From positions 1 to 41,159 of the forward strand of contig JAFDXI010000123.1 in the NCBI GenBank assembly GCA_018268035.1: a stretch of DNA of 41,159 bases, given 5' to 3'. Below the pieces are notes generated by a model. That model made no database searches. It was not told the DNA's origin and saw only the letters and a program-made list of their open reading frames with translations. Both the position numbers and the translations under genes were made by a program. Position 1 is the stretch's first letter. The number at the start of each line of letters is the position of its first letter. Shown in pieces: positions 1 through 41,159 of this stretch. Source of the DNA: Bacteroidota bacterium (lineage in GTDB: Bacteria; Bacteroidota; Bacteroidia; Chitinophagales; Chitinophagaceae).

Positions 1-1826
1 ATGGTTGCATTATTATTATCATCTACCAAAATGGTTTTTCCTAAAGCATCGTATGGATTTTTAAAACCTAAAGCTTTAATTGCTTTATTGTTGACGATAA
101 CATTATAGTTGGTCAGAGAATCACTGAGCCAAACTTTGTCAGAAGGAAGCAGGTTCCTTCCTGCAATTAATTTGATATTATAAGTTGACAGATAATTTTC
201 ATCAACAAATTTTCTTTCAGTATTAATATTATCTTTTGATGATGCTGAAGGCAACCTGATTTCGTTGAATGCATTGCCTGCTGAGGTGGGCGGGCCAGAA
301 CTGAAACTGATATTCCTGACACCTGAAAGTGACATCACCTGGTTTCTGAATACGTCTATTTTTTTCTGATCATTAGAAGGCATTTCTACTGTTTCAATGC
401 CTGCTTTCCGATAGCCTAGATCTTTACTATAAAAATATTTTATCTGTGAAGCCACAACAATAGTGCAAATGATAAGCAACTGTGTAATTATAAACTGAGT
501 TACAACCAAACCTTTTCTTAAAGAGAAACGATTAGCAAATCCTGCATTCTTTGCTTTAATCGAATTTTTCAAAGCTTCAATAGGTTTGAATCCAGCCATT
601 ATTTTAGCAGGATAAAAGCCGGCCAATAAAGTAATAACCAAAGCAAGTGCTATCAGAAAGAAAAACAGCGTATAATCAAAATGCAAATCAAACACAACAA
701 TAAAAGACAGATATTGGTTGAATGCATTTAATGCCCAATGCGCAAGCGCAAGCGCTATTAATGATGCGATGACTACTAATAAAAATGTTTCAGAAATAAA
801 TCCTAAAGACAACTGCCATTTGCTGCTTCCCAATGTTTTTCGGATGCCAATCTCTTTTGCACGGTTTAATGATTGAGCTGTTGCCAGGTTAATAAAATTG
901 ATACAGGATGCCAGCAAAATAATTACGGCCATTGCTATGAATGCAATTAACATAATCACCGGTGTAGCATACAAAGTGCCGCCATACCTTGTGTCTGTAT
1001 GCACTTCAGATAATGGCTGTGCGTGAAAGGTTTCTTTTGCAGCAGATTCTTTATCAAGGTATTTATTTTTGAAAGCAACCAGATCATTATCGAAACGGTT
1101 GGGAGAATAACCTGTCGGAAGCGTAATAAAAGTATAACTGTCACCAAAATTTTGCCGCCAGTCCTGAACTACTTTTTCGTTTTCTCTTGCAAAGACAGAG
1201 AAAGGGAGCATCATGTTGCAGGCAATATTACTATTGCGTGGCATATTTTGCATAACAGCAGCAATGCGATAAGGCGCTTTATTAACGATAATTATATTTC
1301 CAATCAAAGAATGATAGTTTGACTGAATATTGTTACCGAAATATTTATTAGCCAGATCTTTTGAAATGATTACTTCATCCGGGTTGGAAAGCAAATTATT
1401 CAGATTGCCTGCCAACAGAGAAACATCAAATGTTTTAAAGAATTCCGGATCGGTATAAGTCAATTGATTTTCTTCAAAAAGTTTTCTTGTACCATTTTTA
1501 GCTGGTATTTCAATGATGGCATTATTGTTTGAATAGAGTCGTGTAACTGTTTGAAGGCTTGGAAAATCTGTTCGTAAAGCAGGAGCAAGTGCAAAGGTTG
1601 AAGTGCCGGTATATTGAATACCCTGTGCAGTTTTTTCATCATACACAATCCTGTAAATACGATCAGCATTAGAATGAAAACTATCAAAACTTGTTTCATG
1701 TTTTACCAGCACATATACTACAATGCAACTGGCAATACTTACTGCAAGCCCAAAAATATTAATGATTGAATTTAATTTATTCCGCCAGAAGCTACGGAAT
1801 GAGGTTAAAACATAATTCTTGAACAT
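1..1826 (-). CDS. FtsX/MacB-type ABC transporter permease, 3' end beyond window
   Basis: This reading frame is open from an ATG at 1826-1824 to the window edge, giving 608 visible codons; the C-terminus lies outside. The N-terminus (MFKNYVLTSFRSFWRNKLN) leads into a membrane segment at about residues 20-42. A MacB-like periplasmic domain follows, then a membrane cluster from about residue 285 with the FtsX-family signature EIGIRKTLG near residue 327, then a second periplasmic domain. Family members in Bacteroidota are about 800 residues with two FtsX units, so roughly 190 residues, including the last membrane helices, are missing only because of the cut. It is a paralogue of the next two permeases. 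No ATPase subunit is visible, so the exported substrate is unknown. The upstream gap (1827-1979) is shared with a divergent toxin-antitoxin pair. Confidence 0.9.
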   Translation of the reverse strand, partial: MFKNYVLTSFRSFWRNKLNSIINIFGLAVSIASCIVVYVLVKHETSFDSFHSNADRIYRIVYDEKTAQGIQYTGTSTFALAPALRTDFPSLQTVTRLYSNNNAIIEIPAKNGTRKLFEENQLTYTDPEFFKTFDVSLLAGNLNNLLSNPDEVIISKDLANKYFGNNIQSNYHSLIGNIIIVNKAPYRIAAVMQNMPRNSNIACNMMLPFSVFARENEKVVQDWRQNFGDSYTFITLPTGYSPNRFDNDLVAFKNKYLDKESAAKETFHAQPLSEVHTDTRYGGTLYATPVIMLIAFIAMAVIILLASCINFINLATAQSLNRAKEIGIRKTLGSSKWQLSLGFISETFLLVVIASLIALALAHWALNAFNQYLSFIVVFDLHFDYTLFFFLIALALVITLLAGFYPAKIMAGFKPIEALKNSIKAKNAGFANRFSLRKGLVVTQFIITQLLIICTIVVASQIKYFYSKDLGYRKAGIETVEMPSNDQKKIDVFRNQVMSLSGVRNISFSSGPPTSAGNAFNEIRLPSASSKDNINTERKFVDENYLSTYNIKLIAGRNLLPSDKVWLSDSLTNYNVIVNNKAIKALGFKNPYDALGKTILVDDNNNAT

Positions 1827-1950
1827 TGTTGTGCTATTTTAAAATTGTTATAGAATTTTCAATATGATTTGTATTTCGGTTAATAATATTGATACAGTAA
1901 ACCAACATGTATTTCACATTTATTATTAAAAATCCCCTGAATTATTTTTG

Positions 1951-1958
1951 TAAATTTG
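1951..1958 (+). promoter_or_regulatory. -7 promoter box of the toxin-antitoxin pair
   Basis: TAAATTTG matches the Bacteroidota -7 consensus TAnnTTTG and ends 21 nt before the antitoxin ATG at 1980, implying a short leader. No clear -33 TTTG is seen at the usual 17-21 nt spacing, so the call rests on the -7 element and its position. Confidence 0.5.
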
Positions 1959-1979
1959 AATTGACATAACATTCATTAT

Positions 1980-2207
1980 ATGGAAAGAATAGTAATTGAA
2001 GTGGATGATGCTACCGCTAAAAAATGGAAAGATGCGTCTCCTGAAATAAAATGGCAGCTTGAAAAAAATATTGAAAAACAAATAGAAATTCTTTCCCGTG
2101 GCGTGAAAGAGGATGAATTCTTTGCACTGCTTGATAAAATCAGTGATGAAGCAGTGAAAAATGGACTTACAGAAGAAATCCTTGAAAAATTGCTGAATGA
2201 GGAATAA
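1980..2207 (+). CDS. Putative antitoxin of a PIN-type toxin-antitoxin pair
   Basis: This is a 75-residue acidic, helix-rich protein starting at an ATG 22 nt after a good -7 box. It begins with a short beta-like strand (MERIVIEVDD) followed by charged helices, the usual build of a small DNA-binding antitoxin that dimerises and covers its toxin with the C-terminal half. It overlaps the PIN gene by 11 nt (2197-2207), which suggests translational coupling and is the main reason for the call. I do not recognise a specific antitoxin family with certainty. By family precedent it would neutralise the downstream nuclease and repress its own promoter. The pair is on the strand opposite to the permeases on either side. 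Confidence 0.7.
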   Translation: MERIVIEVDDATAKKWKDASPEIKWQLEKNIEKQIEILSRGVKEDEFFALLDKISDEAVKNGLTEEILEKLLNEE

Positions 2208-2619
2208 TTTTTTTGTCGTTGATACCAATACATTAGTCAGCGCTTTTATTTTCAGATATTCTAATCCAAGAAAAGCATTTGAAAAGGTTGTGAAAGAAGG
2301 AGAAGTTTTTGCAAGCCTTAAAACGTACAATGAATTGAGTGAAGTTTTATTACGACCAAAATTTGATAAGTATATTTCTTCAAAAGAAAAGTTATTAGCT
2401 TTAAAAGAGTTTAAAGATCTGGCCATATTTAGTGAAACATCAGAGACTATTACTGAATGCCGTGATCCAAAAGACAACAAATTCCTTGAACTTGCTGTTG
2501 CAGTAAAGGCTTCATGCATTATCACCGGTGATAAAGATTTACTTATTTTACATCCTTTTCGAAATATTCCCATTTTAAGCGCTGTTGATTTTTTAAATAA
2601 TTTTCAAACCACTTTGTAA
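2197..2619 (+). CDS. PIN-domain ribonuclease toxin
   Basis: The 140-residue protein is a single PIN domain of the COG1569 type (putative toxin component). It opens with the first catalytic aspartate in the motif VVDTNTLVSA (D9), then E46, D93 in the stretch DPKDNKFLELA and D112/D114 in ITGDKDLL, the acidic set that binds Mg or Mn in PIN nucleases. PIN toxins cleave RNA, often tRNA or mRNA; the target here cannot be read from sequence. The ATG lies inside the antitoxin gene. All catalytic acids are present, so the toxin looks intact. Confidence 0.85.
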   Translation: MRNNFFVVDTNTLVSAFIFRYSNPRKAFEKVVKEGEVFASLKTYNELSEVLLRPKFDKYISSKEKLLALKEFKDLAIFSETSETITECRDPKDNKFLELAVAVKASCIITGDKDLLILHPFRNIPILSAVDFLNNFQTTL

Positions 2620-2646
2620 TTCACAATTCGTAATTCGCAATTGTTT

Positions 2647-5052
2647 TTACTCTGTCCTCAAACTCTTCACCGGATTAGCTATTGCTGCTTTAATTGCATG
2701 GAAGCTCACCGTTATCAATGCTATCAATAATGCTATCAATCCAGCTATCAAAAACACCCACCAATCAATATTGATTCGATAGGCAAAATCCTGTATCCAT
2801 TTATGCATAAAATACCAGGCAACAGGAATAGCAATCACAATTGCAATTATTACAAGCTTTACAAAATCTTTTGAAAGCATTGCAGTAATGCTTAATACCG
2901 AAGCGCCTAATACTTTTCGTATGCCGATTTCTTTGGTACGTCGTGTTACCATAAATGCTGTTAATCCAAACAAACCAAGACAGGTTATTAAAATAGCTAT
3001 CCCGCAAAAGACAGACATTAATGTACCCAATCGTTGTTCAGTTCTATATAAAGCATCATATTCTTCATCTAAAAAAGTATAACTGAACGGACGCATTGGA
3101 ACAGAAGCTTTCCATTTTTTTTCAATATTGGAAATTACAGGTGACAATTTACCAGGGGCTATTCGTAATAAAATACCATTGTACCATTTCGGGCTGTTAA
3201 AAAGAACAACAGGTTGTATAGCAACATGCATCGAACTGGTATGAAAATCTTTTACCACTCCTATAATTGATCCTGTTCCTGCTATACCTAATATTACCTG
3301 TTTACCAATTGCATCTGACGGCTTGAGATTGTAATGGCGAAGGAATGATTGGTTTACAATAAACTCATTAATTGTGCTGTCTCCGTTGATCCTGGAAGGA
3401 TCAAAATTTCTGCCGGCAATTAATGAAATGCCAAGAGTGGACAAATAATGCTGGTCGGCAGCAATACCTCCAACACTCTGCCAATCATCACTTGAAGTTG
3501 GATGAGCCTTAATAGAAAAACCGTTGCCAATAACCGTTTCAAAAGGTGAGCGCCATGTAAGCGACACATCCTGAACCCCGTTAATATTTCTCAGATCTTG
3601 TGCAAATGAATGCAACTTCTTATCAATATCGGCATTGCCATGAATGAGTACAATTTGATCTTTGTCCAATCCTAATTTAGTGGATTGCATAAACTGAAGT
3701 TGTGAGCGGACAATGATTGTACCCAGCATCAGCGCTACAGAAATAGTAAATTGAAATATTACCAAACTTTTTCTAACAGTTATGCCGCCTGTATTGGAAA
3801 AAACTCCCTTCAATGTTTCTACCGGGCGAAACCTGGAAAGCACCATAGCGGGATAAAACCCGGCGAGTAAAGAAACCAGGATTGTTCCCCCTATGAGAAA
3901 TAAGAAAAAACTTGTATCAAAAATGTAAAAAGGGATTTGTTTGCCTAACAAATTATTCAGGTAAGGTAGTAAGGTATGTACAGCGATAATTGATATGATA
4001 ACTGAAATAAAAGTCATCAAAAAAGATTCTGCAATGAATTGTGTAAATACCTGGAAAAAGCTTGCCCCAATAGTTTTCCGAATGCCAACTTCTTTTGCAC
4101 GAACAGATGATTTTGCGGTAGAGAGATTAATATAGTTGGCGCAGGCAATCAATAATACCAGGATTGCAACGGTGATAAAGATCCGGATATATTTATAATC
4201 AGTAACAACGATTTCATTATTGAAATTAAATACCTGTGTATCGAAGTGAACATTCTTAAGTGGCTCCAATTTCAGGTGAAGGGAATTTTGAGAAGCAGCC
4301 TGGTTGGTTTCACCGGGAGGATTTACCAATGCATCAATTTTTTTTGAAAGCGCATCAGCATTGGCTCCCGGCTTAAGTAAAAGAAATGTTGTATAATCGG
4401 GATTGTTCCAGGCTTCCTGCATCTCAGAGCTGTCGAAACCTGGATTGCTGTAAAAAGAAGTAAGAAAATCAAAACTAAAATGAGAATTGGAAGGAACATT
4501 TTCGATAACTGCAGTAACTACAAATTCTTTTTTATTATTGTACAACAATGTTTGACCGATAGGGTTTGTTTTACCAAAATATTTTGTAGCAATATTTTTT
4601 GTAATCACTAATGTATTGGGTTTGTTCAGCGCTGTGTTTAAATCACCTGCTACAGGTTTAAAGTCAAGTATCTTAAAAAAGTTTGAGTCGGCATAGCAAA
4701 ATCCGTTTTCATCAAACATAGCGCCCCCATGTCGTATGGTTCGGGAACCATAAGCCGACATAAAGCGGGTTGCATCTTCAATTTCCGGAAATTTATTTTT
4801 AAGGTAAGGGGCTACAAATACTGGCACAGATGGAGAAATGATTTGATTGCCACCCATGACCACATCATAGTTCACTCTATAAATAAGATCTTTTTTTGTG
4901 TGAAACTGATCGAAACTCATTTCATATTTTACAAACGATAGAATCAACAGGCAACAGGTAATTCCTGCAGTTAATCCCACGATGTTGATCATGGTATATG
5001 ACCAATCTTTTTTTAGCGTACGAAAAGCTATGGCAAGGTTTTTTTTAAACAC
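2647..5052 (-). CDS. FtsX/MacB-type ABC transporter permease
   Basis: The 801-residue membrane protein has two repeats of a MacB-like periplasmic domain followed by an FtsX permease unit. Membrane segments are at about residues 20-42, 285-310, 335-360, 375-400, 425-445, 675-700, 725-745 and 760-785. The two signature helices EVGIRKTIG and EIGIRKVLG are near residues 320 and 707. The first codon is GTG; an in-frame stop lies a few codons upstream and no ATG lies between. Such permeases couple cytoplasmic ATP hydrolysis to movement of a periplasmic domain (mechanotransmission) and usually move lipids, peptides or drugs, or activate envelope enzymes. The ATPase is not in this window. It follows the 795-residue paralogue by 97 nt and may share its transcript. 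The C-terminus (ANPVKSLRTE) is identical to that paralogue. Confidence 0.92.
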   Translation of the reverse strand: MFKKNLAIAFRTLKKDWSYTMINIVGLTAGITCCLLILSFVKYEMSFDQFHTKKDLIYRVNYDVVMGGNQIISPSVPVFVAPYLKNKFPEIEDATRFMSAYGSRTIRHGGAMFDENGFCYADSNFFKILDFKPVAGDLNTALNKPNTLVITKNIATKYFGKTNPIGQTLLYNNKKEFVVTAVIENVPSNSHFSFDFLTSFYSNPGFDSSEMQEAWNNPDYTTFLLLKPGANADALSKKIDALVNPPGETNQAASQNSLHLKLEPLKNVHFDTQVFNFNNEIVVTDYKYIRIFITVAILVLLIACANYINLSTAKSSVRAKEVGIRKTIGASFFQVFTQFIAESFLMTFISVIISIIAVHTLLPYLNNLLGKQIPFYIFDTSFFLFLIGGTILVSLLAGFYPAMVLSRFRPVETLKGVFSNTGGITVRKSLVIFQFTISVALMLGTIIVRSQLQFMQSTKLGLDKDQIVLIHGNADIDKKLHSFAQDLRNINGVQDVSLTWRSPFETVIGNGFSIKAHPTSSDDWQSVGGIAADQHYLSTLGISLIAGRNFDPSRINGDSTINEFIVNQSFLRHYNLKPSDAIGKQVILGIAGTGSIIGVVKDFHTSSMHVAIQPVVLFNSPKWYNGILLRIAPGKLSPVISNIEKKWKASVPMRPFSYTFLDEEYDALYRTEQRLGTLMSVFCGIAILITCLGLFGLTAFMVTRRTKEIGIRKVLGASVLSITAMLSKDFVKLVIIAIVIAIPVAWYFMHKWIQDFAYRINIDWWVFLIAGLIALLIALITVSFHAIKAAIANPVKSLRTE

Positions 5053-5083
5053 TTCAATAATGGTAAATTGTTAATTGATAATT

Positions 5084-5142
5084 TTAAATTCGTAACCTGC
5101 CTGCGGCAGGCAGGTTCGTAATTCGTAATTCGTAATTTTTAA
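5084..5142. repeat. AATTCGT repeats with an embedded 23-nt perfect palindrome
   Basis: Several copies of the unit AATTCGT occur between 5084 and 5142. Inserted among them is a perfect palindrome at 5094-5116, with 11-nt arms (AACCTGCCTGC) around one central G. A shorter run of the same AATTCG repeat occurs at 2622-2645. Both runs lie directly beside the stop codons of paralogous permeases. The hairpin could stop transcription in either direction, but this is inferred. Confidence 0.75.
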
Positions 5143-5149
5143 TTGTTCT

Positions 5150-7537
5150 TCACTCTGTCCTCAGGCTCTTCACCGGATTTGCAATCGCTGCTTTGATCGC
5201 CTGGAAACTCACTGTTATCAATGTTATAATCAATGCTCCTAAACCTGAAACAATAAATATCCATAAAGAAATTGTTGTCCTGTATTCATATTGATCCAAC
5301 CATAGATTTAAATAATGCCATGCAAGCGGAATGGCAATAAAGCAGGATATGATAACAAGCAATGCAAATTCCTTTGACAACATCTGCCATAGATTATATA
5401 TTGATGCACCCAACACTTTGCGCACACCGATTTCTTTCTTTCTCTGTTCTGCTACAAATGACGCGAGCCCAAACAAACCAAGACAGGAAATAAATATGGC
5501 GAGGATGGTGAAGAATGATGCCAGGCTGCCGATGCGTTGTTCATCAGCAAATTTTTTAGCGTACGTTTCATCATTGAATGTATATGTAAACGGTGATGAT
5601 GGATTATATTTCTTGAATACTGTTTCAATTTTTTCCAGGGCCGTTGTTACCGGCAGATTTTGTTTTATTGCAATTGTAATGATGCCACCCCAGGTTGGGT
5701 CATAAAAAAACACAGTCGGCGTTACAGGTTTGTATGGCGACTCCATCACCATGTCTTTGATGACACCGATCACCTTATAATCTTTATCATTGAAATTGAT
5801 AGTTTGGCCAACAATATCCTGTTTCATCCCGATTTGTTTCACTGCAGCTTCGTTCAATATCATTGCAGCGCTATCTGTTGCAAAATCTTTTGAGAAATCC
5901 CTGCCTTCTTTAATTTCCCAACCGATTGTTTTACCAAAGTCTGTTGTAACGCCAACAGTACCGAATGAAGGAATAGAATTTGGATCTTTACCCTGCCAGT
6001 TAAACCCAATCTGATTGGCAAAAATATTGGTGGTGGGGCTTGATGATTCAGCCAAATTATTTACTGCACCAGTTGCAAGCATATCATTCCTGAATGCATC
6101 ATAATGGCCATCCAGATCAGATGTTGTCAGGAAAATAGTTATCAATCCATCTTTCTTATAATTAACAGGCCTGTCTTTTGCAAACTGAATTTGTTTAAAC
6201 ACGATGATGGTGCCAATGATTAATGCAATTGAAAATGTAAACTGTACTACAACTAATACTTTTCTTGGCAATGATGCAAACCTGCCTACACGGAAAGTAC
6301 CTTTTAAAACTTTTATAGGCTTGAACCTTGATAAATACAATGCCGGGTAACTACCGGAAATTAATCCTGTGATGAAAGTAAATCCCAACGCAATTAACCA
6401 GAAATATATATTGCCCCAGGGAATACTAATGTGCTTATCAGCAAGTGAATTAAAAAGTGGTAATAATGAAATTACCAGTATGATTGAAAAAATAAAAGAG
6501 ATAAATGCAACTAAAATTGATTCACTTAAAAACTGTTTAATCAATTGTGTGCGCAATGAGCCTACAGTTTTACGGATACCAACTTCCTTCGCACGTTTCT
6601 CGCTTCGGGCAGTGGACAGGTTCATGAAGTTGATGCACGCAAGCAACAATACAAAAACACCAATGATTGTAAACAACCAGATAAATTGTATTCTTCCTCC
6701 GGCAGGTATGCCGTTTTTAAAATCACTGTACAAACGCCATTTGTTCATCGGGAAAATATATGCCTGCTCCACTCCTTCAGTCTTTGCATTTTTATGTGCC
6801 ATCACTATGTTCTTTATCTTCCCGGATACTTTATCCATATCAATATTATCAGCCATCTGTACATAACATTGCCATGAATGATTGTTCCATGCAGTCGCAG
6901 ATTCTTTTAACCAGTTTTCAGTAGTGATATATTTTTTCCAGGGAAGAAAATATTTTGAGTCGTTTAAAGTTGTGTTATCAGGGAAATCTTTAAACACACC
7001 GGCAACCTTATAATTGTCCCTGTTATCCAACCTTATCATTTTATTGAGCGGGTCAGCTTTGCCAAAAAAAGTTTCAGCCAATGATGAACTTATCAAAATA
7101 GAAGAAGGATCATTTAAAGCATTGATGTTGCCATTTATCATCTTAAGTGAAAACATAGAGGGGAAAGATGCTTCTACCCACATACCTTTTTCGCTGATCT
7201 TCTTTTCACCAACACCCAGCACATGACTAAAATTCCAGGATGCCATTGAGATGCTTTTAAAATCACTTCCATATTTCTGTTGCAACTCTTTACCTATTGG
7301 CATACAAACAGCACTGCTTGTTACCATTTTATCATTTTCAACCACAAAAGTTGTCATCACCTGTGCTAACTTATCGTGATTGTTGAAATACCGGTCGTAG
7401 GTGACTTCATTCCAAATCCATAAAGCAATTAAGATTGCTACAGCCATCCCTGCGGCAAGCCCCAGTATGTTAATGGTGGAATAAACTTTATTCTTAAAGA
7501 TATTGCGCCATGCAATTTTCAGGTAACTCCTAATCAT
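5150..7537 (-). CDS. FtsX/MacB-type ABC transporter permease
   Basis: The 795-residue paralogue of the adjacent permease has the same double architecture: an N-terminal helix (about residues 20-42), a MacB-like periplasmic domain, an FtsX unit with EVGIRKTVG near residue 318, a second periplasmic domain, and a final FtsX unit with EIGVRKVLG near residue 700. The ATG at 7537 is the first start of the array and is preceded by a 477-nt gap containing a sigma-54-like promoter and an upstream inverted repeat, so this is probably the first gene of a permease transcript. The last 16 residues match the 801-residue paralogue almost exactly and nucleotide identity is visibly high there, consistent with tandem duplication or gene conversion. 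The substrate is unknown. Confidence 0.92.
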   Translation of the reverse strand: MIRSYLKIAWRNIFKNKVYSTINILGLAAGMAVAILIALWIWNEVTYDRYFNNHDKLAQVMTTFVVENDKMVTSSAVCMPIGKELQQKYGSDFKSISMASWNFSHVLGVGEKKISEKGMWVEASFPSMFSLKMINGNINALNDPSSILISSSLAETFFGKADPLNKMIRLDNRDNYKVAGVFKDFPDNTTLNDSKYFLPWKKYITTENWLKESATAWNNHSWQCYVQMADNIDMDKVSGKIKNIVMAHKNAKTEGVEQAYIFPMNKWRLYSDFKNGIPAGGRIQFIWLFTIIGVFVLLLACINFMNLSTARSEKRAKEVGIRKTVGSLRTQLIKQFLSESILVAFISFIFSIILVISLLPLFNSLADKHISIPWGNIYFWLIALGFTFITGLISGSYPALYLSRFKPIKVLKGTFRVGRFASLPRKVLVVVQFTFSIALIIGTIIVFKQIQFAKDRPVNYKKDGLITIFLTTSDLDGHYDAFRNDMLATGAVNNLAESSSPTTNIFANQIGFNWQGKDPNSIPSFGTVGVTTDFGKTIGWEIKEGRDFSKDFATDSAAMILNEAAVKQIGMKQDIVGQTINFNDKDYKVIGVIKDMVMESPYKPVTPTVFFYDPTWGGIITIAIKQNLPVTTALEKIETVFKKYNPSSPFTYTFNDETYAKKFADEQRIGSLASFFTILAIFISCLGLFGLASFVAEQRKKEIGVRKVLGASIYNLWQMLSKEFALLVIISCFIAIPLAWHYLNLWLDQYEYRTTISLWIFIVSGLGALIITLITVSFQAIKAAIANPVKSLRTE

Positions 7538-7589
7538 AGCAACTTTCTGTTTTTAGATTTGAGAAAAAAAATCAGTCAGGATGAAGGAA

Positions 7590-7604
7590 ACAATTGAAAT
7601 GCCA
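7590..7604 (-). promoter_or_regulatory. Sigma-54-like -24/-12 promoter element
   Basis: Read on the minus strand the site is TGGCATTTCAATTGT, close to the sigma-54 consensus TGGCAC-N5-TTGC: the GG and the final G are ten bases apart as required, and the last base is T instead of C. Transcription would start near 7578, leaving a 40-nt leader before the permease ATG at 7537. A palindromic candidate activator site lies about 80-120 nt further upstream. Confidence 0.5.
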
Positions 7605-7658
7605 TTCGGAGTAATTATTCATTATCAATATGTTATACAACATAAAGCAAATAAAAAT

Positions 7659-7696
7659 TGTCCGGTTTCGAACAGTTGTTTATTTGTTACCGGACA
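7659..7696 (-). promoter_or_regulatory. Inverted repeat, candidate upstream activator site
   Basis: The arms TGTCCGGT (7659-7666) and ACCGGACA (7689-7696) are perfect inverted repeats separated by 22 nt. On the minus strand the inner part adds a third half-site: TGTTCGAAACCGGACA is itself an imperfect palindrome. Sites of this form about 100 nt upstream of a sigma-54 promoter are typical for NtrC-type activators; the regulator is not in the window. Confidence 0.5.
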
Positions 7697-7872
7697 GTCT
7701 GAAATCCAATAGTATCATCTAAGGTTTTATTACAGGAAATAAAAAAATGGAGAACGGTGATGATTAAATATATTTTTCAAACAAAAAAATTACCCCGTTA
7801 TTCAGAACGGGGCAATAAAAGAAAGATAAAAAATATTATTGTCCGCCTAAATAAGATAACCCTTTGCCTTTC

Positions 7873-7941
7873 AAGACCTCACCCACCAAAGGTGGGCAGG
7901 CTCCCCAACCCCCTATCCAAAAACGAGGGGGCTTAGAACCC
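7873..7941. repeat. Dispersed intergenic repeat, long copy
   Basis: The element starts AAGACCTCACCC and ends GGGGGCTTAGAACCC. It matches the copy at 10998-11046 in core and ends but has an extra 20-nt insert that creates a perfect hairpin (CCCACC, AAA loop, GGTGGG at 7882-7896). A second stem pairs CCCCCT (7909-7914) with AGGGGG (7926-7931). It is much more GC-rich than its surroundings. Confidence 0.7.
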
Positions 7942-8014
7942 TTACTGACAAAGAATTTCAGCCATTTTGAATAATTTTATTCAAAAACAATAATAAAAAA
8001 TATTTGTAGAAAAA

Positions 8015-9115
8015 TTATTCTTCAGAAGTTTCTTCTATGGCTTCATCCTGTGCATTTGCCATCAGCATATTGCTCATCTTGCGCAAAGGGTTGCTATGGT
8101 TTTCATCAAAACCGGAACGTTGGTTTATAATATCAACACATTCAAAAATTGCGCAGAGAAAAGAAGAAGCATCAGCCTTTCCTTTGCCTGCAATATCAAA
8201 TGCAGTGCCATGGTCAGGACTAGTGCGGACAACAGGCATGCCTGCAGTAAAATTTACACCTTCACCAATGGCTAATGATTTGAAAGGTATCAGGCCCTGG
8301 TCGTGATACATGGCAAGCACAGCATCAAAAAGCTGATATTGTCCCCTTGCAAAAAAAGCATCAGCGCTATATGGACCAAAGGTGAGCATCCCTCTGTCTT
8401 TTGCTTCTTTGATTGCAGGCTTAATGATGGTTTGTTCTTCATTTCCCACAAGGCCTTCGTCACCTGCATGCGGGTTTAATCCCAACACTGCAATCTTAGG
8501 TTTATCAATGCCAAAATCTCTTTTCAAACTTTCATTCAGGATATTGAGTTTGCTAAGAATGGCAGCTTTTGTAATATGTGCTGCAATATCTTTTACAGGC
8601 ACATGCTCCGTAACTAATGCAACACGGATATTGCTTGCGGTCATCAGCATTACTACATCATTCAATCCAAACTCATGTTGTAAATATGGTGTGTGGCCGG
8701 TAAAATTAAAATCAGGAGACTGGATATTTTTTTTATGCAATGGTGCAGTCACGAGCCCCTGGATATGCCCTTGTTTCAAAGCATTCACTGCATGTTGTAA
8801 AGAAAGCCTTGCATATTTTCCGCCAATCTCATTTAATGTACCAGCAGCAATAGCCACCTCATCTTCCCAGCAACTATACACATTAATCTGTTTATGGCTG
8901 ATGCGTGAAAAATCCCTTGTTGACTGGTATGAAAAATTCAGGTCAGGTAATGATTTGCGATAAAAATTTATACTCTTGTTGCTTGCAAAAACAACAGGTG
9001 TGCAAATTTCAAGGATGCGGTTATCACATAAAGATTTTATGATTAGTTCAATGCCAATTCCATTCAAATCCCCACAGGTAAACCCAATCAACGGCTTTGA
9101 TGTTTCAGTACTCAT
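8015..9115 (-). CDS. pdxA: 4-hydroxythreonine-4-phosphate dehydrogenase
   Basis: PdxA oxidises 4-phosphohydroxy-L-threonine with NAD; the product decarboxylates to 3-amino-2-oxopropyl phosphate, which PdxJ joins to deoxyxylulose phosphate in pyridoxal phosphate synthesis. The 366-residue protein has the family length plus a short charged tail. The substrate-binding motif FTGHTPYLQ contains H141, and the metal-binding histidines align as H171 (TEHVP), H216 (LNPHAGDEG) and H271 (MYHDQGLIPFK), each five residues later than in E. coli PdxA. The late motif RTSPDHGTAFDIAGKG is also present. It starts at an ATG 92 nt after the kinase gene on the same strand, so it may be the last gene of the kinase operon, though a functional link is not evident. 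Confidence 0.96.
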   Translation of the reverse strand: MSTETSKPLIGFTCGDLNGIGIELIIKSLCDNRILEICTPVVFASNKSINFYRKSLPDLNFSYQSTRDFSRISHKQINVYSCWEDEVAIAAGTLNEIGGKYARLSLQHAVNALKQGHIQGLVTAPLHKKNIQSPDFNFTGHTPYLQHEFGLNDVVMLMTASNIRVALVTEHVPVKDIAAHITKAAILSKLNILNESLKRDFGIDKPKIAVLGLNPHAGDEGLVGNEEQTIIKPAIKEAKDRGMLTFGPYSADAFFARGQYQLFDAVLAMYHDQGLIPFKSLAIGEGVNFTAGMPVVRTSPDHGTAFDIAGKGKADASSFLCAIFECVDIINQRSGFDENHSNPLRKMSNMLMANAQDEAIEETSEE

Positions 9116-9207
9116 GCTGTTTGTTTGCGGTAAAAATAAATCAATCTGGTATATTAAAATGTTATACTATAAACATTCCGGTAACTTGTTTCATAAACTG
9201 TAGCCAA

Positions 9208-10833
9208 TTATTTTTTTGCATTGAGTTTATCTAACCATTCTGCTGCTGTTGCATCGCCCTGCACTGTGGCTTCCATCAGGAGTTGTGCACCTTTCGTTTC
9301 ATTATAAGGAAATACACAACGGGTATAATAATCTAGGCTTTTTAAAGTAGCATCATCATTAGCATAAGCATATAAAATTCCCAATGCTGTTTTTGCCGGC
9401 AGGTAATTTTTATTACTGGCTTCTTCCAACATAGAAAATGCATCGCTACATGCAATCCTGTTGTTTTGATTTTTTAAAGCAAGGTTGGCATAAACAAACA
9501 TTGCCTGTGGTATTTTTTGATTAGACAATTGTTCATAAATATCAAGCGCTGCTTCTTTATTTTCCCTCAACATTGATTTTGCATTTTGCAGTTGTTGTTC
9601 CAGCGCAGGAGCAAGCGCATCAGATGAATCAACCTGGATTGTTTTTTTTGTTTGCGCTATAGGTTTGTTATAATTTGTTTGCACAGCATAAACAAAAATT
9701 GCTGCAACAAATAATCCTAAAAGCACCCACAAGAAAACCTTTATGCCATTTGATTTTTTCTTTGGAAATAGAACCGGTTCAACATTTTCAGCAAATGTGG
9801 TAGCTGTATTTTTTCCTTCACGCAGTTGTTGTAATGCAATTTGCAAATCGCGGTTTTGTTCAAGTAACTTCCTGTTCTCCAGTTGTAACAATTTTATCTG
9901 GTCATTGCTTTCGCTGTTATTGTTTGACCATGTCCTGTTTTGTACAATATATTCATGCAATGCCATCCCGCTTGCAAAACGTTCTTCAGGCACTTTTTGC
10001 AAACACCGATACACCATATTATAAATCCACTCAGGTATCCGCATTTCAATATCCCTTTTCTCATTGCTCCACAATTCAGGCAATGCTTTCCCTCTCAATG
10101 TAAAAAGATTAGGAGGAGCAGTTTCCATGTGTGCAAGCATCACAGCATTTCTTGCTGTTTCACCTTTTTCAGATAATGGAAAAGGAACAGTACCTGCAAG
10201 CAATTCAAACATCACCACACCAAAACTATAAACATCAGTTTCAAAATACATCCGGCCTTCATTTTGTTCTGGCGCCATAAACTCGATTGCACCAGCATGC
10301 CTGAGGCTTGTCCTGCGGTCTTCATCACTCATGATGGCCAAACCAAAATCGAGCAGCACATAATTACCGGTATTGACATTAAATTTTACATTATTACTTT
10401 TTATATCACCATGCTTTACATTGAAACGATGGCAATGAGCCAAAGCGCCTGCTAACTGTTCTGCAACTTTTAAAAATTCAATGATGGTAAAAACAGGCTC
10501 ATGTGGTGGTTTTAATAATTCTTCCAAATCAGGGCCTTCAATAAATTCCATTTCAATGAATGGAAAATTGCCTGTTTCAGTGATGCCTGAGCTTAAAATT
10601 TTTACAACATTAGGATTCGGTTGTTCATTTACTTTTTTCAGTTTTTCAACTTCATTCTGAAAACGGGCAAAATTTTTGTCTTCAGATGATTCACTGTAAA
10701 TGGGTGTAGGCAATAATTTTATTGCAGTAAAAATTTCACCGGTGCGCCTTCCTTTATATACAGAACCTTGTCCGCCGGTTTTCAACGCACCCATATTTTC
10801 AAGACCCGATGTTATTGTAAAAACTTTACTCAT
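9208..10833 (-). CDS. Membrane-anchored Ser/Thr protein kinase (PknB-like position)
   Basis: The 541-residue protein has a cytoplasmic Hanks-type kinase domain at about residues 8-285: glycine-rich loop GGQGSVYKG, catalytic lysine K39 in AIKLLP, catalytic loop KHGDIKSNN with D143, DFG at D162 and MAPEQ. The catalytic loop is HGD, not HRD, so this is a non-RD kinase. A linker with a coiled-coil-like stretch (about 305-340) leads to one membrane helix near residues 360-382, then an exported region of about 150 residues with TPR/Sel1-like helical repeats rather than the PASTA domains of PknB. It lies 267 nt after the FHA gene and in the same orientation as the phosphatase and SEDS-PBP genes, which suggests it phosphorylates partners in that pathway. 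The phosphorylation targets are unknown. Confidence 0.93.
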   Translation of the reverse strand: MSKVFTITSGLENMGALKTGGQGSVYKGRRTGEIFTAIKLLPTPIYSESSEDKNFARFQNEVEKLKKVNEQPNPNVVKILSSGITETGNFPFIEMEFIEGPDLEELLKPPHEPVFTIIEFLKVAEQLAGALAHCHRFNVKHGDIKSNNVKFNVNTGNYVLLDFGLAIMSDEDRRTSLRHAGAIEFMAPEQNEGRMYFETDVYSFGVVMFELLAGTVPFPLSEKGETARNAVMLAHMETAPPNLFTLRGKALPELWSNEKRDIEMRIPEWIYNMVYRCLQKVPEERFASGMALHEYIVQNRTWSNNNSESNDQIKLLQLENRKLLEQNRDLQIALQQLREGKNTATTFAENVEPVLFPKKKSNGIKVFLWVLLGLFVAAIFVYAVQTNYNKPIAQTKKTIQVDSSDALAPALEQQLQNAKSMLRENKEAALDIYEQLSNQKIPQAMFVYANLALKNQNNRIACSDAFSMLEEASNKNYLPAKTALGILYAYANDDATLKSLDYYTRCVFPYNETKGAQLLMEATVQGDATAAEWLDKLNAKK

Positions 10834-11100
10834 TGATAGTAGTAAATCCTGTTGTTATTTTTCTGAACATACCCGGCAAATAAACAAATTTTATTTTTGT
10901 ATGCGGGTTTGTATAATCTATTTCCTGTAACAAAATTTATCACTGCAGTTTATTATTTCACTTTTACTCATCTACTCATGATATCATTTTGCATTATAAG
11001 ACCTCACCCCAACCCCCACTCCAAAAGCGAGGAGGCTTAAAACCCAATCTGGCAAAGGGTTCCAGAAATATTAAAAATTTTAAGATAGACAACAATCCAA
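10834..11100. other. Intergenic region between kinase and FHA genes
   Basis: No gene is seen in these 267 nt. They carry the short copy of the dispersed repeat at 10998-11046. The gap is unusually large for the interior of this operon, so the kinase may have its own promoter, but I could not identify a convincing TAnnTTTG box on the minus strand. Confidence 0.5.
10998..11046. repeat. Dispersed intergenic repeat, short copy
   Basis: It begins AAGACCTCACCCC and ends with AGGAGGCTTAAAACCC, matching the ends and core of the copy at 7873-7941 but without the 20-nt hairpin insert. The body can fold by pairing the CCCC/CCT side with GGAGG. Both copies sit in gaps next to minus-strand genes. Confidence 0.65.
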
Positions 11101-11877
11101 CTATTCATTAAAAAAACTAAATCTCACCAATGCTGATTCTCCAAGCATCACCTGGTCGCCTTCTTTTAACTGGTGCCCCACTTCTGTTGTCACCAATCTT
11201 ATTTCATTACCCTGATCAGGTTTTATTTTTATTTTATTGTATGGAGGTATGCCTCCTTCATCTGCAAATAAATAAAATGAAGCCGATTCTTCATTCCATT
11301 CAATATGGGCGTGTTGCCGGCTGATTGATTTATTGCTTTTGTTATCACTGTTATTTGGAAATGCAACCTGATTTACACGCATAAAACCTTTTGCCACCTG
11401 CACATTTTTTTCCCTGCCGATATTTATTTTTTTAACTGATGAATGTAAAGTATAAACAGCCTGTTCTGCTTCACCATTTAAAATTTTTAAGTAAGCAGTT
11501 GCTTCTTTATGTATGGATGGTTTCTGACGTGTTGAAATAAATAATGCAACATCCAGATCCGCAGATACTTTCGCTTCAGGTGGTGCAGGCTCATCAACAG
11601 TAATTTTTAAATACCATTCAACTGGTAAATCAATGGCAAAATCATCTGCAATCTTCTGAATATCATCTTTGCAATTGTCCTGTTGTTCTATATACACTGC
11701 ACTTTCATACATGAACTTAATTTCAGGCGGACAATTAATATATAAATGCAAACCGCGTATGCCACCACCTTCACCGCTACCTGCTTTTTTTAATTGCTCT
11801 TTGATGAAATCAAGTATATCATTCCGCAGGGTTTTAATGTCCTTAGGCTGTTTTTTTTGTTTTGAAAAATTAAGCAT
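11101..11877 (-). CDS. FHA-domain phosphothreonine-binding protein
   Basis: The 258-residue protein has no signal peptide or membrane helix. Residues 1 to about 125 form a domain I cannot name with certainty. The C-terminal FHA domain (about 148-256) carries the hallmark residues: G154-R155 in NIGREK, and S186, R187 and H189 in SISRQHAHI, the positions that contact the phosphothreonine backbone and phosphate, plus the asparagine in PPYNKIKI. FHA domains read threonine phosphorylation, so this protein probably binds a substrate of the neighbouring kinase or an autophosphorylated kinase. It starts 40 nt after the SEDS-PBP stop. In the actinobacterial counterpart, FhaA/FhaB connect kinase signalling to cell-wall synthesis; a similar role here is inferred from the neighbourhood. 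Confidence 0.88.
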   Translation of the reverse strand: MLNFSKQKKQPKDIKTLRNDILDFIKEQLKKAGSGEGGGIRGLHLYINCPPEIKFMYESAVYIEQQDNCKDDIQKIADDFAIDLPVEWYLKITVDEPAPPEAKVSADLDVALFISTRQKPSIHKEATAYLKILNGEAEQAVYTLHSSVKKINIGREKNVQVAKGFMRVNQVAFPNNSDNKSNKSISRQHAHIEWNEESASFYLFADEGGIPPYNKIKIKPDQGNEIRLVTTEVGHQLKEGDQVMLGESALVRFSFFNE

Positions 11878-11917
11878 GATGCTTTTATTTTAGATTGATA
11901 ATTTTTTTAAAAATCTT

Positions 11918-14900
11918 TTATTGTTCAATATCATTTCCTGTTTTTGCAATTGATTTATTGGCTGTCATTGATTGATTATTCAAAGGCTTTTCTTTTTTCT
12001 TGTCAAAGCTTTCTATATAACCCATTGCACGCAAAACAGGAACGATATGTTTACCAGCCAGTTTCACTGCAAAACTGGAGCCTTTACAATTTTCAACTCT
12101 TACGCACACAACAACATGTTTTTTTGTGCCTGGTTCAGGAGCAAAGAAAACATACCATCCATCATTAATGCGTTCATTTTTTACAATGCGTTCCGGTGTC
12201 CCTGTTTTTCCTGCAACAGCAATACCCAAAGTGTAAAATTTCATCGCACTTTGTTCAATCATATATTTTGTCATCAACGAAGCAAAGCTTGTATCGTTTG
12301 TCAATGGTATGCCTTTTTGTAATGTTGTTGTTTTGCCATTTACACTTAATACATAGCGGCTCTGCATCATCGTTCCATCATTGGCAATACCTGCTGCGAT
12401 TCTTGCTACCGCTGCCGGTGTTGCTATCAGTGCACCCTGCCCCCATGCCATACCTGAAATACCAATACCTCTTGTACGTTTTATATTATTTGGGTCATAT
12501 CTTTTTAAACTGGTAAATTCAGTTTTGCGCCAGATATCTTTCCATTTTTCCTGTTGTTGTTTATCATTATCATAATCGTAATAATATCCGCCCACACCAT
12601 GTAAAAACATTCCTGACTTCAGGTATAAATCACCCATGTATTCCTGTAATTGTTCTTCATTTGCCAATCGTATAAAAAATGAATTGTTGGACCTTACAAG
12701 GCCACGCTCCAAAGTAATATAACCTGCTTCATCAGGCTCATAACCTTTTGTGCGGATGAGGTCTTTTGGATAAACATGAATAACTTTTTTTGAAGCAGCT
12801 ATTCCTAATTTATTAAATGCTGCCAGTGATGTTACCAGTTTTGCTGTTGAACCAGGTTGTGTAGCAATGGTAAAACCTAAGTCATTATCAGTAATCCATC
12901 CTTGCAATTGATTTTGTTCCTGTGGCGTTAGATTCATCATTTCCCAATCATCAGTTTGTGGCAATGGATAATTAGCAGATGCCAACACATCACCTGTACT
13001 GTCTTCCATCACCACAACAGAGATGCGATAGTTGACAAGTGAATCATCACTTTGCATTGATTGCTGAATTTTTGTTTGCAATGCAGCATCCAATGTCAAT
13101 TGCACATCACGGTTTTTTTGTTTGAATGAATCAACTGAAGTACTGTTGATACCTTCAATCAATAAATGAGATAAAGCACTATAATCCTTTTGTGCAACGC
13201 TCATCTCAATTGATGTCTGAGGCAAAAATTTTTGTTCATGGTAGCGTGTTGCACTCACGGTGAAGTTGTTTTCAGGAATAGGAAAACCCCGCATTGCTTC
13301 AGCTTCACTGTATTCAGCAAAATATCCATTGGATGCACCTTTAAAAATATTGGTATTATCATCACCAATCCAAAAAAACATTTGATTGCCGAAAGGGTAA
13401 TAACGATCGAGTCGTTTATAAAACATGGCATCAATATCTTTCTTAGGAATATTCAGCGCCAATAGTGAATCTCTTTCATCACTGATAACTGACTGGTGAC
13501 TGGTTGCTAAAATGCGGCCTTTTCTGTCGAGTAAATTGCCTGCCTGCAGCCTGTTCATTAAAATGCTGATGCGCGGATTATAACTAAACATCCTTGCACC
13601 ACTCCTGTCAGCAACCAAAGCAGGTTGCACCACCCATTTGGTATTATTGACAATATATTTTGAAACACTGATGCTCAGCAATACAATGCCGGTGCAGGCC
13701 CCCAATAAAGCAGGTATTAAATTCCTGTCTTGTTGTTGTGCAATATATTTCATCTGCACAGGTGAACCATGTATCATTGATGCCGACAATAAAAAACCAA
13801 CAGCAAGCATATTTACAATTAAAGATGACCCGCCATAACTCATAAATGGTAATGCAACGCCAGATAAAGGCAATGCGCCAACTGAGCCTCCTGCAATCAA
13901 TAGAAATTGAATAAAACTTGCAATACCAATTCCTGAACAAACATAAAACAGGAAAGGCCTTCCTGATTGTCTGCCAATGATGATTGAGCGGTGCAGATAA
14001 ATAAAGAACACAATAAACACACTCACAATACCGGCAAGCCCAAACTCTTCACCCATTGATGGCAATATCATATCAGTATGTGCTTCCGGAATTGTTTTAG
14101 CAAAACCCTCTCCTGCACCTTGCCCGGTAAAACCTCCTCCAGACATAGCCCATATACCATTGGCAATCTGGTCTCCACCAAACACTTCATTGTTCCAGGG
14201 ATCCTGCCAGATGGCTTTTCTATCAATCAATCTTTGCATGGGTCCGGGGAAATAATGCGCAAGCATGGGTATTTTATCCAATAATAAAAATGCAGCAATA
14301 ATTACCAATGCCATCACTGATGATTCACTCAGTCTTTTTGTAACAGTGAAAGTATAAATTACAAATGCAATCGCAGTGATGATTGTTGCCATCAATACAT
14401 CTTTTGATATCCAGATAGCTATCACATAAAAAACTATGGATATAGCCATGTGAATAAAATCGCCACGCGAAAAAGAAAACAATACAATAAAAGTGAAACA
14501 ACAAACCATTGCAGGACCGAGGTCGCCCAATAGTAAAAATAAAAATATAGTTGCGAGGATAGCTGTTAATGCAAAGATGAAAAACTGACTGCGTTTAGTC
14601 CAGGTGAAATATGATGAAATAAATTTCTCATTGGTTGCAAAAAATCCTGCCAGAAAAATGACAATAGTATATTTTACAATTTCACTGGGCTGAAAGCCAA
14701 AGAGGTTTACTTTCACACCACTGCCTTCCGGGCCTGTACCAAATAAATTCGTCATCACCAATAACCCTGTAGCGATGATAGCCCAGGGCCAGCCATTGGA
14801 TGCTGATTTGATTTTAGTAAAAATAAGAAGGCGATAAAACCTCGAATCAGTTGTAAATTTTTTCAAATCAAACAACAGCAATAAAATAATCCCAACGATG

Positions 14901-16054
14901 CCCGCAATAAAATAATAAAATGAGCTCTTGGCTAAAAACCAATCCCGCAAAGGATCCTGGAGGCTTATCAATGTGATGAATGATAAACCGGTGATGACCA
15001 TAATCGAAGGCAGGATTAATTGGTCGGCCTGCCTGAACCAAATACTAAGCACAATATGCAGGACGATAAAACTTAATATAAAACCAATAGTAATAATCCA
15101 AAACCATTGCATTACATCAGCAGGCGTTCTTACAATAAAAGCTTTTTCTTTTTTTAATGAGCTGAAATCTTTTGTAGAGAATAATCTTAACTGATGCGGA
15201 GAACGATAAAAATTAAAACTTGCATCATGATCTAATTTTTCAATACCCTGCGACCTGCCGAAAGTGTAATTTAATTGCAGGGGCAAAACAGAATAAGTCT
15301 TATCATCCGGCAAACCTTTAAAAGAAAATTTCCCATTTGCATCTGTTTGTGTATATACAGTTAATGATTGCAGTTGTTTATGATGCAAAGAATCTTCAGC
15401 AAAAGTTTTTCTTACTGTAATGGTGTTTTCAGATAGCAGGCTATCCACTTCTTCCACATCATTACTGTACAGACTGTCTTGAGGCAATATCAGACGCAAA
15501 CGGACAATCACATTGGAAACCGGAGCATCTTCTTCTTTTACCTGGCCACTGATGCTATGTTGGCCCATGTCTATATTATTGACAGAAGTGATGGAAGCGG
15601 GATGATTTTTTTGTTTTTCGAAAACAGCATCATCTTCAGTTGAAATACCTAAAGCTATACGCTCTGCTGCTACTCTTTTCCTAAATGATTCCCCACCTTG
15701 CGTCATGGCAACAGCAGCATTTACACTGTATTGTTTTTTATTCAGGTCGCCAATATTATCAATTGGTGTATGATCACTCATCCTTGCACGGGCAAAAGTG
15801 GAACTGATAAGATCAATATCTTTTTCATCCTGGAAATAACGGCCTTTCTGCAACAAAGATTTCATGTTTTGTTCAGGCTGATCATTGTTGAGGTTAATCA
15901 TCGTGCCCTGCTTCAAACGCACAGGCAACTCAGTAAAATCATTATTGAGAACAATATAAATTTTATAAAAAAGCACTGCCATCACTGCACTAATCAGCAA
16001 TAAAAAAAGTCTTTCAGTGTTTCTGTTGACAGATGAATGAGTGGTTGTTTTCAT
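11918..16054 (-). CDS. SEDS glycosyltransferase fused to class B penicillin-binding protein
   Basis: The 1378-residue chain joins two proteins that normally are separate. One membrane helix (about residues 13-33) precedes a periplasmic region (about 34-310) with a carboxypeptidase-regulatory-like beta domain near 170-275. Then follow about ten membrane helices of an FtsW/RodA/SpoVE (SEDS) domain (about 315-810), including the conserved stretch IPEAHTDMILPSMGEEFG with the putative catalytic aspartate D661. The exported C-terminal part is a transpeptidase with S1069-T-A-K1072, S1122-N-N1124 and K1283-T-G. All active-site motifs are intact, so it should both polymerise lipid II and crosslink the strands. 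It begins within TAATG, overlapping the phosphatase stop codon by one base, so the two are translationally coupled. It is most likely a third or specialised synthase alongside the usual FtsW/FtsI and RodA/PBP2, which are not in the window. Confidence 0.93.
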   Translation of the reverse strand: MKTTTHSSVNRNTERLFLLLISAVMAVLFYKIYIVLNNDFTELPVRLKQGTMINLNNDQPEQNMKSLLQKGRYFQDEKDIDLISSTFARARMSDHTPIDNIGDLNKKQYSVNAAVAMTQGGESFRKRVAAERIALGISTEDDAVFEKQKNHPASITSVNNIDMGQHSISGQVKEEDAPVSNVIVRLRLILPQDSLYSNDVEEVDSLLSENTITVRKTFAEDSLHHKQLQSLTVYTQTDANGKFSFKGLPDDKTYSVLPLQLNYTFGRSQGIEKLDHDASFNFYRSPHQLRLFSTKDFSSLKKEKAFIVRTPADVMQWFWIITIGFILSFIVLHIVLSIWFRQADQLILPSIMVITGLSFITLISLQDPLRDWFLAKSSFYYFIAGIVGIILLLLFDLKKFTTDSRFYRLLIFTKIKSASNGWPWAIIATGLLVMTNLFGTGPEGSGVKVNLFGFQPSEIVKYTIVIFLAGFFATNEKFISSYFTWTKRSQFFIFALTAILATIFLFLLLGDLGPAMVCCFTFIVLFSFSRGDFIHMAISIVFYVIAIWISKDVLMATIITAIAFVIYTFTVTKRLSESSVMALVIIAAFLLLDKIPMLAHYFPGPMQRLIDRKAIWQDPWNNEVFGGDQIANGIWAMSGGGFTGQGAGEGFAKTIPEAHTDMILPSMGEEFGLAGIVSVFIVFFIYLHRSIIIGRQSGRPFLFYVCSGIGIASFIQFLLIAGGSVGALPLSGVALPFMSYGGSSLIVNMLAVGFLLSASMIHGSPVQMKYIAQQQDRNLIPALLGACTGIVLLSISVSKYIVNNTKWVVQPALVADRSGARMFSYNPRISILMNRLQAGNLLDRKGRILATSHQSVISDERDSLLALNIPKKDIDAMFYKRLDRYYPFGNQMFFWIGDDNTNIFKGASNGYFAEYSEAEAMRGFPIPENNFTVSATRYHEQKFLPQTSIEMSVAQKDYSALSHLLIEGINSTSVDSFKQKNRDVQLTLDAALQTKIQQSMQSDDSLVNYRISVVVMEDSTGDVLASANYPLPQTDDWEMMNLTPQEQNQLQGWITDNDLGFTIATQPGSTAKLVTSLAAFNKLGIAASKKVIHVYPKDLIRTKGYEPDEAGYITLERGLVRSNNSFFIRLANEEQLQEYMGDLYLKSGMFLHGVGGYYYDYDNDKQQQEKWKDIWRKTEFTSLKRYDPNNIKRTRGIGISGMAWGQGALIATPAAVARIAAGIANDGTMMQSRYVLSVNGKTTTLQKGIPLTNDTSFASLMTKYMIEQSAMKFYTLGIAVAGKTGTPERIVKNERINDGWYVFFAPEPGTKKHVVVCVRVENCKGSSFAVKLAGKHIVPVLRAMGYIESFDKKKEKPLNNQSMTANKSIAKTGNDIEQ

Positions 16055-17478
16055 TATTTACTGCTACGGGTTTTAGCTGAATCTAATCTTGCATGCACAC
16101 TGTCAGTAATGCCGACTGAATTATCCCTACTATTTTGAAAAAGCTGTGACATTAATACCGGGTACCTGCAATTGACAAACTGTACGTTTTTTAAATGAAG
16201 TGATTTATTATTCACAAGCAATGCAATATTGAAGTTTTGAAATGTTATACTATCCATCACAATATATTTACAGTTGTCTGAAAAAACCATCGCTGCTCCA
16301 TTGAATGAAGAGTCAGAAACAAGTGTAACTCCATTACCGTTGATATAAATTGAGTCTTTCGATATGTTTAATGAATCATTGATAGTTACATTTTTTGTTC
16401 CACCAAGAATTTCATTCAATGCAATTTCCTTACCGGTTGTATTATTGATATTATCCTGTAACCTTTGTGATAAAACATTTTTTATCAATGGCAAAGCATT
16501 CGTTTTTATTTCATTGGTGCTGCTAAAAAAATCTTTGTATAAAAAGCCTGCTAATGCTAGCAATAAAAAAATACAAATCAATCCGGTAAAAGATGTTTTC
16601 TTTTTTGGGGTAACGGGCTTTTGGACAGTAGCACTTGTTTTTTCAACAACCGTTGGTTCAATTTTTTGATCTTCATCTTTTTTTGATGCAACAGGTTTTG
16701 TAGCCTGATGTTGTGTTGGTTGTTTATCGTTTTTAATAATGACGACAGTGATGTTGTCTTTACCGCCTGCCTGATTTGCAGCATCAATCAATGCAGTAGA
16801 TATATCTTTTAATTTTCCCGGAGCATTTAATATACCTGTGATGGTTTTACTATCAATCATATCACTCAGGCCATCGCTGCACAACAGTAAAACATCACCT
16901 GGTAAAAATGGAGATTCGCCTGTTTCAATAAAATCAGGCTCAACAAGAATTTTATCATCATCAAAACCCAATGCTTTGTTGATTTCATTTCGTTTTGGAT
17001 GTTGCATGGCTGCTTCTTCTGATATCCGGCCACTGTCTTCAAGATATCCGACAAAAGAATGGTCATGCGAAACTTTTACTAATGAAGAGTTGTCACGAAA
17101 AAGATATAAACGTGTATCACCTACATGCGCATAATAAAATTTATTGTTGTTAATATCTGCAATAACCAGTGTGAGCACACAGGCCATTTCTGCATATTTG
17201 CAGGATAACTTTTTTTCTTCAATAATTTTTTGATTGGCATCCAGCACAGCTTTTTTCAGTGTGCCGGGAATATTATCACCTAAAGAAGATTTGAGGAAAT
17301 TTAATATTGAAGTTCTTGCTAATTCAGATGCAACCTCACCGCCTTCATATCCACCCACACCATCAATAACACTCCCGATGATAAACCTTTTATCTGTCGT
17401 TGCCTGAGCAATAAAATTATCTTCATTATTATCACGCAGTTTGCCGGCATCAGTCAGTCCAAAAAAATTATCTGCCAT
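16054..17478 (-). CDS. PP2C-family Ser/Thr phosphatase with exported beta-helix-like domain
   Basis: The 474-residue protein starts with a PP2C (PPM) domain of about 245 residues: NNEDN (E19, D20), D39-G40 in IDGVGGYEGGE, VGDTRLYL, CSDGLSDM (D202) and GGKDNITVVI (D241). These are the metal-binding residues found in PstP. A basic and Thr-rich linker with KKDEDQK leads to one membrane helix at about 290-312, and about 150 residues lie outside, with short repeated strands (NGNGVTLVSDSS, SLHLKNVQFVNC) like a right-handed beta-helix. It would remove phosphate groups placed by the kinase encoded downstream. Its ATG lies inside a candidate 34-aa gene, and its stop overlaps the SEDS-PBP start (TAATG). 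Confidence 0.92.
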   Translation of the reverse strand: MADNFFGLTDAGKLRDNNEDNFIAQATTDKRFIIGSVIDGVGGYEGGEVASELARTSILNFLKSSLGDNIPGTLKKAVLDANQKIIEEKKLSCKYAEMACVLTLVIADINNNKFYYAHVGDTRLYLFRDNSSLVKVSHDHSFVGYLEDSGRISEEAAMQHPKRNEINKALGFDDDKILVEPDFIETGESPFLPGDVLLLCSDGLSDMIDSKTITGILNAPGKLKDISTALIDAANQAGGKDNITVVIIKNDKQPTQHQATKPVASKKDEDQKIEPTVVEKTSATVQKPVTPKKKTSFTGLICIFLLLALAGFLYKDFFSSTNEIKTNALPLIKNVLSQRLQDNINNTTGKEIALNEILGGTKNVTINDSLNISKDSIYINGNGVTLVSDSSFNGAAMVFSDNCKYIVMDSITFQNFNIALLVNNKSLHLKNVQFVNCRYPVLMSQLFQNSRDNSVGITDSVHARLDSAKTRSSK

Positions 17479-17572
17479 TTTTTCTGTGTGTTTTTTTCAC
17501 ATCCCTGAAGTTGGCGCCAAGCATTATGAGGCAAACAACAAAGAGCGATGATGATAAAATAATGTTCATCAT
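17468..17572 (-). CDS. Candidate 34-residue single-pass membrane peptide
   Basis: In the 115-nt gap between the FHA-like gene and the phosphatase, a short frame runs from ATG 17572 to TAA 17468. It encodes a peptide with a hydrophobic core (IILSSSLFVVCLIMLGANF) followed by a basic tail (RDVKKTHRKNGR). That pattern is usual for a small membrane protein with a cytoplasmic C-terminus. It starts 21 nt after the preceding stop and overlaps the PP2C start by 11 nt, so it fits operon spacing on both sides. There is no recognised family, and the peptide may simply allow coupled translation of the phosphatase. Coding status is uncertain. Confidence 0.45.
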   Translation of the reverse strand: MMNIILSSSLFVVCLIMLGANFRDVKKTHRKNGR

Positions 17573-17593
17573 TTGAATGCGTTGTTTATATGT

Positions 17594-18550
17594 TTAAGAT
17601 TTAAAAATATTAACCCCGACAATTCCATTCAATACAATTCTTGAGTTTAAAGGCAGTCGCACCCATTTTAGGTCATTATGGTTGCTCGATGGTATTTGCG
17701 TTTCATTTACAATTGTTTTTTCACCATAAGAGGCGAGATAAAAACTGTCGTCTTTATCATCATATCTGATTTTCAGATGAGGGGTATTTACCCATTCAGA
17801 AGGGATGCGGAAAATATTTGACTGTTCTTTATTTTCATCTTTACCAGATACAGTTATTTCTTTATCCTTCATAAAATATTCAATCTTTTTTCCGGCATAT
17901 TCCCTGTCAGGGATAATTGTTTCCAACCTTGCCACCACTTTCCCATTAACAGAGGTCACTGAATGATCAGGTGACATTAAATGATTGTCATAAGCTACTT
18001 CATAATAACCATCACTATAAAAAATAAAACCATCAAGCAATTCAGGATTAACATCAAAGGTTTCTGCAATACCTGTCTGACGAGGAATAAAAGTAATCCG
18101 CAGGTTTTCATTTTTAGGCTGTGTACTGCCAGGCATTAATTTTCCAATCAAACTTTTATCGCCACGCAAATATTCAGGATGTGCAACAAAACGAAACACC
18201 CATTTATTACTGGAGGGTGCAACTGTTTTACCATTTTGTATTTCCTGATTGAGTATATCATAAAATTTTTTTACTGACTCCTGTACAATCAAACCAAAAA
18301 TGCCATTTTTATTTTGTGTAAACTGGTTATAATCTTCCTGGTTGAAACACACAATATATTCATGAAAAAAAACAATCCTGTTGGCAAAAGATAATTCTTT
18401 GATGGAGTTTTCAAATTTATCAACGATATACTGATATATTTCATCCGTTGTTAATGGCTGTGTCTGATGTGTGGTATATTCTATTTCACGTTTTAAAAAC
18501 CAATCGTGAAAGCCCATGCGTTGCCAGAAAGAAGATTTAGTTTTTGTCAT
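17594..18550 (-). CDS. FHA-like protein with degenerate phosphothreonine site
   Basis: I place the start at the ATG 18550 (318 residues) rather than the longer TTG at 18574, which would overlap the lipoprotein gene by 38 nt. The N-terminal half includes the stretch FFHEYIVCFNQEDYNQF, which resembles the DUF3662-like fold of actinobacterial FhaA, although I cannot prove this. The C-terminal 110 residues can be laid over the FHA domain of the 258-residue neighbour (NTPHLKIRYDDKDDSFYL versus SRQHAHIEWNEESASFYL), but the binding GR, S and R are replaced. Binding to phosphothreonine is therefore doubtful; a scaffold role is likelier. It is the second gene of the kinase operon. There is no signal peptide. 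Confidence 0.7.
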   Translation of the reverse strand: MTKTKSSFWQRMGFHDWFLKREIEYTTHQTQPLTTDEIYQYIVDKFENSIKELSFANRIVFFHEYIVCFNQEDYNQFTQNKNGIFGLIVQESVKKFYDILNQEIQNGKTVAPSSNKWVFRFVAHPEYLRGDKSLIGKLMPGSTQPKNENLRITFIPRQTGIAETFDVNPELLDGFIFYSDGYYEVAYDNHLMSPDHSVTSVNGKVVARLETIIPDREYAGKKIEYFMKDKEITVSGKDENKEQSNIFRIPSEWVNTPHLKIRYDDKDDSFYLASYGEKTIVNETQIPSSNHNDLKWVRLPLNSRIVLNGIVGVNIFKS

Positions 18551-19004
18551 TTTTATCTTTATTTTTTTTACCAAAAAGCCTTTGAAAGAAATTTAATTTT
18601 TTTTCCTGTTGCTTTACTGCAGGTGTTGCTAAAACAGTTTGTTTCGCTTTTCTATCAGCTGCAAGGTTCGTTTCAGTATTTTCATTGTTGGTTTTTGTAA
18701 CATCAATCAACCGGCCATTAAAATCATGCCTGTGTTCATTATTATCAATCCAAACAGCATGGGTTGCACTATACACAACTTTTTTCTCACCTAAAGTTGC
18801 AGGTTGTTCATCAGTTGTAGCTTTTATTGAATCCCATGTATGTCCTCCATCTACAGAAAATAAATACAGGTTATTGGCAACATCATAATAAACATTCCTG
18901 TAAGGATAGTAATAAAATTCAAATTTTTGTTGATTATCCTGATTACAGGAAATCAATAAAAAGGAATAAGAGATTAAAAACACGATTAATGAAGATTGCC
19001 TCAT
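18537..19004 (-). CDS. Small lipoprotein at the head of the kinase operon
   Basis: The 155-residue protein has a signal peptide ending in a lipobox, LISC with Cys20, so it is probably an envelope lipoprotein. The mature part has a short BNR/sortilin-like motif (SVDGGHTWDSI) near residues 50-60 and a strongly basic C-terminal tail (FGKKNKDKNDKN). No family could be named. It overlaps the next gene by 14 nt if that gene starts at 18550. As the first gene of the kinase, FHA and SEDS-PBP group it may sense or dock to a wall component, but this is a guess from position only. Confidence 0.7.
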   Translation of the reverse strand: MRQSSLIVFLISYSFLLISCNQDNQQKFEFYYYPYRNVYYDVANNLYLFSVDGGHTWDSIKATTDEQPATLGEKKVVYSATHAVWIDNNEHRHDFNGRLIDVTKTNNENTETNLAADRKAKQTVLATPAVKQQEKKLNFFQRLFGKKNKDKNDKN

Positions 19005-19121
19005 GCGGGAAAGTTAAAGCAAAGATTAAAGCATTAAAACGAAAATTATTTAAATTCCTTATGTAACAAAGGGCTGATTAATGTTAGAAGAAATTTAATT
19101 TCCGGTTGTAACTTATTTTAA

Positions 19122-21755
19122 CTACCTGATTAATACAAATGTTCCTTTCTTCAGATAAGGTTTATCAGTGTAATCCACAGCCTGGATTACATAAACATAG
19201 GCACCGGCAGGTTGCTTCTGCCCTTTAAAAGTTCCATCCCATCCCACGCCTGGGTTGCCTGAGTTGAAAAGCAACTGCCCCCAACGATTATAGATTCTTA
19301 AATACATGAATTTTTTCATGCCGGCAACAATAGGCCTGAATACATCATTCCTGCCATCACCATTGGGAGTAAATGCAGTGGGGATAAAGACTTCAGGTTG
19401 CGAATTGAATATAATAATTTTTATACTGTCAGTATTATAACAACCCTCAGGAGTGCTAACCCTTACACTATAAAGAACAGTATCGGGCAGACCAGTTAAA
19501 TTCAAAACAGGGTTTGCAATAAACGGATCACTTAAACCTATTATAGGATCCCATTTATAGTTAGTGCCACCAGTAGCATTTAGTTGCAATGGTTGTGATC
19601 TCACTACCACCGTATCATTACCTGCAAAAGCTTTAACTGTTGGGATAACAGTTACTCGAACCGTATCACTGCCTGGTTTAGGGCAACCAATTGTATCAGT
19701 GACATTCAATATATAATCAGTTGTTTGTTGTGGTCCAGCTATTGGTGTTAATGTATTTGCATTAATTAAAGACCCGGAAGGTGACCAGGCAAAATAAGTC
19801 CCTTCAATTGTCGCATTCAGTTGTGTGGTAGCGCCGTAGCAAATAGATACATCATCACTCACTTTGACTGATGGATAAGGTACAACATTGACCTGGATAT
19901 TATCAGTCGCAAAACATTTACCAACTGATGACTTCAAAACATAGTTGGTGTTGGCCTGTGGTGTAGCAACCGGATATTCTACATCAGTTTTATTTAATCC
20001 CAATGGAGGCGACCATGAAAAATACAATCCATTGGTTACGGGATTGAGTATGATACTATCGGTCTTGCAAATCGTTGTATCATTGGGAAGGTTCAGATCA
20101 ACTTTGTCTATCACATTCACCAGAACAGAATCTTTAGTATCGCAACCTTTATACGAGACAGTAATTCCATAGAGTGTTGTAGTTTTAGGATAAATGAGTG
20201 GTGAATTACTATTGGGATTGATGATATTATAAGGAGGATCCCAATTGAAAGTTGCACCTGTTGTTGTTGAACTTGATTTTAACTGTAAAGTATCAATACT
20301 GCAAATTAAGGTATCAGGAAAAGCAAGCTGAAGATCGGGGCCAAGTGTAACATCTAATGCTTTTTTTGCAGTATCAATACAACCTTTTGAATTGGTAGTA
20401 ATCAACATTACTGTTCTTGTTCCAGTATCAGTATAATTGTGAGCCGGATTTTGAGTAGTATCATCCGGAGGGGCGCCAGTGCCTGAATCATCAATGCCAT
20501 CGCCAAAAAACCATTTCCATGAATTTACATAACCATATTTTGTAGTAGTCAGGTCTTTGAAGAAATATGGATTTTGGATACAACTTGCGTTAATAGAAAA
20601 ATCTGTATTGAAGCCTGGATAAATTTTCACCTGTGCTTTTGCAGAATCTTCACAGCCCTTATTATTATTGGCTTTTAGTTGAACATTATAAACGCCGGTA
20701 TCAGGATAAGTATAAGAAGGTGTTGCTTTTGTTGACGTATCTGTTGTAATCCCAGTAACACCAAAATCCCAGTAATAAGAATATGATGCATCAATACTGG
20801 CATTATTTTTAAAATTAAATGTCAAGCCATCACAGGTTATATAAACAGGATCTAATAAAGCGCCGCCAATGCTGCAATTAGCAACATTTAAATGCAGCTC
20901 TTTTCTTGTTTTACCAATATATACACCTTTCCTGAATTCGCTTACACAAACTGCTACCACATAAGTGCCTGTTTGTGCAGGGGCATTACCGGATACAATA
21001 CCTGTCACCGGATCAATAATAACGGTAGGCCCAAGCGGTTGCCCACCCGAATATGGGGTTAGATAAGGAATTGTAGCATAAGGAGGTGCAGGCGGGTTTT
21101 CAATTACCGGGTCATTAGCAGTACCACCTGTCAATCCACTGCATAAACTATAACTTAGAGAATCACCATCAATATCTGTTGCAGAAAAATCAAAAGTGAA
21201 TGGTGCATTATAACAGATAGCTACAGTTTCATTAAAAGCAAAAACAGGGCTGTTGTCTTCATAAGCTGCACCACCGGGAATAGTGACAGTATAAGTCAAA
21301 CCCACCAGATTGGAATTGGCAACATTTTCAATACCAACAATCCTGCAACAACGCTGTACCGCTACTACATACCCATCAATATTTAAAGGCAGGTTAACTG
21401 TGACATTATATTCTGCAATCAAATAACAAACATTGGGTTGGTTTTGAAAACAAGGGCCAAAGTCTGTTTTGCTTTCAGTAGTGAGCTTTGTTAGAATGAC
21501 ATTATGTGCGCTACCTATTTCTGCTCCAGTGCCTGCATCATGTATGGAGAGATGAATACTATCATCTACTTTTTCCGGTTCGCTGCAATCCGAATATTGA
21601 TAAAATGTTATTTTATATTGAGCGCTGTTTCCTGACTGGCTCAAAAAAACATATTTTATCCAGCCACCTTTCAGGTGATCGGCATAAACAGTATTAACTG
21701 ATAAAACCAATATCAGAGAGAAAATAAAACCAACTGAAAATTTATTCCATTTCAT
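19122..21755 (-). CDS. Secreted PKD-domain protein with gliding/T9SS C-terminal domain
   Basis: The 877-residue protein has a signal peptide (cleavage near residue 25, after NTVYA), then beta-rich repeats. Two PKD domains are clear: YYWDFG...YTYPDTGVYNV near 325-365 and WKWFFGDG...HNYTDTGTRTV near 415-455. Further Ig-like units with the recurring WDPP/WSPP motif fill about 490-760. The C-terminal 90 residues are a gliding-motility-associated type B sorting domain (FIPTAFTPNGDGRNDVF, IYNRWGQLLF, PAGAYVYVI), which marks it for export by the type IX system and cell-surface anchoring. It starts 14 nt inside the hydrolase gene. It is probably a surface adhesin or structural protein. Confidence 0.92.
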   Translation of the reverse strand: MKWNKFSVGFIFSLILVLSVNTVYADHLKGGWIKYVFLSQSGNSAQYKITFYQYSDCSEPEKVDDSIHLSIHDAGTGAEIGSAHNVILTKLTTESKTDFGPCFQNQPNVCYLIAEYNVTVNLPLNIDGYVVAVQRCCRIVGIENVANSNLVGLTYTVTIPGGAAYEDNSPVFAFNETVAICYNAPFTFDFSATDIDGDSLSYSLCSGLTGGTANDPVIENPPAPPYATIPYLTPYSGGQPLGPTVIIDPVTGIVSGNAPAQTGTYVVAVCVSEFRKGVYIGKTRKELHLNVANCSIGGALLDPVYITCDGLTFNFKNNASIDASYSYYWDFGVTGITTDTSTKATPSYTYPDTGVYNVQLKANNNKGCEDSAKAQVKIYPGFNTDFSINASCIQNPYFFKDLTTTKYGYVNSWKWFFGDGIDDSGTGAPPDDTTQNPAHNYTDTGTRTVMLITTNSKGCIDTAKKALDVTLGPDLQLAFPDTLICSIDTLQLKSSSTTTGATFNWDPPYNIINPNSNSPLIYPKTTTLYGITVSYKGCDTKDSVLVNVIDKVDLNLPNDTTICKTDSIILNPVTNGLYFSWSPPLGLNKTDVEYPVATPQANTNYVLKSSVGKCFATDNIQVNVVPYPSVKVSDDVSICYGATTQLNATIEGTYFAWSPSGSLINANTLTPIAGPQQTTDYILNVTDTIGCPKPGSDTVRVTVIPTVKAFAGNDTVVVRSQPLQLNATGGTNYKWDPIIGLSDPFIANPVLNLTGLPDTVLYSVRVSTPEGCYNTDSIKIIIFNSQPEVFIPTAFTPNGDGRNDVFRPIVAGMKKFMYLRIYNRWGQLLFNSGNPGVGWDGTFKGQKQPAGAYVYVIQAVDYTDKPYLKKGTFVLIR

Positions 21756-22548
21756 GTATAAAATCCTTCAATATCCTTTTTAGTTTCAGGGGTTTTTCCA
21801 GCATACTCATGTGACCTGTATTTTCCAATATGTGAATGTATGCAATTTCAGGTAGATGCACCTGTTGCAAAACATCGCTTAATGGCGCTGCATTATCTTC
21901 TGTTCCTAAAACAAATAATACGGGTAGATTATTATCTCTTAAAACACTTGTTCTATCGGGCCTGTTCATCATGGCATAATAATATTGTTGCAAAGATTTT
22001 TTGGTAGCGCTTCTGCCTTCTTCAATCAAATCATTCACAACTTCAGTGTGTTTTTTCTTAAAACCTGCAGAGAACAAACCGGGTTGAGCAGTTTTCAAAA
22101 ATGCATAGCTGCCATATTTTTCTATAACATCAATTCCTTTTAATCTGATTTGTTTTTTTTCTTTACTATCTGGAAAAGCTGTTGAGTGAACAAGACCATA
22201 AGCTTTTAAAAGTTCAGGATATTTTTCAGCAAAAGCCAAAGTGATGTATCCACCCATACTATGGCCAAGCATCACACATTTATCAATTTTTTCATTTTGA
22301 ATAATTGCATAAACTGCATCTGCCAGCATATTCATAGAAAGCTTTTTTGAATGCAGTTCCATCAAAGGTGATTGACCAGATCCGGGCAGATCAGGAACTA
22401 TAAGTTTACATATTTTGCTGAGTGGTCCGGCCTGATTTTTCCATACAGCATTGGTCTCTCCAAAACCATGCAGTAAGATTACAGGCAAACCCTTTCCAAA
22501 TTGAAAATATACAAGAGGTGAATTTTTATATTGAATTTCTTTTTTCAT
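21742..22548 (-). CDS. Alpha/beta hydrolase
   Basis: The 268-residue protein has the classic fold signatures: oxyanion HGFGETNAVW near residue 26, the nucleophile elbow GHSMGGY near residue 95, a lid region of helices, the acid in LGTEDNAAPL and the catalytic histidine in ENTGHMSMLEKP close to the C-terminus. There is no signal peptide, so it should be cytoplasmic. Substrates could be esters, lactones or similar compounds; sequence alone cannot tell. Its ATG overlaps the preceding DUF4105 stop codon by one base (TAATG), and its 3' end overlaps the PKD protein gene by 14 nt, so all three are likely expressed together. Confidence 0.93.
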   Translation of the reverse strand: MKKEIQYKNSPLVYFQFGKGLPVILLHGFGETNAVWKNQAGPLSKICKLIVPDLPGSGQSPLMELHSKKLSMNMLADAVYAIIQNEKIDKCVMLGHSMGGYITLAFAEKYPELLKAYGLVHSTAFPDSKEKKQIRLKGIDVIEKYGSYAFLKTAQPGLFSAGFKKKHTEVVNDLIEEGRSATKKSLQQYYYAMMNRPDRTSVLRDNNLPVLFVLGTEDNAAPLSDVLQQVHLPEIAYIHILENTGHMSMLEKPLKLKRILKDFIHEME

Positions 22549-23711
22549 TATTTCATTCTCTTAAAACTATTAGCAAGCGCGACATAACGGTTTAAAAGTA
22601 ATAACACAAAAGGCAACAGAGCAATGTTTATTTCCTGCGGTATAAAAAACCAGGCGCCAAGAAACACAGCAGTTATTACAGCCATTATAAGAAAATAGTT
22701 GCCAAGCCAATTTGGTTTCCTGATAAGAAAAAATGCAACGAAGAAATTTAAAGGGAACGCCCAGGCAAGATTAAAATTATTTTTGCACACCGTATGATCT
22801 GTTGCAAACCACATAAACAATAAAAGCAACCCCAATAAACCTGTAACATACAACAGCAATGCATCAATAATTGAAATTATTTTCCTGGCCAATATTGTTT
22901 TTAATCTTGAAAGAATAAATATGATCAGGCAATTAACGCCTATTATAATTAATGGCAAATATGGGCCTAAAGCATGTTGAACAGCTTCACCTTGTAACAG
23001 CCTGTTTTGTTTAATGACAAAAGGAGACTGATCATTGTATGAAGATGACAGCCCTTTCATTAAAAACTCAGGCATAAACATTGCTTCAGTATTAGAGACA
23101 ACCCAATCTACCCTGCTGCCAAGCAAAATATCAATTCCCAGTTTTGTCCATGGTTCTCCGCCCCTGTCAAGATAATAATGTATCATATCCCTTGCTGTGG
23201 TATTGGCAGGTACAATACTGTCTTTAATTATAAAATCCTTATTATTTTCAAATACAATATCCCTTACTCTTGTGGTGCAGTTATCTAAAAGAAAATTGTA
23301 TTTATAAAATTTATTCTCGCCCTGCATATTGAAATTGATAGCATTAATAATTTTTAATTTGGAAGCGCTATCAAGATTCAACACCTGTTCATAAACACTT
23401 CTGTTTTCATAAATATATTCATACAAAAAATCTGAATAATTATCGGCAGAAGAATAATACAATAACTGTCCGCGTAAAAATTTAAGATAGAAATTTGGCT
23501 GGTCAAAAGTGAACCCGCCCCAGTTATAAACAATATCTGAATGTGTGCTGCTGTCAACTATTCGGATTGCAGTGTGACCGAATAAAGAATATAAATCTTC
23601 ACCCGGTCCACAGGTTATAATGCTGATGCGGGTATGCGCAACATTTGTTTGTGCAATGGATGCAATTGATAAAATAAAAAGCACAAATAAACCCGTAAAT
23701 TTTTTCAACAT
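22548..23711 (-). CDS. DUF4105 (Lnb N-terminal periplasmic domain) membrane protein
   Basis: The 387-residue protein has a signal peptide (about residues 1-20, ending SIAQ), then a periplasmic domain with the family motifs TCGPGEDLYSLFGHTAIRI, VYNWGGFTF and NFLLDNCTTRVRD, with the conserved histidine, asparagine and cysteine positions. It matches the DUF4105/Lnb N-terminal periplasmic family, whose fold resembles a cysteine-type hydrolase. Residues from about 255 form four or five membrane helices. The biochemical role is unknown. It is the first gene of a set with the hydrolase and the PKD surface protein. Confidence 0.88.
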   Translation of the reverse strand: MLKKFTGLFVLFILSIASIAQTNVAHTRISIITCGPGEDLYSLFGHTAIRIVDSSTHSDIVYNWGGFTFDQPNFYLKFLRGQLLYYSSADNYSDFLYEYIYENRSVYEQVLNLDSASKLKIINAINFNMQGENKFYKYNFLLDNCTTRVRDIVFENNKDFIIKDSIVPANTTARDMIHYYLDRGGEPWTKLGIDILLGSRVDWVVSNTEAMFMPEFLMKGLSSSYNDQSPFVIKQNRLLQGEAVQHALGPYLPLIIIGVNCLIIFILSRLKTILARKIISIIDALLLYVTGLLGLLLLFMWFATDHTVCKNNFNLAWAFPLNFFVAFFLIRKPNWLGNYFLIMAVITAVFLGAWFFIPQEINIALLPFVLLLLNRYVALANSFKRMK

Positions 23712-23760
23712 AAAAATTCATTGATGAAGTTTTCTATTAAATATTTTTTTATGGATTGCA

Positions 23761-24783
23761 TCAATCCAAATTATTTTTTGAATCAATTATTTTAAATTCA
23801 GCAACACCGTGTCTTTCGTCTTTCATAATTTTTTCCAACGTCCACTCCTGCTGTTCATGTAATGCCTGCAATGTTTTATCACCATCTTTGTAGTGTATCA
23901 TCGAGCAACTAACCGGGTAAGTTCCGTCTGTATGAACAAACATTTCAACTGTTTCTCCAAATTCTGATTTGATCAGCTTTTGCAATGCTTCCACTTCATC
24001 ATGCGCTTCCAGCACATTGAGATAATAAGGAACGGTGAGGTGACAATCAATATGCAAAATGCTACCGAATTTTATGATACGCAGGTTATGAATATCTATC
24101 CAGTTGGTGCGGCGATTTTCGTTCAACAGTTTCACCAAACGTTTCAGGAGTTTCATATCAGCTTCGTCCATAATACCTGCGAGAGATTTCCTGATGATGG
24201 TGTAGCCATTAAAAATAATGATGATAGCAATGATGATAGCAACTACTTTATCAAGCCAGAGAAAGCCGGTGAACAGAATGATCACCAAAGCTGCAATGAT
24301 ACTTAATGTGGAATAAGTATCTATGATTAAATGTTTTCCACTTGAATGTAATGCGAGTGAATTATTTTTCTTACCGATTTTAATACATATAAACCCGGCA
24401 ATAAAATTGATAATAGCAGTCATTGCAATCATCCAGGCGCCAGTATCTAATTTTTGAATGGAGCTTGATTGTATAAAATGAATGATAGCCTCATATAAGA
24501 TGAGCAGACCTGATGCAACGATGAGCCCGCCTTCGGCAGCAGCAGAAATAAATTCTGCTTTTCCATGGCCATAAGGATGGTCAAGGTCTTTTGGTTTGGC
24601 AGCAACATACAGGCTGTATAACCCTATAAATCCTGCAACAACATTGACAATACTTTCCAAGGCATCAGAAAGTATGGCTAATGAATTTGTGAGATAATAA
24701 GCAATAATCTTAATTGCAAAAAGGATCACAGACAATGCCGTGATCCATTTCTGAACCTGATAATTTTGCTTAGCTTCCTGCAA
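23761..24783 (-). CDS. Cation diffusion facilitator family metal transporter
   Basis: The 340-residue protein has six membrane helices in residues about 10-215 and a C-terminal cytoplasmic domain. Metal-site motifs are SDALESIVN in helix 2 and GKHLIIDTYS (HxxxD) in helix 5, and DHPYGHGKAE follows helix 2. The second acid usually seen in helix 2 is replaced (asparagine), so the metal (Zn, Fe or Mn) cannot be assigned. CDF proteins export divalent cations in exchange for protons. The start is TTG: an in-frame stop lies 3-4 codons upstream and no ATG is nearby. It begins 20 nt after the superoxide dismutase stop, in one operon with it and the LptF/G-like gene, so metal homeostasis and oxidative defence may be linked. 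Confidence 0.9.
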   Translation of the reverse strand: MQEAKQNYQVQKWITALSVILFAIKIIAYYLTNSLAILSDALESIVNVVAGFIGLYSLYVAAKPKDLDHPYGHGKAEFISAAAEGGLIVASGLLILYEAIIHFIQSSSIQKLDTGAWMIAMTAIINFIAGFICIKIGKKNNSLALHSSGKHLIIDTYSTLSIIAALVIILFTGFLWLDKVVAIIIAIIIIFNGYTIIRKSLAGIMDEADMKLLKRLVKLLNENRRTNWIDIHNLRIIKFGSILHIDCHLTVPYYLNVLEAHDEVEALQKLIKSEFGETVEMFVHTDGTYPVSCSMIHYKDGDKTLQALHEQQEWTLEKIMKDERHGVAEFKIIDSKNNLD

Positions 24784-24803
24784 TGAAAATTTTTATTTAC
24801 GAA

Positions 24804-25565
24804 TTAAATATTTGCTTCAAAACGCTCACCGATAAAATTCCAATTCAAAATATTCCACCAGGCATTTATATAATCCGCTCTTTTGTTTTGATATTTTAAA
24901 TAATATGCATGTTCCCACACATCAAGTCCCATCACAGGGAGCCCTTTGAGGTCACTTATATCCATCAGTGGGTTATCCTGATTAGGCGTAGATCCAATAA
25001 TCAGTTTTTTATCATTGGTATAAACCAACCATGACCATCCACTGCCAAACCTGTTTTTAGCAGCATCAGCAAACTGCGATTGAAAGGCTTCAAACGAATT
25101 AAAATCACGTTGAATCATATCAGCTAATTTACCGGAGGGAGAAGATGCAGATATCTTCGGTCCCATTATTTTCCAAAACAATTCATGATTATAATGACCA
25201 CCAGCATTATTCCGCAATTGGACAGAATATTTTGAAACAGATGAGAGCAAAGATTCCAATGATGTATCCTGTGTATTTACATTTTCCTGTTTGCAGGCAT
25301 CGGCAAGATTTTTAGCATACCCTGCAGCATGTTTTGTATAATGTATTTCCATCGTCATTGCATCAATGGATGGCTCCAGAGCCGTATAACTATATGGCAA
25401 AGGTGTTTGTGTGTAGGGAATATTTTTTTTATTGTAGAAATTTGTTTGAAGGGTGCCCGCATTAGCTAATGTTGACAAAACAGTTGTTGATAAACCTGCA
25501 GCCAATGTAGCTTTACCACTGTCTTTAATAAATTCCCGCCTGCTTTTAATTCTATTCTTCTCCAT
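24804..25565 (-). CDS. Exported Fe/Mn-type superoxide dismutase, Mn-like
   Basis: It converts superoxide to oxygen and hydrogen peroxide. The 253-residue protein starts with a twin-arginine signal (KSRREFIKDSG followed by a hydrophobic stretch to about residue 38), so folded enzyme should be exported through Tat. The mature domain has the usual ligands: His in YTKHAAGY, His in GGHYNHELFW, and Asp and His in DVWEHAYYLKY. The glycine in NNAGGHYNHELFW and the glutamine in TPNQDNPLMD favour Mn over Fe. It lies 39 nt after the LptF/G-like gene and 20 nt before the CDF transporter. Confidence 0.95.
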   Translation of the reverse strand: MEKNRIKSRREFIKDSGKATLAAGLSTTVLSTLANAGTLQTNFYNKKNIPYTQTPLPYSYTALEPSIDAMTMEIHYTKHAAGYAKNLADACKQENVNTQDTSLESLLSSVSKYSVQLRNNAGGHYNHELFWKIMGPKISASSPSGKLADMIQRDFNSFEAFQSQFADAAKNRFGSGWSWLVYTNDKKLIIGSTPNQDNPLMDISDLKGLPVMGLDVWEHAYYLKYQNKRADYINAWWNILNWNFIGERFEANI

Positions 25566-25604
25566 AATGTTTACTTATTTTAAAAGATGATATATTCTGT
25601 TTCA

Positions 25605-27056
25605 CTATTCTTTACTTCCGGTTGGGTCTTGTCTGTTTTTTTTGAATATTCCTTTTAAGTTTTTAAAAAACCTGTAATAAAATTCTTTATTAAACAATTG
25701 CGAATCACGCATGGCTTTCGAAGTTAGAAAAATTCCAACAGGTATTAATGCAAAAGTTGAGAGCCACATACCTGTAAATACATTGGTAACACCTTCTCTC
25801 GCAAATTTTTCTCCGAATGTGTTTAATAAATGAAACAGGACAAAGAATATTACTGCAAAAACAAGTGGAGAACCCAATCCTCCTTTCCGGATGATGGAAC
25901 CCAATGGAGCGCCAATAATAAATAATACAATACATGCAATTGACAGAGTAAATTTCCTGTTCCACTCTACCCAGTTTTTGCGCAATAAATCTTGTGTGGA
26001 AGCATATTCTGCAGTTCCTAAATCTATAAATCCTTTTATTGAATTAATAACGGTTAATGACTTTTCATAATTCTGCAACATCAAAGAATCAGGAATGATA
26101 GACTCCATTTTCCTGATGGGTTTATTTTTCAAAGAATCCGGCAGATTCCAGGTGCTGTCCTGATATTTATAAAAAATGATTGCAGGCTGTAATTGTGATT
26201 TCAATTTTTCAATACTAGTTTTATTTAATTGCCGGATTGAATCAATGGAAAGGTTTAATTGGTGTACAGTTAGCATCTTAGGATCCCATTTAAATAAGCT
26301 GTCTTCCGATTTGTTCATCTTAAAACTGCTCAGGTCAAAATCAGTTTTATATTCTTTGAATCCAAGCCTGATAAATTCAGAGCTGCCACCAAACCTCCCA
26401 CCGTTTTCCTGGTATTTCCAACCATCCCGTAATATAAATTCAAGAAAGCGTTTATCAGGTGTTACTTTCATCACACCACTTTCAGCTATCATAAAATTAT
26501 CCTGTGCTTCATAATTTTTTTCATAGATCACAACATTCCTGATGGTGCTATCATCTTTTTCTTTTTTCCCAACTTTTATAACAAAGCCTTCAATTTTGTC
26601 ATAAAAAACCCCTTCTTTAATATCGAGTGCAGGCTTGGTTACAATGATGTCATATTTTAATGCATTCAGTTTCAGATTTGCCACAGGGATAATATTGTTG
26701 GCAAACAAAAAAGCAACTGCACTGATGAAAATAGAAACAATCAATAAAGGCATCATAAAACGCAACAATGGTATGCCGGCAGATTTTATCGCCACCAGTT
26801 CAAAAGATTCACCAAGGTTGCCAAATGTCATGATGGAGGATAGCAATAAAGCTAGAGGTAATGCTAATGGAACGGCTGATGCTGCAACATAAAGTATAAG
26901 CCTCAAAATGGTCAATGCATCAAGCCCTTTGCCTATCAGGTCATCAATATATAACCAGAAAAACTGCAGCACCAAAACAAAAAGTGATATCAGGAATGTT
27001 GCAACGAACGGGCCGATAAAAGCTTTAACAATAAGTTTATCGAGTTTTTTTATCAC
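25605..27056 (-). CDS. LptF/LptG family (YjgP/YjgQ) permease
   Basis: The 483-residue protein has three N-terminal membrane helices (about 15-40, 50-80, 95-120), a periplasmic beta domain (about 130-385) and three C-terminal helices (about 390-460). This matches LptF/LptG permeases, which extract lipopolysaccharide from the inner membrane with the LptB ATPase and pass it to LptC. The periplasmic part is longer than in E. coli, common in Bacteroidota. The start is GTG at 27056 with an in-frame TAA five codons upstream. It is divergent from the next gene with only 6 nt between start codons, and its -7 box lies in that gene. Confidence 0.92.
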   Translation of the reverse strand: MIKKLDKLIVKAFIGPFVATFLISLFVLVLQFFWLYIDDLIGKGLDALTILRLILYVAASAVPLALPLALLLSSIMTFGNLGESFELVAIKSAGIPLLRFMMPLLIVSIFISAVAFLFANNIIPVANLKLNALKYDIIVTKPALDIKEGVFYDKIEGFVIKVGKKEKDDSTIRNVVIYEKNYEAQDNFMIAESGVMKVTPDKRFLEFILRDGWKYQENGGRFGGSSEFIRLGFKEYKTDFDLSSFKMNKSEDSLFKWDPKMLTVHQLNLSIDSIRQLNKTSIEKLKSQLQPAIIFYKYQDSTWNLPDSLKNKPIRKMESIIPDSLMLQNYEKSLTVINSIKGFIDLGTAEYASTQDLLRKNWVEWNRKFTLSIACIVLFIIGAPLGSIIRKGGLGSPLVFAVIFFVLFHLLNTFGEKFAREGVTNVFTGMWLSTFALIPVGIFLTSKAMRDSQLFNKEFYYRFFKNLKGIFKKNRQDPTGSKE

Positions 27057-27062
27057 TTTGCA

Positions 27063-27686
27063 ATGGCTTTAATCAATAAATATATGCCTGGCACAAATGT
27101 AGAGCTTTCAAAAAATGAATCACGGTTTGTAAACAGCAGCGAATTTATTTTAACAAAGAATAGAATCATCGAAAAAGTATATAATTTATTTGGGACACTA
27201 AGTGAAAATTATAAAAATATACTTTTAGCTTACCAACCACAGTTACACAGAGAAATATTTAAGGCGCATCCTAAAATTTATAAGGGAGAAAATTATCTGC
27301 ACCTCCCCTATGTAATGATGGATTATCCACGTACTTTTTCGAAGGACGATGCTTTTGCTATCAGGAGTTTTTTTTGGTGGGGCAATTATTTCAGTATTAC
27401 GCTACAGGTATCTGGTAAATATTTTCAAACTTTTAAAAACAATATACACCATAACCTGTCATCATTGTATGAGCGCAATTTCTTTATCTGCGTGAATGAT
27501 GGGGATGTCTGGCAACACCATTTTGAAAAAGATAATTATCTGCCTTTACAAAAAGTGGATATTAATGCAATATTCAACCAGCCTTTTTTAAAGCTGGCTG
27601 CGAAAATGCCATTGAATAAATGGAACAACTCATCAAAATTTTTTATAGAAAATTATACAAGACTTCTTGAATTATTGAAAGCATAG
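27063..27686 (+). CDS. Uncharacterised 207-residue protein
   Basis: I do not recognise this family. There is no signal peptide and no long hydrophobic segment, so it is probably cytoplasmic. It is rich in aromatic residues (Phe, Tyr, Trp), with a central stretch around IRSFFWWGNYFSITLQVSG (near residue 100) and a basic C-terminal half. Codon use looks like that of the neighbours. Its position is unusual: its ATG is 6 nt from the divergent GTG of the LptF/G-like gene. It may be a lineage-specific protein related to envelope maintenance, but this rests only on location. Confidence 0.8.
   Translation: MALINKYMPGTNVELSKNESRFVNSSEFILTKNRIIEKVYNLFGTLSENYKNILLAYQPQLHREIFKAHPKIYKGENYLHLPYVMMDYPRTFSKDDAFAIRSFFWWGNYFSITLQVSGKYFQTFKNNIHHNLSSLYERNFFICVNDGDVWQHHFEKDNYLPLQKVDINAIFNQPFLKLAAKMPLNKWNNSSKFFIENYTRLLELLKA
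27094..27101 (-). promoter_or_regulatory. -7 promoter box of the LptF/G-like gene
   Basis: On the minus strand this reads TACATTTG, an exact TAnnTTTG match. It ends 37 nt before the GTG at 27056, so the start of transcription would be near 27087 and the leader about 30 nt. It lies inside the first 13 codons of the divergent gene. A -33 TTTG at the expected distance is not seen. Confidence 0.5.
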
Positions 27687-27800
27687 GTTAATCTTCTATA
27701 CATATTGATATAAAAATTCAAAACAAATGCTGAAAATCTTTTTCCGGATAGAAAATAAACCGGCAGAGAATAATAAAGAAAGTCTATTGATTAAGAGATA

Positions 27801-28181
27801 TTAGTTACCCAATCGGTGAAACAAATCTTTCACTTGTGTTTCCCACAGCCTTGACTGATCTTTAATATCACTTTTCTCAGCAAAATCTTTTACAATCAAA
27901 ATTGTCTGGTTAGTTATCTCTGTTTTTTCAATACAGAACTCGAAGTATTCATCTTTGGGTGCAGTTTGCCAATGAAAACGGATAAATTTATCCAGCTCAG
28001 AATCTACTACATCTGCTTTTTCCTGTGAGCCATTCCAAGAGAAAATAAACACATTATCTCGTTCATCTACTTTATCAGCAAACCATTCTCCTAACCCGGC
28101 GGGGGTTGATAAAAATCCGTATAAAATACTGGGTGAGCATCTTACGGGGTATTCAAGTGTAAATAATTGTTTTTTTGGCAT
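27801..28181 (-). CDS. START-like domain protein
   Basis: The 126-residue protein is a complete single-domain member of the START-like (SRPBCC/AHSA1-related) fold family common in Bacteroidota. It shows the expected opening strand (LFTLEYPVRCSPSILYGFLSTPAGLGEWFADKV), central strands ending in RFHWQTAPKDEYFEF and a long C-terminal helix (WETQVKDLFHRL). These proteins bind hydrophobic ligands in an internal cavity; the ligand is unknown. It is 92 nt upstream of aroE's stop region on the same strand and is expressed after it or alone. Confidence 0.85.
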   Translation of the reverse strand: MPKKQLFTLEYPVRCSPSILYGFLSTPAGLGEWFADKVDERDNVFIFSWNGSQEKADVVDSELDKFIRFHWQTAPKDEYFEFCIEKTEITNQTILIVKDFAEKSDIKDQSRLWETQVKDLFHRLGN

Positions 28182-28273
28182 TGTCCTGCTTTAATTACGC
28201 TAATCACAAGCTGCAATAATATTAAATTATTGTCACCACAAAAATTTTTTTAATTATTCTGTCTTATATCTTT

Positions 28274-29026
28274 TCAACCAATGAATGACGAATCATGTTC
28301 ATTCCATATTTTCCAGTTTTCTTCTGCTTGCATTTCCAGCATATCCAAACCATTTTGGAATGTGGCTCCTGCTCTTTTTCCATATTGTAAAAAGCGGGTT
28401 AGGGGCGGATTATATACCAGGTCAAAGAGATAATTGGATTTGTTGATAAATTGATATGGCAAAACAGGAGCATCATCAATGTTGGGAAAAGTACCCAATG
28501 GAGTACAATTGATGATGATATTGTAATGATGGAATATCTCTTCCTGCAAGTCATCATAAATGATGGTATTGGCAGCTTCATTTCTTGAAACAAACAAATA
28601 TTCAATACCCATCTTTTGCAAAACAAATTCTACAGCCATTGAAGCGCCTCCTGTACCCAATATCAAAGCCTTTTTATGGTGTGGCTGCAGTTTTTTAATA
28701 AATGACTTTTCAAAACCGATAATATCAGTATTATGTCCTGATTTTTTGCCCTTATTTATTCTTATACAATTGCAGGCATTTATTTGCTGTACAGTTTCAC
28801 TGAGTTGATCGAGATATGGGATTATTGATTTTTTGTAAGGAATGGTAACTGCCAAACCTTGCAAAGAAGGTTCATTTGAAAAGATTGTTTCCACATCTTC
28901 AATTTGGGGAATAGAATAGTTGACAAAATCAGCATCAGCAATGTGCTCCCTTTCAAATTTTTCTGAAAAATATTTTTGGGAAAATGAATGGGAAAGCGGG
29001 AAGCCAATCAAACCATACCTGCGCAT
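28274..29026 (-). CDS. aroE: Shikimate dehydrogenase
   Basis: AroE reduces 3-dehydroshikimate to shikimate with NADPH in aromatic amino-acid synthesis. The 250-residue protein has the N-terminal substrate domain (GLIGFPLSHSFSQKYF; conserved SxS), the catalytic lysine in TIPYKKSI, NTDIIGFEKS with the catalytic Asp, the Rossmann loop LGTGGASMAVE and INCTPLGTFPN. Length is near the usual 260-290 residues. It starts 2 nt after the stop of the phosphosulfolactate synthase-like gene and is therefore translated with it; both pathways draw on phosphoenolpyruvate, since that is the substrate of the upstream enzyme and of EPSP synthase. Confidence 0.95.
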   Translation of the reverse strand: MRRYGLIGFPLSHSFSQKYFSEKFEREHIADADFVNYSIPQIEDVETIFSNEPSLQGLAVTIPYKKSIIPYLDQLSETVQQINACNCIRINKGKKSGHNTDIIGFEKSFIKKLQPHHKKALILGTGGASMAVEFVLQKMGIEYLFVSRNEAANTIIYDDLQEEIFHHYNIIINCTPLGTFPNIDDAPVLPYQFINKSNYLFDLVYNPPLTRFLQYGKRAGATFQNGLDMLEMQAEENWKIWNEHDSSFIG

Positions 29027-29028
29027 GA

Positions 29029-29796
29029 TTAATTTGCTTTGTTCAGGTATAAATGAAAAGTATCGCCTCTCAAACCCACACGCATAGCTTCCAAAGGTAT
29101 TACTTCGGTGGGTGCTATATTTCCAAGATTTACATTACAGCCCAGTAATTCAAGAAAATACAATTGCTGTCCTTTTTGCGGAGCTTCCCATATAACTTTT
29201 TCTGCAGGTATTTGAGTTAATATTTCCTGGACCAAACCTTGCCTTACTTCACCAGAGCCACGATATAATCCCACATTACCTGCTTCACGGGCTTCAGCAA
29301 TTACATATGCCGAACCTGCATTCAATTCGGCTTTCATCAATTCAATCCATTTGTATGGGGGAAAAATATTGGTTTCATCTTTAGACCCCACTTCACTTAA
29401 TACTGTACCATATTTAGTAAGCTTTTCTATATAACCGCATTTTTCTGCATGTGGTATAGTGATTGATCCATCACTTACTTCCATGTAACTGATGTTATAA
29501 GTTTTGCATACATCTATATAGTCATTAAACTGGTTTCGGATCAGAAAAGCTTCAAATAAGGTACCACCAAAATATACCGGGATGTTATAAGACTGATATA
29601 CTTCAATTTTTTCTTTCAGGTTTGGCGTAACGAAGGATGTACCAAAACCCAGTTTTAAAATATCAACATGCGGGTGGGCAATACTTAAAAAATTTTTTGC
29701 TTCTTCCACACTAAGTCCCTTATCCATAACCATTGTAACACCACTAACTCTTGGCTTCTTGTTTCTGTCGGGGATCTGACTAAGATTAAAATTCAT
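29029..29796 (-). CDS. Phosphosulfolactate synthase family protein (ComA-like)
   Basis: The 255-residue protein belongs to the ComA family (PF02679), a TIM-barrel enzyme that adds sulfite to phosphoenolpyruvate to give (R)-2-phospho-3-sulfolactate. Family stretches are visible: VSGVTMVMDKGLSVEEA at the start, DILKLGFGTSF, VYFGGTLFEAF, YMEVSDGSITIP and the final GLRGDTFHLYL. In methanogens this starts coenzyme M synthesis; in bacteria it feeds sulfolactate or cysteate. In this phylum a likely use is cysteate for sulfonolipids, but this is inferred. It is followed by aroE 2 nt later. A -7 box is found just upstream of its ATG. Confidence 0.9.
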   Translation of the reverse strand: MNFNLSQIPDRNKKPRVSGVTMVMDKGLSVEEAKNFLSIAHPHVDILKLGFGTSFVTPNLKEKIEVYQSYNIPVYFGGTLFEAFLIRNQFNDYIDVCKTYNISYMEVSDGSITIPHAEKCGYIEKLTKYGTVLSEVGSKDETNIFPPYKWIELMKAELNAGSAYVIAEAREAGNVGLYRGSGEVRQGLVQEILTQIPAEKVIWEAPQKGQQLYFLELLGCNVNLGNIAPTEVIPLEAMRVGLRGDTFHLYLNKAN

Positions 29797-29815
29797 GTAA
29801 ATATTTTTGCAGCTG

Positions 29816-29823
29816 CAAAAGTA
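29816..29823 (-). promoter_or_regulatory. -7 promoter box of the phosphosulfolactate synthase/aroE operon
   Basis: The minus strand reads TACTTTTG, matching TAnnTTTG exactly, and ends 19 nt before the ATG at 29796. No good -33 element is present at 17-21 nt, so the promoter is supported by the -7 box and spacing only. Confidence 0.45.
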
Positions 29824-29863
29824 AGAATATGCAAAGTATTCTGAGCCTTACTGATAAATGTTA

Positions 29864-31294
29864 TTATTTATTTCTCTTTGTCTTCCTGTACCGGGCAATC
29901 AAATCAACTACTGCAGTGTTTTGAAAAATTGCAGGATTTAATTCTATAAAGTTTTTTACCAGTTTTGGCGCTTTCTTCAAACCTGCTTCCAGTTGCAGCA
30001 ATGCTTCTTTTGCTTTACCTGAGGCAAACAATACCGCACTAAATAAAAAATTAATCAATGGTTTATCTTCGGTAACTTTTAATGCAACATGGCATTGTTG
30101 AATGGCTTCATCAAAATGCTTCGACTTATACAAGCAAGTAATTAATTCTTTCCATCCAAGTATATTTTTTGGTCTGCTCCTAACTGCCATACTAAAGTGA
30201 TGAACAGCATCTTTAAAATTTTGTTGTTCTAAGAAACATTGCCCCAAAGCAATATTGTAATCAGGAATATTTTTATGTATGCGCAAAGCAGTTTCTAATT
30301 GGTCAATTGCTTTATCCCATTTTTTTTCATTGATATAGGTGAGGGCAATTTTATAATGAAGCTTACTATCGCCGGCATTGATATGACTGGCCTTTCTGTA
30401 ATTAAACCTTGCAGTTGCATATTTTCCAAGCTTATGATAACAATGCCCAATAGCCTCAAAGATTACATCTTCTGGTCTTGTCAGCTCACCTACTTTTTCC
30501 AAAACCTCTATTGCTTCCCTGTATTTTCGGAGCCTGATATAGGCATCACCAATATTGCGATAAGCATAATCAAATTTGTCATTTATAGCAATGGCATATT
30601 GATAAGCATCAATTGCTTTTTCATATAATTTCAACCCCTGATATGCAGAGCCGAGATTAAACCAGGCCAATTCTGAATAGGGCTGTTCATCTATAATTTT
30701 TTGATGCAATCTTATGCTTTCTTCATTTCTGCCTGTAAAATCTGTCCAAAAACAAATCTTGTACAAAGCTTCTTCATTGGCGGGTTCCATTTCCAGTACC
30801 AGCTTCAGACAATCAAATACTTTTTCAAAATTTTCATAATCATCATACACATCAGCCAGTTCAAACAGGAGATCAATCTTTTCTTCTCCTTCAAAAATCA
30901 GCAAGGCCTCTTCCAGCAAGGCAGCAGCCTGTTCGTGCAAATCAAGTGCAAGAAAAGCATCAGTACGTAATATATATATATCTATATTTTCGCTTTCATA
31001 CAGTTCAGCCTGCCTAAGAATATCAAGCGCTTCATTATACCGATGTGTTGCAATCAGTAAGTCAGCTTTTTTAATTAACATCCCTCCTGAATACGGGAAA
31101 TAATCCAAAGCAGTTTCAGTAATTTCAAGTGCTTTATAAAAATCATTTTTATCATTAAAATGTAAAATGAGTATTTCGAATGATTCCTCATCAAGAAAAG
31201 ATGATTTTTTACCAGACCGAAGATCTTCATATTGCCTGATCAGGTCATCCATCTCATCAGCATTTTCGCTAAACGAATGTTCGTGCATAGGCAT
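29864..31294 (-). CDS. Tetratricopeptide repeat protein
   Basis: The 476-residue protein is almost wholly TPR units of 34 residues from about residue 35 to 450, with typical motifs such as AWFNLGSAYQGLKLYEKAIDAYQYAIAIN shortened into AYRNIGDAYIRLRKYREAI. There is no signal peptide or membrane helix, so it is likely cytoplasmic and acts as a protein-binding scaffold; partners are unknown. A second in-frame ATG at codon 3 is an alternative start. The gene is transcribed divergently from the small secreted protein at 31408 across a 113-nt gap. Confidence 0.9.
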   Translation of the reverse strand: MPMHEHSFSENADEMDDLIRQYEDLRSGKKSSFLDEESFEILILHFNDKNDFYKALEITETALDYFPYSGGMLIKKADLLIATHRYNEALDILRQAELYESENIDIYILRTDAFLALDLHEQAAALLEEALLIFEGEEKIDLLFELADVYDDYENFEKVFDCLKLVLEMEPANEEALYKICFWTDFTGRNEESIRLHQKIIDEQPYSELAWFNLGSAYQGLKLYEKAIDAYQYAIAINDKFDYAYRNIGDAYIRLRKYREAIEVLEKVGELTRPEDVIFEAIGHCYHKLGKYATARFNYRKASHINAGDSKLHYKIALTYINEKKWDKAIDQLETALRIHKNIPDYNIALGQCFLEQQNFKDAVHHFSMAVRSRPKNILGWKELITCLYKSKHFDEAIQQCHVALKVTEDKPLINFLFSAVLFASGKAKEALLQLEAGLKKAPKLVKNFIELNPAIFQNTAVVDLIARYRKTKRNK

Positions 31295-31394
31295 AAAGGT
31301 TGTGGAAAGATATAGAACGAAAATAATTTTTCCAATTTCTGTAACAATTCTTTATTAAAAACGTTATTAAAAAGTATATTTCATGTTAAAGTTG

Positions 31395-31402
31395 TATATT
31401 TG
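31395..31402 (+). promoter_or_regulatory. -7 promoter box only 5 nt before the start codon
   Basis: TATATTTG is an exact TAnnTTTG match and is separated from the ATG at 31408 by five bases (CAGCG). Transcription would begin at or within about two nucleotides of the start codon, giving a leaderless mRNA. No -33 TTTG is seen at the usual spacing, and an upstream alternative start is absent. Confidence 0.55.
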
Positions 31403-31407
31403 CAGCG

Positions 31408-31770
31408 ATGAACAAACTATTATCTCCTAAAAAGGCTCTTTTGTTACTGGGTTTTGCACTCAGCATCAATACTTTTGCTTCATTTATAGATAATGGTTCT
31501 GCTACCAAAAAGAAAAAAGATACCATCAATTTCAGTCTGAAAAACTTTAACCGAAACTCATTTCAACAATCAGCATACCCTGGCTTTAGGTTATCTGGTT
31601 TTCAGTTCAAAGGTTCAACAGATATTTACCAGTATAATACTAAAAATGCAATTGTTGGACAAACATTTCTAAAGATGGAAAAAGGAAATACCACTTATGT
31701 ATTTCCTTACAAATACAAAGTAAAAGTTCCATTTTTTAAAACACCTACCCAACCAAACGGTTTAAATTAA
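31408..31770 (+). CDS. Small secreted protein of unknown function
   Basis: The 120-residue protein has a signal peptide (KALLLLGFALSINTFASF, cleavage near residue 25). The mature part is basic and rich in Lys, Phe, Tyr, Asn and Gln; short strands such as FRLSGFQFKGSTDIYQY and TYVFPYKYKVKVPFF suggest a compact beta fold. No known family was recognised. The stop codon is one base away from the stop of the convergent GLPGLI-like gene, within a 14-nt palindrome. It has an exact -7 promoter box five nucleotides from the start. Confidence 0.8.
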   Translation: MNKLLSPKKALLLLGFALSINTFASFIDNGSATKKKKDTINFSLKNFNRNSFQQSAYPGFRLSGFQFKGSTDIYQYNTKNAIVGQTFLKMEKGNTTYVFPYKYKVKVPFFKTPTQPNGLN

Positions 31771-31771
31771 T

Positions 31772-32389
31772 TTAATTCGTAATCAAGCGGTATCCTTTTA
31801 CAGAAATTTCAAATTGTGCAGATGGCACAGGATCAAAGTTTATTTTATCTGCTCTATAAATGATTTCGCCTTCTTTTTTATCAGTAGATTGAAACTCCAG
31901 AACAAGCCCATGAACATTTTTGAATAAAAAAGGGTTTTCATCTATAGAAGGTATGAATGAAGGGGTAAAATAAATTGTATAGACATCACCATTCGTTAAC
32001 CTCAATACAGCTTCCTCACAGGAATAATTTAGAATAGACTTAGATTTTCCAGTTAAAGAGATAGTAGCATCTTTAAACTTTTCATTTTTTTTTCTCCAGT
32101 CATCTTCATTATAATAAGAAATATACTTTGACTGGCCAATATTTTTCATGACAGTTGCTTTGCCTTCCCGGCTGTCATATAAAACAGTTTGACTAAATTT
32201 TGGAGTGATAAGATCTGTACGAATATCCTTCCCTTTGATATAAACAACCTTTGAACCAGATGTGATTTGATTACCATCAACTGTCTGTAATATTGTGTAA
32301 GTGATAGTGCCATCTGCAATAATTTTTGGCGCCTGGGCATTAACCAAAGAACAAAAACAAACAAATAAAAAAGTTGTGATAATATTCAT
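31772..32389 (-). CDS. GLPGLI-like secreted protein
   Basis: The 205-residue protein has a signal peptide (FVCFCSLVNAQ, cleavage near 19), then a domain that begins GTITYTI and has the end motif KNVHGLVLEFQ, a degenerate form of the GLPGLI/DUF4412-type motif found in Bacteroidota periplasmic proteins. A single conserved cysteine is in NYSCEEAVLRL. These proteins have a lipoprotein-carrier-like beta fold, but their role is not established. The gene converges on the small secreted protein with only one base between the stop codons. Confidence 0.75.
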   Translation of the reverse strand: MNIITTFLFVCFCSLVNAQAPKIIADGTITYTILQTVDGNQITSGSKVVYIKGKDIRTDLITPKFSQTVLYDSREGKATVMKNIGQSKYISYYNEDDWRKKNEKFKDATISLTGKSKSILNYSCEEAVLRLTNGDVYTIYFTPSFIPSIDENPFLFKNVHGLVLEFQSTDKKEGEIIYRADKINFDPVPSAQFEISVKGYRLITN

Positions 32390-32509
32390 TCCAATTCAAT
32401 TGCAGAATGCAAATTAAGAAACATGCAATTATATTTCAATTTATAAAATACAGATTAATCATTTCTTAAACTTTTGGATAAATAATATCTTCGGTTATTA
32501 TTTGATACA

Positions 32510-33208
32510 ATGACACAAGAGAAAATTGCTGATGGCAATATTTTTTTAAAGCTGCATCCCATACATCGTTTGTTAATTAGTTTGGCATTTAGTATCGCAG
32601 TTTATTTTATCGTACTGCCATTAAAATTACCTGCGTTGATTGTAGCCATGCTTTTATGGAATGTTTTTGCAATAGCATATTTGTTATTATGTTGGATTGT
32701 TTTATTGAAAAGGCCCGTATCACAGATCAGGCAACTGGCAAAAAATGATGATGGCAGTGTTTTGTATGTGTATATGTTGATAGTCATTTCATCTTTTGCA
32801 AGCATGGTTACTGTGTTGTTACTTGTTATTTCAAAAAATGATAACCTGATACAGAATGTATTTTATATCCCTGATGCAATAGCAGGTATATTATTAAGCT
32901 GGATAATGGTACATACAATTTATACATTTCATTATGCACACTTATATTATGGAGATAGTAAAAAATTTCCGGGAAAGGACAGTTTCGGGCTTGAGTTTCC
33001 AGGTAATGAAGCCGAAAAATATCAACCTGATTACCTTGATTTTGCATATTTCGCTTTTGTCATTGGATGTACTTTCCAGGTTTCAGATATTGAAATTTCC
33101 TCTCCAACCATCAGGCGTATAGTATTAGGACATGGATTGATATCTTTTTGCCTGAATACATTTGTTGTTGCCCTGACCATTAATCTGATTGCAGGTTTAT
33201 CAAAATGA
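32510..33208 (+). CDS. DUF1345 membrane protein
   Basis: The 232-residue protein has about six membrane helices (near 18-38, 42-64, 88-110, 122-145, 175-195, 203-226). The conserved family features include LHPIHRLLISL near the start, the charged loop after helix 2 and CTFQVSDIEISSPTIRR between helices 5 and 6. DUF1345 proteins have no proven function. Its TGA overlaps the ATG of the next gene (ATGA), so they are translated as a pair. Confidence 0.92.
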   Translation: MTQEKIADGNIFLKLHPIHRLLISLAFSIAVYFIVLPLKLPALIVAMLLWNVFAIAYLLLCWIVLLKRPVSQIRQLAKNDDGSVLYVYMLIVISSFASMVTVLLLVISKNDNLIQNVFYIPDAIAGILLSWIMVHTIYTFHYAHLYYGDSKKFPGKDSFGLEFPGNEAEKYQPDYLDFAYFAFVIGCTFQVSDIEISSPTIRRIVLGHGLISFCLNTFVVALTINLIAGLSK

Positions 33209-34062
33209 ATACGGCGATACATTTATTCAGCATGAAAATTAAACGAATAATAGCGGGTATTGTATTCATTATCATTTTTACATCTCATGCTTCATCTCAA
33301 AATCATGAACCAGCATTTAAAGTAATTGCATTTTATACTGCGAAAGAAGATCTTGCACACATCAGCTTTGTACACAATGCCAACAACTGGTTTTCAATAT
33401 TGGCCAAACAATACAATTTCAAATACGATTCTACCAACGACTGGCATAACCTCAATGAAAATTTTTTAAATCAATACCAGATAGTGATTTTTTTAGACAG
33501 CAGGCCTGATGATTCTTTGCAAAGAATTGCGTTTAAAAATTACATGAGGCATGGTGGTGCATGGATGGGTTTTCATTTCGCAGCATTTGCTTTAACACCT
33601 TCCGATTATCCGCAAAACTGGAATTGGTATCACAATGAATTTCTTGGCAGTGGTGAATATAAAAGTAACACATGGCATCCCACATCAGCCATTCTGAGAG
33701 TAGAAGATTCAACATACCCGGTAACAAAAGGCATTCCACATACTTTTAAATCTGCACCCAATGAATGGTACAGATGGGAAAATGATCTCACCAAAAATCC
33801 TTCAATAAAAATATTATTGTCTATTGACTCATCAAGTTTTCCATTAGGCAATGGGCCAAAACAATCTGAAATATGGCACAGCGGTTATTACCCGGTAGTA
33901 TGGACAAACACCAAATACAAAATGGTATATTTCAACATGGGGCATAACGACATGGACTATGATGGAGGCACCAACAGACAACTCTCCAACACATTCGATA
34001 ATGCTACACAAAACCAGCTTATCATTAATGCACTGTTGTGGTTAGGTGGAAGAAAAAATTAA
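33205..34062 (+). CDS. ThuA-like domain secreted protein
   Basis: The 285-residue protein has a signal peptide (GIVFIIIFTSHASS, cleavage near residue 30) followed by a ThuA-like (trehalose-utilisation type) class I glutamine-amidotransferase-like domain. Conserved features include VIAFYTAKEDLAHISF, GGAWMGFHFAAFAL, WHSGYYPVVWTN and VYFNMGHNDMDYDG. In this family the catalytic cysteine is usually missing, as it is here; it probably binds or processes sugars. The first ATG overlaps the DUF1345 stop (ATGA). A second ATG at codon 10 gives a more compact signal peptide. Confidence 0.88.
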   Translation: MNTAIHLFSMKIKRIIAGIVFIIIFTSHASSQNHEPAFKVIAFYTAKEDLAHISFVHNANNWFSILAKQYNFKYDSTNDWHNLNENFLNQYQIVIFLDSRPDDSLQRIAFKNYMRHGGAWMGFHFAAFALTPSDYPQNWNWYHNEFLGSGEYKSNTWHPTSAILRVEDSTYPVTKGIPHTFKSAPNEWYRWENDLTKNPSIKILLSIDSSSFPLGNGPKQSEIWHSGYYPVVWTNTKYKMVYFNMGHNDMDYDGGTNRQLSNTFDNATQNQLIINALLWLGGRKN

Positions 34063-34108
34063 GTCAGAAAAGATGAATATGCCATGTTTATTTTTTCTTG
34101 AAAAATAA

Positions 34109-34124
34109 AAGGGCCGGAGCCCTT
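34109..34124 (-). terminator. Intrinsic terminator of the DinB-like gene
   Basis: On the minus strand a hairpin with six-base arms (AAGGGC and GCCCTT), a four-base loop and a tail TTTTATTTTT follows the gene's stop codon by 5 nt. The stem contains four G:C pairs. It lies between the convergent ThuA-like and DinB-like genes, and the T-run is on the DinB side, so its orientation is clear. Confidence 0.75.
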
Positions 34125-34129
34125 AGATA

Positions 34130-34603
34130 TTAAAACCTGTCCCAGAAAAAAGGTGGCTCTATGCCTAAAGCCCGCAGGTAAACATAACCTTGCGCCCTAT
34201 GATGGATTTCATTATCTATAAAATAAAAAACGTGGTTGAGAATCGTTAATTCATACATGCCAAAAAGTTTGAATTTTTCATGTAGTCTGTTCACAGGAAG
34301 CTTACTAAAATACTCACTGATTAACGGTGTATCCTCATCCCATTTTTTCAAAAGCGTTTCTTTTGTAGTTATTGATTTGTCATTAACAAATTCTGTTTTT
34401 TCACCAGTAATAATTTCTTTTAAACCTGGTGTATCAACAGCCATTATTTCTTTTGCCAGCTCTGCAAATGGCCGCATACCTCCAATTGAAAATTCAAACA
34501 ACTCTTTTTCGGGAAATTTTTCAATAGTCTTTCTTGTCAGGTTATGATGTGCTAACCAATGCTGAAGTAATTCATCTTTTGTAATGATAGTTTGTGTATT
34601 CAT
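34130..34603 (-). CDS. DinB-family protein
   Basis: The 157-residue protein has the DinB/YfiT-like four-helix build, with histidines in HWLAHHNLTR (helix 1) and in LNHVFYFIDNEIHHRAQ (helix 4), positions that usually bind a metal. The end YVYLRALGIEPPFFWDR is typical of the family in this phylum. DinB-like proteins include thiol-dependent transferases and DNA-damage-induced proteins; which applies here is unknown. An intrinsic terminator follows. Confidence 0.88.
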   Translation of the reverse strand: MNTQTIITKDELLQHWLAHHNLTRKTIEKFPEKELFEFSIGGMRPFAELAKEIMAVDTPGLKEIITGEKTEFVNDKSITTKETLLKKWDEDTPLISEYFSKLPVNRLHEKFKLFGMYELTILNHVFYFIDNEIHHRAQGYVYLRALGIEPPFFWDRF

Positions 34604-34855
34604 GATTTTAAATTTTATGATACAAAATTGAATCCCCGGAGTGTCAACAGTATGTCAGTAGGAAATTTTTATTAAAAAAATAATTGTTTGAATTGTTTTA
34701 TAAATCCCGGTTCATATTAGCAGAACAGTTTATTACATTGTTATTTCAATTTTCATCATCAGAAAATAACAATAAAAACAAAGACAGTTCAGAAAATTTG
34801 AAACAATAATTTTATTATTAAAAAAATTACATTTACCTGTAATAAAAATAAATTC
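34604..34855. other. Intergenic gap upstream of thioredoxin
   Basis: No gene is seen in these 252 nt. The only candidate control element is TACATTTA at 34828-34835, one base from TAnnTTTG, 20 nt before the thioredoxin ATG; a TTTG occurs further upstream but at 27 nt rather than 19. The rest is AT-rich. Confidence 0.4.
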
Positions 34856-35152
34856 ATGGAATCATTCAACCAATTAATACAATCTGAACAACCTGTCTTG
34901 GTTGATTTTTTTGCAACCTGGTGCGGCCCCTGCAAAGCAATGGAACCGGTTATCAAAGAAGTGGCGAAGTCTGTACAGGGCAAAGCACGTGTGGTAAAAG
35001 TGGACATTGATAAACAAACTCAACTCGCTCAGGCTTACAATGTACAGGCAGTTCCAACTTTCATGATATTTAAAAATGGAAATGCTGTATGGCGGCATCC
35101 TGGTATGATTGATAAAAACAGCATCATTAACCAGGTACTTCAACATGCTTGA
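34856..35152 (+). CDS. trxA: Thioredoxin
   Basis: The 98-residue protein is a classical single-domain thioredoxin with WCGPC (C23, C26), the buried aspartate in LVDFFATW (D17) and the cis-proline in AVPTFMIF. It reduces disulfides in cytoplasmic proteins with electrons from thioredoxin reductase. It has no signal peptide. It is a little shorter than the usual 105-110 residues but ends normally. It is a monocistronic-looking gene between two intergenic gaps. Confidence 0.95.
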   Translation: MESFNQLIQSEQPVLVDFFATWCGPCKAMEPVIKEVAKSVQGKARVVKVDIDKQTQLAQAYNVQAVPTFMIFKNGNAVWRHPGMIDKNSIINQVLQHA

Positions 35153-35498
35153 GTTGTTGAAAAAGTTTTAGAGCTTTCTGAAAAAATCAAGTCAATAAAA
35201 TTTTAGCTTAGATGAATGCAATTTTGCTTTCTCAGTAAATAATAATTTTCATTCATTTACGCATCATATTAATTTATCAATCTCATTTTTTTGATTTTCA
35301 ACCCGAAAAAAACATGAAAAAATTAGCGACAGGCTAACCATTTGCTTAAGATCAAAAGAAATTTTTTTGTAAAAAGATATAGAATTCAATAGTTTATTTT
35401 TTTCATTTTTTACAAACACAACAAACAGTTAATGCTGTATGAAAAAAGTTGAAAAAATTTATCTTTGATAGCACACATCAAGTATATATTTTGGGCTA
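35153..35498. other. AT-rich intergenic region
   Basis: These 346 nt hold no plausible coding sequence on either strand. The first part after trxA is AT-rich with no strong terminator; the last 40 nt contain the -7 box of the next gene. No RNA gene was recognised. Confidence 0.5.
35460..35467 (+). promoter_or_regulatory. -7 promoter box of the GpgS/HAD gene
   Basis: TATCTTTG matches TAnnTTTG exactly and ends 31 nt before the ATG at 35499, giving a leader of about 25 nt. A -33 TTTG at the expected position is not present. Confidence 0.5.
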
Positions 35499-36878
35499 AT
35501 GATAACAGTAATCATACCTACAATCAATGAGGAAGAAAACATTGCCAGTGTTGTTAACTATGCAATGCAACAAACTCATGTAACTGAAGTGATGGTTGTG
35601 GATGATAAATCACTTGATAATACTGTGGCTATTGCACAACGACATGGTGCTAAAGTGATCACCAGTACCAAAATCGGGAAAGGCGCATCAATGAAAGATG
35701 GTGTACTCTGTGCTACCAATGATATAATAGTTTTCCTTGATGGTGACATAAACCCTTATCCTGCAAAAACAATTCAACTACTTACCGAACCTATTTTAAA
35801 TGATGAAGCTGATTTTGTAAAATCTTCTTTCTCCCGGAATGCAGGCAGGGTAACAGAACTTACTGCCAAACCATTAATGAGTATTTTCTTTCCTGAACTG
35901 CTGAAATTTACTCAACCTCTCAGTGGTATGATTGCAGGAAAGAAATCTCTTTTTAAACAACTTGATTTTCGGGAAGATTATGGTGTTGATATTGGCATTC
36001 TCATTGACATGCACCTGATGAATGTAAGGATGAAAGATGTGGTAATCGGATATATTGAAAACAAGAGTAAACCCTGGCATGCTCTTGGTAAAATGAGTAA
36101 AGAAGTAGCGCAGACAATAATAATGAAAGCTGCATCTACAAAAAGTCCACGTTACAATTTTGAAGAGCTTGGTGCGCTGAATGAAATCAGATCACAAATG
36201 GAATTTGCTTTAAACAATCAAGCCAGCAACCTCAATAAGTTAGTGGTATTTGATATGGACAACACAATTCTGCAAGGGAGGTTCATTGACACATGTGCAG
36301 AGAAATTTAATTTCAAAAGGAAGCTCAGAAATATTCGCTCATCAGTTACAGATGCAATCATTCTATCAAAAAGGATTGCAACCCTTTTGATTGGAAAAAC
36401 ATTTAATGAATTGATTGAAGTGGCAGACAGCATCCCCATTATATCAGGCACAAAAGAAATAATTAAAAACCTGAAAAAGCGCGGCTATATGGTTGGTATT
36501 ATTTCAGATAGTTATGATTGCATAACCAATCATATTAAAAACAAATTGGGAATGGATTTTTCGCTTTCCAACGAATTAGAGTTTTCAAAAAGCATTTGTA
36601 CCGGTGAAATAAAAATTCCTTCTTTTCTTTTTAATAACGCAAAGAGTTTGTGCAAACATGCTCTCTGCAAAACAAATGCATTACTCAGCATACTCGAAAA
36701 ACACAACATCAGGATTGAAAACTGCATTGCCATTGGTGACAGCATGAACGACCTTTGTATGATAAAAGAATCTGGTCTGGGAATCGCCTTTTGTTCTAAA
36801 GATGATTTACTAAACCATCATGCCGACATTATAGTTAAAGAAAAAAGTTTTTCTGAACTTCTTAATCTTGCGAAATGA
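35499..36878 (+). CDS. Fusion: GpgS-like glycosyltransferase with HAD phosphatase
   Basis: The N-terminal half (residues 1 to about 230) is a GT-A glycosyltransferase: IIPTINEEENI at the start, GKGASMKDG (donor binding), LDGDI (D81, D83; metal and nucleotide sugar) and a stretch starting GRVTELTAKPLM and ending EDYGVDIGILID that follows glucosyl-3-phosphoglycerate synthases (GpgS). The C-terminal half (about 246-459) is a SerB-like HAD phosphatase: FDMDNT (D252, D254), ISDSYD, and GDSMND (D414, D418). A single chain could therefore form glucosyl-3-phosphoglycerate and remove the phosphate, giving glucosylglycerate, a compatible solute. Fused synthase-phosphatases are known for mannosylglycerate; the sugar and acceptor here are inferred only. 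It stands alone behind its own promoter. Confidence 0.85.
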   Translation: MITVIIPTINEEENIASVVNYAMQQTHVTEVMVVDDKSLDNTVAIAQRHGAKVITSTKIGKGASMKDGVLCATNDIIVFLDGDINPYPAKTIQLLTEPILNDEADFVKSSFSRNAGRVTELTAKPLMSIFFPELLKFTQPLSGMIAGKKSLFKQLDFREDYGVDIGILIDMHLMNVRMKDVVIGYIENKSKPWHALGKMSKEVAQTIIMKAASTKSPRYNFEELGALNEIRSQMEFALNNQASNLNKLVVFDMDNTILQGRFIDTCAEKFNFKRKLRNIRSSVTDAIILSKRIATLLIGKTFNELIEVADSIPIISGTKEIIKNLKKRGYMVGIISDSYDCITNHIKNKLGMDFSLSNELEFSKSICTGEIKIPSFLFNNAKSLCKHALCKTNALLSILEKHNIRIENCIAIGDSMNDLCMIKESGLGIAFCSKDDLLNHHADIIVKEKSFSELLNLAK

Positions 36879-37062
36879 GTAAAGCAATTTTCAAATCACT
36901 ATAAATTGCCAATTAAATCATTTAAGCATGTAATGATATATAGAGATATTCCTGTAGCTCAATAAAAAAACTCATTCATAACTTATAGTTTTCAGGTCTA
37001 TTTTTCGCTTCTTTTTAAAAACAATAATTCAATTAAAATATTAATCACCTTTAAAAAGAGTT

Positions 37063-38805
37063 TTACAACTTCATTCTTTCATCAATATCGAGGTGATGTT
37101 CTTTTGCAGTCTTTTTTGCAATTTCATAACCGGCATCTGCATGACGGATAACACCAATACCCGGATCATTTCTTAATACACGGCTCAAACGTTGTGCTGC
37201 AGCATCAGTGCCATCTGCAACTATCACCATACCTGCATGGATGCTATAACCCATACCTACACCACCACCATGATGCAAGCTTACCCAACTGGCGCCACCT
37301 GCAGTGCTGAGTAATGCATTTAATAAAGGCCAGTCTGCAACAGCATCGCTGCCATCCATCATAGACTCTGTTTCGCGGTTGGGACTTGCAACAGAACCCG
37401 TATCCAAATGGTCACGGCCAATAACGATAGGCGCTTTTATCTTACCTGTTTTCACCAAATCGTTAAATGCGAGACCAGCCTTTTCTCTTTCGCCCTGGCC
37501 CAGCCAGCAGATGCGTGCCGGCAGGCCCTGGAATGCAATTTTTTCTTTAGCCAGTTTTAACCAGCGCTGCAATGATTTATTTTCAGGGAACAACTTCGCA
37601 ATTACGTCATCCGTTGCAGCGATATCAGCAGGATCACCACTCAAAGCAGCCCACCTGAATGGCCCTTTACCTTCGCAAAATAATGGACGGATATATGCCG
37701 GTACAAAACCTGGGAACAACTCCCCTGCCCCATGATCAGGCGCTCTTTGAAAAAGTGATTTGAATTCTTCCACAAGAGATGAAGCGGGATTTCTTTCTTC
37801 AAACTCAATAGCCCTTGCGCGGATGTTGTTTCCGTAATCAAAAGTTATTGCACCCTTGTCCATCAACTGCAACATCAGTTGCACATGTTTATACATGCTG
37901 CAATAAGCATATTCAATATATTGTTCAGGATTTTTTTCACGCAAAACTTTTGCCTGTTCATAAGATATTTCATGTGGCCAGTAACCAATCAACGGGTCAT
38001 GAGCAGAAGTCTGATCAGTTAAAGTATCTGGGATAATATTTCTCTCAATCAATCTTTCCAGAAGATCAACTGCATTGCACAATACACCAATACTTTTTGC
38101 AGCGCCATCTTTTTTGTATTTCAATGCGGCATCAATTGCTTCATCAATGTCAACATGTTTTTCATCAAGGTATTTTGTCTGCAAACGTTTATCAATGCGC
38201 CATTCTTCTACTTCTGCTACCAATGCAACACCTTCATTCATTGTGATGGCTAATGGTTGTGCGCCACCCATGCCACCAAGTCCCGCAGTAACATTCAATG
38301 TGCCTTTTAATGAACCTCCAAAATGTTTATCAGCAGCAGCAGCATAAGTTTCATAAGTGCCCTGCACAATTCCTTGAGAACCGATATAAATCCAACTCCC
38401 TGCTGTCATCTGGCCATACATCATCAGGCCTTTTTTCTCCAGCTCATTAAAATGTTCCCATGTTGCCCATTTAGGAACGAGTTGAGAATTGGATATCAGT
38501 ACACGTGGTGCATTTTCATGCGTCTTTAAAATGCCAACAGGTTTGCCGCTTTGTATCAACAGGCTTTCATCATTCTCTAAAATTTTTAATGCAGCAATTA
38601 TTTTATCCAATGCTTCAAAATTTCTTGCAGCTTTTCCTCTCCCACCATAAACAATTAACTCTTCAGGCCTTTCTGCAACTTCAGGATTCAGGTTGTTTAA
38701 CAACATGCGTAATGCTGCTTCCTGGATCCAGCTTTTACAGTGTAATTGTGTTCCCGTTGGTGTCTTATATTTTATCGGGTCATACTTAGAATGTGTTGTT
38801 GTCAT
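37063..38805 (-). CDS. hutU: Urocanate hydratase (urocanase)
   Basis: HutU adds water to urocanate to form imidazolonepropionate, the second step of histidine breakdown, using a tightly bound NAD. The 580-residue protein (starting at ATG 38805; the TTG two codons earlier is less likely) matches the family length. Family hallmarks are [40 protein letters not shown] and the late [12 protein letters not shown]. It lies 82 nt after hutH in one operon with a MarR-type regulator. hutI and the later steps are not in this window. Confidence 0.96.
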
Positions 38806-38887
38806 GATCAAAATTTTTTATATCAATTCAAATAAAATTCACAGTATATTTTTATAATAAAACAAGGAAAAATCATCTATCGTAATA

Positions 38888-40399
38888 TTACAATGAATCC
38901 TCTTGTTGTATTTTGTATAAAGTTACAAACTCCACTGCTTTCATCATATCATCGTGCAATACCCTGTCTTCTTCATTAAATGAAACAATCTTTCTGAATG
39001 CAGCATGCAATTTTTCCAAAGGCTCCGAAGTTTTTAATGGCCTCCTGAAATCCAATGCCTGTGCGGCTGTCAGCAGTTCTATTGCTAAAACTTTTTCTAC
39101 ATTATTGATAACCCGCAAACATTTTGTTGCAGCATTGGCGCCCATGCTCACATGATCTTCCTGGTTGTTGCTGGAAGAAATTGAGTCAACACTTGCAGGT
39201 GTGCACAATTGTTTATTCTCACTAACAATACCGGCAGCAGTATATTGAGGAATCATAAAACCAGAATTTAATCCCGGGTTTTTTACGAGGAATAAAGGAA
39301 GACCTCTTTGTCCACTGATCAACTGGTAAATTCTTCTCTCGCTGATGTTGGCAAGTTCACTCATTGCAATGCTTAAAAAATCCAAACGCAATGCCAAAGG
39401 CTGGCCATGAAAATTTCCACCACTCACAATAATATCATCATCAGGAAAAATATTGGGGTTGTCAGTAACAGAATTTATTTCGGTTAAAAAAACATCAAGC
39501 ACATTATCAAAAACATCTTTTGTTGCCCCATGCACCTGCGGCACACAACGGAAAGAATACGGATCCTGTACCTGTGATTTTTTTTGTGAAGCAATATCAC
39601 TACCGCTTAAATATGCGCGGATATTTTTTGCAGTATCCACCTGTCCTTTATGGGGCCGTATAGTTTGAATACATTCTGCAAAAGGACTGGTAACACAATC
39701 ATAAGCATCTATTGATAAAGCACAAATGATGTCAGCCATTTTTATTAGTTGTGCAGCTTTCTTCAGACAATACATTCCATAAGCGCTCATGAATTGTGTA
39801 CCGTTAATCATTGCAAGACCTTCTTTTGTCTGCAGTGCAATAGCTTTCCATCCTAACTCATTCCAGACATCTTCAGTCTTGCGTTTTTCCCCATTATAAT
39901 TCACTTCGCCGAGACCAATCAATGGCAGGCTCAAATGACTCAATGGTGCAAGATCACCTGAAGCGCCTAAAGAACCTTGAGTATAAATCACCGGCAACAC
40001 ATCATTGTTAAACATTTCTATCAACCGTTTCACTGTATCTATCTGCACACCGCTATAACCATAACTCAATGATTTTACTTTAAGCATCAACATCAGTTTG
40101 ACTATTGCTGCCGGCACTTCTTCGCCCATACCACAGGCATGTGATTTTAATAAATTGACTTGCAGCTTTTCAATCTGGTCTTTGTTGATGCGCACATTTT
40201 GTAAAAAACCAAAACCCGTATTGATACCATAATACAACGCATCCTCGTCTTCCATTTTTTTGTCGAGATAACTACGGCATTTATTGATGCGGTCATGCGC
40301 ATCAAAAGTGATGGAGATATGCTGGTTGAAATCAAGTAAGTTATTCACCAGTTCAAAATCGAGTAGGCTTGTATCAAGCGGGAGATAATTATAACTCAT
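38888..40399 (-). CDS. hutH: Histidine ammonia-lyase
   Basis: HutH removes ammonia from L-histidine to give trans-urocanate, the first and committed step of histidine use. The 503-residue protein has the MIO cofactor signature GSLGASGDLAPL, in which A146-S147-G148 cyclise to form the electrophile, and the HAL stretch MINGTQFMSA and QDPYSFRC. I start it at the ATG 40399; an upstream TTG would add three residues. It begins 13 nt after the MarR gene, so the two are one transcript, and hutU follows. Confidence 0.97.
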   Translation of the reverse strand: MSYNYLPLDTSLLDFELVNNLLDFNQHISITFDAHDRINKCRSYLDKKMEDEDALYYGINTGFGFLQNVRINKDQIEKLQVNLLKSHACGMGEEVPAAIVKLMLMLKVKSLSYGYSGVQIDTVKRLIEMFNNDVLPVIYTQGSLGASGDLAPLSHLSLPLIGLGEVNYNGEKRKTEDVWNELGWKAIALQTKEGLAMINGTQFMSAYGMYCLKKAAQLIKMADIICALSIDAYDCVTSPFAECIQTIRPHKGQVDTAKNIRAYLSGSDIASQKKSQVQDPYSFRCVPQVHGATKDVFDNVLDVFLTEINSVTDNPNIFPDDDIIVSGGNFHGQPLALRLDFLSIAMSELANISERRIYQLISGQRGLPLFLVKNPGLNSGFMIPQYTAAGIVSENKQLCTPASVDSISSSNNQEDHVSMGANAATKCLRVINNVEKVLAIELLTAAQALDFRRPLKTSEPLEKLHAAFRKIVSFNEEDRVLHDDMMKAVEFVTLYKIQQEDSL

Positions 40400-40412
40400 A
40401 GCAAACAATCAA

Positions 40413-40892
40413 TTAAATATGCGCTTCAATGCGCTCAAATAATGTTTTTTCCTGTAACCCCTTTTCAATACCAGATAAAGCATTTAAAACTTTTTTACCA
40501 TCAGGTGATGAACCTGCAAGTTCATCCATTGCTTTCTCAAGTGCATCCCATACAGGAAGCAATTTCTGTAAAAGCTTTTTTCCTTTGGCAGTAAAAGTTA
40601 CAGCTTTATGACGGGCATCTTTTTTTGAAACCACTGATTTTATTAAACCCTTTTGTTGCAAACCACTCACCAACTGGCTGACAGCCGAATGAGAGACTTT
40701 TAATTCATTTGCAATTTCTTTTATAGAAACTTCATTGCTCTGAGAAAGGAAATAAAATACAGGGAACCAGGATGCATCAAATTCTATATCCAGGGCTTTA
40801 TAAATACGGTTTACATCATTGATAAATGTGTCCCCCAATCTTTTTAAACGGCTCCCGAAAACGAGGAAACCGAGGTCCTGGTAAAAACTCAT
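40413..40892 (-). CDS. MarR-family transcriptional regulator of the hut operon
   Basis: The 159-residue protein has the MarR winged-helix layout: an N-terminal dimerisation helix, the helix-turn-helix in SIKEIANELKVSHSAVSQLVS (about residues 55-76; shown in two parts SIKEIANELKVS and HSAVSQLVS), the wing KKDARHKAV and C-terminal helices. It is the first gene of marR-hutH-hutU. A perfect palindrome lies within its own promoter, so it most likely represses itself and the hut genes and is released by a pathway metabolite such as urocanate; this last point is inferred from other hut repressors. Confidence 0.88.
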   Translation of the reverse strand: MSFYQDLGFLVFGSRLKRLGDTFINDVNRIYKALDIEFDASWFPVFYFLSQSNEVSIKEIANELKVSHSAVSQLVSGLQQKGLIKSVVSKKDARHKAVTFTAKGKKLLQKLLPVWDALEKAMDELAGSSPDGKKVLNALSGIEKGLQEKTLFERIEAHI

Positions 40893-40896
40893 GCAG

Positions 40897-40927
40897 CAAA
40901 TATATAAGCGCTTATATAATTTTCAAA
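40897..40927 (-). promoter_or_regulatory. Core promoter of the hut operon
   Basis: On the minus strand a -33 TTTG (40927-40924), a 19-nt spacer and a -7 TATATTTG (40904-40897) match the Bacteroidota consensus exactly. The -7 ends 4 nt before the marR ATG, which implies a leaderless or nearly leaderless transcript. Confidence 0.75.
40901..40918. promoter_or_regulatory. Palindromic operator in the hut promoter spacer
   Basis: An 18-bp perfect palindrome, TATATAAGCGCTTATATA, occupies most of the spacer between the -33 and -7 boxes and overlaps the -7 box by four bases. A dimeric regulator bound here would block RNA polymerase. The neighbouring MarR-type protein is the obvious candidate binder. 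Confidence 0.75.
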
Positions 40928-41159
40928 GATTAAAATTTTATGTGAATTGGCTTCAGATAAAATTCACTCCAATTCATTTGATTTTATCAAAGAAAATATT
41001 TTCTAAATTCAGTAGCGTTTGTGAAATGAATTTTTATTTAATTCTTCACTACCATCCGGACTTTTTTTAAAAACACAGGATAATGTCCATGAAAGTATTG
41101 ATTTTACTGCATTATTAAATATACTTTTTGGAATAAAAGTCTCCTATCAGAAACTAAAA
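40928..41159. other. Window-end intergenic region with interleaved inverted repeats
   Basis: No gene is recognised in the last 232 nt. It contains two perfect 8-bp inverted repeats with interleaved arms: 40943-40950 with 40969-40976, and 40956-40963 with 40981-40988. This is the arrangement of a pseudoknot, or of two competing hairpins. Confidence 0.45.

Follow-up and report, generated by a model that had tools for sequence, protein, structure and literature searches.

The window analysed here, a 41,159-nucleotide stretch of the genome of a Gram-negative Chitinophagaceae bacterium, carries on its minus strand a seven-gene cluster (positions 9208-19004) that we interpret, at a probability of about 0.6, as a self-contained phospho-regulated peptidoglycan synthase module, in which a closed phospho-switch acts on a third synthase. 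The open reading frame (ORF) list and Pfam searches confirmed all seven genes, bearing out the gene set and single-strand order proposed in the initial annotation, and the core order recurs elsewhere. The SEDS protein and transpeptidase named there are present as a single polypeptide of 1378 aa. In genome-wide profile searches the sole Pkinase, the sole PP2C_2 and the sole above-cut-off FHA match of the host all fell inside the cluster.

The fused SEDS glycosyltransferase-transpeptidase (11918..16054) matched PF01098 (149.9 bits) and PF00905 (83.7 bits). Hydropathy analysis places a transmembrane helix (TM) at residues 18-36; some 280 aa separate it from the TM that comes next and from the SEDS core. 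An HTD motif at residues 659-661, whose Asp we take to be the catalytic SEDS aspartate, together with PF01098 identifies the protein as a predicted SEDS family member, while PF00905 and the SxxK (1069-1072), SxN (1122-1124) and KTG (1283-1285) motifs predict a class B PBP transpeptidase. In the 120 fused proteins that reach 1000 aa or more, SxxK occurs in 118, SxN in 119 and KTG in 115; the SEDS aspartate motif, written as [HNS]TD, is found in 119, L078 being the exception, and in 109 when only H is allowed, those then examined having NTD or STD. The SEDS half missed the FtsW/RodA NCBIfam equivalog cut-offs (154.2 versus 337.5 and 136.1 versus 336.7 bits). The host genome contains two further SEDS genes, on contigs C23 and C168 (the latter adjoining a PBP), and two standalone SEDS genes were likewise present in 7/7 module genomes checked, one of those in G581 being inferred from two contig-end pieces. 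The module synthase resembles the RodA-PBP2 and FtsW-FtsI pairs in coupling a SEDS polymerase to a class B-type transpeptidase with catalytic motifs retained, but differs in its single-polypeptide form and long N-terminal extension, in forming a separate SEDS clade and in being additional to the host SEDS genes. Single-ORF SEDS-PBP fusions are stated to exist, with one reference given, in the accessible part of PMC10449877; these also carry both activities on one ORF, whereas kinase, phosphatase and FHA genes, which surround the module synthase, go unmentioned in that part of the text.

The gene at 9208..10833 encodes a predicted Hanks-type Ser/Thr kinase, as judged from PF00069 (114 bits) and its catalytic motifs, with a single hydropathy TM at residues 366-384 and a C-terminal part after it; HxDxxxxN is found in 134 of 139 module kinases. 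As the initial annotation had proposed, the kinase has no Pfam PASTA match at E<=0.1, and it scored 137 bits against the PASTA kinase model NF033483 (cut-off 450). The phosphatase gene (16054..17478) shares one base with the synthase gene, and in Roseithermus (L043) the two are joined in a single ORF. Its product matched PF13672 (53.1 bits) and PF00481 (49.9 bits), and contains a hydropathy TM at residues 295-313 and then a C-terminal part of ∼160 aa; a PP2C domain with one TM would make it a membrane PP2C of the PstP-like type. The DGxGG motif is present in 104/104 module PP2C proteins. Against the PDB the chain named PstP (2cm1) was matched at 5.5e-28, ranking below other bacterial PP2C chains (best 3.5e-38), and the protein did not reach the cut-off of the Stp1/IreP equivalog NF033484 (209.6 bits versus 230). 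FhaC (11101..11877) is an FHA protein with intact phosphothreonine-binding residues, scoring 20.6 bits against Pfam FHA as a protein (cut-off 20.7) and 21.5 bits in the genome search; its GR and SxxH pattern is kept in 61/62 Bacteroidota-type loci. At the other end of the cluster lies an accessory gene for a putative lipoprotein of 155 aa (18537..19004; LISC lipobox read by eye); among the loci examined, its ten homologues are confined to the window lineage, and several of them immediately precede fhaN.

Between FhaN and the phosphatase, and overlapping the PP2C gene by 11 nt, lies a 34-aa ORF with one hydrophobic segment (17468..17572), a candidate peptide in the initial annotation that conservation and a pN/pS of 0.27-0.39 across four lineages (0.29 in the window lineage) support as a genuine microprotein. 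A TM-like small ORF occupies this slot in 53/54 Bacteroidota-type loci versus 98/1060 random segments, a TM-only count that is independent of the HF/NF motif, which was defined after the sequences were seen and misses the close variants L130 and L143. At the same slot 24/40 Acidobacteriota loci have a small TM ORF (33/758 random segments), although at least two of the 24 calls look spurious: that in L112 lies far from the PP2C start, and that in L062 is probably the FhaN tail read as an ORF. The Acidobacteriota sequence is unlike the Bacteroidota one; the two may have no more than the slot in common. FhaB consists of a TM and an FHA domain, and by position it is attractive to view the microprotein as a remnant of its membrane anchor. 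The profile test gave this no support, since the Tsukamurella FhaB anchor ranked 126th of 769 TM anchors against the Acidobacteriota microprotein profile. The microprotein is absent from the gene table of a plasmid-borne copy in Spirosoma, and a conserved microprotein of this kind is the type of gene that ordinary annotation omits.

The initial annotation proposed looking for conserved order in relatives, and FhaN-PP2C-SEDS/PBP-FhaC is kept in 80/88 Bacteroidota and Acidobacteriota loci that are well flanked (no less than 6.5 kb on the upstream and 1.5 kb on the downstream side), were picked by similarity to the fused synthase and in some cases seeded the gene-order HMMs; a kinase is present in 78 of the 80. 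In the family sample FhaN was detected in 39/294 genomes (E<=1e-8), all within the 40/294 with the fused synthase (E<=1e-40). The one synthase genome without FhaN, G428, has a completeness of 60%, and the PP2C gene lies within ∼30 bases of the start of the contig that carries its module. Carriers available in culture, from environmental sources, include Spirosoma panaciterrae (L124), Larkinella terrae (L116) and Occallatibacter savannae (L056). In three f18 loci FhaN-SEDS/PBP-FhaC is present but no PP2C or kinase was matched close by, a PP2C match is missing from two Acidobacteriota loci, and L038 and L043 retain the core with no kinase match in range; a complete switch is therefore not found beside every synthase. 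A Verrucomicrobiota copy (L126) sits on one MAG contig and groups with Acidobacteriota; it may be a binning error and Verrucomicrobiota are therefore left out of the module range.

The module is patchily distributed, occurring in 12/296 phylum-sample genomes, 40/294 of the family and 7/247 around an Acidobacteriota genome, and therefore does not serve general growth control. The module may instead be a conditional, specialised synthase, activated by its kinase only under stress, during development or upon antibiotic attack, a reading that differs from ours in purpose, is compatible with it and seems to us plausible at somewhat below even odds. The patchiness, the extra SEDS genes in the genomes checked and the Spirosoma plasmid copy are consistent with it. 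For the PBP half the PDB gave weak matches that point both ways, PBP2a and PBP5 being among them but also PbpA and PBP2. Copies in family f1 are polyphyletic in a quick LG+G4 tree that carried warnings of long branches meeting; this polyphyly and the plasmid copy speak of mobility or differential loss within Bacteroidota, without direction between phyla.

The initial annotation likened the cluster to the actinobacterial pknAB cluster, and sequence and modelling suggest that the likeness is partly homology. In the accessible part of PMC6554272 a pknB-fhaA cluster is reported to occur in Actinobacteria and in part of the Firmicutes. Our actinobacterial reference was read in Tsukamurella tyrosinosolvens (L208), the source of the compared FhaB sequence. 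Like fhaA-fhaB-pstP-rodA-pbpA-pknA-pknB, the module places an FhaA-type protein first, then PP2C, SEDS and PBP; both clusters have Ser/Thr kinases nearby and two FHA proteins, and their SEDS proteins fall on the same side of the tree relative to FtsW/RodA. The module differs in that SEDS and PBP are fused, whereas rodA and pbpA are separate in Actinobacteria; the microprotein occupies the FhaB slot, the second FHA protein comes after the synthase, the window kinase has no PASTA match, unlike the PASTA kinase PknB, the kinase lineages differ, and the module is found in Bacteroidota and Acidobacteriota. The FhaA domain pair, the SEDS clade and the order thus uphold the comparison, whereas the FhaB slot, the kinase and the separate rodA/pbpA do not. 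A trio in the clostridium Monoglobus pectinilyticus (L210) also has an FHA gene adjoining SEDS and PBP genes, with its SEDS on the same tree side, but SEDS and PBP are separate and no PP2C or kinase is annotated in the 12.8-kb stretch.

The FhaA likeness concerns FhaN (17594..18550), which more likely begins at the ATG (18550) than at the TTG (18574). The window protein alone gave no Pfam match at E<=0.1, Pfam FhaA_N had zero matches in the window genome, and among 52 window-type and Spirosoma-type FhaN proteins none matched FhaA_N and 22 matched FHA. As FhaA_N does not match window-type FhaN, profiles and structure models were used. In the structure model the C-terminal half takes up an FHA fold; the 'FHA-like' label of the initial annotation holds for fold but not for a Pfam match at E<=0.1. 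With the full-length model (pLDDT 65), FHA-type matches lead among the 50 Foldseek matches listed, and the FhaA N-terminal domain is absent among those 50. In the window lineage the FHA domain is degenerate: its phosphothreonine site reads S243/G244/N263/H266, with other residues in place of the Arg and the Ser, both of which Spirosoma-type FhaN retains. The model of the N-terminal domain (residues 36-150, numbered from 18574; pLDDT 91.3) has as its top PDB match, and the only one at E<=0.001, the mycobacterial FhaA N-terminal domain (2lc0, E 3.5e-4); the two resemble each other in fold (TM 0.55, rmsd 6.8), and the matches after it are RNase E (E 0.0076 and above). A profile link (99.3%) joins FhaN to Acidobacteriota homologues, 37/45 of which match Pfam FhaA_N at E<=0.01, and the module FhaN of three f18 genomes passes the FhaA_N cut-off. 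By fold and profile link, not by the window's own Pfam match, FhaN thus combines an FhaA_N-like and an FHA domain, as an FhaA-type protein that would have a common ancestry with actinobacterial FhaA.

The SEDS tree separated 16 fused, two actinobacterial and one FHA-linked Clostridia row from 20 FtsW/RodA-type rows with support of 100/100. The fused SEDS groups with the RodA of the Tsukamurella pknAB cluster and two other SEDS, apart from the host FtsW and RodA, the actinobacterial or FHA-linked Firmicutes rows numbering three only; fused and actinobacterial SEDS alone had support of 82/63. Of the trees suggested in the initial annotation, that of SEDS therefore sets the module apart from host FtsW/RodA, whereas the kinase tree, in which separate lineages occupy the kinase slot and branches are long, offers no supported tie to PknA/PknB; the likeness of the kinases may be functional only. 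Separate kinase lineages are what would be expected had Bacteroidota built a look-alike operon from their own genes, with no ancestry common with the actinobacterial cluster. The PBP half agrees with such convergence in not being placed with PbpA (its tree has the fused clade at 99/100 and a sister group without resolution, on long branches), as do the missing FhaB and a window FhaN below Pfam FhaA_N. We nevertheless consider convergence unlikely: a tree that joins the fused SEDS to the host's FtsW is rejected by the AU test at p 0.008, and one that joins it to the host's RodA at p 2.8e-5, and both the 2lc0 match and the f18 FhaN proteins argue against it. The initial annotation had set against its own proposal a collection of unrelated paralogues in no fixed order; instead, order is kept, the SEDS halves form one clade and FhaN has the FhaA pair.

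If Bacteroidota had recently acquired the entire cluster from Actinobacteria and then fused rodA with pbpA, this would also explain the related FhaA-type and SEDS parts, and the Spirosoma plasmid copy fits such a transfer. It is improbable, however, given that the fused SEDS proteins of Bacteroidota and Acidobacteriota form a single deep clade that lies outside Actinobacteria (judged against two actinobacterial rows only), and that the window kinase lacks PASTA. More generally, the cross-phylum origin could be either an old module or a transfer, and the data favour neither.

We return to the phospho-regulated synthase module. Gene content, order, motifs, folds, clade structure and co-occurrence were computed here, and from them we infer substrates, signal and direction of control. 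The host has two standalone SEDS proteins, to which the fused SEDS-PBP would add a third SEDS synthase that both polymerises and cross-links peptidoglycan. The membrane kinase would sense envelope state via the part beyond its TM and phosphorylate threonines on module members; FhaC, with its intact site, would bind these phosphothreonines and gate or recruit the synthase, and the PP2C would reset the switch. In the window lineage FhaN keeps the FhaA-type scaffold and, as Arg and Ser are lost from its phosphothreonine site, is probably a phospho-independent scaffold. For the microprotein, a role as membrane partner of either the PP2C or the synthase is probable. A common ancestry with the actinobacterial pknAB cluster would extend to the FhaA-type protein and the SEDS domain, and the kinase slot would have been refilled; the remodelled input envisaged by the initial annotation is thus supported as part of a related wall-synthesis module. 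No published description of the module was found in the literature searched, subscription papers and most preprints lying outside the search. We give even odds to the broader view that it represents an undescribed class of dedicated phospho-signalling synthase, with a single polypeptide for both wall reactions, a private kinase and phosphatase, two FHA proteins and a new conserved membrane microprotein. This class would range over at least Bacteroidota and Acidobacteriota and go back to a common ancestor with the pknAB cluster; in it the effector/reader core is stable, the kinases are interchangeable inputs and the window FhaN is a pseudo-FHA scaffold.

In mycobacteria, regulation through the pknAB cluster is central yet hard to disentangle, with numerous kinases and substrates involved. 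In the host genome, the sole Pkinase, PP2C_2 and above-cut-off FHA protein all lie beside a covalently joined polymerase-crosslinker, a system of few moving parts; with so few phospho-components, gating of a SEDS-PBP synthase by Ser/Thr phosphorylation becomes testable. The cluster is also a natural experiment in kinase replacement around a fixed effector. It points to a greater age, or a greater mobility, of the FhaA-SEDS partnership than the actinobacterial and Firmicutes range given in the accessible part of PMC6554272 would imply.

The genes of the module are transcribed from the minus strand of the window in the order lipoprotein (18537–19004), FhaN, the first, FhaA-type FHA protein (17594–18550), a 34-amino-acid microprotein (17468–17572), PP2C phosphatase (16054–17478), a 1378-amino-acid synthase in which a SEDS glycosyltransferase is fused to a transpeptidase (SEDS/PBP; 11918–16054), FhaC, the second FHA protein (11101–11877), and a Hanks-type kinase (9208–10833). 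The lipoprotein gene overlaps fhaN, which is followed by spacings of 21 nt to the microprotein, −11 nt from there to PP2C, −1 nt to the synthase, 40 nt to fhaC and 267 nt to the kinase. The last of these (10834–11100), the only long gap in the set, possibly contains a separate kinase promoter. All the catalytic motifs sought were found in the module proteins, and hydropathy assigned one transmembrane (TM) segment each to the PP2C and the kinase. A domain search of the kinase returned no PASTA match at E≤0.1. Immediately upstream, 19122–21755 encodes a PKD protein that carries a type IX secretion domain (CHU_C).

Relatives of the fused synthase (E≤1e-40) occur in 12 of 296 genomes sampled across the phylum, in 40 of 294 sampled for the family (a few as contig fragments only) and in 7 of 247 around, and including, an Acidobacteriota genome. 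A scan of named genomes yielded 334 relatives; among the best 80 of these, by title, 61 are from Acidobacteriota, 16 from Spirosoma, Larkinella, Fibrisoma, Fibrella, Pedobacter and Chitinophagaceae, two are Rhodothermales-type and one is an Opitutaceae MAG. We mapped 126 loci, omitting L053, a duplicate of L043, and assessed gene order in those 88 that extend no less than 6.5 kb upstream of the synthase and 1.5 kb downstream of it. L113 and L155, both outside this count, are one and the same contig: contig C76 of G428 (L155), a genome of the window's family (f1), is identical to that of a named Chitinophagaceae MAG (L113), so this family is probably Chitinophagaceae. The order FhaN-PP2C-SEDS/PBP-FhaC is kept in 80 of the 88 loci (30 Acidobacteriota and 50 Bacteroidota-type), 78 of which also have a kinase, located within the set in Acidobacteriota, Spirosoma and part of the window's family, terminally in the window and Pedobacter, and at both ends in others. 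The eight exceptions comprise three loci of another family (f18) that lack both PP2C and kinase, two Acidobacteriota loci with no PP2C match, and L097, L126 and L127, which have fewer genes. The three f18 loci (L039, L041 and L042) read FhaN-SEDS/PBP-FhaC with no PP2C or kinase match nearby, and their genomes have additional FhaA_N matches elsewhere. In Roseithermus sacchariphilus (L043:6762–10916) PP2C, SEDS and transpeptidase form a single 1384-amino-acid ORF. Two Acidobacteriota genomes (G580 and G582, of loci L062 and L095) each have two fused SEDS places, showing that the synthase is duplicated in some Acidobacteriota; perhaps the whole module is.

FhaN (E≤1e-8) was detected in 39 genomes of the family sample, all within the 40 fusion carriers, and was absent from every fusion-free genome; here the two 294-genome draws, whose listed handles agree, are treated as identical. 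Pkinase was found in 131 of the 294 genomes, including all 40 carriers. The host assembly (4.47 Mb, 181 contigs) has a single genome-wide match to Pkinase, a single match to PP2C_2, the PP2C model used, and one FHA match above the curated cut-off, all inside the module; a second, sub-threshold FHA match (14.6 bits) contains a stop. The host has six transpeptidase matches altogether and two further SEDS genes, on contigs C23 and C168, the latter adjoining a PBP, and thus the fusion is a third SEDS. All seven module genomes checked have two standalone SEDS genes beside one or two fused, one standalone gene in G581 being inferred from two contig-end pieces.

The phosphothreonine-site Gly, Arg, Ser and His are all kept in 45/45 Acidobacteriota FhaN, while the other 52 FhaN retain Arg in 27 cases, Ser in 28 and His in 52; the window protein reads S-G, then N-x-x-H. 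Of 62 Bacteroidota-type loci, 61 encode an FhaC with GR and SxxH intact, the one departure being the short ORF of L052, and in 36 Acidobacteriota FhaC rows G and R are kept in 36 each, S in 32 and H in 34. A Pfam search gave no FhaA_N match for the window FhaN. The module FhaN of three f18 genomes pass the FhaA_N cut-off (29.6, 28.4 and 25.7 bits), and those of G030 and G179 fall below it (21.7 and 18.9 bits). At E≤0.01, Acidobacteriota FhaN match FhaA_N in 37/45 and FHA in 45/45 cases, and window-type plus Spirosoma-type FhaN in 0/52 and 22/52, respectively. The window/Spirosoma-type profile nevertheless matches the Acidobacteriota profile at 99.3% (E 1.6e-20, 250 columns), covering both domains. 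The sole PDB match at E≤0.001 of the AlphaFold model of the window FhaN N-terminal domain (pLDDT 91.3) is the N-terminal domain of Rv0020c/FhaA (E 3.5e-4, TM 0.55, rmsd 6.8).

A short ORF containing a TM-like segment lies between FhaN and PP2C in 53 of 54 Bacteroidota-type loci, compared with 98/1060 random same-length segments and 16/54 reverse complements. A motif drawn up after inspection (a hydrophobic run, HF or NF, two residues, I/L/V, K/P) is present in 45/54 of these loci and in 0/1060 and 0/54 of the respective controls. In four lineages pN/pS is 0.29, 0.34, 0.27 and 0.39, with pS near saturation (0.59–0.75). In Acidobacteriota a TM-like small ORF precedes PP2C in 24 of 40 loci, at least two apparently spurious, versus 33/758 random segments; its sequence is unlike that of the Bacteroidota-type microprotein. 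The microprotein occupies the slot that FhaB fills in the actinobacterial pknAB cluster (fhaA-fhaB-pstP-rodA-pbpA-pknA-pknB), although a test of its likeness to the FhaB membrane anchor gave no support.

A Tsukamurella record displays the classical order of that cluster, DUF3662/FHA-FHA-(PP2C)-RodA-PBP-kinase-PASTA kinase, its PP2C, missing from the gene table, being found at 8011–8985. The SEDS tree splits 26 fused from 24 standalone rows (branch support 100). When enlarged with Tsukamurella, Streptomyces and FHA-linked Clostridia SEDS, E. coli FtsW and RodA, and four Bacillaceae SEDS, it separates the fused, two actinobacterial and Clostridia SEDS from 20 rows at 100/100; the fused and actinobacterial SEDS alone group at 82/63 (93/90 on a smaller set). 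AU tests reject joining the fusion with the host FtsW (p 0.008) or RodA (p 2.8e-5). In Monoglobus pectinilyticus (L210:5254–8239), the SEDS of which groups on the module side, a small FHA gene lies directly 5' of separate SEDS and PBP genes. Module kinases fall into separate lineages, the Spirosoma-type slot (100/100), the Acidobacteriota slot (seven rows, 100/100) and the end slot of the window type (100/99), and the kinase tree gives none of them a starred link to PknA/PknB. The resemblance to the pknAB cluster proposed in the initial annotation therefore holds for the FhaA-type protein and SEDS and may or may not hold for PP2C and PBP; for the kinase the likeness may be functional only. Three of the five defining features of the actinobacterial cluster that were tested are not shared by the module.

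In a quick tree with long-branch warnings, module copies from the window's family do not form a single clade (AU p 2.3e-39) and fall into three lineages differing in kinase position, a polyphyly that can be due to transfer or to loss of old paralogues. A 137-kb plasmid of Spirosoma oryzicola (unnamed7, L207:4453–15009), typed as non-mobilizable, has FhaN, PP2C, two kinases, SEDS/PBP and FhaC annotated; between the first two of these lies a reading frame for the microprotein that the annotation lacks.

The analysis establishes the gene content, the motifs, the co-occurrence and the fusion of PP2C to the synthase. In the proposed mechanism the kinase would phosphorylate threonines of module proteins, FhaC would read these phosphothreonines and then gate or recruit the fused synthase, and the PP2C would reset the switch, with FhaN as a putative scaffold and the microprotein possibly coupling membrane partners. 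The substrates, direction and signal of such a switch are inferred, and published work on mycobacterial PstP, FhaA and FipA offers analogies to it rather than tests of it. The module shares parts with the actinobacterial cluster and would probably work alike.
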